Source of the DNA: a virus
Reading direction: 5' to 3' (one strand)
DNA length: 37,186 nt
IMG/VR virus record: IMGVR_UViG_3300045242_000191
Location: 1 to 37,186 of that record
The translations under genes and the position numbers were made by a program. Under the pieces are notes generated by a model, which searched no databases, was not told the DNA's origin, and saw only the letters and a program-made list of their open reading frames with translations. Positions 1 through 37,186 of the stretch are shown here, piece after piece. The number at the start of each line of letters is the position of its first letter. The stretch's first letter is position 1.

Positions 1-122
1 TCAGCGACGGTGGCTACCTGGCGCTGGTCCAGGACGCCGCACTGACCGCCGCCGAGCTGGGCAAGCTCACTTCGGCCATCACCGCCAAGGTGGCCGAGGG
101 GTTCCGACTCCCAAAAGCCTGA
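1..122 (+). CDS. Tail assembly chaperone G protein, 3' fragment (duplicate of 37060-37181)
   Basis: This is the C-terminal part of the gene whose full copy is at 36819-37181, repeated here because the circular contig was cut inside it. It ends in GFRLPKA and TGA at 120-122. The frameshift site at 110-116 lies in this copy, so the T reading frame that follows is fused to it on the real circular molecule. No separate gene starts here. Confidence 0.9.
   Translation, partial: SDGGYLALVQDAALTAAELGKLTSAITAKVAEGFRLPKA
110..116 (+). promoter_or_regulatory. -1 programmed frameshift slippery heptamer CCCAAAA
   Basis: The zero-frame codons near the end of the chaperone G gene are CTC CCA AAA GCC TGA. 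C-CCA-AAA is a perfect X-XXY-YYZ heptamer, two codons before the stop. A -1 slip enters the open frame of 113-415, which stays open to 413. G-to-GT frameshifting between major tail protein and tape measure genes is a conserved siphovirus arrangement. Confidence 0.85.
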
Positions 123-415
123 CGGACACCACGTCCGAGCTGCAATTCATCCTGCGGTACCAAGACGATGTCACGTCCGATCTGTCCGTGTTCCACCGCA
201 TCGACGATCCGTCCGAACTCCCCTCGGGAAGGCTGCTCATGCTGGTCCGCAGGCTCGGCTTCTACGGCGGCGCGATCACCGCGCTGTTGCGGAGCACGCC
301 GCCTACGCCCGAGATTGAGCCGCCGGCCCGCGAGTTCGAGCCTGACCGTTCCCGGCCGCTGTCCGCGGGCCAGATGGCTGCCATGGGCGGCGAATACGAG
401 GGGGTGGGCGGGTGA
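113..415 (+). CDS. Tail assembly chaperone T region (expressed by -1 frameshift as GT fusion)
   Basis: The frame is open from the slippery site to TGA at 413-415. The first possible initiator is a GTG at 188 with no convincing ribosome-binding site, and coding-like sequence extends upstream of it, so I read this as the T extension, not an independent gene. On the circle the GT product is about 218 residues: 119 from the G frame plus 99 from this frame. GT proteins coat the tape measure during tail assembly in lambda-type phages. The stop overlaps the GTG of the tape measure gene (GTGA), as expected of translationally coupled tail genes. The function rests on position and frameshift, not sequence similarity. 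Confidence 0.8.
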   Translation, partial: KSLTDTTSELQFILRYQDDVTSDLSVFHRIDDPSELPSGRLLMLVRRLGFYGGAITALLRSTPPTPEIEPPAREFEPDRSRPLSAGQMAAMGGEYEGVGG

Positions 416-3400
416 CCAGCGCCGAGGGGTTCAAGGCTGGCAGCGCGTATCTGGACCTGGACGTCCGGGACCAGACCCCCGAGGGACTTCGGCGCATCAA
501 GGAACGGATCGAGCGCGGAGATCACATCGCCGTGCCGGTCAAGCTGTCTGACGACGATCAGGCAGGCTTTGAAGCGCGGTTGCTCGAAGCCGTGAAGTCG
601 ATCAAACCCGAAGTCACCGTCGTGCTCAGCGATCCGGTCACGCCGGAGTGGAAACGCAAGACCAAGGAGCAGACCGAAGGGCAGCCGCCCCTCAAGGTCC
701 CCACCACGGCGGACAACCCGATCGACGACGTGTGGCGGGCCAAGGTCAAGGCGGCGTTGAAGGCCACGGCCAACGATGCGCTCCAGATCCCGATGACGCC
801 GGACACCGCCGAGCTGCGTGCCAACACCGCCGCGGCGATCACCGAGCTGTCCAAGACGCTGAAGGCGGAAATCCCCGCCGATCTGGCCGAGGCGGACAAG
901 TTCAAGGCTCAGGCCGAGCTGCTGGCCAAGGAAGTCAGCGAGACCGTCAAGGCCAATATCCCCGCTGAGATCGACCCGGAGAAGGGCAAGAAGGACGCCG
1001 AGCAGGCAGGCGACGAGTTAGGTAAGGCGCTCACTTCGGCGTTCGGCGGTGGCATCGCGCCGATGCCGGCCCTGATCGGCGCGGCAGTGCTGGCCGGCGC
1101 GCCCCTGATCGGCGCTGGCATGATCGGCATCGCGGGCGTCGGCATGGCTGCCGCGGCTGCCGCCATCGCGTCCGGCACCCCCGCGGTGGTCTCCCGGTAC
1201 CAGGCGCTGAGCGACCAGCTCAGCACCATGACCGCGGCGCTGCGGCCACGCCTGGAAGCCCCGATCGTCGACGCCCTGGACACCGTGCGAGACCGGTTCA
1301 CGGTGCTGGCCCCCCAGATCGGCAACGACCTGATCAGCGCCGAGAGCGCTATCCAGCCGCTCACCGACGGCGTGCTCGGACTGGCGCAGAACGCGCTGCC
1401 CGGGCTGTCGCTGGCCGTCGCCAACCAGGGGCCGGTGATGCAGGGGTTCAAGTCCCTGCTCCAGCAGACCGGCACGGCCATCGGCGACACGTTCAGCGGA
1501 CTCAGCCAGCACAGCAAGGCGTTCGGCACCGACACGGCCAGCCTTGGCGCGATCGTCCAGTCGGCCATGGCTCTGATCACTCGGGTCGTCAACGACGCGG
1601 GTGAGGCGTGGGCGGCGCACAGCGGCCAGATCACCGGCGCGATCGGGCAGCTCATGAGCGGGCTCGGGCAGTTGGCTGGCAGCGCGATTCCCGCGCTGGT
1701 CTCCGAGCTGTCCAACGCGCTCTCGGTGCTGGGGTTCTTCGCCGGCGTGGCGGGGGACGTCAGCCACGCCCTCGGTCCGCTGTCCGGCGACATCATGGCC
1801 GTGGCCATCTCGGCCAAGCTGCTCGGCGTCAACCTGACCGGCATCCCTGGCGCGCTGACTGCGCTGCCGGGCAAGTTGTCCGCCGTGGCGGCCGAGGGGG
1901 GCAAGTTCGCGGGAGTGGCCGGCACGCTGGCTAGCGCGCTGCCGACGGTGGGCGCCGCGGCAGCGGGCATCGCCGCCCCGCTCGGTCTCGCCGCTGTCTA
2001 TATGTCGTCGGTGTCCCAGCACGCCCAGGATCTCGCTGACGCGGGTACGGCGATCGGCCAGTCCATGGTGAAGGGGGGCACCGAAGCCGCCGCGGCGGCC
2101 ACCAAGCTACGCGACCTCCAGAGCAACGTGTACAGCCTGCAAGGGCAGCTGGCCGATGCGACGACAGGCCAGAACATGCTCACTAACGCGATCGAACTCG
2201 GTCGCGGCGGAGCATCGGCGACCGGTGCTCAGGTCAAGGCGTACAAGGACCAGATTGGCGATCTCCAGTCCGAGCTGAACACCGCCAAGGAAGCCGAGGC
2301 GGATTACCGGGCGCAGCTCGGTCCAGTCGGCGTGGCACAGGCTCAGGCGGCTCAGGCTCAGAAGGATTATAACGACGCCGTTGGCAAATACGGGGCTAAT
2401 TCCAGCCAGGCTGAGAGCGCCGCCAAGACGTTGGCGGCAGCTAACGCTGAACTCACGTCGGAACAGCAGAACCTGAACAACGCCATGAGCCTGACCAAGG
2501 CGTCCATGGGCACGTTCACCAAACCGGCCATCGCGCTGCAAGCCGACCTGGCCAAGATCGGTGACGCTGCCAGCACTGACAGCGACAAGATCACTGCAAT
2601 GAAAGACGCGCTGATCCGGCTGTCCGGTGGTGCTATTCCAGTGGGCGACGCCATGGAAGCTCTGAACAAGACCATGTCGTCGATTCAGGATTCCATGAAT
2701 CAAGGCATTAGTCATGCGGACGGATACGGAAAGGCACTGCTGAACGCTGACGGGTCAATTCGCACCATCACCAAGAACGGCCAGAGCCTACGCGACACCG
2801 TGACCACGCTGCGGGGTCAGTTCGTCGACACCACGGCGGCGATCGTCGCCGAGGACGAGGCGCAGGGAAAGACCGCCGACTCGGCCAAGGCGCACGCACA
2901 GGCCGTGCTGGAGCAGCAGATTCCGGCGGTCGAGAAGCTCGGCGCGTCCATGGGCCTGACCAAGGGCCAGGTGGACAGCGCGCTGAAGTCGATGGGCGCG
3001 TGGCCGGCGGATCTGGTGACGGTGGTGGCGACGCCCGGCGCGGAGCAGGCGCAGCAGGCCATGGACATCCTGAAGGGGAAGGTCCTGGACGTCCCCAACG
3101 ATCACACCGTGCACACCAGCGCGTTGACCGACGCCGCCGTCCAACAGCTGCGTGATCTGGGCCTGGTGGTCACCACGCTGCCCGACGGCACCGTCACCAT
3201 CGCCGGGGACACATCGTTGGCCCGAGCCGCCGCCAACACCCTGATCCGGGACATCAACGGCATGGTGGCCGTGGTCACCGTCAACGCCTCGGGCAACGTC
3301 AATTCGCTGCACGTCCAGGGGTCCCGGACCACGGCTAACGCCGCCGGCAACCTGCTCGTGCCCATGGCCGCTGGCGGCTTCGGCGGCAAGCAGTTGAACG

Positions 3401-3669
3401 CCATGTCGGCGGCCAGCGCCCAGATGGTGCCTCCGAACACCTGGCGCGTGGTGGGCGACAACATGCAGTACACCGAGCTGTACGCGCCGCTGAACGGCAG
3501 TCAGCGAACCGCGTCGCTGATCGCACAGGCAGCACAGCACGAGAAGCTCCCTCTCGGCGGCCAGCGCACGGTGACGATCAATCAGACGGTCATCGCGTCC
3601 GACCCTCAGCAGGCGGCTGACCGCGCCGCGGGGGCCGTGGCGTGGGCCATGAGCTCGGCGAGGGGGTGA
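412..3669 (+). CDS. Tail tape measure protein
   Basis: A 1085-aa product, the second longest in the genome, directly after the frameshifted chaperone and before the distal tail protein, which is the classic tape measure position. It is rich in Ala, Gln, Lys and Asp with long helical or coiled stretches (about residues 100-200 and 545-700). Two hydrophobic Gly/Ala segments (about 211-253 and 500-532) fit the membrane-inserting regions of tape measure proteins. At the family's usual ~1.5 angstrom per residue, a tail near 160 nm is expected. GTG start overlapping the chaperone stop. I see no lysozyme or peptidase domain. Confidence 0.9.
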   Translation: MTSAEGFKAGSAYLDLDVRDQTPEGLRRIKERIERGDHIAVPVKLSDDDQAGFEARLLEAVKSIKPEVTVVLSDPVTPEWKRKTKEQTEGQPPLKVPTTADNPIDDVWRAKVKAALKATANDALQIPMTPDTAELRANTAAAITELSKTLKAEIPADLAEADKFKAQAELLAKEVSETVKANIPAEIDPEKGKKDAEQAGDELGKALTSAFGGGIAPMPALIGAAVLAGAPLIGAGMIGIAGVGMAAAAAAIASGTPAVVSRYQALSDQLSTMTAALRPRLEAPIVDALDTVRDRFTVLAPQIGNDLISAESAIQPLTDGVLGLAQNALPGLSLAVANQGPVMQGFKSLLQQTGTAIGDTFSGLSQHSKAFGTDTASLGAIVQSAMALITRVVNDAGEAWAAHSGQITGAIGQLMSGLGQLAGSAIPALVSELSNALSVLGFFAGVAGDVSHALGPLSGDIMAVAISAKLLGVNLTGIPGALTALPGKLSAVAAEGGKFAGVAGTLASALPTVGAAAAGIAAPLGLAAVYMSSVSQHAQDLADAGTAIGQSMVKGGTEAAAAATKLRDLQSNVYSLQGQLADATTGQNMLTNAIELGRGGASATGAQVKAYKDQIGDLQSELNTAKEAEADYRAQLGPVGVAQAQAAQAQKDYNDAVGKYGANSSQAESAAKTLAAANAELTSEQQNLNNAMSLTKASMGTFTKPAIALQADLAKIGDAASTDSDKITAMKDALIRLSGGAIPVGDAMEALNKTMSSIQDSMNQGISHADGYGKALLNADGSIRTITKNGQSLRDTVTTLRGQFVDTTAAIVAEDEAQGKTADSAKAHAQAVLEQQIPAVEKLGASMGLTKGQVDSALKSMGAWPADLVTVVATPGAEQAQQAMDILKGKVLDVPNDHTVHTSALTDAAVQQLRDLGLVVTTLPDGTVTIAGDTSLARAAANTLIRDINGMVAVVTVNASGNVNSLHVQGSRTTANAAGNLLVPMAAGGFGGKQLNAMSAASAQMVPPNTWRVVGDNMQYTELYAPLNGSQRTASLIAQAAQHEKLPLGGQRTVTINQTVIASDPQQAADRAAGAVAWAMSSARG

Positions 3670-3676
3670 GGCGCAG

Positions 3677-4576
3677 ATGGTGACCACACTGGCGACGCCG
3701 ACGTGGCAGGTGGGCGCGCAACAGTTCAACGTGCTCGACAACGCGGGGGTCACGTGGGGCGTCTCGTCGACCACCGGGTGGTATGACGGCGCTCCGGTCC
3801 GGGTGCGCACCACGCCACGCAGCCAGTCTGACGGGGACTACCGCTCCCGCTCCCGGTTCGGCGGCAAGACGATCACGCTGAACGGATGGGCCAAGGCCCC
3901 GAACGGCGCGCTGGCCGAGGCGGCGCGGTGGGCGCTGCTTGGCCTGATCGGCAACGATCAGATCCCGCTGGTGTGGATCAGCGACTACAGCGCGCGCTAC
4001 GCGCTGGTGGAGGTGTCGGACAAGTCCTACATCCCGCCGGCCGCCAACGGCGCCGAGTTCGATTTCACGCTCACCCTATTCCAGGCCGACCCACGGCGGT
4101 TCTGGTACGTGGCCGGTGTCGGCCTGGACACCCGCGTTTTCGGCCCTCAGCAGGCTCCCGGCGTATCGGGAGGCCTGGACTGGTCCACCGGCGGCGGGCT
4201 CAACTGGTCCACCGGCGGCGGGCTCAACTGGGGCACCACGGCGTCCACCGGCACCGTGACCGTGACCAACCCCGGCACCGCGCTGGCGTGGCCCACCTTC
4301 ACCCTGGCCGACGCGCTCACTAACCCCACGATCACCGACATCACCACCGGTTACCGGCTGACCTACACCGGCGCTCCCATGGTCGCCACTGAGCAGCTGG
4401 TGCTGAACAGCCTGAACAAGACCGTGCTGCGCAACGGCGGTGACCGAAGTCGGGAGCTGACCGTCCGTCAGTGGGAGGCCATCGCACCGGGGGCGACCGT
4501 CACCTACGCTCTGACCACCACGAATCCCGCCGACACCGGCAGCCTGGCCGTGTCCCTCACCCCATCGGATAGGTGA
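3677..4576 (+). CDS. Distal tail protein (Dit-like)
   Basis: A 299-aa protein, first gene after the tape measure, where siphoviruses encode the hub that joins tail tube and baseplate. The N-terminal ~150 residues carry Dit-like features (GWYDGAPVR; FGGKTITLNGWAKAP; a strand-rich segment ending in LTLFQADPRRFW). The middle has an 8-residue tandem repeat rich in Trp, Ser and Gly, then a Thr-rich beta domain. A GAGG-type site precedes ATG 3677. Assignment is from position and sequence character; a related minor tail protein is the alternative. Confidence 0.75.
   Translation: MVTTLATPTWQVGAQQFNVLDNAGVTWGVSSTTGWYDGAPVRVRTTPRSQSDGDYRSRSRFGGKTITLNGWAKAPNGALAEAARWALLGLIGNDQIPLVWISDYSARYALVEVSDKSYIPPAANGAEFDFTLTLFQADPRRFWYVAGVGLDTRVFGPQQAPGVSGGLDWSTGGGLNWSTGGGLNWGTTASTGTVTVTNPGTALAWPTFTLADALTNPTITDITTGYRLTYTGAPMVATEQLVLNSLNKTVLRNGGDRSRELTVRQWEAIAPGATVTYALTTTNPADTGSLAVSLTPSDR
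4175..4234 (+). repeat. 24-bp tandem repeat in the distal tail gene
   Basis: Two full 24-bp units (4175-4198, 4199-4222) and a partial third (4223-4234) encode copies of L(D/N)WSTGGG. The units differ at few positions, so the expansion is probably recent or kept by gene conversion. It may be a flexible or sugar-accepting spacer between the two domains of the Dit-like protein. Confidence 0.8.
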
Positions 4577-4580
4577 ACCC

Positions 4581-5657
4581 ATGGCCACTCCAGTCACCGT
4601 CACCGCCGCCAACGGCGGCGCGTGGTCGCTCCAGTCGGTTAACTCGGCGCTCCAGGGACGGCTGCACGACGGTGCGCAGTTCATGCAAACCGCGAGCATG
4701 GCCACCTGGCGCGACGGCGTGTTCGCGGCGATCGGCACCGAGTTTCAGCTCTCGGCGCTCGGCTCCCCCAACCAGACGGTGAACGTGGCCGCTGGCAGCG
4801 GCATCGTCACGCGTACCGGCCAGGGCCCGTACGTCGTCTGGACCACGCCGACCACGAACGTGCCGCTGGACGCCGCGCACGCCACCCTGGCCCGTATCGA
4901 CGTGGTGTACGCGCGTGCCGTGGACAACGTGTTCTCCGAGGGCGCCACCACGCTCCAGTTCGGCATCGTCAACGGCACGCCGAGCGGCAGCCCAGTGGTG
5001 CCGGCGCTGCCGGCCGGCGCGTACCTGAAGCTCGGCGAGATCGCCGTGCCAAGCCTGGCGACCCGGCCGTCCAACCAGGTGCAGTCTGGCGACATCACCG
5101 ACCGGCGCCGAGCGGCCGCCCACATCGACGGCATTCGCCACCTGCTGGCCGGCGACGCGCTCGCGGACGCTGGCTTCCGGGTGGGGGAGCTGCGGGACTC
5201 GGTCGACCTGGCGGGTCCGGGCATCGAGCGATGGAACGGCGCGGGGTGGGACACCCTGTCGTTCGTCGGGTCCTGGCTGTCCTGGACACCGACGCTGGCC
5301 GGGATGCTCAACAACGCGGGCACGGTGGTCGCCCGGTACCGCCGCATCGGCAAGCTGGTGTGGTGCCAGGTCAAGTTCAACCCGGCCGCCACGGCCAACC
5401 TCGGCACCGGAACCCCCTCGTTCACCCTGCCATTCCAGGCCACCTCAGCACAGGCTGGACTGGCCAACGGCACCGGGCGCATGCTGGACGCCTCGGGCAA
5501 CAACCGTCCGTTGTGGGCGGAGATCGACCCCGGCGCCACCGTCGCCAACCTGTTCGGCATCAATTCGTCGCTCCAGTACGTCACCCCGGGCACCGCCGGC
5601 TATTCGTGGGGCAACGCCAGCCAGTACGACGCGACGATCTTCTATGAGGTTGTCTGA
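4581..5657 (+). CDS. Minor tail / baseplate protein with beta-rich C-terminus
   Basis: A 358-aa product. Residues 1-190 resemble the baseplate-attachment half of actinophage minor tail proteins (long Ala/Thr/Val-rich beta segments with RIDVVYARAVD). The last ~120 residues (from about WLSWTPTLAGML to FYEVV) look like a separate beta-sandwich domain seen at the ends of phage fibre proteins, so host-surface binding is a reasonable inference. It follows the Dit-like gene by 4 nt and its TGA overlaps the next ATG (TGATG), so the tail-tip genes are one coupled operon. Confidence 0.7.
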   Translation: MATPVTVTAANGGAWSLQSVNSALQGRLHDGAQFMQTASMATWRDGVFAAIGTEFQLSALGSPNQTVNVAAGSGIVTRTGQGPYVVWTTPTTNVPLDAAHATLARIDVVYARAVDNVFSEGATTLQFGIVNGTPSGSPVVPALPAGAYLKLGEIAVPSLATRPSNQVQSGDITDRRRAAAHIDGIRHLLAGDALADAGFRVGELRDSVDLAGPGIERWNGAGWDTLSFVGSWLSWTPTLAGMLNNAGTVVARYRRIGKLVWCQVKFNPAATANLGTGTPSFTLPFQATSAQAGLANGTGRMLDASGNNRPLWAEIDPGATVANLFGINSSLQYVTPGTAGYSWGNASQYDATIFYEVV

Positions 5658-6877
5658 TGACCACGGCCAACGTGCTGGATGTGCTGCCGCCGGTGCTCAA
5701 CCCGGCGGACAACAACGTCTGGTACTGCCTCGTATACGAGAACAAGACCGGCGCGGTCGTCGACGAACTGCCGCTGATCGGCGTGCCGCAGTGGCAGAAC
5801 CTGGTGAACACACCGAACTGCCAGGGCACCGTCACCACGCCCGTGGGCGACGGCGTCACGCCGCTGCCCGAGCAGTACGCCGACGCCCTGTCGGCCGACA
5901 AGCTGCGCACCTACTTCCAGGTGGCGGCCGGCCGGTTCGGGGTGGCGGTCTGCTACGGCACCCGGCTGCCGAGCGACTGGATTGCCCAGGCGGGGCCGGC
6001 GTGGGTGGCGACACCGAGCGACGACACCGCCACCAGCGACGTGTTCAGCGTGCAGATCGGCTTCTCGGGGTTCTGGTCGCTGCTCATGGCCCGGCTGATG
6101 GCCCCGGCCAGCTGGACGAACACGGTCGGCGTCGGCGCGGTGGCCGCGTACGGACCGTCGACGTTGCGCGACATCGCCCGGTCCATGCTGTCCGACACCC
6201 TCACCCGCGGCACGCTGCCGCTGGACGTGCCGGCGGCGTTCGGCGACTCCGACATCAACGTCCGCAACTACCCTGTCTCGGACATGGCCTATCTCGGCCA
6301 GCGGCTTCAGGAACTGACGCAGGTGCAGAACGGGCCGGACATCTGTTTCCAGCCCTACTTCAGCGCGCCGGGCACGATCCGGCACCAGGCGCTGATCGGC
6401 AACCCGTACCTGACGGTCACTTCTCAGCCGCTGGTGTTCGACTACGGCACGAACCTGATCTCGGTCGTCCCGCCCGTCTCGGCCACCGGGCTGGCCACCC
6501 GCTTCTACGCCAAGGGCAGCGGGACCGACGCGGGGTCACTGGTGTGGGGCTATGCCGCCGACGCGACTCTGGAAAACGCGGGCTGGCCGATGCTGGAATC
6601 GGTGGACAGCGGCCACACGACGGTTCTCACCCAGGCCGAGATCAACGGGTGGGCGACGGCCAACCAGACACAGAACAGCCGCCCGGTCAAGGCCTGGAGC
6701 GCCCGAGTGCGACTGGACGGCGCCGCGCCGGCCGGAAGCTACGCGCCCGGTCAGGCCGTGGTGTACAACCTCCAGGGGCACTTCTGGATTCCCGACGGGC
6801 TGTACAGCCAGCGCCTGCTCGGCATCGCCAACGGCCCGGACGACAGCAGCTTGGCCCACATCCTTGACGCGTCGTGA
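5657..6877 (+). CDS. Minor tail protein, probable tail-tip hub (Tal-like)
   Basis: A 406-aa product. It has a long N-terminal beta-rich part, a central segment with FWSLLMARLMAP and YGPSTLRDIARSMLSDTL, and a C-terminal half that looks like the domains of phage tail-hub proteins. Third gene after the tape measure, where the tail-associated hub normally lies. No peptidoglycan hydrolase motif seen. Start ATG 5657 overlaps the previous stop. Function is inferred from position and size. Confidence 0.6.
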   Translation: MTTANVLDVLPPVLNPADNNVWYCLVYENKTGAVVDELPLIGVPQWQNLVNTPNCQGTVTTPVGDGVTPLPEQYADALSADKLRTYFQVAAGRFGVAVCYGTRLPSDWIAQAGPAWVATPSDDTATSDVFSVQIGFSGFWSLLMARLMAPASWTNTVGVGAVAAYGPSTLRDIARSMLSDTLTRGTLPLDVPAAFGDSDINVRNYPVSDMAYLGQRLQELTQVQNGPDICFQPYFSAPGTIRHQALIGNPYLTVTSQPLVFDYGTNLISVVPPVSATGLATRFYAKGSGTDAGSLVWGYAADATLENAGWPMLESVDSGHTTVLTQAEINGWATANQTQNSRPVKAWSARVRLDGAAPAGSYAPGQAVVYNLQGHFWIPDGLYSQRLLGIANGPDDSSLAHILDAS

Positions 6878-6886
6878 GGTGACCAG

Positions 6887-7687
6887 ATGGTTGCGAACAG
6901 AGCCACCGCGGTGGCGCAAGGGGCCGGTCAGCAAGACACGGTGACGTGGTTGGCTGACCGCATCTCGAAGCTGGAGTCACAGCTGGCCGAGGTGCGGCGC
7001 ATCTCGCCGAGTTCGCTGAACGTGAAAGCGCCCGGCAGCGCCAACGTCGATATGCAGGCCTACGCCGACACCGTGCTGAAGTGGGCCGACGGGTCTCCGT
7101 TCGTGTGGATCCGCATCAACGAAAAAGGGCAGCGCTGTTTCCAGACCTATCCGGTCTCGTATGTCGACGCGCCGACCAACACGATCGTGGCCACTGCAGC
7201 GTGGGGCATGTTCAACCCGGCCGACTCGGGGCCCGATTGGATCAGCTCGGACGCGCTGACCGGGTGGGGGCTGGCCCGCCCGTTCCTCTCGGTACCGCTG
7301 TACGCCCAGTTCGCGCCGGTGCTGCCGGGCACCGCGAGCAACGGCGCATACCTCGCCTACCCCTCCATCAACACGGCGGCGTCGGGCATGGCGCAAGGAG
7401 TCACGCTCTGGTACGGCGAGATCCCCGAGGTGAGCCACCCGAAGCTGCGTCTGGACTTCCTCGGCGGCCAGGCGTCGGGCGCCGTGACGCCAACGTATTC
7501 GTTGTGGGTGGCCAACACGCAGCTGGACAGCTGGACCAGCACCGGCAATTTCGGATGGGACACCCGTACCGTCGACCTGACCCCGTGGAAGCGGTTCAGC
7601 CTGGTGACCGTGGAGATCAGGGTCAACTGGACAGGAAGTGGACAGATCGCGGCCAAGGTGGGCTGCTGCTTCCTGCGGGGCACCTGA
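6887..7687 (+). CDS. Tail fibre / minor tail protein, function unknown
   Basis: A 266-aa product. Residues 15-40 form a short predicted coiled coil (WLADRISKLESQLAEVRRI), a common oligomerisation and attachment helix at the N-terminus of tail-tip proteins; the rest is Trp/Tyr/Thr-rich and probably beta. It is the last gene of the tail operon, 9 nt after the previous stop with GGTG before ATG 6887, and is followed by a strong terminator. I cannot name a family. Confidence 0.6.
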   Translation: MVANRATAVAQGAGQQDTVTWLADRISKLESQLAEVRRISPSSLNVKAPGSANVDMQAYADTVLKWADGSPFVWIRINEKGQRCFQTYPVSYVDAPTNTIVATAAWGMFNPADSGPDWISSDALTGWGLARPFLSVPLYAQFAPVLPGTASNGAYLAYPSINTAASGMAQGVTLWYGEIPEVSHPKLRLDFLGGQASGAVTPTYSLWVANTQLDSWTSTGNFGWDTRTVDLTPWKRFSLVTVEIRVNWTGSGQIAAKVGCCFLRGT

Positions 7688-7694
7688 CATGGGA

Positions 7695-7722
7695 CAGCCC
7701 CGGCGCGTGACTGCCGGGGCTG
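7695..7722. terminator. Bidirectional terminator between tail operon and leftward membrane cassette
   Basis: A perfect 10-bp stem (7695-7704 with 7713-7722) and 8-nt loop sit between the convergent stops at 7687 and 7736. No U-tract, as is usual for actinobacterial hairpin terminators. Confidence 0.8.
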
Positions 7723-7735
7723 CCGAGGGACGATA

Positions 7736-8179
7736 TCAGCGCTGAGGGTCAGTCGCCGGATTCGGGCCGACGGGCTGCCCGTTCTCGGGGTCGATGCCGT
7801 TCTCGGGGCCGAGTGGGGCCGGGGTCTGGTTGGCGTTCGGGTTTGGCGGCGGCAGCCGGACCCCGTTCGCGTCGGTGCTCGGGCTCGGCTGCGTGCTGGG
7901 CACGGGCGTCTCCTCAGTTGTGGTGACGGGCTCGGCGACCAGCGCGCGCGGCGCGGCGGCCGGGGCTGAGGTGGCCGCTGCCGGCGTCGTGGCGGCTGCG
8001 GGTGTGGCGGTCGGGGCCAGTGTCTGCACGACGGCGGCGGGCGCGTCGGCCGGCACGGCGGGGCTGTTCTGGCCCCCGGCCGCGAGGTGGGCGACGCCGA
8101 GCGCGGTGGCTGCCACCAGCCCGACGCCAGCGAGCAGGGTGACGGCGCAGCTGCGGCCGGCGGGGTGGCGCTCGATCAT
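7736..8179 (-). CDS. Secreted or membrane-anchored Pro/Ala/Thr-rich protein
   Basis: A 147-aa product. Residues 10-32 are a hydrophobic signal-anchor (TLLAGVGLVAATALGVAHLA). The rest is low-complexity Ala/Pro/Thr then Pro/Asn (LPPPNPNANQ), typical of extended wall-spanning stalks. The start is at 8179, not the longer frame, because a GGAGAG site lies 8 nt before this ATG and the longer frame would run through the 85-aa gene. Last gene of the cassette. Role unknown; surface exclusion or envelope interaction is only a guess from topology. Confidence 0.7.
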   Translation of the reverse strand: MIERHPAGRSCAVTLLAGVGLVAATALGVAHLAAGGQNSPAVPADAPAAVVQTLAPTATPAAATTPAAATSAPAAAPRALVAEPVTTTEETPVPSTQPSPSTDANGVRLPPPNPNANQTPAPLGPENGIDPENGQPVGPNPATDPQR

Positions 8180-8192
8180 TTCGGCTCTCCAG

Positions 8193-8450
8193 TCAGTGAA
8201 CGGCAGTGCAGGGCGGAAGCGGCGCGTCGCCCGCGGACCATCCGGGAGGGAACGCGGCGCCGAAGGCGTAGTCCCAGCAGTCGCTGCGTGTGGTGGTCGG
8301 AGCGGGCGTGGTCCCCGATCGGGCCGCGCCGCTGATGGCGCTGACCAGCAGAACAACACCGACGACGGCCACGAGCGCAACCACAACGATCGCGCCCACC
8401 AGCTGCGACGAGACATAGAGCCGAGCGGCGCGGTCGGTGTCCGAACTCAT
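8193..8450 (-). CDS. Small membrane protein
   Basis: An 85-aa product with one strong membrane segment at about residues 16-40 (VGAIVVVALVAVVGVVLLV) and a C-terminal tail with two Cys and several Trp/Pro (DCWDYAFGAAFPPGW). The ATG at 8450 overlaps the stop of the 30-aa gene upstream (ATGA), with GGAG in the repeated 42-bp block as its ribosome-binding site. Function not recognised. Confidence 0.7.
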   Translation of the reverse strand: MSSDTDRAARLYVSSQLVGAIVVVALVAVVGVVLLVSAISGAARSGTTPAPTTTRSDCWDYAFGAAFPPGWSAGDAPLPPCTAVH

Positions 8451-8539
8451 GGCGTGTCTCCGATCGTGTGACTGTAGGACGTCGACGGCAGCAGGACGGC
8501 CAGCGCGGTGGCCAGCACCGCGAAACGCTTCTCGGTCAT
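8447..8539 (-). CDS. 30-aa membrane microprotein with duplicated C-terminal tail
   Basis: A short frame with ATG at 8539, one base after the stop of the 81-aa gene, and TGA overlapping the next ATG. The peptide starts MTEKRFAVLATALAVLL and ends in LPSTSYSHTIGDTP, which is also the C-terminus of the 70-aa protein at 8783-8995. It is either a real single-pass microprotein or the product of a duplication whose selected part is the ribosome-binding site. No strong site of its own is seen; translation would be coupled to the gene before. Confidence 0.5.
   Translation of the reverse strand: MTEKRFAVLATALAVLLPSTSYSHTIGDTP
8451..8492 (-). repeat. 42-bp direct repeat, copy A (ribosome-binding site plus peptide tail)
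   Basis: Matches 8787-8828 at 41 of 42 positions. On the minus strand it encodes PSTSYSHTIGDTP and contains the GGAG used by the next gene. Confidence 0.9.
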
Positions 8540-8540
8540 G

Positions 8541-8786
8541 TCAGATACCAGCCTGGCGCAGCGCTTCGCGGATCTTGGACACAGCGACGGACTTACGGTC
8601 GTCACCGTCTTCGTTGGTCAGCACCTCGTCCAGCGCTTCGTTGACCGCCTCGGCGTTGAACAGGTCATACTGTTCGGACGCAGCGTCGATGATCTCGTCC
8701 AGTTGGTCGCCGAGCTGGACGTGACGTCCCATGTCGTCTACGGCCCACTGGCGCGCGTCACGCTCCAGCTGCTCCAGAATGTTCAC
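8541..8786 (-). CDS. Hypothetical acidic helical protein
   Basis: An 81-aa product, acidic and helical (QLGDQLDEIIDAASEQYDL; NEALDEVLTNEDGDD), ending KIREALRQAGI. GTG start at 8786, chosen because it overlaps the stop of the 70-aa gene and has GGAGAC in the 42-bp repeat just upstream. The only clearly soluble product in the middle of a membrane-protein cassette, so it may act with them at the membrane. No family recognised. Confidence 0.65.
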   Translation of the reverse strand: MNILEQLERDARQWAVDDMGRHVQLGDQLDEIIDAASEQYDLFNAEAVNEALDEVLTNEDGDDRKSVAVSKIREALRQAGI

Positions 8787-8995
8787 GGCGTGTCTCCGAT
8801 CGTGTGGCTGTAGGACGTCGACGGCAGCGGTTCGGTTGCCGGCGCGCGGTACTGGAAGATACCCACGACGATCCCGACTAGGGCGAAGATCAGGACCAGC
8901 GTGAACGCCACGAACGAGAACCAGGGGTGTGGGCTGGTCCGCCACGGAACCGCCCGGTGCTGCCGGACGGTTCCGCGACGCGCTGGGTGGGTCAC
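8783..8995 (-). CDS. Single-pass membrane protein
   Basis: A 70-aa product: basic N-terminus (THPARRGTVRQHRAVPWR), one membrane helix at about residues 26-48 (FSFVAFTLVLIFALVGIVVG), and a short tail ending in LPSTSYSHTIGDTP. GTG start at 8995 overlaps the TGA of the 59-aa gene. The positive-inside rule puts the N-terminus in the cytoplasm and the duplicated tail outside. Function unknown. Confidence 0.65.
   Translation of the reverse strand: MTHPARRGTVRQHRAVPWRTSPHPWFSFVAFTLVLIFALVGIVVGIFQYRAPATEPLPSTSYSHTIGDTP
8787..8828 (-). repeat. 42-bp direct repeat, copy B
   Basis: The partner of 8451-8492, one mismatch in 42. It covers the end of the 70-aa gene and the ribosome-binding site of the 81-aa gene. 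Confidence 0.9.
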
Positions 8996-9171
8996 CGATA
9001 GTTCTTCTCGGCCACGAAGTCTCGGACGGCTTCCTGGCGACCGACCTTGCCGGCGGCCGGGTGGCCGATCTGCTTCTCGACCAGCTTCGGCAACGCCACC
9101 GTGCGCCCGGTGTGGGTGTTGACGACCTGCTCGCCGTCGGCGCTGACCGCGTACCGCTTCGACTTCGACAT
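8992..9171 (-). CDS. Hypothetical basic 59-aa protein
   Basis: First gene of the leftward membrane cassette. MSKSKRYAVSADGEQ at the start, then TGRTVALPKLVEKQIGHPAAGK, ending FVAEKNYR. Lysine/arginine-rich and small, so nucleic-acid binding is possible but unproven. ATG 9171 has GGAGAG 6 nt upstream; TGA overlaps the next GTG. A candidate promoter lies at 9217-9222. Confidence 0.65.
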   Translation of the reverse strand: MSKSKRYAVSADGEQVVNTHTGRTVALPKLVEKQIGHPAAGKVGRQEAVRDFVAEKNYR

Positions 9172-9216
9172 CGTGCGCTCTCCAGAGGCTCAGTGTGTGC
9201 TGCTGTTGTGGGAACC

Positions 9217-9222
9217 ACGCTA
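9217..9222 (-). promoter_or_regulatory. Candidate -10 box TAGCGT of the leftward membrane cassette
   Basis: TAGCGT fits the actinobacterial TANNNT -10 and shares the GCTA context with other candidate promoters in this genome (GCTACGAT, GCTACGCT). Transcription would start near 9210, giving a ~40-nt leader with the GGAGAG site of the 59-aa gene. The 17-bp element and its palindrome lie just upstream. Confidence 0.45.
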
Positions 9223-9224
9223 GC

Positions 9225-9256
9225 CCTCTAAGTTGCAAAACGTCGCAACTTAGAGG
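9225..9256. promoter_or_regulatory. Element S1: tandem TTGC element inside a 12-bp inverted repeat
   Basis: Minus strand 9248-9232 reads TTGCGACGTTTTGCAAC, the full 17-bp tandem element. It is embedded in a perfect inverted repeat (9225-9236 with 9245-9256) with an 8-nt centre. It lies between the end of the glycosylation operon (stop 9274) and the promoter of the membrane cassette, so it could be an operator and also a terminator for the operon upstream. Confidence 0.6.
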
Positions 9257-9273
9257 CCATCGTTACCGAGCTG

Positions 9274-9390
9274 TTACAACTTCTGCCGGTTCAACGTCGC
9301 ACCGCACTTGCCGCACGTGGTGACCAGGTAGTCGCCTTCGATGCCGCTGGACGCCTGGCCGAGGTGGTCGCAGTCCCTGGGGTCACCCAT
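9274..9390 (-). CDS. 38-aa zinc-ribbon-like protein
   Basis: MGDPRDCDHLG, then TTCGKCGATLNRQKL: a Cys/His pair (C7, H9) and a CxxC (C26, C29) suit one zinc ion. ATG 9390 overlaps the stop of the 30-aa gene. Last gene of the leftward glycosylation operon. Such tiny zinc proteins are frequent in actinophages and mostly uncharacterised. Confidence 0.55.
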   Translation of the reverse strand: MGDPRDCDHLGQASSGIEGDYLVTTCGKCGATLNRQKL

Positions 9391-9475
9391 TCCCCGTGCC
9401 CCCACACTTGGAACAGATCTGGCCGTTGACGACGCCGATGCCGCCGCAGCGCTCGCACAGTCCCTTGTTTCCCAT
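9383..9475 (-). CDS. 30-aa zinc-knuckle protein (two CxxCGG)
   Basis: The whole product is two zinc knuckles: CERCGGIG at residues 7-14 and CSKCGGTG at 21-28, the DnaJ-type CxxCxGxG spacing. AGGGAG precedes ATG 9475 by 8 nt. It lies 12 nt downstream of the GT-A gene in the same operon. A protein of this size would bind one zinc ion and probably partner a protein or RNA. Confidence 0.6.
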   Translation of the reverse strand: MGNKGLCERCGGIGVVNGQICSKCGGTGNG

Positions 9476-9487
9476 GAACGATCTCCC

Positions 9488-10096
9488 TTACCAGCGATTC
9501 GGCTGGCCCGAAGTGTTGGAACCATGATGGTGCCAGATGAACGTCTGTTCGTGCAGGTGGTGGAAGCGAGCGCCGGCGTTCAGCAGCTTCAGAAAGAAGC
9601 CGTGATCGTCGTTCACCGCGCCCGTCTCATCGGCGATGAACTCGAAACCGCCCACACGCTTGGCCCACTCGGTACGCACTAAGCACGTGGTCTGGATATG
9701 TGCCTTACGCCGCAGGTAATCCGGATCGAACAACGGCCCACCGCCCCAATCGAACTGTCGCGGGATCTCCACCCCGTTCGGTCCGATCACCTTGGGCAGC
9801 GAGTAGCAGACGTCCGCTTTCTCGCACAGCGCGTTCAGTAGCAGCTTCTCCAGGTGCTCGGGCATCATCTCGTCGTCGTCGTCCAGAAACGCCACCCAAT
9901 CAGTGGTGACGCGTTCCAAGCCCTCGTTACGGGTATGCGCCGCACCTCTCCTCTCGGTGTCCATGGACGTGATCACGCCGACGTCCGCGAACTCCCGCAG
10001 GGTCTGCCGATCCACGCTGTCCGTGGCGCGGCCGAGCCATGCTTGTCTGATCGGTATCGTGGGGATAACCACCGTGACGCCGTCAACACTGGTCAT
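9488..10096 (-). CDS. GT-A fold glycosyltransferase (family 2-like)
   Basis: A 202-aa product starting MTSVDGVTVVIPTIPIR, the beta-strand nucleotide-binding start of GT2 enzymes. The metal-binding acidic motif WVAFLDDDDEM is at about 68-77, and a C-terminal GAVNDDHGFFLKLLNAG and WHHHG follow. It would transfer a sugar from a nucleotide donor in the cytoplasm. ATG 10096 overlaps the methyltransferase stop and has GGAG upstream; the longer frame was rejected on that basis. It forms an operon with a methyltransferase and a GT-B enzyme, so glycan decoration of virion or host surface is the likely job. Shorter than full GT2 enzymes but with the key motifs. Confidence 0.85.
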   Translation of the reverse strand: MTSVDGVTVVIPTIPIRQAWLGRATDSVDRQTLREFADVGVITSMDTERRGAAHTRNEGLERVTTDWVAFLDDDDEMMPEHLEKLLLNALCEKADVCYSLPKVIGPNGVEIPRQFDWGGGPLFDPDYLRRKAHIQTTCLVRTEWAKRVGGFEFIADETGAVNDDHGFFLKLLNAGARFHHLHEQTFIWHHHGSNTSGQPNRW

Positions 10097-10632
10097 TTTC
10101 TCCACAAGTACGCTCCGATCGTGTATTCGCTGTCCTTGCGCACGACAGCCGAGTCGGGGTAAGGGACGACAGAATCGTGCACGAACTCCAGGAACGACTT
10201 GTGCGTCCACTCGCTGATGTGTGCCTCATGCTCGTTTCCCTCGCTCGGCTCCTGCGGACAGTAGCCCAGGGGGACCGAGGCGATGATGCCCTTGGTGGCC
10301 CAGATCTGCGCTCGGCGCAGCGCCGACGCGGCGTCATTCAGGGTCATGTGCTCCAGCACGTCGCCGAGAACGACGACGTCGAAGGTGGCCGGCCCGATGT
10401 TGGCGTTCAGCACGTTCTCCACGATCACCTGCTCGTAATGCAACTTCAGATCGTAGCGCTCCACGTACGGCTCGTGAATCTCCAGCGCCACCCACGTGGT
10501 CCACGGCAGGATCGGACGGAACAGCCGACTGTAGACGCCGCTGCCCGCACCGATGTCGAGAATGGTGTCTGGGCGCATTTCGCGCAGCCATTCCCTGATC
10601 TCGGCTTTGCAGAGGTTGGATGAGAAAGGCAT
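10093..10632 (-). CDS. SAM-dependent methyltransferase (class I)
   Basis: A 179-aa product. Motif I ILDIGAGSGVYSRLF at 24-38, acidic motif II ALEIHEPYV at 49-57, and FDVVVLGDVLEHM at 84-96 are typical Rossmann-fold methyltransferase signatures. AGGAGAGG precedes ATG 10632; the stop overlaps the next ATG. Lying between two glycosyltransferases, it most simply methylates the sugar or its acceptor. No target-recognition domain is visible, so DNA methylation is unlikely. Confidence 0.85.
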   Translation of the reverse strand: MPFSSNLCKAEIREWLREMRPDTILDIGAGSGVYSRLFRPILPWTTWVALEIHEPYVERYDLKLHYEQVIVENVLNANIGPATFDVVVLGDVLEHMTLNDAASALRRAQIWATKGIIASVPLGYCPQEPSEGNEHEAHISEWTHKSFLEFVHDSVVPYPDSAVVRKDSEYTIGAYLWRK

Positions 10633-10832
10633 CAGGGGTGCCTCTCCTGAAGCCGCTGCCACTCTTCGCAGGACAAGCCCCACATCTGGAATTCGGTCTC
10701 GATAAAGTCGACCACGAAACTGCGCAGATATGAGAACGCCTGATCGCGAGACTCGAACTGTATGGGCAGCCCCTCCCAACTGGCCAGCTCCAGTCGTTCC
10801 GTTTTGAAATGCTTTATCAATACCAGTACCAT
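10632..10832 (-). CDS. Hypothetical protein of the glycosylation operon
   Basis: A 66-aa product, MVLVLIKHFKTERLELASWEG, then FESRDQAFSYLRSFVVDFIETEFQMWGLS, compatible with a small alpha/beta domain. ATG 10832 was chosen over an upstream GTG because GGAGAG is 8 nt from this ATG and too close to the GTG. Its stop overlaps the methyltransferase start, so expression is coupled. No family recognised. Confidence 0.6.
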   Translation of the reverse strand: MVLVLIKHFKTERLELASWEGLPIQFESRDQAFSYLRSFVVDFIETEFQMWGLSCEEWQRLQERHP

Positions 10833-10850
10833 GATGCCCACTCTCCAGGG

Positions 10851-10979
10851 TCAGCTAGGACACGGACAGAGAACCCAGCAGCCGCCACATTTAGCGCACT
10901 TGTGGCTGTCCATCGGCTCTCCGCAATTGGAACAGGTTGGCGGTTCGTTTACCTTGCGAGGTGCGGGAATGTGCGCCAT
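10851..10979 (-). CDS. 42-aa cysteine-rich zinc-ribbon protein
   Basis: MAHIPAPRKVNEPPT, then CSNCGEPMDSHKCAKCGG and CWVLCPCPS: eight cysteines in 42 residues, with two clear CxxC knuckles. The ATG overlaps the TGA of the GT-B gene (TGATG), so it is coupled to it. Probably a structural zinc protein; role unknown. Confidence 0.6.
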   Translation of the reverse strand: MAHIPAPRKVNEPPTCSNCGEPMDSHKCAKCGGCWVLCPCPS

Positions 10980-11971
10980 CACTTCCACACGCTTTCGTAG
11001 ATCGCGGCCCAGCGGTGGGCGTTAGCTTCGATGGTGCGCTCGCGGGCCCAGTTACGCCACGCTTTTCGTTCGTCGTGCAGTTCCTGGGGAGCACTGACCA
11101 GCGCACCGACGTGATGCTGCCAGTGCTCGGTTTTACTGGTGTGTCGACCGGTCACTTTGGCGTACGGGCCCCAATTCGTCATCACTGGCACCGCGCCGAT
11201 GGCCGCTGACTCCAGTATCCGGATGTCTGATTTGGACCGGTTGAACTCGGTGGGCGCGAGCGGGGCCAGCGCGATGTTGAAGTCCAGCGCATTGTAGTAA
11301 TCGGCGATGTCGCGCTGGAATGGGGTGTGCCGAAGGGCGCGCAACGTGCCCGCTACCTCGGCGCTGTAGTCGGCTCCCACGATGTGAAAATCGATCTTGT
11401 TCGAGTAGTCCAGCGCCGCCCGGATGCCGTCGGCGTTGACCATCCAGTCTCCGCGGTGCGTGGGCGATCCCGCCCACCCCACGACGACCTTGTGCCCGCG
11501 CAACGGCGGCAGCACCCGGTCCACCAGCGCCGCCGGGACGAAGTTGCCGACCACGCGGATGGGCGCCGAGGTGTGCTGGCTGACCTTCTCGGCCAGGTAG
11601 TTGGTGCTGACGGTGACCACGTCGGCCATGGCCAGGCATGTCTCCAGCCGCATCAGCAGTTCGGGCTGCATCATGCGGTGCGCCGGGTTGTCCGGCGGGA
11701 TCGTCCAGAAGTCGTCATCCAGGTCCACCGCGAGCAGGCATGCCGACTTGCGGGACCAGTGGCGCATGGTGCGCATGGTCACTGCGTTCATCGGCCGCTG
11801 GACCACCACGACGTCGGGAGGGCTGCCGACGCGGTCGGAGGGGTACCCGGTGCCGACCGCGGCGTCCCATCCGTGCAGGCTGGCCAGTGTGGACAGGGGG
11901 AGGGTGAGGCGGTACCACTCGCTGCCGCCGGGGCCGGCCGACCAGCCGAAAATCGAGGGTTTGCGACTCAT
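10979..11971 (-). CDS. GT-B fold glycosyltransferase (GT4-like)
   Basis: A 330-aa product, first gene of the leftward glycosylation operon. It begins FGWSAGPGGSEWYRLTLP, has the helical linker seen between GT-B lobes (ADVVTVSTNYLAEKV), then KVVVGWAGSPTHRGD and a C-terminal donor-binding segment SKSDIRILESAAIGAVPVMTNWGPY, the E-x7-E-like region of GT4 enzymes. The start is ATG 11971: a TACGAT -10 box lies 6 nt upstream and no ribosome-binding site is seen, so the mRNA is likely leaderless. Actinophage glycosyltransferases have been linked to capsid or tail glycosylation; that role here is inference. Confidence 0.85.
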   Translation of the reverse strand: MSRKPSIFGWSAGPGGSEWYRLTLPLSTLASLHGWDAAVGTGYPSDRVGSPPDVVVVQRPMNAVTMRTMRHWSRKSACLLAVDLDDDFWTIPPDNPAHRMMQPELLMRLETCLAMADVVTVSTNYLAEKVSQHTSAPIRVVGNFVPAALVDRVLPPLRGHKVVVGWAGSPTHRGDWMVNADGIRAALDYSNKIDFHIVGADYSAEVAGTLRALRHTPFQRDIADYYNALDFNIALAPLAPTEFNRSKSDIRILESAAIGAVPVMTNWGPYAKVTGRHTSKTEHWQHHVGALVSAPQELHDERKAWRNWARERTIEANAHRWAAIYESVWK

Positions 11972-12004
11972 TGCAACATCGTAGCGCACCGCAAAACGTC
12001 GCAC
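11961..12004 (-). promoter_or_regulatory. Leaderless promoter of the glycosylation operon with elements S2a and S2b
   Basis: Minus-strand TACGAT at 11983-11978 lies 6 nt before ATG 11971. Two copies of the 17-bp element flank it: TTGCGACTCATTGCAAC on the plus strand at 11961-11977, over the start codon, and a weaker one at 12004-11988 (GTGCGAC-GTT-TTGCGGT on the minus strand). Binding at either would block RNA polymerase. Confidence 0.55.
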
Positions 12005-12011
12005 ATGGGGT

Positions 12012-12017
12012 TACGCT
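12012..12017 (+). promoter_or_regulatory. Candidate -10 box TACGCT of the lysis operon
   Basis: TACGCT points rightward, 62 nt before ATG 12080, divergent from the glycosylation promoter. S2a lies at its -35 position (11988-12004). A palindrome ACACGT-C-ACGTGT at 12047-12059 is in the leader. The -35 itself is poor (CCGCAA), so the call is tentative. Confidence 0.35.
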
Positions 12018-12079
12018 CGGTGAACGACGCAACCTACGCGCCCGCCACACGTCACGTGTCTACGTGAGGAGTTTGCCCG

Positions 12080-12412
12080 ATGCCGGAAGGTTTCGACCCC
12101 ACCGCCTGGTCAGGGGTGCTCGGGGTGACCGGCGGCTACTTCCTGTGCGTGCTGCTCGGCATCTACGTGGTGCGCAAGTTCACCACGGGCAAATGGGTGG
12201 TCAAAGAGCAGCTGGAGCGCGAACTGGCGCAAGCTCGACAGGACACCGCCACGTGGAAGCAGATTGCCCACGAGGCCGACGAACGGGCCGACACCGACCG
12301 AGGGACCACGCGCGCGTTGCTCGCTGCGGCCAACGTGTCCGTACGATCGGTTCAGCTGCTGACGCAGCAGCTCCCCGAGCAGCCCCCACAGGCGGCAGGT
12401 GAGGAAACATGA
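12080..12412 (+). CDS. Membrane protein with coiled-coil tail, lysis cassette
   Basis: A 110-aa product with a short N-terminus, one membrane helix at about residues 10-31 (VLGVTGGYFLCVLLGIYVV), then a charged coiled coil (VKEQLERELAQARQDTATWKQ onward). This TM-plus-coil topology is common for accessory proteins near holins in actinophages. GAGGAG precedes ATG 12080. It overlaps the next gene by 4 nt. A holin or spanin-like assistant is possible; unproven. Confidence 0.7.
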   Translation: MPEGFDPTAWSGVLGVTGGYFLCVLLGIYVVRKFTTGKWVVKEQLERELAQARQDTATWKQIAHEADERADTDRGTTRALLAAANVSVRSVQLLTQQLPEQPPQAAGEET

Positions 12413-12636
12413 CCCGATTTCACCTTTGGAAGCGGCACCTTTCAGACGATCCGCCCGTGACCCCCGACCCCGAGGCCGTAGAAGCGTTGCGCGTGCAACG
12501 GGTCAAGCGCATGGGCGCCGAAGCTCGGCGACAGCAGGCGGCGCCAATCGTCGCAGCCAGCACCGAGATCTGGGAGCGCAACCACCTGGCCGAGTCGCTG
12601 GTGGCTGCCGCACACCGCATCGTGGAGGGGCCGTGA
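12409..12636 (+). CDS. Small phage protein, DUF7620-like
   Basis: A 75-aa basic protein (MTRFHLWKRHLSDDPP, then PEAVEALRVQRVKRMGAEARR and RNHLAESLVAAAHRIVEGP). The layout, arginine-rich helix then (N/E)NH(L/F)AE near the C-terminus, matches a small conserved family next to actinophage lysis genes; I give the family name from memory and with caution. It overlaps its neighbours on both sides (ATGA and GTGA), so it is co-translated with the two membrane proteins. Confidence 0.65.
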   Translation: MTRFHLWKRHLSDDPPVTPDPEAVEALRVQRVKRMGAEARRQQAAPIVAASTEIWERNHLAESLVAAAHRIVEGP

Positions 12637-12962
12637 TCGTCTTCGCCTGGTTTCTTCAGCTCACGCTGCTGGTCAGCGCCGCCGCGTTCGTGGTGACCTA
12701 CTTCGTCGCTCTGCGCCCGTGGCACTTCGGCAGCGAGACCAAGGCCATCCGCGTGGCGCGCGTCGCGCTGTTGTCGGTGCCAGCGTCGATGATGCTCACC
12801 GTGATGCCCGGCACTGTTCTGATCATCATGAACGGCGGCGCGCCGAGCACCGAGCCGGCCATCCTGATCGGCAAGTCCCTCGCGGTGCTGCTCATGATCC
12901 CACCGTGGCGGCTCTACTTCGTAGCCAGGCGGGAGGCGCGCCGTGACGCTGTTCGTCGCTGA
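12633..12962 (+). CDS. Multi-pass membrane protein (holin-like)
   Basis: A 109-aa product with membrane segments at about 3-27 (FAWFLQLTLLVSAAAFVVTYF), 44-68 (ALLSVPASMMLTVMPGTVLII) and 76-96 (ILIGKSLAVLLMIPPWRLYF), then a basic tail REARRDAVRR. GTG 12633 overlaps the previous TGA, and the gene overlaps the endolysin start by 20 nt. Three-helix topology just before an endolysin suggests a holin or antiholin that works with the r1t-like holin at 15112. Confidence 0.65.
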   Translation: MIVFAWFLQLTLLVSAAAFVVTYFVALRPWHFGSETKAIRVARVALLSVPASMMLTVMPGTVLIIMNGGAPSTEPAILIGKSLAVLLMIPPWRLYFVARREARRDAVRR

Positions 12963-13941
12963 CACCAGCGGGTACCAGCCGAATTTCGACTACGCCGGCA
13001 GCGGCATGGACGCGTTCGTCATCAAGGCGACCGAGGGGAGCACGTATCGGAACCCCTCGTTTCCGACGCAGTTGGCTCGTGCGCGGGCCACCGGCAAGCC
13101 CACCATCGCCTACCACTACGTGCGCAGCGGTGACGTGGCCGGGCAGCTGACCAGCATCTACTCGACAGTGCCGAACTCGGTGTCGGTGGCGCTGGACCTG
13201 GAGAACGGTGGCGACGTGGCCACCGCGCGAGCCCTGAGCCGGTCCCTCCGGACCGCGGGATGGATGGTGCCGCTGCTCTACTGCCCGGCCTGGTGGCTGT
13301 CGGCCAACGGCGGTCTGAACACCGACACGCGCGACATCGGTGCGCTGTGGTCCAGCCAGTACCCGGTTAGCGGCAGTGGCGCCAGCCCCGTCTACGCGGC
13401 GGCCGGCGCGGACCACGGCGCCGGCTGGTCAGCCTACGGTGGCCAGTCGCCGGTGCTGTGGCAGTTCAGCAGCTCGATCAGCGTCGGCGGCTACTCGGCC
13501 ATCGACGTGTCCGCGTTCCGGGGCAGCCGGGCGCAACTGGCCGCGTTGTTCAGCGGCTCACCCACGGGAGGTCTGTGCGTCATGGAATTTCTGATCGATC
13601 TGAGCACCAGAGCCCAGGACGGCACCTACCCCGACTGCGCCCGCGTGCAGGGCACCTCCCTGGTTGGCTGCCCGAGCGCCGAGGCGTTCGCGCTCCAGGC
13701 GGCCAGCACGCCCGGCGCGGTCATCATCTACGGCATGCAACATCAGCAGTACCAGGACGCCGTGGCCACCAGCAACGCGATCAAGCAGTTGCCGACGGCG
13801 CTGGCGACCCTGACCGCCGCCGTGCAGGCCATTCCCGCGGCCAGCGGCGGCACGGGCGGGCTCACCAAGGCCGACGTGCAGAACGCCGTGGTCGACGGCC
13901 TGACGTCGGTGCACGGCAACACCAGCTGGAGCATCGTGTGA
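12943..13941 (+). CDS. Endolysin, GH25 muramidase
   Basis: A 332-aa product. Residues 1-205 are a GH25 lysozyme: DTSGYQPNFD with Asp7, FVIKATEGS at 25-33, the catalytic D-x-E pair ALDLENGG (Asp85, Glu87), and WQFSSSISVGGYSAIDVSAFRG closing the barrel. It would cleave N-acetylmuramic acid-beta-1,4-GlcNAc bonds from the cytoplasmic side after holin opening. No signal peptide. The C-terminal 119 residues (from Met214) are a different domain, probably wall binding or oligomerising, with LTKADVQNAVVDGL near the end. GTG start at 12943. Confidence 0.9.
   Translation: MTLFVADTSGYQPNFDYAGSGMDAFVIKATEGSTYRNPSFPTQLARARATGKPTIAYHYVRSGDVAGQLTSIYSTVPNSVSVALDLENGGDVATARALSRSLRTAGWMVPLLYCPAWWLSANGGLNTDTRDIGALWSSQYPVSGSGASPVYAAAGADHGAGWSAYGGQSPVLWQFSSSISVGGYSAIDVSAFRGSRAQLAALFSGSPTGGLCVMEFLIDLSTRAQDGTYPDCARVQGTSLVGCPSAEAFALQAASTPGAVIIYGMQHQQYQDAVATSNAIKQLPTALATLTAAVQAIPAASGGTGGLTKADVQNAVVDGLTSVHGNTSWSIV
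13566..13584 (+). promoter_or_regulatory. Candidate internal ribosome-binding site and start in the endolysin gene
   Basis: GGGAGG at 13566-13571 precedes in-frame ATG 13582 by 10 nt. Translation here would give the 119-aa C-terminal domain alone. Several endolysins make such a free binding domain that joins the full enzyme in a multimer. Confidence 0.5.
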
Positions 13942-15098
13942 CCGTCAATCTCGTCACGGTCACCGGGCACATCACGCACCCGGTCACCGGCGCTCCCGCC
14001 AACGGCGTGGTGCGCTTCCGGTTGCCGTTCCCGTTGCGCGACCCCAACGGCCAGGTGGTGCAGGGCGACGCCGCGCCGATCGTGGCCGTGCTGGACGTCG
14101 ACGGGCGCATCAGCACACAGGTGCCGGCCAACGACTCCACCGGGGTCACCCCGCAGGGGTTCGCCTACACGATCGAGATCAGCACCGACGTGGTGACCTC
14201 CACGTTCTACGCCCTGGTGCCGAGCAGCCCATCCACGGTGGACCTCTCGGCCCTGGTGCCGGTGCTGATCCCGCCGCCGGTCGGCATCCCCGGCGGCGGC
14301 ATCGTGTCCGTCAGCTGCCCCGACGGCTCGATCGACGTCGGAGGCACCAGCACCGCCAAGACACTGGCGCTGTCGACGGATGTGTCCGTCGCCATCGGCG
14401 ACGCGCACAACGCGGCCGAGACAGCGACGACCACCGCGGAGACCGCCCTGGACACCGCGGCGCTGGCCTACCAGAAACCGGCCGGCGGCATCCCGTCCAC
14501 AGATCTGTCCGCAGGTGTGCAGACGCTGCTAGGCCTGGCCGGCACCGCGCTTCAGGCCGTGCCGCCGGTCGTCGACCTCTACGCGGCCCGCGACGGCGGT
14601 CACAGCTGCAACATCCCGCTGTTCGCCTGCAACGCGTTGTCGGTCATCTCGAACGAGGTGTGGGCGGCCCTGGTGTGGGTGGAGCCCGGCAACCCAATCA
14701 ACGGGGCCTACTGCTTCACCACCGACGACACCGCGGCGGTGGGCGCCGGAGGGCTCAACGGCTTCGCGGTCTACCCGGCTGCTGGCGGCGCCAAGCTTGG
14801 CAATTCGGTCTCCGACGACGCCATGTGGACCACGCACGGCAAGGTGGACAAGCCGATCAGCGGCATCGCCACACCCGGTGTCCGGACCGCGTACTGGGTT
14901 CTGGTGTCGGTGCGGGGCTACTCCGACCCGCCCACCTTCGATTTCCTGAACATGGGCGGCTCAGGCGCACAGTCCACCGCGATCAAGTTCGGCAAGTACC
15001 GCGGAGGCGGATACACCGACTGGCCATCCACGCTCGACCCGACAGCTGACCTGTCCTTCGGCATCGGCTACATCCTGCCCGTGTTCCTTCGCGCCTGA
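13938..15098 (+). CDS. Tail fibre-like / minor tail protein
   Basis: A 386-aa product. Residues 1-90 form a beta-sandwich-like domain (VTVTGHITHPVTGAPANGVV; GRISTQVPANDSTG; YTIEISTDV) typical of actinophage minor tail proteins. The middle has a Thr/Ala-rich helical stretch (ETATTTAETALDTAALAY, about residues 160-180), and the C-terminal ~190 residues are Gly/Trp/Tyr-rich as in fibre tips. GTG 13938 overlaps the endolysin stop. Its place in the lysis operon, away from the other tail genes, is unusual but seen in other actinophages. Confidence 0.65.
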   Translation: MTVNLVTVTGHITHPVTGAPANGVVRFRLPFPLRDPNGQVVQGDAAPIVAVLDVDGRISTQVPANDSTGVTPQGFAYTIEISTDVVTSTFYALVPSSPSTVDLSALVPVLIPPPVGIPGGGIVSVSCPDGSIDVGGTSTAKTLALSTDVSVAIGDAHNAAETATTTAETALDTAALAYQKPAGGIPSTDLSAGVQTLLGLAGTALQAVPPVVDLYAARDGGHSCNIPLFACNALSVISNEVWAALVWVEPGNPINGAYCFTTDDTAAVGAGGLNGFAVYPAAGGAKLGNSVSDDAMWTTHGKVDKPISGIATPGVRTAYWVLVSVRGYSDPPTFDFLNMGGSGAQSTAIKFGKYRGGGYTDWPSTLDPTADLSFGIGYILPVFLRA

Positions 15099-15111
15099 GA
15101 GAGGTTTGATC

Positions 15112-15480
15112 ATGAATGGAAAGGACACTGCCGAGCGGGCCATCGCCACGGCGGTCCAGGCTCTTCTCGCCATCGGCGCCGTGGGGGCAGCGCCGATCGT
15201 TCTCCCTGGGCTGCCGGCGTGGGTCGGCGTCCTGGCCGGAGTCGTGCTGGCCGTGGCTGCCGCTGTCGTCAAGTCCCTGGGCGTTTCAGCGCAGACCGCT
15301 GCTGCTCTGTCCACCGCCCGGCAGACCGTGGACACGGTCGTCGATCAGGTGACACCGGCGTTCACCAACACCAACGTCGACCTGGCCGCGCCCGGCCACA
15401 CGCAGGCGCAGACCGCGGCCCCCGCGCGGGCCGCGGTCATCACGCCGGTGTTCGACCAGCCGACCGGGCCGAGCGCCTGA
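15112..15480 (+). CDS. Holin, phage r1t-like
   Basis: A 122-aa product, MNGKDTAERAIATAVQALLAIG, the amphipathic start seen in r1t-type holins, with two hydrophobic segments at about 14-33 and 38-58 (VLAGVVLAVAAAVVKSLGV). It then has a long soluble tail. It would form membrane lesions that release the endolysin. ATG 15112 with AGAGAGG 7 nt upstream is preferred to TTG 15106. Last gene of the lysis operon, followed by a very strong terminator. Confidence 0.8.
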   Translation: MNGKDTAERAIATAVQALLAIGAVGAAPIVLPGLPAWVGVLAGVVLAVAAAVVKSLGVSAQTAAALSTARQTVDTVVDQVTPAFTNTNVDLAAPGHTQAQTAAPARAAVITPVFDQPTGPSA

Positions 15481-15482
15481 TG

Positions 15483-15520
15483 GGCCACTGCCTGGGCCCC
15501 GGGTGGCCCAGGCAGTGGCC
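15483..15520. terminator. Terminator after the lysis operon
   Basis: A perfect 16-bp stem (15483-15498 with 15505-15520) with a 6-nt loop, starting 2 nt after the holin stop. The strongest hairpin I found in the window. Confidence 0.85.
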
Positions 15521-15571
15521 GCAGTCTGCTTCGCCGTGGCGCTGGTGTTCTCGCTGGTGGGCTGACCAGGT

Positions 15572-15600
15572 GCCCGGCCCCGTTAGCCCCGGGGCCGGGC
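15572..15600. terminator. Terminator for the leftward DNA-metabolism operon
   Basis: A 10-bp stem (15572-15581 with 15591-15600) just beyond the leftward stop at 15603. With the hairpin at 15483 it separates the convergent operons; the ~50 bp between holds no convincing gene. Confidence 0.75.
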
Positions 15601-15602
15601 GC

Positions 15603-15806
15603 TCACACCGCGGGCAGCGGCTCGTGCTTGATCTCGTGCGTCATGCTGCCGTGGGTCTCCGAGAAACACGGCGCTCGCAGGCAGAACGGCGACCTGGTCT
15701 GCTCGTTCAGCCACGCGGTCCGGACCGCCCCCGGCGGCGCCGGCCATCTCATCTCGGTGATGACTGCCTCGCGAATGTCGTCGTAACAGTGCCGGCACCT
15801 GGCCAT
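15603..15806 (-). CDS. Small Cys-containing protein
   Basis: A 67-aa product, MARCRHCYDDIREAVITEMRW, with CxxC at 4-7 and Cys at 42 and 47 (FCLRAPC), compatible with one zinc site. ATG 15806 overlaps the WhiB stop (TGATG) with GGAAAG upstream. Last gene of the leftward operon. Function not recognised. Confidence 0.55.
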   Translation of the reverse strand: MARCRHCYDDIREAVITEMRWPAPPGAVRTAWLNEQTRSPFCLRAPCFSETHGSMTHEIKHEPLPAV

Positions 15807-16186
15807 CAGTGCTTTCCGTCCCGGTACCCGATGTCGTAACCGCGGTGGTGCTTGCGGCCGGGCGCGTGCCGGGCGTCCAGGATCTGGCGCAGTTCCTTCT
15901 CCGACAGGCCGCCCCACGTGCCGTCCTTGATCTTGTGGTCCAGAGCGTACTGAAGGCACTGCATCCGCACCGGACACAGCGTGCATAGTCGCTTGGCCTT
16001 TTTGGTGTCCGCCGAGTGGGGCGGTTGGAACCACCACTCAGGGTCGTGGACCAGCTCCAGGCACTCCCCGTCGTTGGTCCAGTCCGGCGGCTGCCAGGCG
16101 ATCTCCAGGGCAGGGGACTTCTCGGGCCGGTCGAGGTGGCGCCCGGTGCCGGTTCTGCGAGTGCGGCTGACATCGTGTGTTCTCAT
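15806..16186 (-). CDS. WhiB-family transcriptional regulator
   Basis: A 126-aa product with the four WhiB iron-sulfur cysteines (C42; C68, C71, C77 in LCTLCPVRMQCLQYAL) and the G(V/I/T)WGG turn as DGTWGGLSEKELR at 88-100. A basic C-terminal tail follows (RHAPGRKHHRG). WhiB proteins bind a [4Fe-4S] cluster and usually the host sigma-A region 4, and are found only in actinobacteria and their phages. ATG 16186 has GGAGAG 6 nt upstream. It may redirect host transcription or sense redox state. Confidence 0.92.
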   Translation of the reverse strand: MRTHDVSRTRRTGTGRHLDRPEKSPALEIAWQPPDWTNDGECLELVHDPEWWFQPPHSADTKKAKRLCTLCPVRMQCLQYALDHKIKDGTWGGLSEKELRQILDARHAPGRKHHRGYDIGYRDGKH

Positions 16187-16209
16187 GGTCCACTCTCCAG
16201 GTGGTCGAA

Positions 16210-16755
16210 CTACTTCGGGTAAGTGGCCGACAGTGGGTCGGGCCATTTCAGGTCCATCCGCGCGGCGAACAGCGCATGCCGGCCGGCGTCGCGCGCGTGG
16301 CCCCCGCCGGCGGGAATGGCAGCCAGCAGCCCGGCGCGCTCCAGCCGCCGGTTCGTGGCCCACTTCTTGACCTGTGACGCCGAGCGGACGGACAACCGAG
16401 CGCCGCCGTTCGACGCCACCACGGATTCCAACCAGCCGATGATGCGCCGGGCCAGCGCGCCGCCCTTGGGCGTCTTGCTACGCGAGGCGCGGCCCCGCAC
16501 CACGAACTGCTCGGTGGCCACCAACAGCGCGCCGGGCGTGATTCCGGTCACGACGGTGCCGCCGTTGAACAGCGCCGGCCCAGTGTCGGCTTCCAGCGTG
16601 CCGGTGGCCAGCATGCCATTGACCAGGTTGCCGAGGTATTCGGTGAACTGCGCACCCGGCACCTCGGCGCTGTGCAACAGCACGTACCGGCCGTTGACCA
16701 GCTCCAGCACGGCAATGCCCGTGGTGCCGCCGGGGTCCACTCCGATGACGATCAC
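16210..16755 (-). CDS. RuvC-like Holliday junction resolvase / RNase H-fold nuclease
   Basis: A 181-aa product. IGVDPGGTTGIAVLE at 4-18 carries the first catalytic Asp (D7), Glu82 is in VATEQFVV, and GGHARDAGRHALF at 151-163 gives the C-terminal Asp/His. This D-E-(H/D) pattern is typical of phage RuvC-like enzymes that clear branched DNA before packaging. GTG 16755 overlaps the TGA of the 31-aa gene; GAGAGG is 10 nt upstream. It lies in an operon with a helicase and ssDNA-binding protein, which fits recombination or replication. Confidence 0.8.
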   Translation of the reverse strand: MIVIGVDPGGTTGIAVLELVNGRYVLLHSAEVPGAQFTEYLGNLVNGMLATGTLEADTGPALFNGGTVVTGITPGALLVATEQFVVRGRASRSKTPKGGALARRIIGWLESVVASNGGARLSVRSASQVKKWATNRRLERAGLLAAIPAGGGHARDAGRHALFAARMDLKWPDPLSATYPK

Positions 16756-16847
16756 GACAGCCACACCTCTCGAACGGCGTACGGGTAGTCCACGTCCGTG
16801 ACCTCGTGCATTCCCGGGCCCCTGCCGTGCTGCCCACTGTCGATCAT
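16752..16847 (-). CDS. 31-aa hypothetical protein
   Basis: A short frame coupled at both ends: ATG overlaps the helicase stop (TGATG) and its TGA overlaps the resolvase GTG. Sequence MIDSGQHGRGPGMHEVTDVD, ending YAVREVWLS. It may be a real microprotein or only a translational bridge; no function inferred. Confidence 0.45.
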   Translation of the reverse strand: MIDSGQHGRGPGMHEVTDVDYPYAVREVWLS

Positions 16848-18655
16848 CACTTCGCGCCTCCCAGCACCTCGGACATGATCCGCGGGTCTTCCAGCAGCTG
16901 GGCCAGCGCGCCCGCCTTCTCACGCAGCACCGAGCGGACTCGGCTGTCCACGGTGTCCTTGGCCACGATGTCGATGACCTCGATCGAGTCGTGGATCTCC
17001 GATCCGATGCGGTGGCACCGGTCCTCGGCCTGGCTGGCTTCCACATAGGACCAAGGGCGCTGGAGGAACACCACCACCGACGCCGCGGTGAGCGTGAGCC
17101 CGACGCCGCCAGCCTGCGTGGTCACCAACAGCACGTCCAGCTGCCCGGCCTGGAAGCTGTCCACCGCCGCGGTTCGCTCGGCCGCCGACTGGCCACCGAC
17201 CACGTATCCGACACGGTAACCGGCCTTGGCCACCAGCTCTCCGGCCACGTTGATGAGCTGCCGACTCGGCGCGAACACCACCACCTGCTGCCCGGGCCGC
17301 TCATCCAGCACCTCGATCAGCGCGTCGGCCTTCCAGCTCGGCGCCCGCAGCTTGACCTTGGTGACTGGTTCCTCGACCGGCAGTCCGGTCACCGGGTCTT
17401 CCACGGTCTCGTATTCGGTCCACACGTCCGCGGCCGAGCTGGCCAGCTGGCATAGTCGAGTCAGCTGGGCCAGCGCGCCCATGACCGAGAGCTCTTCGCC
17501 GGTGTCGGGCAGCTGGGTGAGCATGTCCTGTTCCATGTCGTCATAGGCTTTGCGCCACTCTTTCGGCAGCTCTGCCTCCCGCACCGAGTACACCTTGGGG
17601 GGCAGCTGGCTGAGCACGTCGACCTTGGCCAGCCGGCGGTACTGGCCCTGGAGCACCTGGCGGAACTCGGGCTCGCGGTGCTCGTTCAGCCCGAGCACCA
17701 CGTCCTGGTAGTCGCCCGGCACGGTGGTCAGGTAGCGCTCCCCGTACCGCTCCTGGCTCGGGAAGCCAGTCGGTTCGATCGTGCGCAGCGCCGGCCAGAG
17801 ATCGCGGACGGTGTGAGTGATCGGCGTCCCGGACAGCAGCAGCGCCACCAGCGCGCGGGTGCCGAGCTTGACCACGTTCTGGCTCTGCTCGGTCGACCGG
17901 TTCTTGATCGCGTGACACTCGTCGACGACCACGGCGGCCACGTTCATCTCGAACAGCGGGCCGCCGGGCGTGGTGGTCGACTTGCCGCCCCGGCCCTTCC
18001 ACCGTCGGTCGCTGTAGCCGTCGTTGCGCGCCATCCCGTAGCTGGCCACGTAGACGTCCGCGGTGCCAGCCAGGCGGGCGCGCGCCGCCTTCGAGCCGCG
18101 CCACGCCACCGCCCGCAGGGTCGTCCAGGTGTGCACGGCCCGAACCCAGCTGTCCATCACCGAGTTCGGGCACACGATCAGCACCGGCCCGGCGATCGGC
18201 AGCACGCCGAGCGCGCGTAGCCACAGCACCGCGAGCAGCGCGGTCAGCGTCTTGCCGGTGCCGGGGTCGTCGAACAGGAAACCGCGGCCGGTGCCGGCCA
18301 GCATCCACGCCCCTTCCCACTGGTAGGCGTAGGGCTCAGGCGCGTCGTCGCGCATGTGCGCCCGGACCAGTTCGATCTCGCGGTCCGTCCATGGCGCGCG
18401 GATCCGGGCTCGCACCTGCTCCAGCAGCCACGCCTGGAGCCTCGGCCCCGGCCGCCACACCGCCGGGAACTGCACGGCCAGCTGTACGCACAGCGTCCAG
18501 CTCAGCGGCGCCTGGAGGCCGCCGGCCGGTCTCGTCGGCGACAGCGTCGGCGTGAGCAGCTTCAGGCCCATGGCGATCTGCTCGATCTGCGGGCCGGCGG
18601 CGAACAGGATGACGGTCCGCCCGTCGGCGGCGATCTCGCCGTGCAGGACGTTCAC
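16847..18655 (-). CDS. SNF2-type DNA helicase/translocase
   Basis: A ~602-aa superfamily 2 helicase: Walker A DDPGTGKT near residue 130, Walker B DECH in VVVDECHAIKNR, motif III LLSGTPI, and C-terminal motifs VVVFAPSRQLI, LVTTQAGGVGLTLT and QAEDRCHRIGS, typical of SNF2 proteins. It would move along duplex DNA with ATP. GTG 18655 was chosen for its GTGA overlap with the 38-aa gene; GTG 18667 is the alternative (4 residues longer). Neighbours are a resolvase, ssDNA-binding protein and Cas4-type nuclease, so a role in phage replication or recombination is likely. Confidence 0.88.
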   Translation of the reverse strand: MNVLHGEIAADGRTVILFAAGPQIEQIAMGLKLLTPTLSPTRPAGGLQAPLSWTLCVQLAVQFPAVWRPGPRLQAWLLEQVRARIRAPWTDREIELVRAHMRDDAPEPYAYQWEGAWMLAGTGRGFLFDDPGTGKTLTALLAVLWLRALGVLPIAGPVLIVCPNSVMDSWVRAVHTWTTLRAVAWRGSKAARARLAGTADVYVASYGMARNDGYSDRRWKGRGGKSTTTPGGPLFEMNVAAVVVDECHAIKNRSTEQSQNVVKLGTRALVALLLSGTPITHTVRDLWPALRTIEPTGFPSQERYGERYLTTVPGDYQDVVLGLNEHREPEFRQVLQGQYRRLAKVDVLSQLPPKVYSVREAELPKEWRKAYDDMEQDMLTQLPDTGEELSVMGALAQLTRLCQLASSAADVWTEYETVEDPVTGLPVEEPVTKVKLRAPSWKADALIEVLDERPGQQVVVFAPSRQLINVAGELVAKAGYRVGYVVGGQSAAERTAAVDSFQAGQLDVLLVTTQAGGVGLTLTAASVVVFLQRPWSYVEASQAEDRCHRIGSEIHDSIEVIDIVAKDTVDSRVRSVLREKAGALAQLLEDPRIMSEVLGGAK

Positions 18656-18768
18656 CGCTTCCGCCACTCAACCGTCAACGGACCGACACACAGCACGCTG
18701 AAACGGAGGTGTTGGATCCGGTACCCGCCGACGCGGAAGACCCATTTGCCGCCCCAATAGAACCTCAC
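18652..18768 (-). CDS. 38-aa basic hypothetical protein
   Basis: A GTG start at 18768 with GGAGGG 8 nt upstream, one of the best ribosome-binding sites in this block, overlapping the stop of the 31-aa gene. Product VRFYWGGKWVFRVGGYRIQH, ending LTVEWRKR: aromatic, basic, probably beta. Its stop overlaps the helicase GTG. Confidence 0.55.
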   Translation of the reverse strand: MRFYWGGKWVFRVGGYRIQHLRFSVLCVGPLTVEWRKR

Positions 18769-18860
18769 CGGCCGAGCCCTCCGTTCGTGTCGCGCCACAA
18801 CCAGCCGGTCGCGAAACTGAGCAGCGGCACCGAGGCGCAAGCCAACAGCGTGACGATCAT
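18765..18860 (-). CDS. 31-aa membrane microprotein
   Basis: MIVTLLACASVPLLSFATGW, then LWRDTNGGLGR: one short membrane-like helix with a lipobox-like LLAC at 5-8, although the signal region is too short for a certain lipoprotein. GGAGAA precedes ATG 18860. TGA overlaps the next GTG. The first gene after the hairpin at 18879. Confidence 0.45.
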   Translation of the reverse strand: MIVTLLACASVPLLSFATGWLWRDTNGGLGR

Positions 18861-18878
18861 GTTCGTTCTCCAGGTAGG

Positions 18879-18918
18879 GCACGGGCCCGGCACCGCCCTC
18901 ATGGCGCCGGGCCCGTGC
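18879..18918. terminator. Hairpin downstream of the candidate ssDNA-binding gene
   Basis: A perfect 13-bp stem (18879-18891 with 18906-18918) and 14-nt loop, 8 nt beyond the stop at 18926. It could end the transcript of the ssDNA-binding gene or reduce read-through into the helicase genes. Confidence 0.75.
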
Positions 18919-18925
18919 GGTCCGA

Positions 18926-19768
18926 TCAGCCCTGCTGCGGCTGCTGGGCCAGCTGTGCGAGCAGCTGCTGATAGCCAGCCGCCTGATCCGGGGTCAGCCC
19001 CTCGGGCATCGGCGGCAGTCCGGCGGAAGCTGGCGCGGCCGACATCGGCTGCGGCGCCTGCTGGGCCATCGGCTGGTGGCCGACCGGAGCAGCGGGGGCC
19101 GGCGCGTAACTCTGCTGGCCACCCGGCGGCACGTTGACCGGCGCCGGCGGAGCCTGCGTGAACTGCTGCGCCACCTGCTCGGTGACCACGTTCGCCGCCG
19201 CCTGCGGGCTGTCCACCGGCAACGCGCCGTTGGGCCGCGCGTACTGCACGTCGATGTCCTTGCGCGGGTTGAAGCCCGCCCCGGTCGGGACGTCCGCCGC
19301 GTAGGTCAGCCGCATCCGGGCGCCTGCCTCGGGCGGGCCGGCCGGCGCGCCGGCGGCCGACATGGCCGCGGCGAGCTTCTCGCGGGTGGCCCCCTTGACG
19401 TACCAGGACGCCGCCGAGCCGTCCGGCAGCACGCACGGCACGATCATCTGAAACTTGGCCCGGCCGTCGCGGAAGAACTGCGGGATGCCGCGGGTGTCGG
19501 TCTGCTGCTGGATGTCGGCCTTGGTGATCGGCCGGGACACGGTGACGTCATAGGCGCGGCCCAGGGTGTCGAACTTGAGCGCCTGGCCACCGCCCACGGT
19601 CGGCTGGTCGAAGAAATCGTCCAGGGTGCCGGAAGCCAGCGGCTGCTGCGGGGTCGGCAACTGCTGCGCCAGCGGCACCTGCCCGTACTGCTGGGCCGGG
19701 TAGCCCGACTGCGCCGGCATGGGCTGCTGGACGGGGGCCCCGAACTGGGGGTTGTACGACTGCGTCAT
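18926..19768 (-). CDS. Candidate single-stranded DNA-binding protein
   Basis: A 280-aa product. N-terminal Gln/Pro-rich arm (1-45), TLDDFFDQPTVGGGQALKFDTLG, a ~140-residue beta-rich core (YDVTVSRPITKADIQQQ; RAKFQMIVPCVLPDGSAASWYVKG; RMRLTYAADVPTG), then a long Gln/Ala/Pro-rich disordered tail. This layout recurs in actinophage proteins encoded beside Cas4-type nucleases and replication genes and often annotated as ssDNA-binding; an OB fold cannot be proved from sequence alone. Unlike host SSB, the tail does not end in DDDIPF. ATG 19768, weak GAGAA upstream. Confidence 0.55.
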   Translation of the reverse strand: MTQSYNPQFGAPVQQPMPAQSGYPAQQYGQVPLAQQLPTPQQPLASGTLDDFFDQPTVGGGQALKFDTLGRAYDVTVSRPITKADIQQQTDTRGIPQFFRDGRAKFQMIVPCVLPDGSAASWYVKGATREKLAAAMSAAGAPAGPPEAGARMRLTYAADVPTGAGFNPRKDIDVQYARPNGALPVDSPQAAANVVTEQVAQQFTQAPPAPVNVPPGGQQSYAPAPAAPVGHQPMAQQAPQPMSAAPASAGLPPMPEGLTPDQAAGYQQLLAQLAQQPQQG

Positions 19769-19797
19769 GAGCCATTCTCGATTCTGCTGGGAGTTGG

Positions 19798-19837
19798 GGG
19801 AGGGGCCCAGACGATGGGACCCGAAAAGGCCCCTCCC
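19798..19837 (-). terminator. Hairpin between tRNA-like element and ssDNA-binding gene
   Basis: A 10-bp G/C-rich stem (19798-19807 with 19828-19837) with a 20-nt loop, starting 8 nt after the 3' end of the tRNA-like element on the minus strand. It can end a short transcript, or attenuate transcription of the gene at 19768 whose leader it occupies. Confidence 0.65.
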
Positions 19838-19845
19838 GAAGGCTT

Positions 19846-19916
19846 TGGCGTCTGCGGGATTCGCACACCCGGTCCGCTACCCGCTACGGAGATCTGACCG
19901 GTTAGACATGGACACC
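19846..19916 (-). tRNA. tRNA-like element, possible degenerate tRNA-Pro(CGG)
   Basis: The minus strand folds as a 71-nt cloverleaf: acceptor GGTGTCC with AGACGCC (6 of 7 pairs), D stem GTCT/AGAT (4 of 4, one G-U), D loop with GG, anticodon stem TCCGT/AGCGG (5 of 5, one U-G), loop AGCGGGT giving anticodon CGG followed by G37 as in proline tRNAs, and T loop TGCGAAT. Deviations: A at position 8, G at 33, and a T stem that pairs poorly unless a TG dinucleotide is treated as an insertion. No CCA encoded. A candidate promoter starts ~7 nt upstream and a hairpin follows. Either a divergent functional tRNA, a decaying one, or a tRNA-like leader. Confidence 0.4.
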
Positions 19917-19929
19917 TCTGCCACTGACC

Positions 19930-19958
19930 AATCTACACGAGTTGCAACTGATTGCAAC
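19930..19958 (-). promoter_or_regulatory. Promoter of the tRNA-like element with element S6
   Basis: Minus-strand TTGCAA (19957-19952), a 16-nt spacer and TAGATT (19935-19930) make a good sigma-A-type promoter, with start near 19923. The region contains a full tandem element, TTGCAACTGATTGCAAC at 19942-19958 (plus strand), two heptamers 10 bp apart, overlapping the -35. Confidence 0.55.
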
Positions 19959-20101
19959 TACTTCTTCTGGGGGCCCACGGGCGGGCACACCGGCCGGTTG
20001 GCCGGAACCTGCCGCTCGGACGGACGCACCTCGTGAGCGGGCCGCTCACGCCGGGGGTTGTCCGGCGGAACCAGCCGCGGCATGGGCACGTGCTTGGCCA
20101 T
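19958..20101 (-). CDS. 47-aa basic proline-rich protein
   Basis: MAKHVPMPRLVPPDNPRRER, then arginine/proline-rich and ending CPPVGPQKK. ATG 20101 overlaps the Cas4-type stop (TGATG). Low complexity, probably disordered; a nucleic-acid or protein tether is conceivable. It may be only a coupled tail frame. Confidence 0.45.
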   Translation of the reverse strand: MAKHVPMPRLVPPDNPRRERPAHEVRPSERQVPANRPVCPPVGPQKK

Positions 20102-20910
20102 CACGACACCGTTCCCGGGCAGCCGGGGCCGTCGTCCCGGCCCGCCTGCGGGCGGTAGAACGGGCAGAAATAGCACTCGTCCGAGGTCGGCGTGCGCGGC
20201 ACCAGGTGCAGCGGCAGCCGGCCGGCCAGCACTTCGGCCGCCTGAGCCTTGCGGCGCTGCGTCTCGGCGAAGGTGTCGGACAGCTCGGCGAACGCGGCGG
20301 CGTCGAACGGGGCCTCCCACACGTACAGGCCGTCCAGGGTGCTGCCGGTGCGGGGGTAGGCGAAGATCGCCACCCGCTTCACGGGCAGGCCGAGCCGAAT
20401 GAAGCCGAGCCCGTAGAGGAACAGCTGCCGCCGGTACTTGCGCGGCACGCGGCCGGCGCGGACCTTGTTCAGGCTGGTCTCGCCGAGCACCTTGTGATCG
20501 TCCACCGACTGCTCGTGCGCGTCGTACAGGTCGCCTGTCCCCTCGGCGCCAGGCCACGGAGCCACTCGGCGCTCGGCGAACCACCGCTGCTGATCGGTCT
20601 TCTGGTTGTCCGCCTCGAACGCGTCGGCCAGCCAGGCGTGCACGGCGGTGCCGACCACCGACGGCCAGGGGTCGGTGACGTGGTTGGTACGGGGCTCGCG
20701 CACGAGCTTGCCCACCACCTGCCTGTCACACTCCACGCCGAGCTCGCTTGGCCCAAGGTGCACCTGCTGCGACCGGGGCGCGTGGTCGGCCGCCCTGATC
20801 ACCACGTCCTTGACGACGCGCGCCATGCGAGTGGCCCATTCCGTGTTACCCGACACCGACTTGACGGGCGCATCGCCCATGAAGTCGGACGGGCTCGGCG
20901 AGGCGGTCAC
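20101..20910 (-). CDS. Cas4/RecB-type PD-(D/E)XK exonuclease with Fe-S cluster
   Basis: A 269-aa product. The Cas4 pattern is visible: Cys61 in SELGVECDRQ, His91 in VGTAVHAWL, an Asp in GTGDLYD, the catalytic D-x-K segment VDDHKVLGE at 137-145, RRQLFLYGLG, and C-terminal Cys246, Cys249 (DECYFCPFY) and Cys264 for a four-cysteine iron-sulfur cluster. Such phage enzymes are ssDNA exonucleases used in recombination or replication. There is no CRISPR array here. GTG 20910 overlaps the stop of the 51-aa gene. Confidence 0.85.
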   Translation of the reverse strand: MTASPSPSDFMGDAPVKSVSGNTEWATRMARVVKDVVIRAADHAPRSQQVHLGPSELGVECDRQVVGKLVREPRTNHVTDPWPSVVGTAVHAWLADAFEADNQKTDQQRWFAERRVAPWPGAEGTGDLYDAHEQSVDDHKVLGETSLNKVRAGRVPRKYRRQLFLYGLGFIRLGLPVKRVAIFAYPRTGSTLDGLYVWEAPFDAAAFAELSDTFAETQRRKAQAAEVLAGRLPLHLVPRTPTSDECYFCPFYRPQAGRDDGPGCPGTVS

Positions 20911-21062
20911 CACTGCCTGCCCTCCCCGGACGCCGGGTCCGCGTTGTGCAGCCCGGTGTGGCCGGTGGCGCGCGGGCACACAAGCGCGTCGATACCCGGC
21001 AGGTTGGGCTGAAACTTGAACTCCAGCAACGCCGGCTGCTCTTCGTCGTTCGGCATGGTCAT
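20907..21062 (-). CDS. 51-aa protein with C/H-G-x-H motif
   Basis: Product MTMPNDEEQPALLEFKFQPN, then LVCPRATGHTGLHNADP: the C-x5-H-x-G-x-H motif occurs in many small actinophage proteins and may bind zinc. The same motif occurs in the 157-aa protein upstream (CDLGEGHVGVH), so the two may be related. ATG 21062 overlaps the upstream stop; ATG 21056 has better spacing from GGAAG and is a real alternative. Confidence 0.6.
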   Translation of the reverse strand: MTMPNDEEQPALLEFKFQPNLPGIDALVCPRATGHTGLHNADPASGEGRQW

Positions 21063-21532
21063 CGCTTCCGCTTCAGGACCCACGCCGAGCTCGGCTTGCA
21101 CACCGAGTGGTACTTCTCGCCGAGCATCGTGCGCAGCAGCGCGGTGTCCACCCGCTGCGACTGGACCAGCTGGAGCGTGAGCGGGTGGTCAAGCGCCCCG
21201 GACACGATCGTGAAGTCGGTGCCGCCGGGCACAGCCGCCGAGGCTTCGACCTTGATGCCGTCGGTGACCACCTTCAGCGCCGCGGCGGCGTCGTCGGCGG
21301 CCCGCTTGGCGATGTCGTACACGGCGCACAGCTGCGCCAGCCGGGGAAGCGTGTCGGCGTGGGTGCTGTCCAGGCGCAGTACCACATGCGCCGGCCAGCT
21401 GTGCCCCGAGGCTGCCAGGTGGACGCCGACGTGGCCCTCTCCGAGGTCGCAGCGCGCGCCGGAACCGGCGGGATGCACGGCTCCGCACACGGGGCCCATT
21501 CTGTCTTCGTCCAGGCGGTAGGTCTGTGTCAT
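21059..21532 (-). CDS. Hypothetical protein with N-terminal Cys/His motif, early leftward gene
   Basis: A 157-aa product, first gene of the leftward DNA-metabolism block. Residues 15-37 hold CGAVHPAGSGARCDLGEGHV, a putative zinc site. A helical middle (YDIAKRAADDAAAALKVVTDGIKV) and a compact C-terminal domain (TLQLVQSQRVDTALLRTMLG) follow, ending KRKR. No family recognised. Start ATG 21532: TAGGGT lies exactly 7 nt upstream with TTGCAA 18 nt further, so a leaderless transcript is likely; GTG 21541 lies inside the promoter. Confidence 0.65.
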   Translation of the reverse strand: MTQTYRLDEDRMGPVCGAVHPAGSGARCDLGEGHVGVHLAASGHSWPAHVVLRLDSTHADTLPRLAQLCAVYDIAKRAADDAAAALKVVTDGIKVEASAAVPGGTDFTIVSGALDHPLTLQLVQSQRVDTALLRTMLGEKYHSVCKPSSAWVLKRKR

Positions 21533-21570
21533 GAGCGCCACCCTACGCGTCGATTGCGACGTTTTGCAAC
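21533..21570 (-). promoter_or_regulatory. Leaderless promoter of the leftward DNA-metabolism operon with element S3
   Basis: Minus-strand TTGCAA (21569-21564), an 18-nt spacer, TAGGGT (21545-21540), 7 nt, then ATG 21532. The full element TTGCGACGTTTTGCAAC is at 21554-21570 on the plus strand and covers the -35. It also lies upstream of the rightward replicase gene, so one site could control both. Confidence 0.6.
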
Positions 21571-21749
21571 TGGTGTGGCAGACTGGCTCCGCCGCCCCTC
21601 ACGTGGAGTAGTGTCCGTTGGGCCCACAACGAAAGGCCCCGCCGGCTGACAACCAGCGGGGCACTGAATCGCCTGGAGAGCGAGTCCCGAGCCCGAAGCC
21701 GGCGGGTGAACCGGCGCAACCACAAACTCAGAGACCGGAGAAACATAGC
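21571..21749 (+). promoter_or_regulatory. Structured leader of the replicase gene
   Basis: About 180 nt with no gene before ATG 21750. It has a possible -10 (TAGTGT, 21608-21613), a 7-bp GC hairpin (21636-21642 with 21656-21662), and a second small hairpin (GCCGG/CCGGC near 21692-21709). GTG 21611 could start a 12-codon frame ending at 21649. Together these fit an attenuator-type leader. I could not match it to a known riboswitch. Confidence 0.4.
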
Positions 21750-24700
21750 ATGGCCGAACAGCCTGAGCAGGACGCCCGTCAGGCTCTTGACATCGCCCGC
21801 CGGCTAGCCGCCGCGGGCGTGCCGATCTTCTCGGCCCCGCCGGACCCATCGGTCAAGGTCGGATTCAAGCTGCCCTACCAGTGGCACCTGACCACGCCGG
21901 CCATGGCCGACGCCGAGATCGCGCTGTGGCAGCCCGGATGGGCGCTGTGCGCCGTCATGGGCCACGGTCTGGACCTGGTTGACGTCGACACCCGGTCCGG
22001 CGGCAGCTGGCCCGAGTTCCTGCCCGTCACGGCGGCGCTCGGCATCGCCGCCACGCCGAGCGGTGGGCTGCACGGTTTCGTGCCGAGCCTCGGCCTGCGC
22101 TCGCGTGACGCCATCCTGCCCGGCGTCGACTACAAGGGCGGCACGGGCAGCGACGGCCACGGCTTCGCGTTCATCGCGCCGACCGTGAAGCCGAGCAAGG
22201 TGACCGGGGAGCTGGCCGGGTACGCGTGGATCCAACCGCCAGCCATGCCTGTCGACCACGCGGACGCCGTGGCGCGCTGGCGGTCGCTTGAGCCCCTGCG
22301 GCTGCACATCGCGGCCGTACAGGCGTCCAGCCCCGCGGCCCGGCCGGCGCCGGCCGGCGACGTCTTCGCCGAGTTCTACGGCCAGCGCGAGGCGCAGAGC
22401 AGGCAGACCGCGGCCAGAGCCTGTGCCCGGGCGGTGGCCGAGGCGGCTGAGCCGGCGCAGCCCGGCGGGGGCTACCGCCTGCGGCTGATGAAAGCGGCCA
22501 TGACGCTGGGCGGCTACGTGGGCGCCGGCGCGCTGTCGGCGGACGTGGCCGAGCGGGAGCTGGCCGGCGCCGTCCGGCGGGCGTGGGGCACTGAGCCGGA
22601 CGCCGAAGACTTGCAGTGGATCGCGGACGGCCTACGCGACGGCGCCGCCCGGCCGTTCCACGTCTACGACGAACGCGCCGCCGATCCGCTGACCGGTCTG
22701 CCGCCAGCCGCGGCGCAGAGCCTGGAGCATGTCCGCCGGCACGGCGCGCTGCCCGAGGTGTTCGACCCGACCGATGCGGGGCTCAACGATCACCTGCTCG
22801 CGGAATCGGTGCTCGGCTTCCTGCACCCCAACATCCGGATGGACCCTGAGTCGGGCGCGTGGCTCACGCGCGGGCCCGAGCGCTGGCACGTGACCAAACG
22901 GGACGCGTCCGGTTGGATGATCACCGAGGTGGCCCCGCGTATGCCCGTCGGGGTGACGCCGGTGCCCAAGGACCCGGGTGAGCGGCTGCCCGAGCACTGG
23001 CAGGCCGCGCGCCGGGCGAAGTTCCACAGCTCCGGCTCGGCCAACGGCTCCGGCGGTGTCGAAAAGAAGATCAAGGCGCTGCTGGCCGTGGAAGGTCACC
23101 CCAACCACGTCAAGCTGTCCGAGCTGGACGCCGACCCGAAGGCGATGTGGGCCGGCGGTCAGCCGTGGGACTTGCGCACCGGCCAGCTGGCCGACATCGA
23201 CCCGCTGACGCCGCACACCCACACGGCCCGGTTCGCGCCGGTGGAAGGCCCCACGCCGTTGTGGGACGCGTTCACCGCGGCCGTGTGGCCGGACGCCGAG
23301 ATCAGGGAGTGGGCGTTGCGCGTGCTCGCGGTGTCGCTGACCGGGCACAGTCCGCGGATCATGCCCGTGCTCTGGGGTGACACCGGCGGCGGCAAGTCGC
23401 AGGTGATCACACTGCTGATCCACCTGCTCGGCACCTACGGGGAACAGGTGGACCAACGGCTGGTCGGCCGGAACGAGCCGCCCGGGCACGTGGTGGTGAA
23501 GCTGCGGGGGCTGCGGCTGGCCTACCTGGACGAGGCCGCTCCCGTCGACGTGGAGCGGGTGGAGCGGGTCAAGATGCTGACCGGCGGCGGCGGCGCGATG
23601 ACCGCGGACGCCAAATACCTGGACGCGGTGACGTGGGACCCCACCCACACCCTGATTCTGACGCAGAACCGGGCGCCCGAGCTGACCGACGACGCGCTGC
23701 GCAGCCGGGCCCGGGTCATCCCCTGCGACGGGAACCCGGAGCTGGTGGACCGGGCACGGGCGCCGCTCGGCGACATCAGCCGGGACCAGTTCACCAGCGA
23801 GTGGACGGCCGAGGCGCCCGGCGTGCTCGCGGCCATGATCCAACGTGCCGGGATCTGGCTGGCCGACCGCGCGACGCTGTCCCACAACCACACGCCGGCC
23901 AGCGTCACCGAGCTGGTGGAGACCACCGTCCGGGAACAGGACCCGATCGGCATGTGGATGGACGCCCGCACCGTGCCGGCCGATCCGGGCACGCTGTCCC
24001 GCGAGCTGCACGAGGACTTCGCGCTGTGGTTCAAGGCCAGCCCGGTGTTCGGCCGGCGCTCGGTCCCCGGCCCCGATCAGTTCGGCAAGCGCCTCACCAA
24101 GCTGGGCGTGGGGGCTACGCACAGTAGGGAAGGCAAGCGCCGGCACCTTCAGCTCACCAGCCCGTCCAATGGTTGGGTCATCCCACCTATGACGCCGCCG
24201 GCAGCCCCTGTGACGGGTGAGCGTGACGGGTGTGACGGGTCTGTGACGGGTCCGACGAAGCCACCCGTCACACAGAACCCGCAGGTGGGTACCGAAGTTG
24301 ATCTTCCCGTGACGGGTGTGACGGCTGATTCCCTAGTAAGTTCAAAAGTATGTTCTGTAACGGTTAAGAAAGAGTGTCGGGAAGAGTATGGCGAACACCC
24401 GTCACCCGTCACACCCGTCACCGAACCGGCTCCCACCTCGGCAAACCCGGGTGTGACGGGTAATAGCGACCCGTCACGGCCCGAGACGGCGCTGGCGGCG
24501 CCCGAGGGCAGCTCGGTAGCCCCCAGGCGCTCACGCTCCGCGACATCCGCTGCCGTGGCGAAGCGTGAGGCCAAGGAGCTGGCCAAGCTGGAGCTGATCG
24601 CCGAGCTGGCTGGCGAGATCCTGGAGCTGCCGGCGGTCGTCCGGCGCACGGCGCGCACGCCTCGGCACATCGACCACGTGCACGCGGGCCCGCTGCTGGC

Positions 24701-26471
24701 CGACGCCATCGTGAAGGCGAACGGCTGCCTGACGGTGGACGTGGAGAACACCAGCTACCCGATCGGGCACCCGGACCACGCCCTGCGGACGGTGCAGCTC
24801 GGCACCCGCGTGCTGGCCGTCGACTTCGACGCCACCTGCTCGGAATGCCGGGAGGTCGTCCGGCGCGCGCTGGCCAAGGCCACCACGCTGCACGCGCACA
24901 ACGCCGCCGCCGACCTGTCCGAGCTGGCCCATGCCCGACTCGGCGATCTGGCCGACATGTGGAGCCGGATGGACGACACCGTGATCCGGGCCAAGCTGGC
25001 CGATCCCACCAGCACCGGTGGCGCCCCGGGCCTCAAGGACGCCTCGGCCGCCGTGCTCGGCGAGGCGGCCATGAGCCCGGCAGCCGACGCCGCTCGTGAG
25101 GCCCTGTTCAAGACGGCCGGGTGGACGACCAACGTGGACCCCACCGACCCGGTGAGCCGGTCCGGCTGGCACCAGGTCGATCCCCGGTGCGCCACGATGA
25201 TCAGCTACGCCTGTGCCGACGTGCTGGACGGCGCGCTGCTGGCGCTGGACCTCCCGGCGCCCGATCCGGCCGTGCACGCCAGGGAGCGCGCCGTCCAGGT
25301 GATCGTGTCCCGGCCGGCGGCGCTCGGCTTCCCGCTCGACCGGGCGGCGGTGCTGGAGCAGAACGAGCTGCACGAGAACGCCGTGGAGACCCTGCACCGG
25401 CGCATCCAGTCCGAACTCGGCATCGACAACCCGGGCAGCCCCAAGCAGGTGGGTGAGCGGCTGCTCGCTCTGGGGGCTCAGTTGCCCGCCACGGCCACCG
25501 GCAAGCCCTCGGTGGCCAAGGACGTGCTTCAGACCATGGCAGGCGCGTGGGAGCTGCCTGACGGCTCGGAAGACGTCACCGCGCTGGAGCCGCACAACTT
25601 CGCCCAGCACGCGGCTCGGTTGGTGCTCGATTGGCGCAAGCACGACACCGTGCTGAAGCTGATCCTGCGTCCGTGGAAGATCGCCACCACCCACGGCGAC
25701 GGACGCATCCGGCCCACGGTCTACACGCTGGGAGCTGACACCGGGCGCATGAGCTGCGTCCGGCCCAACATGCAGCAGGTCAGCAAAAAGGGCGGCGTCC
25801 GCGAGTGCATCGCCGCCGACGACGGCATGTCGATCATCTCGGCGGACTTCGCCGGTGTTGAGCTGCGGGTGGCCGCGGCGCTGTCCGGGGACCGGATGCT
25901 GCGCCACGCCATCGACAACGGGCTCGACATCCACCGCATGATCGCCAGTCAGGTGTTCGGGGAGGACTACGCCGACGCCAACCGGACGCTGGCCAAACGG
26001 ATCGTGTTCGGCCGGGTCTATGGCGGCGGCATCCCCACCCTGGCCAAGCAGGCCGGTGTGCCGCAGTCCATCGCCGCCGCAGCCGTGGAGGTCATGGACT
26101 CGATCACGCCGGATCTCGCGGTGTGGTCCGAGCAGATCCGCAGTGGCATCCGGGCCGGCCACCGGCAGTTTCAGACCTACGCCGGCCGGGTCATCCACCT
26201 GGACCCCAAGCTTCCGCACAAGGGCCCGAACTACCTGATCCAGGGCACTGCCCGCGAGCTGCTGGTGGACGCGCTGCTGCGCTGGGAGCGCGGTCCGTGG
26301 GGCGGCGGCCTGGTGATGCCGGTGCACGACGAGGTGGTGGCCATGGTCCCCACGGCACAGGCCGACGACGCGCTGGCCCACCTGCTGGAGTGCATGACCC
26401 TGGAGCTCAACGGCATCCCCATCGCCGCCGAGGCGGGCGGCCCGCCGGCCCGCACCTGGCACAGCGGCTGA
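21750..26471 (+). CDS. Fused replicase: primase-polymerase, SF3 helicase, 3'-5' exonuclease and family A DNA polymerase
   Basis: A 1573-aa protein, the largest here. Residues ~1-190: bifunctional primase-polymerase, with DxD at 78/80 and SGGLHGF around His108. Residues ~480-700: SF3/D5-type helicase, Walker A GDTGGGKS (543-550), Walker B AYLDEA (D594, E595), sensor LTQN (N640). Residues ~820-910: low-complexity linker carrying the iterons. Residues ~985-1165: 3'-5' exonuclease with DVE (D997, E999), HNAAAD (D1055) and YACAD (Y1153, D1157), all intact. Residues ~1240-1573: polymerase with motif A DFAGVELRV (D1366), motif B R1412-K1416-F1420-YG, and motif C HDE (D1527). GGAG 9 nt before ATG 21750; the TTG 21618 extension is low complexity and rejected. 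Confidence 0.92.
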   Translation: MAEQPEQDARQALDIARRLAAAGVPIFSAPPDPSVKVGFKLPYQWHLTTPAMADAEIALWQPGWALCAVMGHGLDLVDVDTRSGGSWPEFLPVTAALGIAATPSGGLHGFVPSLGLRSRDAILPGVDYKGGTGSDGHGFAFIAPTVKPSKVTGELAGYAWIQPPAMPVDHADAVARWRSLEPLRLHIAAVQASSPAARPAPAGDVFAEFYGQREAQSRQTAARACARAVAEAAEPAQPGGGYRLRLMKAAMTLGGYVGAGALSADVAERELAGAVRRAWGTEPDAEDLQWIADGLRDGAARPFHVYDERAADPLTGLPPAAAQSLEHVRRHGALPEVFDPTDAGLNDHLLAESVLGFLHPNIRMDPESGAWLTRGPERWHVTKRDASGWMITEVAPRMPVGVTPVPKDPGERLPEHWQAARRAKFHSSGSANGSGGVEKKIKALLAVEGHPNHVKLSELDADPKAMWAGGQPWDLRTGQLADIDPLTPHTHTARFAPVEGPTPLWDAFTAAVWPDAEIREWALRVLAVSLTGHSPRIMPVLWGDTGGGKSQVITLLIHLLGTYGEQVDQRLVGRNEPPGHVVVKLRGLRLAYLDEAAPVDVERVERVKMLTGGGGAMTADAKYLDAVTWDPTHTLILTQNRAPELTDDALRSRARVIPCDGNPELVDRARAPLGDISRDQFTSEWTAEAPGVLAAMIQRAGIWLADRATLSHNHTPASVTELVETTVREQDPIGMWMDARTVPADPGTLSRELHEDFALWFKASPVFGRRSVPGPDQFGKRLTKLGVGATHSREGKRRHLQLTSPSNGWVIPPMTPPAAPVTGERDGCDGSVTGPTKPPVTQNPQVGTEVDLPVTGVTADSLVSSKVCSVTVKKECREEYGEHPSPVTPVTEPAPTSANPGVTGNSDPSRPETALAAPEGSSVAPRRSRSATSAAVAKREAKELAKLELIAELAGEILELPAVVRRTARTPRHIDHVHAGPLLADAIVKANGCLTVDVENTSYPIGHPDHALRTVQLGTRVLAVDFDATCSECREVVRRALAKATTLHAHNAAADLSELAHARLGDLADMWSRMDDTVIRAKLADPTSTGGAPGLKDASAAVLGEAAMSPAADAAREALFKTAGWTTNVDPTDPVSRSGWHQVDPRCATMISYACADVLDGALLALDLPAPDPAVHARERAVQVIVSRPAALGFPLDRAAVLEQNELHENAVETLHRRIQSELGIDNPGSPKQVGERLLALGAQLPATATGKPSVAKDVLQTMAGAWELPDGSEDVTALEPHNFAQHAARLVLDWRKHDTVLKLILRPWKIATTHGDGRIRPTVYTLGADTGRMSCVRPNMQQVSKKGGVRECIAADDGMSIISADFAGVELRVAAALSGDRMLRHAIDNGLDIHRMIASQVFGEDYADANRTLAKRIVFGRVYGGGIPTLAKQAGVPQSIAAAAVEVMDSITPDLAVWSEQIRSGIRAGHRQFQTYAGRVIHLDPKLPHKGPNYLIQGTARELLVDALLRWERGPWGGGLVMPVHDEVVAMVPTAQADDALAHLLECMTLELNGIPIAAEAGGPPARTWHSG
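24209..24477. repeat. Iteron array, candidate replication origin inside the replicase gene
   Basis: Exact 9-mer GTGACGGGT forward at 24210, 24223, 24232, 24243, 24309 and 24453; reverse (ACCCGTCAC) at 24263, 24397, 24404, 24413 and 24469. Near matches at 24318 and 24357. The copies flank an A+T-rich island (24327-24390, roughly 60% A+T by my count in a strongly GC-rich genome). They fall in several reading frames and both orientations, so peptide repetition does not explain them. The layout parallels lambda ori in gene O and the P4 iterons bound by the primase-helicase alpha. Confidence 0.75.
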
Positions 26472-26494
26472 TCACGAGCAGGTCCGGCGTAACG

Positions 26495-26521
26495 TTGCGA
26501 CGTTTTGCTACGATGCATCGT
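26495..26521 (+). promoter_or_regulatory. Leaderless promoter of the HTH gene with element S4
   Basis: TTGCGACGTTTTGCTAC at 26495-26511. Its second heptamer overlaps an extended -10, TGC-TACGAT (hexamer 26509-26514), which stands exactly 7 nt before ATG 26522. This arrangement predicts autoregulation if the HTH protein binds the element. Confidence 0.6.
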
Positions 26522-26743
26522 ATGGACACACCGGACCTGCTCACCCGCCTTGAGGCGGCGGCGCATCTCGGCATCGCGCCCCGGACGCTGGACTACTGGC
26601 GCACCGCGGGCAAGCTGCCCGAGGGCACCGAGGTCCGGCACGGCACCACGAAGAAGTCCGTCAGGTTTCGCATCGACCTGCTGGACCTGCTCAAGCACGA
26701 CTGGAAAACCGTAGATCAACTGGAGCGTGAACAGCATGGCTAA
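26522..26743 (+). CDS. Small HTH DNA-binding protein (excisionase/MerR-type)
   Basis: A 73-aa product: LLTRLEAAAHLGIAPRTLDY, then WRTAGKLPEG, is the helix-turn-helix and wing of the excisionase-like HTH_17/MerR group. A basic segment RHGTTKKSVRFRIDLLDLL follows. Such proteins often bind short direct repeats about one helical turn apart. No integrase is present, so a regulatory role is more likely than excision. Start at ATG 26522 from the leaderless promoter; in-frame ATG 26513 lies within the -10 box. It overlaps the next gene by 8 nt. Confidence 0.8.
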   Translation: MDTPDLLTRLEAAAHLGIAPRTLDYWRTAGKLPEGTEVRHGTTKKSVRFRIDLLDLLKHDWKTVDQLEREQHG

Positions 26744-26870
26744 GGTGACGCCTTTCCGCGACCCTCGGAAGTGCGACATGTGCAACGGGACCGGCAGCAT
26801 TCCGGCACCCGACCCGCGCAAGGGCGAGCAGACGTGCCCGAGCTGCGGCGGCATCGGGGAGCACCGTTGA
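26736..26870 (+). CDS. 44-aa DnaJ-type zinc-ribbon protein
   Basis: MAKVTPFRDPRK, then CDMCNGTGSI (13-22) and CPSCGGIGEHR (34-44): two CxxCxGxG knuckles that together bind one zinc ion. GGAG 9 nt before ATG 26736. It resembles the 30-aa protein at 9383. Small zinc-finger proteins of this type are common in actinophages; role unknown. Confidence 0.7.
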   Translation: MAKVTPFRDPRKCDMCNGTGSIPAPDPRKGEQTCPSCGGIGEHR

Positions 26871-26938
26871 GTGCACACGATCTCGACACCTGTGGCTGGT
26901 GCCCGATCTGCTGGCTGGTGAAGAAGCTCACCAAGTGA
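26867..26938 (+). CDS. 23-aa cysteine microprotein (possible)
   Basis: TTG at 26867 overlaps the previous stop (TTGA) with GGGGAG 6 nt upstream. Product begins SAHDLDTCGWCPICWLVKK: C-x2-C-x2-C. The overlap and ribosome-binding site support it, but size and the TTG start keep it uncertain. Confidence 0.4.
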   Translation: MSAHDLDTCGWCPICWLVKKLTK

Positions 26939-26940
26939 GC

Positions 26941-26952
26941 TAGCCTGCTCGT
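26941..26952 (+). promoter_or_regulatory. Candidate leaderless promoter of the 91-aa gene
   Basis: TAGCCT at 26941-26946 in GCTA context, 6 nt before GTG 26953, with no ribosome-binding site between. It fits the -10 spacing of the other leaderless starts in this genome but lacks the tandem element. Confidence 0.4.
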
Positions 26953-27228
26953 GTGGCTGGTGCGCATGACCGCTCTCCGCTGGGACCCGGGGCCCTGTTT
27001 CGGACCCCGGGCCTCACGCTGCCCGGCTACATCCGCGAGATCGCCCACGCGCTGATCCGCTCGGGGCACAGCAAGAGCAACGCCATACAGCTGGCCATCG
27101 GAACTGCGCAGCGATGGGCCCGAGGCGAAGGCAAGGTGAAGGCCGGAACGCGTGCCAAAGCCGCCGCCGCGATCGCTGAATGGGAAGCCGCGAAGGCCGC
27201 GGCCAGGGCGAAACCCAACAAAAAGTAG
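26953..27228 (+). CDS. Conserved-type phage protein upstream of terminase, function unknown
   Basis: A 91-aa product. Central TLPGYIREIAHALIRSGHSK, then NAIQLAIGTAQRWARGEGKV and an alanine/lysine helix to KPNKK. This motif order (helical domain, TAQRWARG, Ala/Lys tail) is familiar from proteins in the same place in other actinophages, but I know of no function. The basic tail suggests nucleic-acid binding. GTG 26953. Confidence 0.65.
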   Translation: MAGAHDRSPLGPGALFRTPGLTLPGYIREIAHALIRSGHSKSNAIQLAIGTAQRWARGEGKVKAGTRAKAAAAIAEWEAAKAAARAKPNKK

Positions 27229-27243
27229 GTAAGGCTTACTTAA
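27225..27243. promoter_or_regulatory. DtxR/IdeR iron-box-like palindrome
   Basis: GTAGGTAAGGCTTACTTAA matches the actinobacterial iron-box consensus TTAGGTTAGGCTAACCTAA at 15 of 19 positions and has a GTAAG-G-CTTAC dyad core. It overlaps the stop of the 91-aa gene and lies 40 nt before the terminase promoter. It is noticeably A+T-rich for this genome. Confidence 0.35.
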
Positions 27244-27265
27244 CCCGATCGCTGATGTCAGACTC

Positions 27266-27282
27266 TTGCTACGCTTTGCGAC
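27266..27282 (+). promoter_or_regulatory. Leaderless promoter of the packaging operon with element S5
   Basis: TTGCTAC-GCT-TTGCGAC ends at the base before ATG 27283. The first heptamer overlaps extended -10 TGC-TACGCT (27270-27275), exactly 7 nt from the ATG. No ribosome-binding site is seen, so start codon and transcription start probably coincide. Confidence 0.6.
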
Positions 27283-27804
27283 ATGGCAACTAGGCGAGGC
27301 GGCGGACGCAAGGTGACGGCGGAGAGCGCCGCCAAACGCGCCCGTGCCGCGGCGCTACGCGCCGAGGGGTTCGGCTGGCAGGACACCGCCGACGGGGCCG
27401 GCTACGGCTCGATTGGCGCGGTGCGCGCGGCCGTCGCCCGGCACCACAAGGACAACCCTGACGAGAGCCCGGCCGAACTGCGCCGGGTCATGCTCGGCGA
27501 ACTCGATCAGATGGAAACGGTTCTCGATAAGCTGGAGCAGGGCAAGTACGTCAAGGTCACGCCGGCCGGCATCCCGGCGCAGTGGGTGGAGACCGATCCG
27601 GACACTGGTCAGACCACCGTCCGTCAGGTGCTGGACGTCGGCCCGATCCTGGATATGATCAAGCTGCGTGTCATGATCCAGAAGCGCCGCTCGGACCTGG
27701 TGGGCGCCGACGCGCCGCGGCGCACCACGGCCGATGTCCAGATCACCGCGCCGGATCTGCCCAAACACCTGCTCGGCCTGGTGGACCCCGATGCGGGCGG
27801 CTGA
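27283..27804 (+). CDS. terS: Terminase small subunit
   Basis: A 173-aa product. Basic N-terminal HTH-like domain (KVTAESAAKRARAAALRAEG; QDTADGAGYGSIGAVRAAVA) for DNA recognition, a central oligomerising helix (LRRVMLGELDQMETVLDKLE), and a tail PDLPKHLLGLVDPDAGG that may contact the large subunit. It directly precedes and overlaps the large terminase gene by 14 nt. Function is inferred from position and domain plan. Confidence 0.8.
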   Translation: MATRRGGGRKVTAESAAKRARAAALRAEGFGWQDTADGAGYGSIGAVRAAVARHHKDNPDESPAELRRVMLGELDQMETVLDKLEQGKYVKVTPAGIPAQWVETDPDTGQTTVRQVLDVGPILDMIKLRVMIQKRRSDLVGADAPRRTTADVQITAPDLPKHLLGLVDPDAGG

Positions 27805-29362
27805 CTTCGACTGGCAGGCGTACATGCGGCAGCGCTATCCGCTGGACGCGCTCCAGTACCCGGCCGCCCGGGTGCGCCAGACGCGTCGTGATCCGCTGCT
27901 GTTCGGCCTGACCTACTTCGGCCACCACCTGGAGTCCGAAGAGACCGAGCACGTGATCAGTTTCAGCGACTTCCATCTGGACCTGTGCGCCTACGCCAGC
28001 ACGTGGATGACCCGCAGCCCAGAGCCGATGTCCAACCGACACGCCTGGATTGCGCCCCGCGGCTCGGGCAAGAGCAGCTGGCTGTTTCTGATCCTGCCCG
28101 CGTGGGCGCTGGCGCACGGCCACCGCCGCTACGTGGCCGCGTTCGCCGACACCGCCACACAGGCCGAGACCCACCTGAAGTCGCTGAAGATCGAACTGGA
28201 CACGAACCCGCTGCTCCGGTTCGACTTCCCCGAGTTCTGCAAGCCCGGTCTGCGGCCCGACGGGCGCAGCGTGGCCGATGACGAGTCGCTCACCGTGCGC
28301 GGCAACGGCGCGGTGTTCATGGCCAAGGGCATCGACAGCAGCGCGCTCGGCGCGAAGCTCGGCAACCAGCGGCCCGACTGCCTGCTGTTCGACGACATCG
28401 AACCCGACGAGGCCAACTACTCGCGGTCACAGAAAGAGAAGCGGCTCAAGACGATCGTGCAGGCCGTGTTCCCGATGAACACCTCGGCCGTGGTCACCTT
28501 CGCCGGCACCGTCACGATGCCCGGCTCGGTCATCCACGACCTGGTCCGCTCAGTCACCGAGATGGGCGCGCCCGAACAGTGGGTGACCGATGAGCGAATC
28601 CAGGTCCACCACTACCCGGCGCTGGTCACCGAGCCCGACGGCGCCCGGCGCAGCACGTGGCCGGCCCGGTGGTCGCTCGACTACCTGCTCTCGATCGAGC
28701 ACACGCGGTCGTTCGCCATGAACTTCCAGAACGAGCCGATCAATCCGGACGGCCTGTACTGGACCGTCGACGACATCGCGTACTGGCCGGAAGACGAGAG
28801 CGTCGACGGCCAAGGCTGGACACGCCGGGCGATGGTGATCGATCCCGCGGTCAGCGACGGCAAGGCGTCGGACTGGTCGGCGCTCGCGGTCGGGTGGCTG
28901 CGGCCGGCCGACGCCGGGCACCCGCTCGTGCTGGTCCGGGACATCCGCCAGGTCAAGGCCACCGGGCGCCAGCTCCGGGACTACGCTCTGCGGTTGGCTC
29001 AGCAGCTCGGTGTCACCCGCGTGTTCGTGGAGTGCAACCAGGGTCACTCGCTGTGGCTGGACACCTTCGCCGACTTCCCGATCCGCGTGGACCTCATGCA
29101 CGCGTCCGAGCCGAAGCCCGTGCGCGCTGGCATGGCGCTCAACCACTACCAGGCCACGCCGACCCGCGTCCTGCACGAGCGGAAGTTCCCGAGCGCGGAG
29201 ACGCAGATGCTCGGCTTCCCGAAGACGGTCAACGATGACCAGGTCGACGCGGTGTCGCATCTGACCCGCGTGCTTTTGGAGCCCGAGACCGTCACCATCG
29301 TGGCGACGGTGGCCGCACAACCCCGCCGACCCGTGGTGGCCTCGGTCACCAGTTACGTCTGA
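27791..29362 (+). CDS. terL: Terminase large subunit
   Basis: A 523-aa packaging motor. ATPase with Walker A APRGSGKSS (88-96), Walker B CLLFDDIE, then a motif III-like VVTFAGTVT. The C-terminal RNase H-like nuclease has MVIDPAVSDGKASDWSALAV (first Asp), VFVECNQGHSLW, and the final acidic NDDQVDAVSHL. It cuts concatemers and drives DNA into the prohead through the portal. ATG 27791 is chosen inside the small-subunit overlap; the longer frame lacks conserved sequence. Confidence 0.95.
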   Translation: MRAADFDWQAYMRQRYPLDALQYPAARVRQTRRDPLLFGLTYFGHHLESEETEHVISFSDFHLDLCAYASTWMTRSPEPMSNRHAWIAPRGSGKSSWLFLILPAWALAHGHRRYVAAFADTATQAETHLKSLKIELDTNPLLRFDFPEFCKPGLRPDGRSVADDESLTVRGNGAVFMAKGIDSSALGAKLGNQRPDCLLFDDIEPDEANYSRSQKEKRLKTIVQAVFPMNTSAVVTFAGTVTMPGSVIHDLVRSVTEMGAPEQWVTDERIQVHHYPALVTEPDGARRSTWPARWSLDYLLSIEHTRSFAMNFQNEPINPDGLYWTVDDIAYWPEDESVDGQGWTRRAMVIDPAVSDGKASDWSALAVGWLRPADAGHPLVLVRDIRQVKATGRQLRDYALRLAQQLGVTRVFVECNQGHSLWLDTFADFPIRVDLMHASEPKPVRAGMALNHYQATPTRVLHERKFPSAETQMLGFPKTVNDDQVDAVSHLTRVLLEPETVTIVATVAAQPRRPVVASVTSYV

Positions 29363-29372
29363 GAGGCGCCCG

Positions 29373-31001
29373 ATGACGCTGCCCATCACCCCGGTGCGGG
29401 ATCCCGAGCCTGACAACCTGGACAACCCGCTCGGCAACGTCCCGGACCTGGAGCTGGCCGTCGGCGAGATCACGCGGCACGCGTCCGGCTACCAGAAGGC
29501 GTACAAGTACTGGCGCGGCACGCAGACCGAGGTGTTCGCGTCGCCCAACCTGAAGGCGACACTGCACCAGGCCGGCGCCGACGAGTACCGCATCAGCGTC
29601 GGCAAGCGCGTGGTGGCCGCGGTGACCGATCGGCTTGAGGTGACCAGTGTCGACGTGGACGACACGGCCACCGAGGCGCTGGAAGCGGTCACCAAGGCCA
29701 ACCGGATGGACATCAAGCTGCCGGACCTGTTCCAAAAGGCGGTCACCTACGGCGACATGTACGTCACCGTGTGGCCAGATCCGGACGACCCGAACGTGGT
29801 CGAGATCGTGTTGCGCAGCCCCGAGAACATGCGCACGTTCTACGACACCGAGAACGAGGACAAGGCGCGATTCACCGGTCTGACCTGGCTTCAGCCGGAC
29901 AAGCGCCGGCGCGTGACGCTGTTCTACCCCGATCGGATCGAGCGCTACATCGGGCGCAAGGCGGAGCAGGGCAGCACTCCGACCGACTCGAAGAGCTACA
30001 TGCCCTACACCCCGGACGCCGACGATCCCGAGGGCTGGTTCGAGACCCACGAGTACGGCCAGTCGCCGGTGTTCCATTTCCGCACCGCCACGCCGTACGG
30101 CATCAGCGAGCTGGAGGACGTCTACGGCGCCCAGAACCTGCTGACCAAGCAGATCGCGACGCTGGCCTCGGCCACCGAGGGCTACGGCTGGCCGTTGCGC
30201 GCGGCGCTGAGCAAGGCAGGCACGCTCGGCGACCGGTCCGCGGCGATCGGGTGGGACGACCAGCAGAACGTGCCCGCCGGCAGCCAGCTCAACAGCCGCC
30301 AGCGCGGGCCCAACATCCAGACCCGTCCGGGCGACCTGATCCAGCTGCACGACACCGACGCGCTGGTCAGCCTGCCGCCGGCCGACGTGAACAACTTCGT
30401 CCAGCCGATTGAGCTGGCGCTCACGCTGGTGAACACCGTCTCGGGCAAGAACGTCTACAGCCACAACCAGAGCCGCGCCGACGCGTCCGGCGTCGCCCAG
30501 CAGGAGCGTGACCGCCCACTGGTCAAGATCGTGGAGGCGTACCAGCGCCTTTTCGGCGCCGAGCTGGTCGACATGTATGAGTTCGCGCTGCGCCTGCTCG
30601 GCGCGCCGAGCACCGACGTGACCGTGACGTGGTCCGAGGCGCAGCTCACCGACGACGTACAGTCCGCACAGACCGCCGCGGCCAAGCAGGCGGCTGGCGT
30701 GCCGCAGGACGAGACGCTGGTCGAGATGGGGTACCTGCCCAGCAAGGTGCTGGAGTGGAGCAAGGGCACCGAGCTGACCAACCTGGAGACGCGCGTCGAC
30801 CTGGTGGGCAAGATCGGGACGGCGCTCCAGGGGCTCGGCGCTGCGCAGCAGCTCGGCGTCGTCGATCCCGGCATGGTGCAGGCGGTGCTGAACTTCGTGC
30901 TGAAGGGGGTCATCAGCTCGGACGACGATGAAGACGATCCGCAGAAGATGCCAGCCGTGCCGCCGGTTGCTGACCCGGTGCCCGCGGATGGCGGCGCGTG
31001 A
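29373..31001 (+). CDS. Portal protein (SPP1 gp6-like)
   Basis: A 542-aa product at the canonical position after TerL. N-terminal region YQKAYKYWRGTQTEVFASPN and YRISVGKRVVAAVTDRLEV match the SPP1-type portal start. The stem and crown contain QNLLTKQIATLASATEGYGW and VSGKNVYSHNQSRADASGV. The C-terminus is acidic (SSDDDEDDPQ). A dodecamer would form the DNA channel and TerL docking site. GAGAGG before ATG 29373; the stop overlaps the next GTG. Confidence 0.92.
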   Translation: MTLPITPVRDPEPDNLDNPLGNVPDLELAVGEITRHASGYQKAYKYWRGTQTEVFASPNLKATLHQAGADEYRISVGKRVVAAVTDRLEVTSVDVDDTATEALEAVTKANRMDIKLPDLFQKAVTYGDMYVTVWPDPDDPNVVEIVLRSPENMRTFYDTENEDKARFTGLTWLQPDKRRRVTLFYPDRIERYIGRKAEQGSTPTDSKSYMPYTPDADDPEGWFETHEYGQSPVFHFRTATPYGISELEDVYGAQNLLTKQIATLASATEGYGWPLRAALSKAGTLGDRSAAIGWDDQQNVPAGSQLNSRQRGPNIQTRPGDLIQLHDTDALVSLPPADVNNFVQPIELALTLVNTVSGKNVYSHNQSRADASGVAQQERDRPLVKIVEAYQRLFGAELVDMYEFALRLLGAPSTDVTVTWSEAQLTDDVQSAQTAAAKQAAGVPQDETLVEMGYLPSKVLEWSKGTELTNLETRVDLVGKIGTALQGLGAAQQLGVVDPGMVQAVLNFVLKGVISSDDDEDDPQKMPAVPPVADPVPADGGA

Positions 31002-32131
31002 CCACGCCACAGCCCGGCCAGCCGCTGCCGATCCAGACACAGAGCTGGGCCCACGACGCCGCGTTGCTCGCGATCGAGACCGCCATCACCGGCATGATCG
31101 TCAATCGGCTGGTGGGCCGGCTGCGTGAACTGCTCGGTAACTCGGTGCGCGCGTGGGCGGTGCTGTACGGCAGCACTGGCGCCCGGCCACCGTCGGCGTC
31201 CGAGGCGCAGCCGATCGTCGAACTGGTGCACGCCGTGCTCGATCAGGTGGCTGACGAGACGCCCGAGACGCTGCGGCCGATCGGCGACGGCGTCCGGGCG
31301 GCGTACGTGCTCGGGCTCAGGCAGGCTGGCGCGCCGCGGCTGCCGCCGGCGGAGTGGGAGCGCCTCACCCTGCGTGAGCCGCCGATGCTGTTCATGCCCT
31401 ACGCCGACACGCCGAAGGTGATCACGCGGCAGGTGGTGGCGGTCACCCGCTACGCCGATGTGCCGACGGCCGAGCAGCTGATCCACAAGCGCGAACGTGA
31501 CCGCATCGTGAACGCCGTGCGCGCCGAGCTGGACCAGGCCAAGCGGCTGCTGGACGCCAAGCAGCTCACTGAAAAGGGTTTCACGCAGGTGCAGGTGGCC
31601 ATCGCCCGGGCCGAGAAGATCGAGCAGCGCGTCGGCAACGCCGTGGCGTGGCACTTGCTGTACGCCAATCAGCAGGCCGTCACCGATACCGCGAAGCGGC
31701 GCGGCCTGGACCTGATATGGATCAGCGAGCGAGACGCCTGCGTGGTGTGCCTGAAACTGAACGGCGACGTGGTCGACCCGGGCGACAGCTTCAGCGTGAC
31801 GGCCACCTACGGCAAGCCCGACGATGTGCCGGCGCCCTGGCCCGACGCCGAGACGCTGCTGCACCCCCCGCGCCACAACCGGTGCCGCTGCCGCTGCGAG
31901 ATTCACGACAGCGAGCGCAGCGCTGACCTGGTGGACGCGCTCAAGCGCGAATCGGACCGCGCCATCGCCTACGGCTGGCGCACCGACAGCGAATCGGGGG
32001 AGGTGCGGCGGCGTGCCGCCGAGAAGCTGTTGGCCAAGGGCGTCAATCTGCCGAAGAGCGTGAAGAGCCGCGCCGCCCGCCGGGTCAAGGCGCCCGGACC
32101 GTTCGGCGGCCCCGTACCTGACCAGCCGTGA
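30998..32131 (+). CDS. MuF-like head morphogenesis / minor capsid protein
   Basis: A 377-aa product after the portal. Residues ~180-310 form the MuF-type domain: AWHLLYANQQAVTDTAKRRG, ISERDACVVCLKLNGDVVD, and HPPRHNRCRCRCEIH near the end, the conserved Cys/His cluster of phage head proteins. MuF proteins associate with the portal inside the prohead and may be ejected. GTG 30998 overlaps the portal stop (GTGA). I see no toxin domain at the C-terminus. Confidence 0.88.
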   Translation: MTTPQPGQPLPIQTQSWAHDAALLAIETAITGMIVNRLVGRLRELLGNSVRAWAVLYGSTGARPPSASEAQPIVELVHAVLDQVADETPETLRPIGDGVRAAYVLGLRQAGAPRLPPAEWERLTLREPPMLFMPYADTPKVITRQVVAVTRYADVPTAEQLIHKRERDRIVNAVRAELDQAKRLLDAKQLTEKGFTQVQVAIARAEKIEQRVGNAVAWHLLYANQQAVTDTAKRRGLDLIWISERDACVVCLKLNGDVVDPGDSFSVTATYGKPDDVPAPWPDAETLLHPPRHNRCRCRCEIHDSERSADLVDALKRESDRAIAYGWRTDSESGEVRRRAAEKLLAKGVNLPKSVKSRAARRVKAPGPFGGPVPDQP

Positions 32132-32177
32132 CATACAGTGAGCGTGTTCGGCCCACACCGAAAGAGGAGAGATCGGC

Positions 32178-32858
32178 ATGACCGCACCTGACCCGGCTGC
32201 TCTGGACGACGCCGCCATCGAGGCGCTGCTCGGCGACGTGACCGCGATCGACGACGCCACCGACACGCCGCCGGCCGACTGGAAGCCGCCCACGTGGGCC
32301 GAGCACAAGGCGCTCCAGGACAAGCTGTCCAAGGCCAATAACTCGGCCAAGAACATCCGGCTCCGGCTCAAGGACGCCACCAAGGCCACGCCCGCTTCGG
32401 TGCCGCCGAAGCCAGGCAGTCCGGCTGCTGGCCAGGGCGGGGACGACAAGCCGCCGGTGGACGCCGCGGCGCTGCGTGCCGAGATCGAGGCGGAGTACAA
32501 GGCCAAGCAGGACGCTGCGGCCACTCAGTCAGCCGCCGTCACGGCGCTGGTGGCGGCGGGGCTGAAGCTGCCCGCCGAGAAGCGCACCGCGGCGGTGAAG
32601 CGCGCCGTCCGGCTGCTGGACCTGGATGGGGTCAGCGCCGACGACAGCGCTGCCCTGGACGCCGCCATCGACGAGGTCAAAGCGGCGTGGCCGGCGCTGT
32701 TCGGCGTGGCCGACGGCGGTGACGAGGGCAAGACACCGGTGCGTGCCCATCAGCGCCGTCTCGGCGGCCCGGGCGCGGCGGCGGGGACCGGCACCGGGGG
32801 CAAGGCGCTGTCGGCGGCTGAGCAGCTGGCGCAGTCCATCTTCGGCACCAGCAAGTAG
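32178..32858 (+). CDS. Capsid scaffolding protein
   Basis: A 226-aa product just before the major capsid gene. Acidic N-terminus (DDAAIEALLGDVTAIDD), AEHKALQDKLSKANNSAKNI, a helical Ala/Lys-rich centre, and a basic C-terminus (AHQRRLGGPGAAAG), the usual charge layout of scaffolds whose C-terminus contacts capsid protein. AGGAGAG precedes ATG 32178. No protease motif, so scaffold removal would need another mechanism. Confidence 0.8.
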   Translation: MTAPDPAALDDAAIEALLGDVTAIDDATDTPPADWKPPTWAEHKALQDKLSKANNSAKNIRLRLKDATKATPASVPPKPGSPAAGQGGDDKPPVDAAALRAEIEAEYKAKQDAAATQSAAVTALVAAGLKLPAEKRTAAVKRAVRLLDLDGVSADDSAALDAAIDEVKAAWPALFGVADGGDEGKTPVRAHQRRLGGPGAAAGTGTGGKALSAAEQLAQSIFGTSK

Positions 32859-32864
32859 GGCTGA

Positions 32865-32918
32865 TTGCATCACGTCGCACCGGGTGCTTACACTGCGTGC
32901 AGGGTGTAGGCACCCGGA
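32865..32918 (+). promoter_or_regulatory. Candidate capsid promoter overlapping a long hairpin
   Basis: TTGCAT (32865-32870), an 18-nt spacer and TACACT (32889-32894) form a sigma-A-like promoter. The -10 sits in the left arm of a hairpin: 32880-32893 pairs with 32904-32918 (8 bp, one mismatch, 5 bp). In transcripts from upstream the hairpin could end or process the mRNA, while the promoter gives extra capsid mRNA. Confidence 0.45.
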
Positions 32919-32990
32919 TGGACGACCGGCCGCGCCGGGGCACCGTGAGGTGGATGGACATGAGACCCCCTCACGCGAAAGGTGCCCGAC

Positions 32991-33923
32991 GTGGCGAGTG
33001 TTGCCGTCGGCCAGTGGATTCCTGAGGACTGGTCGTCCTCCCCGCTGGTGGAGCTGTACAAGAACAAGTCGGCGGCGATTCAGATCGCCACATCCGACGG
33101 TGGCCGGTTCGAGCCGATGTCCACCCGCCTGAAGCACGTCCCCAAGGACACCGGTTTCGATGTCCAGTTCACCGCCAAGGGAGCCACCTACGGCCTGGAC
33201 GCTCAGCCCGGCGCCCAGATCCTGCTCCAGGCGCACAAGCTGACCGGCGCGGCGCAGTTCGACGACGAGGACATCCAGGACGCCGCCAACTTCGTCAACG
33301 TCTTCCTGACCAAGCAGCGTTCCGGTGTCTCCAACCTGGCCCTGCTGCTGGACAACGCCGTGTTCGGCGTCACCGGCGCGGCCACGGCCGAGCCGACCAT
33401 GACCCGGCCGTATGAGTCGCTGCCGCAGGCGATCCTGACCAGCAACCAGGCTGACCAGTTCAGCACCTTCAGCCGGGCCGGCACCCTGGACCAGCAGCGC
33501 GCCGCCGTCAACACCGCGCTGGCCTACGCCGAAACGTCGCCGTGGTCGTCCGACGACCTGGTCTGCGTCGCCTCCCCGGCGTTCAAGCAGTTCATGCGCA
33601 ACGCGCCGATGAACGGCTTCGTCGGTGTCCCGATGTGGGACGAGACCGCCGGCACCGTGTTCGGCCGCCCGGTCTACTGGACCCGCGGCGCGGTGCTGAC
33701 CACCGCGGCCTCGTTCGCCCCCGGCGTGGCGAACCCGCTGCTCTACTTCGTCCCCCGTGCGCACCTGGTGTTCGGCCGCCGGCTGGACCTGGAGTGGATG
33801 TACACCGACCCGCGCATCGGCATCGGCGCGCTGTCGGACACGGCGTACCTGAAGGTCCGCCAGCGCACCGCGTACCAGACCGGTGACGGTGCGGCCGGCG
33901 CCATGGTGCAGATGGTCGCCTGA
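32991..33923 (+). CDS. Major capsid protein
   Basis: A 310-aa product placed after the scaffold. It has HK97-type features: an N-arm followed by DGGRFEPMSTRLKHVPKDTG, the long spine helix region (DEDIQDAANFVNVFLTKQRS), the A-domain (DDLVCVASPAFKQFMRNAPM), GTVFGRPVYWTRGAV and FGRRLDLEWMYTDPR. GAAAGG is 8 nt before GTG 32991, preferred over GTG 32982 (3 residues longer). No long propeptide, consistent with a separate scaffold. Confidence 0.93.
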   Translation: MASVAVGQWIPEDWSSSPLVELYKNKSAAIQIATSDGGRFEPMSTRLKHVPKDTGFDVQFTAKGATYGLDAQPGAQILLQAHKLTGAAQFDDEDIQDAANFVNVFLTKQRSGVSNLALLLDNAVFGVTGAATAEPTMTRPYESLPQAILTSNQADQFSTFSRAGTLDQQRAAVNTALAYAETSPWSSDDLVCVASPAFKQFMRNAPMNGFVGVPMWDETAGTVFGRPVYWTRGAVLTTAASFAPGVANPLLYFVPRAHLVFGRRLDLEWMYTDPRIGIGALSDTAYLKVRQRTAYQTGDGAAGAMVQMVA

Positions 33924-33935
33924 TCGGTCACACTT

Positions 33936-33976
33936 CCGGCAGCCCCGTTAACCGAAGGCGCGGGCGGGGCTGCCGG
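33936..33976. terminator. Hairpin after the major capsid gene
   Basis: A perfect 12-bp stem (33936-33947 with 33965-33976) with a 17-nt loop. A terminator here would limit read-through so that capsid mRNA exceeds connector mRNA. Confidence 0.75.
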
Positions 33977-33996
33977 TACCCACAAGAGGAGTGATC

Positions 33997-34425
33997 ATGG
34001 CGGACCAGAGCGTGCAGACCCCGATCGGTGACCAGGTTGCCGCTGAGGCAGAGCAGCCCAGTATCGAGCCGGACCACAACGCCGAGATCGGCGATGAGCC
34101 GGCCGACACCGACGGCGCGTTCAGCGCCACCGACGGCAGTCAGCGGCCGAAGTATGGCCACCACGACGGGCGCTTCTACGCCACGTTCACCGTGGCAGCC
34201 AACGGCCCGCTCTCCGGGCAGCAGCTGGCCGGCTGCGCCGGCAACGTGCGGCTGCACGCGGTGAACAACGGCTACATCGCCACCGACACCAGCCACGATG
34301 TTGTCACGCAGACCAGCGAGGACGGCGCGGTGGCGCAGGTCATCGTGTCGGTGCCGGTGCGCGAGAACACCGTGGCCGGCCAGCAGGCGGACGCCGAGCA
34401 GGCTGACGAGACTCCGGAGAGCTGA
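33997..34425 (+). CDS. Head decoration-like / hypothetical structural protein
   Basis: A 142-aa product. Acidic disordered N-terminus (1-45: EPDHNAEIGDEPADTD), a beta-rich core (HDGRFYATFTVAANGPLSG; GNVRLHAVNNGYIATD; AQVIVSVPVREN), and an acidic tail. Its place immediately after the capsid gene fits a decoration or accessory head protein. AGAGGAG precedes ATG 33997. Function by position only. Confidence 0.55.
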   Translation: MADQSVQTPIGDQVAAEAEQPSIEPDHNAEIGDEPADTDGAFSATDGSQRPKYGHHDGRFYATFTVAANGPLSGQQLAGCAGNVRLHAVNNGYIATDTSHDVVTQTSEDGAVAQVIVSVPVRENTVAGQQADAEQADETPES

Positions 34426-34428
34426 CCC

Positions 34429-34938
34429 ATGACGCGCGCGATCACCACCTACACCGTGGCCGGCACGCCGGTCCCGTGTTGGTGCGACATCGCGCAAGTC
34501 AGCCTGATGACGGGCAAGACGGTCACCGAAGAGCTGATGGTACAGGCGCAAATGGTGATCGAGAACGCCACCGAGTGCTTTGCCGACGCGGTCCCGCCGG
34601 TCATCTGGCCGCGGGATCTGCGCTGGCTTCAGGATGCGCTGGCCTACCAGGCGGCGTGGATGGCGGGACGGTTGGACGCGTTCGACAACGTCGACGTCAC
34701 CAACGTGAGCCAGGACGGCCAGTCGGTGACGCTGGCGCACGAGCAGGCTAACAAATTGGCCCCGTTCGCCTGGACGTCGGTCAAGCGGCTGTCGTGGTTC
34801 CGCAACGGCCGTATTCGCATGAGCGCCGACGCCGGCGCCCAGCGGTATTCGAACTGGCAGCAGATCGAGCAGGCGTTCTTGCAGGACCTGTACAACCCGC
34901 CGAGCTGGCAGACGGCAGGACCCGGGGGGCTCGCATGA
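34429..34938 (+). CDS. Head-tail connector / adaptor
   Basis: A 169-aa mostly helical product (VTEELMVQAQMVIENATECF; DLRWLQDALAYQAAWMAGRL; KLAPFAWTSVKRLSWFRNGR). First of four connector genes between capsid and tail tube, where adaptors that extend the portal are encoded. ATG 34429 follows by 3 nt; the stop overlaps the next ATG. Confidence 0.75.
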   Translation: MTRAITTYTVAGTPVPCWCDIAQVSLMTGKTVTEELMVQAQMVIENATECFADAVPPVIWPRDLRWLQDALAYQAAWMAGRLDAFDNVDVTNVSQDGQSVTLAHEQANKLAPFAWTSVKRLSWFRNGRIRMSADAGAQRYSNWQQIEQAFLQDLYNPPSWQTAGPGGLA

Positions 34939-35288
34939 GCCTCTCGGCGTTCCTGCCCAACACCAGTGTCACCGTGCTGCGTACCCCGGTCAGCACGGTG
35001 ACCGCCGACTACGGGGAGCCCGTTGACGACGACACCGAAGTGGCCGGCATGGCGAACGTGCCGGTGTCGCTGAGGTCGAAGCAGTCGAGGGTGTGGGACC
35101 CGCAGACCAACCGGTACCTGGCCGTCACCACGTACGTGGTGCGGTTCCGGCCCGGCGCCGACGTGCAGGCCTATGACCGGTTGCGTGACGCGGCCGGCCA
35201 GGTCTACTCGGTCGGCAACGTGACCAGCAATCGATCGGCGATCGGCGGGGCCACCGACGTGGTGGCTTCGGCGACCGCAGTGGAGTGA
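34935..35288 (+). CDS. Head-tail stopper-like protein
   Basis: A 117-aa beta-rich product (SLSAFLPNTSVTVLRTPV; ANVPVSLRSKQSRVWDPQTN; TTYVVRFRPGADVQAYDRL). SPP1 gp16-type stoppers are of this size, in this position and with this beta-barrel character, and seal the filled head. ATG 34935 overlaps the previous TGA. Confidence 0.7.
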   Translation: MSLSAFLPNTSVTVLRTPVSTVTADYGEPVDDDTEVAGMANVPVSLRSKQSRVWDPQTNRYLAVTTYVVRFRPGADVQAYDRLRDAAGQVYSVGNVTSNRSAIGGATDVVASATAVE

Positions 35289-35338
35289 TCCGGCCGCGAA
35301 CGCCGGCGTGAGCGACGACCCTCGGGAAGGGGGCCACG

Positions 35339-35644
35339 GTGAGCGATGTCGAATGGAGCTCAGACCTGCAGGCCAGGATCGACGCTGTTCGAGCGGATCT
35401 GCTGAAGAAATTCGGCGACGCCGTGGCCAAGGACGCCGTGCGCCTCGCACCCGTGGACACCGGTCTGCTCAAGTCCCGCATCACCGCCAACGAAGACGGC
35501 AGCCGGGTCACCGCCGACACCGAGTACGCCGCGCCGGTCGAGTTCGGCCACCGCGTCGTGGTGGACGGCAAGGACACCGGCAAGCGCGTGCCGGCGCAGC
35601 CCTACCTGCGGCCGGCCGCCTACCGTGTTCGGGACCTGTCATGA
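35339..35644 (+). CDS. Tail completion / neck protein (HK97 gp10-like)
   Basis: A 101-aa product. Helical start (DLQARIDAVRADLLKKFGDA), then the family's hallmark RLAPVDTGLLKSRI, AAPVEFGHRVV, and QPYLRPAAY. HK97 gp10-type proteins join at the tail top. GTG 35339, with GGGAAGG upstream; a frame starting at 35308 was rejected. The TGA overlaps the next ATG. Confidence 0.85.
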   Translation: MSDVEWSSDLQARIDAVRADLLKKFGDAVAKDAVRLAPVDTGLLKSRITANEDGSRVTADTEYAAPVEFGHRVVVDGKDTGKRVPAQPYLRPAAYRVRDLS

Positions 35645-36120
35645 CCGGCGCCGAGCTGCCGGACGCCTACCTGGTGGCCTCCGCGTGGTTCCGGCAGCTG
35701 CTCGGTCTGGACGGCACGCAGGTGGGCCAGATCCTGCCGCCCCGCAAGCAGCCGGACGGCACCGCGTCGCCGTGGATGACCAATGGCGGCTTCCTGGAGC
35801 TGACCTCGGTGTCGGCGCTGGCTCACCCGGATGAGCTGGAGATCTACCAGGACGTGTTTCAGGTGGACGCCTACGCCGCCAGGCCCGACTCGGTGAAGCC
35901 CCCCTACGGCGTCGCCTCCCAGCTCTGCCAGCGCGCGTACGACGCCACCAAGCAGCGTTCCGGCTGCTCGGTGTCCCCCACGCTCCCGTCGGCCTACAAA
36001 CGCGCACATGTGCGCACGGTCAACGGGGTCACCCGGCCGCGTCGGTTCCCCGACGCCGACGCGACCGGGCTCGCTCGATTCCAGTGCGAGATCATGATCG
36101 ACTGGACGCTGTTCCCGTGA
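35641..36120 (+). CDS. Tail terminator-like protein
   Basis: A 159-aa product with LPDAYLVASAWFRQLLG, LELTSVSALAHPDELEIYQD, and RTVNGVTRPRRFPDADATGL. Last gene before the tail tube, matching tail terminators that cap tube growth. ATG 35641 is coupled to the gene before (ATGA). Identification is positional. Confidence 0.7.
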   Translation: MTGAELPDAYLVASAWFRQLLGLDGTQVGQILPPRKQPDGTASPWMTNGGFLELTSVSALAHPDELEIYQDVFQVDAYAARPDSVKPPYGVASQLCQRAYDATKQRSGCSVSPTLPSAYKRAHVRTVNGVTRPRRFPDADATGLARFQCEIMIDWTLFP

Positions 36121-36154
36121 CCGCACGGGCGCGCACACGAAAGGAAGTGAAGTC

Positions 36155-36751
36155 ATGGCAGTAGGCAACGTGGGCAACGCGCTGATGGGCCCGTGCGACA
36201 TCTACGCGGGCGCGCTCGGCGTGATCACGGCAGCGCCGACCGACCCCCTGATCAATGCCGCGCCGGCCGCGTCAGCGTGGACGGACATGGGCGGCACCAA
36301 CGGCGGCGTGGACTTCCAGTACCAGCCGAAGATGACCGAGCTGATGTTCGATCAGGTCGTCGACGTGGTCGAAGAGCGGCTGACCAGCCGGGTCATTCAG
36401 GTGGTGGCCAACCTCGCTGAGGGCACGCTGCTCAACCTGGCCGCGTCGATGAACTGCGCCGTGGAGACCGCGGGCACCAATTCGCTGTCGTTCCACCCGG
36501 TGTACGACCGCACGGCCACGCAGACCCCCAAGATCTCGCTGCTGCTGGACGGTTTCGCCCCGCCGGTCACCACGCCGACGCCGATCGCGAACCCGCGGCG
36601 CCGGATCTACCTGCCCCGGGCGCAGCAGGTCGGCAACATCGCGATCACCTACGCCAAGGATAAGCAGCAGGTGTTTGCCTGCACGTTCAAGGCGTACTAC
36701 GTCAGCAGCTCGGTCCCCCCGTTCCGCGTGACGGACCAGACGGGCGTCTGA
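36155..36751 (+). CDS. Major tail (tube) protein
   Basis: A 198-aa product before the frameshifted chaperone pair. MGPCDIYAGALGVITAAPTD, WTDMGGTNGGVDFQYQP, VDVVEERLTSRVIQVVANLA and a beta-rich C-terminal half (QQVGNIAITYAKDKQQVFAC) match tube proteins of actinophages. AAGGAAG precedes ATG 36155. A hairpin follows, consistent with high expression. Confidence 0.88.
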   Translation: MAVGNVGNALMGPCDIYAGALGVITAAPTDPLINAAPAASAWTDMGGTNGGVDFQYQPKMTELMFDQVVDVVEERLTSRVIQVVANLAEGTLLNLAASMNCAVETAGTNSLSFHPVYDRTATQTPKISLLLDGFAPPVTTPTPIANPRRRIYLPRAQQVGNIAITYAKDKQQVFACTFKAYYVSSSVPPFRVTDQTGV

Positions 36752-36763
36752 CCCGACAAGCTG

Positions 36764-36791
36764 GTGGCCCCGCGTGTGGGCGCGGGGCCAC
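36764..36791. terminator. Hairpin after the major tail gene
   Basis: A perfect 11-bp stem (36764-36774 with 36781-36791) and 6-nt loop between tail tube and chaperone genes. It likely lowers expression of the chaperone and tape measure relative to the tube protein. Confidence 0.75.
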
Positions 36792-36818
36792 CTCCCTACC
36801 CGCAGAGGGAGATCCACG

Positions 36819-37181
36819 ATGGCAACGAACAAGGCGACGCTCCGCAAGGCGGCCGAGTCCCCCGACCTGACCGACGTGCTGGACCTGGACGCCGAAGGGC
36901 GGCCGAGCCTGGACGACGACCGCGAGCCACTGTTCAAGCTCGGCGGCGTCGTCTACACAGTGCCCAAGCAGGTGTCCCCGGGCATCAGCCTGGAGTACCT
37001 GCGGCTGGCCGGGGTCGCCGGGGAGCAGACGGCGCTGATCTGGACCATGCAACGGCTCATCAGCGACGGTGGCTACCTGGCGCTGGTCCAGGACGCCGCA
37101 CTGACCGCCGCCGAGCTGGGCAAGCTCACTTCGGCCATCACCGCCAAGGTGGCCGAGGGGTTCCGACTCCCAAAAGCCTGA
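36819..37181 (+). CDS. Tail assembly chaperone G protein
   Basis: A 120-aa product: basic start (MATNKATLRKAAESPDLTDV), LDLDAEGRPSLDDDREPLFK, then a helical C-terminal half (ISLEYLRLAGVAGEQTALIW; TAAELGKLTSAITAKVAEGF). It ends at 37181, with slippery CCCAAAA at 37169-37175 equal to 110-116. A -1 slip continues, across the seam, into 116-415 for the GT form. ATG 36819 has AGAGGGAG upstream; an earlier GTG at 36774 lies inside the terminator and is rejected. Confidence 0.88.
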   Translation: MATNKATLRKAAESPDLTDVLDLDAEGRPSLDDDREPLFKLGGVVYTVPKQVSPGISLEYLRLAGVAGEQTALIWTMQRLISDGGYLALVQDAALTAAELGKLTSAITAKVAEGFRLPKA

Positions 37182-37186
37182 CGGAC
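37060..37186. repeat. Terminal redundancy, right copy
   Basis: Identical to bases 1-127; one of the two copies is to be removed when the circle is closed. Confidence 0.9.

What the first reader, a model, noticed from the sequence alone, without database searches (positions are those of the whole stretch)
7736..9171. Cassette of small envelope proteins with a duplicated 42-bp segment
Six overlapping genes (59, 70, 81, 30, 85, 147 aa), four with membrane segments, form one unit behind a regulated promoter. The 42-bp repeat (41/42) gives two of the proteins the same tail LPSTSYSHTIGDTP and supplies the next gene's ribosome-binding site. A likely role is modification of the host envelope or exclusion of other phages; the cassette is separate from the lysis genes.
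Basis: partly seen in the sequence, partly recalled or inferred. Interest (0 to 1): 0.6.

Follow-up and report, generated by a model that had tools for sequence, protein, structure and literature searches.

The report
Phage small-gene cassette, recombination scar
A cluster of small, mostly membrane-bound proteins in an uncultured actinobacterial-type phage is real, but its striking 42-base repeat looks like the scar of a gene-swapping accident, a kind of event already described in phages, rather than a working part.

Summary
Six minus-strand ORFs (59, 70, 81, 30, 85, 147 codons) lie at 7736-9171. A 42-base direct repeat (41/42) gives the 70- and 30-residue products the same tail and carries the next gene's ribosome-binding site. 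Two corrections: 3 of 5 gene junctions overlap, and 3 of 6 proteins (not four) have a full membrane segment.

Two related IMG/VR contigs (37.8 and 38.0 kb) carry the core cassette, 59/58 - 62/65 - 50/51 - 150/138 residues. They lack the 81- and 85-residue genes and the second repeat copy. The window's 30-residue ORF is the first 17 codons of their whole 50/51-residue gene, fused to a second copy of the upstream gene's tail. So the repeat is best read as a scar of gene gain, close to the published Island3/Brujita case, and the shared tail as incidental.

The cassette is a discrete unit: a 13-base motif shared with three other transcription units stands before it, a hairpin after it. It is apart from the endolysin and holin genes. 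Function is untested. I favour early cell-surface remodelling or superinfection exclusion (about 0.35), led by the 147-residue protein; a lysis accessory is the main rival.

The parts
9225..9256 (-). perfect inverted repeat (12-nt arms, 8-nt spacer) holding the 13-base motif TGCGACGTTTTGC (9235-9247); probable operator or activator site
   Evidence: in G002 the outer arms differ but still pair; in G001 only the motif is kept
9217..9222 (-). candidate -10 box TAGCGT, 12 nt after the motif (TACGCT in G002 and TAGTGT in G001 at the same spacing)
   Evidence: read; the TAnnnT consensus is recalled; inference
8992..9171 (-). 59-aa soluble protein, core gene; relatives in G001, G002 and G003
   Evidence: 62-78% identity; dN<dS in all 6 pairs
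8783..8995 (-). 70-aa single-pass membrane protein, core gene; basic N-terminus, outer C-terminal tail APATEPLPSTSYSHTIGDTP
8787..8828 (-). 42-base repeat, copy 1 (resident copy): end of the 70-aa gene plus ribosome-binding site of the 81-aa gene
   Evidence: same place as the single copy in G002, with which it shares the base at which the copies differ
8541..8786 (-). 81-aa soluble protein, gained gene; one relative, in G003 (49% identity)
   Evidence: absent from G001 and G002 at this place
8447..8539 (-). 30-aa ORF: 17-codon stump of the 50/51-aa secreted or membrane protein gene of the relatives, fused to the copied tail
8451..8492 (-). 42-base repeat, copy 2 (derived copy): tail of the 30-aa ORF plus ribosome-binding site of the 85-aa gene
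8193..8450 (-). 85-aa single-pass membrane protein, gained gene or replacement allele; no relative found
7736..8179 (-). 147-aa core protein: N-terminal membrane anchor and a 113-aa Pro/Ala/Thr/Ser-rich outer part
7693..7724 (-). 12-bp hairpin, probable bidirectional terminator between the convergent tail and cassette genes
   Evidence: -27.7 kcal/mol, z -3.62; hairpins at the same place in G001 and G002

Best explanation
A self-contained leftward transcription unit of an uncultured, probably lytic actinobacterial-type phage. SHOWN by comparison: the core is 58/59 - 62/65/70 - 50/51 - 138/147/150 residues. In the window's lineage an 81-aa gene was gained between core genes 2 and 3. Core gene 3 was broken after codon 17 and joined to a second copy of the end of core gene 2, which brings the ribosome-binding site of a new 85-aa gene. 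INFERRED: the simplest route is one unequal recombination between a phage with the order 70-tail-81-50-147 and one with 70-tail-85-147, at a 5-base overlap (GCTGC). The repeat and the shared peptide tail are then a scar, kept because the junction leaves translation of the next gene intact. INFERRED, weaker: three proteins span the membrane once, with the N-terminus inside, and show their C-terminal parts outside; a motif shared with the unit holding the primase-polymerase gene suggests early expression. The most likely role is to change or shield the cell surface during infection so that further phages are kept out. My odds: architecture 0.9, scar 0.85, surface/exclusion role 0.35.
For: Core genes keep their order in 2 of 2 relatives that carry them (G001 = L006/L002, G002 = L008). 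Both have the 50/51-aa gene whole and lack the 81- and 85-aa genes. Junctions: the window reads MTEKRFAVLATALAVLL like G002's VTEKRFAVVATALAVLL and then changes to the tail; homology resumes at CTGGAGAG before the 147-aa gene. Only copy 1 lies where G002 has its single copy. Deleting between the two copies gives 70-tail-85, not the relatives' order, so the relatives are not deletion products of the window's form. A 5-nt overlap is found in 0.94% of simulated random breakpoints at 70% GC. The 81-aa gene has its only relative in G003, which shares 385 bases with the window by blastn. Unit limits: 13-base motif in 4 places in the window, 4 in G002 and 2 in G001, 0 in the backward control; hairpins in 3 of 3 genomes. 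dN<dS for 59 (6 of 6 pairs), 70 (3 of 3), 50 (1 of 1), 81 (1 of 1), 147 (3 of 3, but 0.51 against 0.55 in one). The 147-aa outer part is 59% P+A+T+S in all 3 relatives; the best 100-aa stretch of 23 other window proteins reaches 49% at most.
Against: Only two relatives carry the core, both metagenomic contigs; no donor with the order 70-85-147 was found. Similarity of the 85-aa protein's end to the 50-aa protein's end is not significant (297 and 170 of 2000 shuffles reach it), so replacement of an allele is not shown. A 5-base overlap is weak evidence of mechanism. Nothing shows expression, timing, location or function. Four records lack Pfam integrase and resolvase domains, so lysogen-type exclusion has no support, though other lysogeny systems were not searched for.
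Confidence: 0.65

Rival explanations
1. The repeat is functional: a duplicated translation-coupling leader, or a tail peptide that both proteins need (for example to pair or to be placed in the envelope).
For: 41/42 identity, same frame, intact ribosome-binding site in both copies; LPSTSY is kept in core protein 2 of all 3 genomes.
Against: One copy or none in relatives; the second copy follows a truncated hydrophobic stretch; G001 keeps LPSTSY but has another ending (TQTR). The same frame has a 1 in 3 chance. The tail is not a conservation peak: longest three-way identical run in the 70-aa gene 11 nt, reached by 1884 of 5000 codon shuffles.
Confidence: 0.1
2. The cassette is a lysis accessory: single-pass, N-in/C-out proteins that disturb the actinobacterial envelope at the end of infection, like LysZ of Corynebacterium phages, or holin-like regulators.
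For: Predicted topology and outer domain of the 147-aa protein fit what PMC13056207 says of LysZ (177 aa, one membrane segment, N-in-C-out; passages).
Against: Opposite strand and over 3.7 kb from the endolysin and 5.9 kb from a holin-family gene; its promoter motif is shared with the unit holding the primase-polymerase gene. LysZ homology was not tested.
Confidence: 0.25
3. The cassette works with the neighbouring leftward operon (two glycosyltransferases and a methyltransferase, 9488-11977) to modify host or virion glycans.
For: Same strand, adjacent, same 13-base motif before both units in 3 of 3 genomes.
Against: Separate promoter-like elements; no enzyme domain in any of the six cassette proteins.
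Confidence: 0.2
4. The window's order is ancestral and the relatives lost genes.
For: Both relatives are shorter in this stretch.
Against: Deletion between the repeats gives 70-85-147, and a stump cannot give back a whole 50-aa gene, present in 2 of 2 relatives.
Confidence: 0.05

Closest known systems
Island3 genes 67/68 against Brujita (Cluster I mycobacteriophages; PMC3029335, section 13 read whole)
   Same: Two neighbouring small genes share a C-terminal tail (18 residues there, 14 here) through a direct repeat at their 3' ends (60 bp there, 42 here); a close relative has one copy and lacks the extra gene.
   Different: There the single-copy form is what recombination between the copies would give. 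Here it is not: the second copy truncates a gene, carries the next start's ribosome-binding site, and a further gene (81 aa) was gained.
Corndog gene 14 flanked by a 17-bp direct repeat (Cluster O; PMC4351075, passages)
   Same: Extra small gene bounded by a direct repeat that is single in relatives.
   Different: Shorter repeat, no truncated gene.
Start Associated Sequences of Cluster K mycobacteriophages (PMC3203893, passages)
   Same: A repeated sequence just before gene starts.
   Different: SAS is 13 bp and recurs before many genes in each genome; here there are two copies, of unrelated sequence.
LysZ of Corynebacterium phages (only as described in PMC13056207, passages)
   Same: One membrane segment, N-in-C-out, outer domain.
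   Different: Not next to lysis genes; homology not tested.
Butters gp30/gp31 exclusion system (PMC7542560, abstract and headings)
   Same: Small phage-encoded pair, at least one a membrane protein, proposed to keep other phages out.
   Different: Prophage-expressed; these records show no integrase or resolvase domain; homology to Butters proteins was not tested one by one (tblastn against phage records found no match for 59, 70 and 85 aa).

Membership tests
Phage mosaicism: gene gain by recombination at gene boundaries | genes present in one genome and absent from close relatives, with sharp breaks at or near gene ends | tested here: met
   81- and 85-aa genes absent from G001 and G002 at this place; breaks at a start codon, inside the 50-aa gene and before the 147-aa gene
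Phage mosaicism: gene gain by recombination at gene boundaries | gained gene present in another genome background | tested here: inconclusive
   81-aa gene: one relative in G003; 85-aa gene: none
Island3-type repeat-flanked insertion (strict sense) | tail-sharing genes joined by a direct repeat that is single-copy in a relative | tested here: met
Island3-type repeat-flanked insertion (strict sense) | recombination between the copies gives the relative's structure | tested here: not met
   the product is 70-tail-85, the relatives have 70-tail-50; so not filed as a strict member
Start Associated Sequences (Cluster K) | many copies before gene starts throughout the genome | tested here: not met
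   2 copies in the window at up to 3 mismatches
Superinfection exclusion protein | membrane or envelope location | tested here: inconclusive
   hydropathy only, 3 of 6 proteins
Superinfection exclusion protein | blocks adsorption or DNA entry of later phages | not testable with these tools
   needs infection assays
Superinfection exclusion protein | similarity to a catalogued anti-phage protein | tested here: not met
   PADLOC: no match for 5 of 6 proteins; 147 aa to PD-T4-6 at E 0.022, 12 bits, taken as low-complexity chance
LysZ-like envelope lysis protein | encoded in the lysis cassette | tested here: not met
LysZ-like envelope lysis protein | sequence similarity to LysZ | not tested
   no LysZ sequence was fetched

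The most novel reading that the evidence does not exclude
A lytic actinobacterial phage makes, early in infection, a membrane-tethered mucin-like decoy: the 147-aa protein's Pro/Ala/Thr/Ser-rich outer part is O-mannosylated by the host and mimics or hides a mannosylated phage receptor, closing the cell to competitors. The small genes beside it are a swappable slot, and the 42-base repeats keep the two-gene gain reversible, since recombination between them removes the 81- and 30-aa ORFs cleanly.
Probability: 0.1. Interest if true: 0.65.

Novelty: new member of a known kind. Interest (0 to 1): 0.32.

Why it matters
It shows how a run of tiny, translation-coupled phage genes changes: a copied gene end can bring its own ribosome-binding site, so a broken junction still expresses the gene behind it. 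Here relatives give the order of events more firmly than in the Island3 case, whose authors could not tell gain from loss. It also warns against reading a shared peptide tail as a shared function. If the surface role holds, the cassette is a small, easily cloned test bed for exclusion by lytic phages of actinobacteria.

Tried and rejected
Searches that gave nothing. Degenerate tail pattern in IMG/VR: 0. Phage records: blastn of 7000-10000 and megablast of 1-25000 and tblastn of the 70, 85 and 59 aa proteins, G002's 138-aa relative of the 147-aa protein and G002's 51-aa protein: no match. The 81 aa protein gave 8 Pseudomonas phage records at E 0.7-0.9, taken as chance. The window's own 147 and 30 aa products were not searched there. 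85 aa in IMG/VR: 272 stretches matched a pattern, 0 relatives. Bacterial and archaeal genomes: the 266-aa tail protein and the 59-aa family, 0 relatives. Rfam: 0. PHROGs and Pfam for the six proteins: only weak, unnamed or below-cut-off matches.

Rejected: homology of the 85-aa and 50-aa C-termini (not significant). A fold for the 59-aa protein: model at mean pLDDT 74, no match at E <= 0.001; a DUF1508 phage protein ranks tenth in the viral library at E 0.93, a lead only. PDB sequence search with the 59-aa family: best E 0.32, FtsZ, taken as chance. 81-aa model: pLDDT 63 from two sequences, no match. Special conservation of the tail: not shown. The large tblastx coverage between window and G003 (29482 bases) is taken as chance from high GC and summed statistics; blastn gives 385 bases, and I did not print where these lie. 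GT relatives L004 and L005 (29% identity) were not followed.

Full report
WHAT IS THERE. The window is one virus record of 37186 bases. Its nearest annotated phage relatives by the portal protein are Streptomyces and Microbacterium phages, at 25-29% identity in the 12 rows listed of 19 records with a match, and by a minor tail protein mostly Arthrobacter phages (132 of 144 records, all under 60% identity). No DNA-level relative was found among 50,697 phage records. The cassette is on the minus strand between the tail genes, which end at 7687, and a leftward operon of glycosyltransferase, methyltransferase and family-2 glycosyltransferase genes. All six ORFs and the repeat are as described, with the two corrections in the observation check: 3 of 5 junctions overlap, and 3 of 6 proteins have a full membrane segment.

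RELATIVES. The 266-aa tail protein found one related contig, and the 59-aa protein three: IMGVR_UViG_3300021086_000012 (G001; L002, L003, L006, L009, L012), 3300046722_000274 (G002; L008, L010, L011) and 3300047628_000026 (G003; L007, L013). Scans with the 147-aa and 70-aa alignments added no new contig. By blastn, G002 covers 30818 and G001 24668 of 37186 window bases, G003 385.

THE CASSETTE IN RELATIVES. G001 and G002 carry: 59 and 58 aa; a membrane protein of 62 and 65 aa ending LPSTSYTQTR and LPSTSYSHTIGATP; a 50- and 51-aa protein MTERRFAVTATLLAALLLGG... and VTEKRFAVVATALAVLLLGS..., with a hydrophobic start and two cysteines near the end; and 150 and 138 aa beginning MIERHPAGRSCA. Neither has the 81- or 85-aa gene there. 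G001 has an extra ORF between the promoter motif and the 59-aa gene. G003 has relatives of the 59-aa (76%) and 81-aa (49%) proteins, followed by an ORF that reads like a DEAD/DEAH helicase (my reading of the sequence; no family search was run on it). The G003 59-aa gene is closer to the window's (82% of bases) than G002's is (70%), which points to exchange between phages.

THE REPEAT. Copy 1 (8787-8828) lies where G002 has its only copy and shares with it the base at which the two window copies differ. Copy 2 (8451-8492) begins where the window's 30-aa ORF stops resembling the 50/51-aa gene. The window's junction GCCGTCCTGCTGCCGTCG shares GCTGC with both parents as represented by G002's gene and copy 1; an overlap of 5 or more occurs in 0.94% of simulated random breakpoints. 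Recombination between the copies would give 59-70-85-147 with every remaining frame intact (one search read the 59, 70 and 85 aa frames). It would not give the relatives' order, and a 17-codon stump cannot regenerate a whole gene, so the window's form is derived. The simplest account is unequal recombination between two related phages with different genes in the slot, after or together with gain of the 81-aa gene, whose ends fall at or next to start codons. The shared peptide tail then follows from the joining frame (1 chance in 3).

THE UNIT. TGCGACGTTTTGC occurs 4 times in the window: before the cassette, before the glycosyltransferase operon, 50 bases before the 1617-aa primase/helicase/DNA polymerase ORF, and before a small helix-turn-helix gene. 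It occurs 4 times in G002 and twice in G001 (a third there with one mismatch), and never in backward controls. G002 also has one extra site with one mismatch (18936) that has no counterpart in the window at that cut-off. At the cassette the motif sits 12 bases before TAGCGT, TACGCT or TAGTGT in the three genomes. Downstream, a 12-bp hairpin with z -3.62 (window), and hairpins at z -5.21 (G002) and -3.62 (G001), stand between the convergent genes. The first 29 bases of the 147-aa gene are identical in all three genomes (0 of 5000 codon shuffles reach this), a possible boundary for homologous exchange, while the rest of the gene diverges.

FUNCTION. Three proteins have one strong hydrophobic segment behind an N-terminus with basic residues, so N-in/C-out is likely (inference). 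The 147-aa protein's outer part has 59% P+A+T+S in all three genomes, no cysteine and at most one aromatic residue, while the proteins are 49-61% identical. In 23 other window proteins the richest 100-residue stretch reaches 49% at most. In Streptomyces coelicolor, loss of Ppm1 or Pmt gives resistance to phage phiC31, and a glycoprotein receptor is proposed (PMC5982138, passages); high proline content is noted for many M. tuberculosis mannosylated peptides (PMC12757957, passages). A surface shield or decoy is therefore a fair guess, and exclusion the role I favour, at about one in three. A lysis role is less likely because the endolysin and holin genes are on the other strand. Prophage-type exclusion has no support, as 0 of 4 records have a Pfam integrase or resolvase domain. 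The 59- and 81-aa proteins are soluble and may have nothing to do with the envelope.

COMPARISON. The closest precedent is Island3 67/68 against Brujita (PMC3029335, section 13): tail-sharing small genes joined by a direct repeat, single-copy in a relative. Ours differs in that repeat recombination does not give the relatives' form. None of the papers I saw describes this cassette; the seven searches were for comparable cases and would not have found an unnamed phage.

Noticed in passing
window 9235-9247, 11991-12003, 21555-21567, 26496-26508: A 13-base motif TGCGACGTTTTGC stands before four transcription units, and at matching places in two related contigs; a likely phage regulon signal.
   Followed up: partly
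window 21618-26471 (+): One 1617-aa open frame matches both a D5_N-type primase/helicase region and a family A DNA polymerase, an unusual fusion; G002 has an ORF of like length after the same motif.
   Followed up: no
window 8151-8179 (-), and the starts of the relatives' genes in L006 and L008: The first 29 bases of the 147-aa gene are identical in three genomes while the rest diverges; 0 of 5000 codon shuffles reach this. Possible boundary sequence for gene exchange.
   Followed up: partly
L006 5573-5983 (G001): An extra ORF sits between the promoter motif and the 59-aa gene in G001 only, a second variable slot in the same unit.
   Followed up: no
window 9488-11977 (-): Leftward operon of two glycosyltransferases and a methyltransferase; may modify host or virion glycans.
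   Followed up: no
window 9383-9475 (-), L008 5730-5900: 30-aa CxxCxGxG zinc-knuckle-like ORF with a similar sequence in G002.
   Followed up: no
window 15806-16363 (-): WhiB-family transcription factor gene, a possible partner of the 13-base motif.
   Followed up: no
L007 6001-6637 (G003): 59-aa and 81-aa relatives stand ahead of a helicase-like ORF in another phage, with a further 68-aa ORF between them.
   Followed up: partly

Follow-up and report, generated by a model that had tools for sequence, protein, structure and literature searches.

The replicase gene and its domains

The window, meaning the whole 37,186-base stretch of viral DNA that was analysed, carries a single long open reading frame for a fused replicase. 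The features of this gene are as follows.

21618..26471, forward strand: fused primase-helicase-DNA polymerase A, single ORF (1617 aa when counted from TTG 21618; ATG 21750 is probably the conserved start)
21786..22247, forward strand: Prim-Pol-like (archaeo-eukaryotic primase) domain, residues ~57-210 (phrog_1156, relative L010)
22830..23927, forward strand: D5_N and D5/SF3-type AAA+ helicase (PF08706, DUF5906)
23928..24167, forward strand: C-terminal winged helix, residues 771-850, proposed origin-binding domain (AlphaFold, structural alignment)
24120..24137, forward strand: wing codons H835 (24120-24122), R837 (24126-24128) and K840 (24135-24137), which covary with iteron bases 4, 1 and 5
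24618..26432, forward strand: 3'-5' exonuclease / DNA polymerase A part (PF00476 at residues 1247-1605)

The helicase was modelled by AlphaFold with a pLDDT of 91, and its best Foldseek matches were viral D5-type PrimPol/helicases. The NCBIfam model TIGR01613 (P4 alpha-type primase/helicase) scored 77.6 bits with an E value of 7e-22, below its cut-off of 108.7. The match to phrog_1156, a DNA primase family, spans residues 50-838. No direct Pfam match was found for the primase domain of the window protein; PF09250 was matched by L010, a relative of its N-terminal stretch. An earlier sequence-only reading had placed helicase, primase and polymerase in this one protein. The helicase and the polymerase were matched directly, and primase activity is inferred only through relatives.

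The N-terminal part differs between relatives. Window positions 21750-22367 are only about 25% identical to relatives with 64-67% helicase identity (compared: L072, L073, L071, L105), and by eye this primase part resembles that of the distant L105. The primase module seems to have been exchanged.

The window begins and ends with a direct terminal repeat of 127 bp (1-127 identical to 37060-37186) and contains tape measure, terminase and portal genes. Therefore, it is probably a complete, circularly assembled siphophage genome of about 37,059 bp.

An iteron array within the coding sequence

Short iterons lie directly downstream of the helicase coding part, with the array starting 43 bp past the codon for residue 850. 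Its elements are as follows.

24210..24251, forward strand: four forward iterons GTGACGGGT (starts 24210, 24223, 24232, 24243; exact match count)
24263..24271, reverse strand: reverse iteron; distance to the fourth forward copy 20 bp
24280..24286, forward strand: CGCAGGT element, after the reverse copy and before the tandem pair (CAG[GC]T in 29/34 module-bearing relatives)
24309..24326, forward strand: tandem forward iteron pair (24309 exact, 24318 one mismatch)
24326..24389, no strand: A+T-rich island, proposed DNA-unwinding element (AT content, window-wide)
24397..24421, reverse strand: three reverse iterons (24397, 24404, 24413; exact match count)
24453..24477, both strands: outer convergent pair, forward 24453-24461 and reverse 24469-24477 (exact match count)

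All 11 exact copies of GTGACGGGT, six forward and five reverse, fall within 24210-24477, and none occurs elsewhere in the window. For the whole window 0.6 copies are expected, and 11 were reached in none of 100 shuffles. Since the record is probably a complete genome, the absence of the 9-mer outside the array is probably genome-wide. There are also near copies, one with a single mismatch (24318) and three with two mismatches. The island at 24326-24389 has 62.5% AT, compared with 31% for the genome; it is the most A+T-rich 64-bp window of the entire sequence, and inward-facing groups of iterons flank it. The eleven exact copies in 269 bp and the A+T-rich island of about 64 bp described in the sequence-only reading were thereby confirmed by a window-wide count, and its two near matches were roughly right. 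That reading would have been refuted by equal frequency of the 9-mer elsewhere, which was not the case. Its proposed check by cumulative GC skew was run and was uninformative, giving no clear origin signal for the window. An Rfam search returned no match.

Conservation of the array among fused replicases

Protein searches revealed dozens of fused primase-helicase-PolA replicases, and in most of them the same linker contains a repeat array. The family was reduced to 61 non-redundant helicases. In the first relative found (L006/L007, 74% identity), the same linker holds other repeats, GTKRCGGAT, in the same layout. A DNA search with the tandem 18-mer matched 54 viral contigs, eight of which are fused replicases; these are about 36-53% identical in the aligned parts and have 8-11 exact copies near the match.

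The geometry is conserved more strictly than the letters. A forward-reverse-forward module was found in 34 of the 43 members with a usable motif and was absent in full form from the other nine. Its inverted copies (forward-reverse) are 18-20 bp apart in 34/34 and exactly 19 bp apart in 27/34. The next forward copy, mostly a tandem pair, follows 46-51 bp on in 32/34, and reverse copies lie 76-111 bp further in 32/34. The module finder tolerated 15-22 bp and 40-62 bp, ranges wider than those observed; therefore, the clustering at 19 and 48-50 bp was not imposed by the search. The 9-mer itself varies among phages and includes GTGACGGGT, GTGACGGAT, ATGACGGGT, CTGACGGGT, GTGAAGGGT and GTGGAGGGT, as well as CTGGAGGGT, GTGCAGGGG, CAGGCGGGT, CAGGACAGT and others.

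In many relatives (L089, L068, L114 and others), a CA/TG-rich alternating stretch replaces the A+T-rich island between the tandem pair and the reverse copies. The island, which held for the window, is not general in the family, and opening may possibly work differently between relatives.

Other searches were less productive. A blastn search with the array against phages and plasmids gave only weak matches, none in a replication context. Scans of genome contigs for relatives found none, and in the cultured phage collection no phage had a single place covering 80% of the fused query.

The repeats are not a product of the protein code

One explanation would be that the repeats are a by-product of a linker built from V-T-G or D-G repeats, like those of collagen-like phage fibres. 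In its favour, contigs with collagen-like fibres (L022, L026, L049, L069) were among the 18-mer matches. Against it, the array uses both strands and four frame and orientation classes, encoding VTG, xDG, PVT and xPS. When synonymous codons were permuted within the linker, no more than 6 copies arose in any of 20,000 trials, against the 11 real ones, and codons drawn from the gene's own usage gave at most 3 copies of GTGACGGGT in the linker. Among the fused relatives, 37 of 49 linkers have more copies of one 9-mer than all 500 codon permutations; the remaining 12 do not exceed this null. Moreover, linker peptide identity to the nearest relatives is 23-39%, compared with 56-87% for the polymerase, the helicase and the winged helix, so that the repeats persist while the peptide diverges, and the same array occurs in non-coding DNA. 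Repeats made by the protein sequence were thus rejected on the basis of codon permutation and the use of both strands and several frames, and this explanation is virtually excluded.

These results bear out two further claims of the sequence-only reading, namely that selection acts on DNA and that protein constraint is weak in the linker. Relatives that kept the peptide and lost the repeats would have spoken against it; the opposite was seen, with the peptide lost, the layout kept and the 9-mer changed. TGA-containing 9-mers were found in the stop-giving frame in 0 of 107 cases. This is because the ORF is open, and it was given no weight as evidence of origin function.

The four fibre contigs are a separate case. 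Their VTG-repeat genes hold the tandem 18-mer by coding coincidence and are a trap for motif-only searches.

Arrays downstream of unfused helicase genes

A DNA search by geometry alone, with 18 fixed bases and the two variable central bases left open, returned 35 contigs. In the non-fused hits examined, the array starts 22-28 nt past the stop codon of a separate D5-type primase-helicase gene. Its 9-mer is GTGTTGGGT in Pseudomonas phages and GTGCAGGGT or GTGTAGGGT in others. In the cultured Pseudomonas phage Meadow, the array occupies the intergenic stretch after the primase gene; the automated array finder skips two-letter 9-mers, and this array was recognised by reading the sequence directly. 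The GTGTTGGGT array is probably an unannotated origin in cultured Pseudomonas phages. No comparable array was seen at this place in Cen1621 and five other cultured phages, whose primase and polymerase genes are separate.

The GTGTTGGGT array follows a bifunctional primase gene with the same geometry in L136, L115, L118, L129, L209 (Meadow) and L210 (Lodos), the sequence having been read in L136 and L209. In L045, at about 1400-1900 on the reverse strand, ten copies of GTGACGGGT seem to lie across the boundary between a separate primase-like gene, at its 3' end, and the adjoining non-coding stretch; this contig could be an intermediate between outside and inside arrays.

Covariation between the winged helix and the iterons

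AlphaFold placed a winged helix directly after the helicase (pLDDT 91). When this domain alone was aligned with VIA-align, it matched the P4 origin-binding domain (1ka8, Z 8.3 over 77 residues) and the RFX-DBD (1dp7, Z 7.5). Fold scores at this level are not decisive, as other winged helices reach Z 7.5-8.6.

More specific evidence came from covariation. The scan took in about 450 residues of the helicase and winged helix, and the three highest mutual-information excesses among 1,017 residue-base pairs were residue 837 with base 1, residue 835 with base 4 and residue 840 with base 5, all in the wing hairpin. Arg or Lys at 837 occurs with G1 in 23/23, Glu with C1 (3) and Met with A1 (3). H835 occurs with A4 in 20/20, K840 with C5 in 19/20 and N840 with A5 in 11/11. 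Arg-G, Lys-G (on the opposite strand) and Asn-A are usual base-reading chemistry, and several of the wing pairings fit it. In a tree from which the winged helix had been left out, no independent pair changed in the wrong direction; the median p was 0.016 for H835, 0.0625 for K840, 0.0625 for R/K837 and 0.125 for N840, a test of low power. The cleanest case is the close pair L114/L119, in which the AAA+ part differs at 13 of 371 columns and the wing at 8 of 24, including H835R and K840N. Between these two, the array changes from GTGACGGGT to GTGGAGGGT/GTGCAGGGT, that is, GTG(G/C)AGGGT. Residue 840 can also be W, V, R or H, and L074 has K840 with A at base 5 (register uncertain); therefore, the wing code is incomplete. 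The covariation itself is clear, and it supports recognition of the array by the replicase through its wing; binding is inferred, there being no binding data.

A first covariation run had also produced residue pairs with high z and low mutual information. These came from a few distant sequences, disappeared when only the fused family was used, and were rejected.

Proposed function of the array

The 269-bp array is most likely an iteron replication origin that lies inside the replicase gene and is read by the gene's own product. The claim of an origin within the replicase coding sequence is supported to this extent; DNA binding, origin activity and the start of replication there are inferred, and no experiment has been done. 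In the proposed mechanism, the winged helix after the D5-type helicase would bind the 9-bp iterons, with wing residues 837, 835 and 840 reading bases 1, 4 and 5. Protein on the inward-facing groups would assemble helicase rings on either side of the A+T-rich island and open it, and the fused primase and polymerase domains would then begin synthesis. The melting, ring-loading and initiation steps are inferred by analogy with SaPI, SCC and P4.

An alternative is that the array is a site for the replicase mainly in regulation (autorepression or copy-number handcuffing) or in DNA organisation, and that replication starts elsewhere. Covariation demonstrates recognition and not initiation, and plasmid iterons serve control as well. 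However, no promoter-like site was seen in 24050-24650, and a position deep within a 4.9-kb ORF would suit an operator poorly. In addition, the arrangement looks like that of an origin, with the genome's most AT-rich stretch enclosed by two groups of iterons that face inwards. Homologous arrays also come after helicase genes, which is the position seen in SaPIs and SCC. We consider this alternative unlikely. Less likely still is the binding of another factor, such as a ParB-like partition protein, a recombinase or a host protein, to an array that neighbours the helicase merely through gene order. In its favour, binding data exist for no protein. Against it, the strongest covariation falls on three neighbouring wing residues of the replicase itself, in a domain whose fold resembles, though not decisively, the P4 origin-binding domain.

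With the origin reading preferred, the simplest history starts from an ancestral array located 22-28 nt past the end of a helicase gene that was still separate. When this gene was fused to one for a polymerase, the array would have come to lie in coding sequence. It would have survived there since nearly any peptide sequence can be accommodated in the linker. This order of events and the direction of change are inferred. A bolder reading, which we would neither press nor dismiss, is that one 4.9-kb ORF amounts to an almost complete replicon, with the origin as well as initiator, helicase, primase and polymerase contained in it, and that a three-residue wing code switches origin specificity while all iterons of the array change together.

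Relation to known systems

The helicases SaPI Rep and SCC Cch2 bind iterons just downstream of their own genes through a C-terminal domain (PMC7581432). These self-loading helicases resemble the window protein in being of the D5 type (D5_N and AAA+ are present here) and in having an origin, in the window a proposed one, directly downstream of the helicase coding part. Their origin is intergenic, whereas the window array is in coding sequence (ORF to 26471) of a protein that also contains polymerase A. C-terminal iteron binding by the window protein, as in SaPI and SCC, is inferred, with indirect support from covariation. Phage P4 alpha and its origin (PMC4234260; 1ka8) combine a primase-helicase with a C-terminal winged helix on origin repeats, a domain to which the winged helix of the window protein has a fold match that is not decisive (Z 8.3). 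The P4 primase is of the bacterial type and that of the window of the Prim-Pol type, the iteron is different, and only in the window is the proposed origin inside the gene and a polymerase fused. In lambda (PMC6022878), iterons and an AT-rich region lie inside the coding sequence of the initiator, gene O, as they do in the window. However, O has no helicase, primase or polymerase and relies on P and host DnaB, whereas the window has its own D5-type helicase in the same chain. The sequence-only reading had named lambda and P4 as the closest principles, which held in part: the nearest are SaPI Rep, SCC Cch2 and the P4 origin-binding domain, and lambda is a precedent only for an origin within a gene.

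Two further systems are comparable. The pRN1 ORF904 replicon (PMC4234260) has a Prim-Pol/helicase initiator with an essential origin sequence just downstream of its gene, but that origin is a stem-loop, not iterons, and no polymerase is fused. In the Pseudomonas phages Meadow and Lodos, a GTGTTGGGT array of the same geometry starts 27 nt past the stop of the bifunctional primase gene; in contrast to the window, the array there is non-coding and the genes are separate, and no published origin work was found.

An origin in an initiator gene (lambda, PMC6022878) and iteron origins adjoining D5-type helicases (SaPI, SCC) were already known. The open-access literature searched (subscription journals were outside the scope) yielded no description of origins for fused phage primase-helicase-PolA replicases. 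As far as these searches reach, three things are new: the placement of a probable origin in a gene that fuses primase, helicase and polymerase, the strict geometry that it keeps in dozens of phages, and the correspondence between wing residues and bases. Provided that the array is an origin, it is a clear case of DNA serving as both protein code and replication origin, conserved in dozens of phages. The wing-residue/base correspondence would make initiator-origin specificity predictable from sequence and testable by single-residue swaps. For work in actinobacteria, a replicon of only one gene would be a compact tool. In phages and plasmids not yet characterised, the geometry pattern gives a means to locate origins that follow D5-type helicase genes.

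Repeats were also observed beyond the phages described above. Distant unfused D5-type helicases in L206, L204 and L120 have GTGACCGGT, GTAGACAGT and GTGTAGGGT arrays past the stop codon. Downstream of a P4-family primase gene in a Streptomyces plasmid (L207), a short inverted array GTGGAGGGT/GTGGTGGGT surrounds a less GC-rich stretch, about 80-170 bp past the stop at 4042. In a Streptomyces erythrochromogenes plasmid (L208), twelve exact copies of CGAAGGACC, frequently at a spacing of 11 bp, lie downstream of a P4-family primase gene; they begin about 106 bp past the stop at 3952 and look like a plasmid iteron origin.
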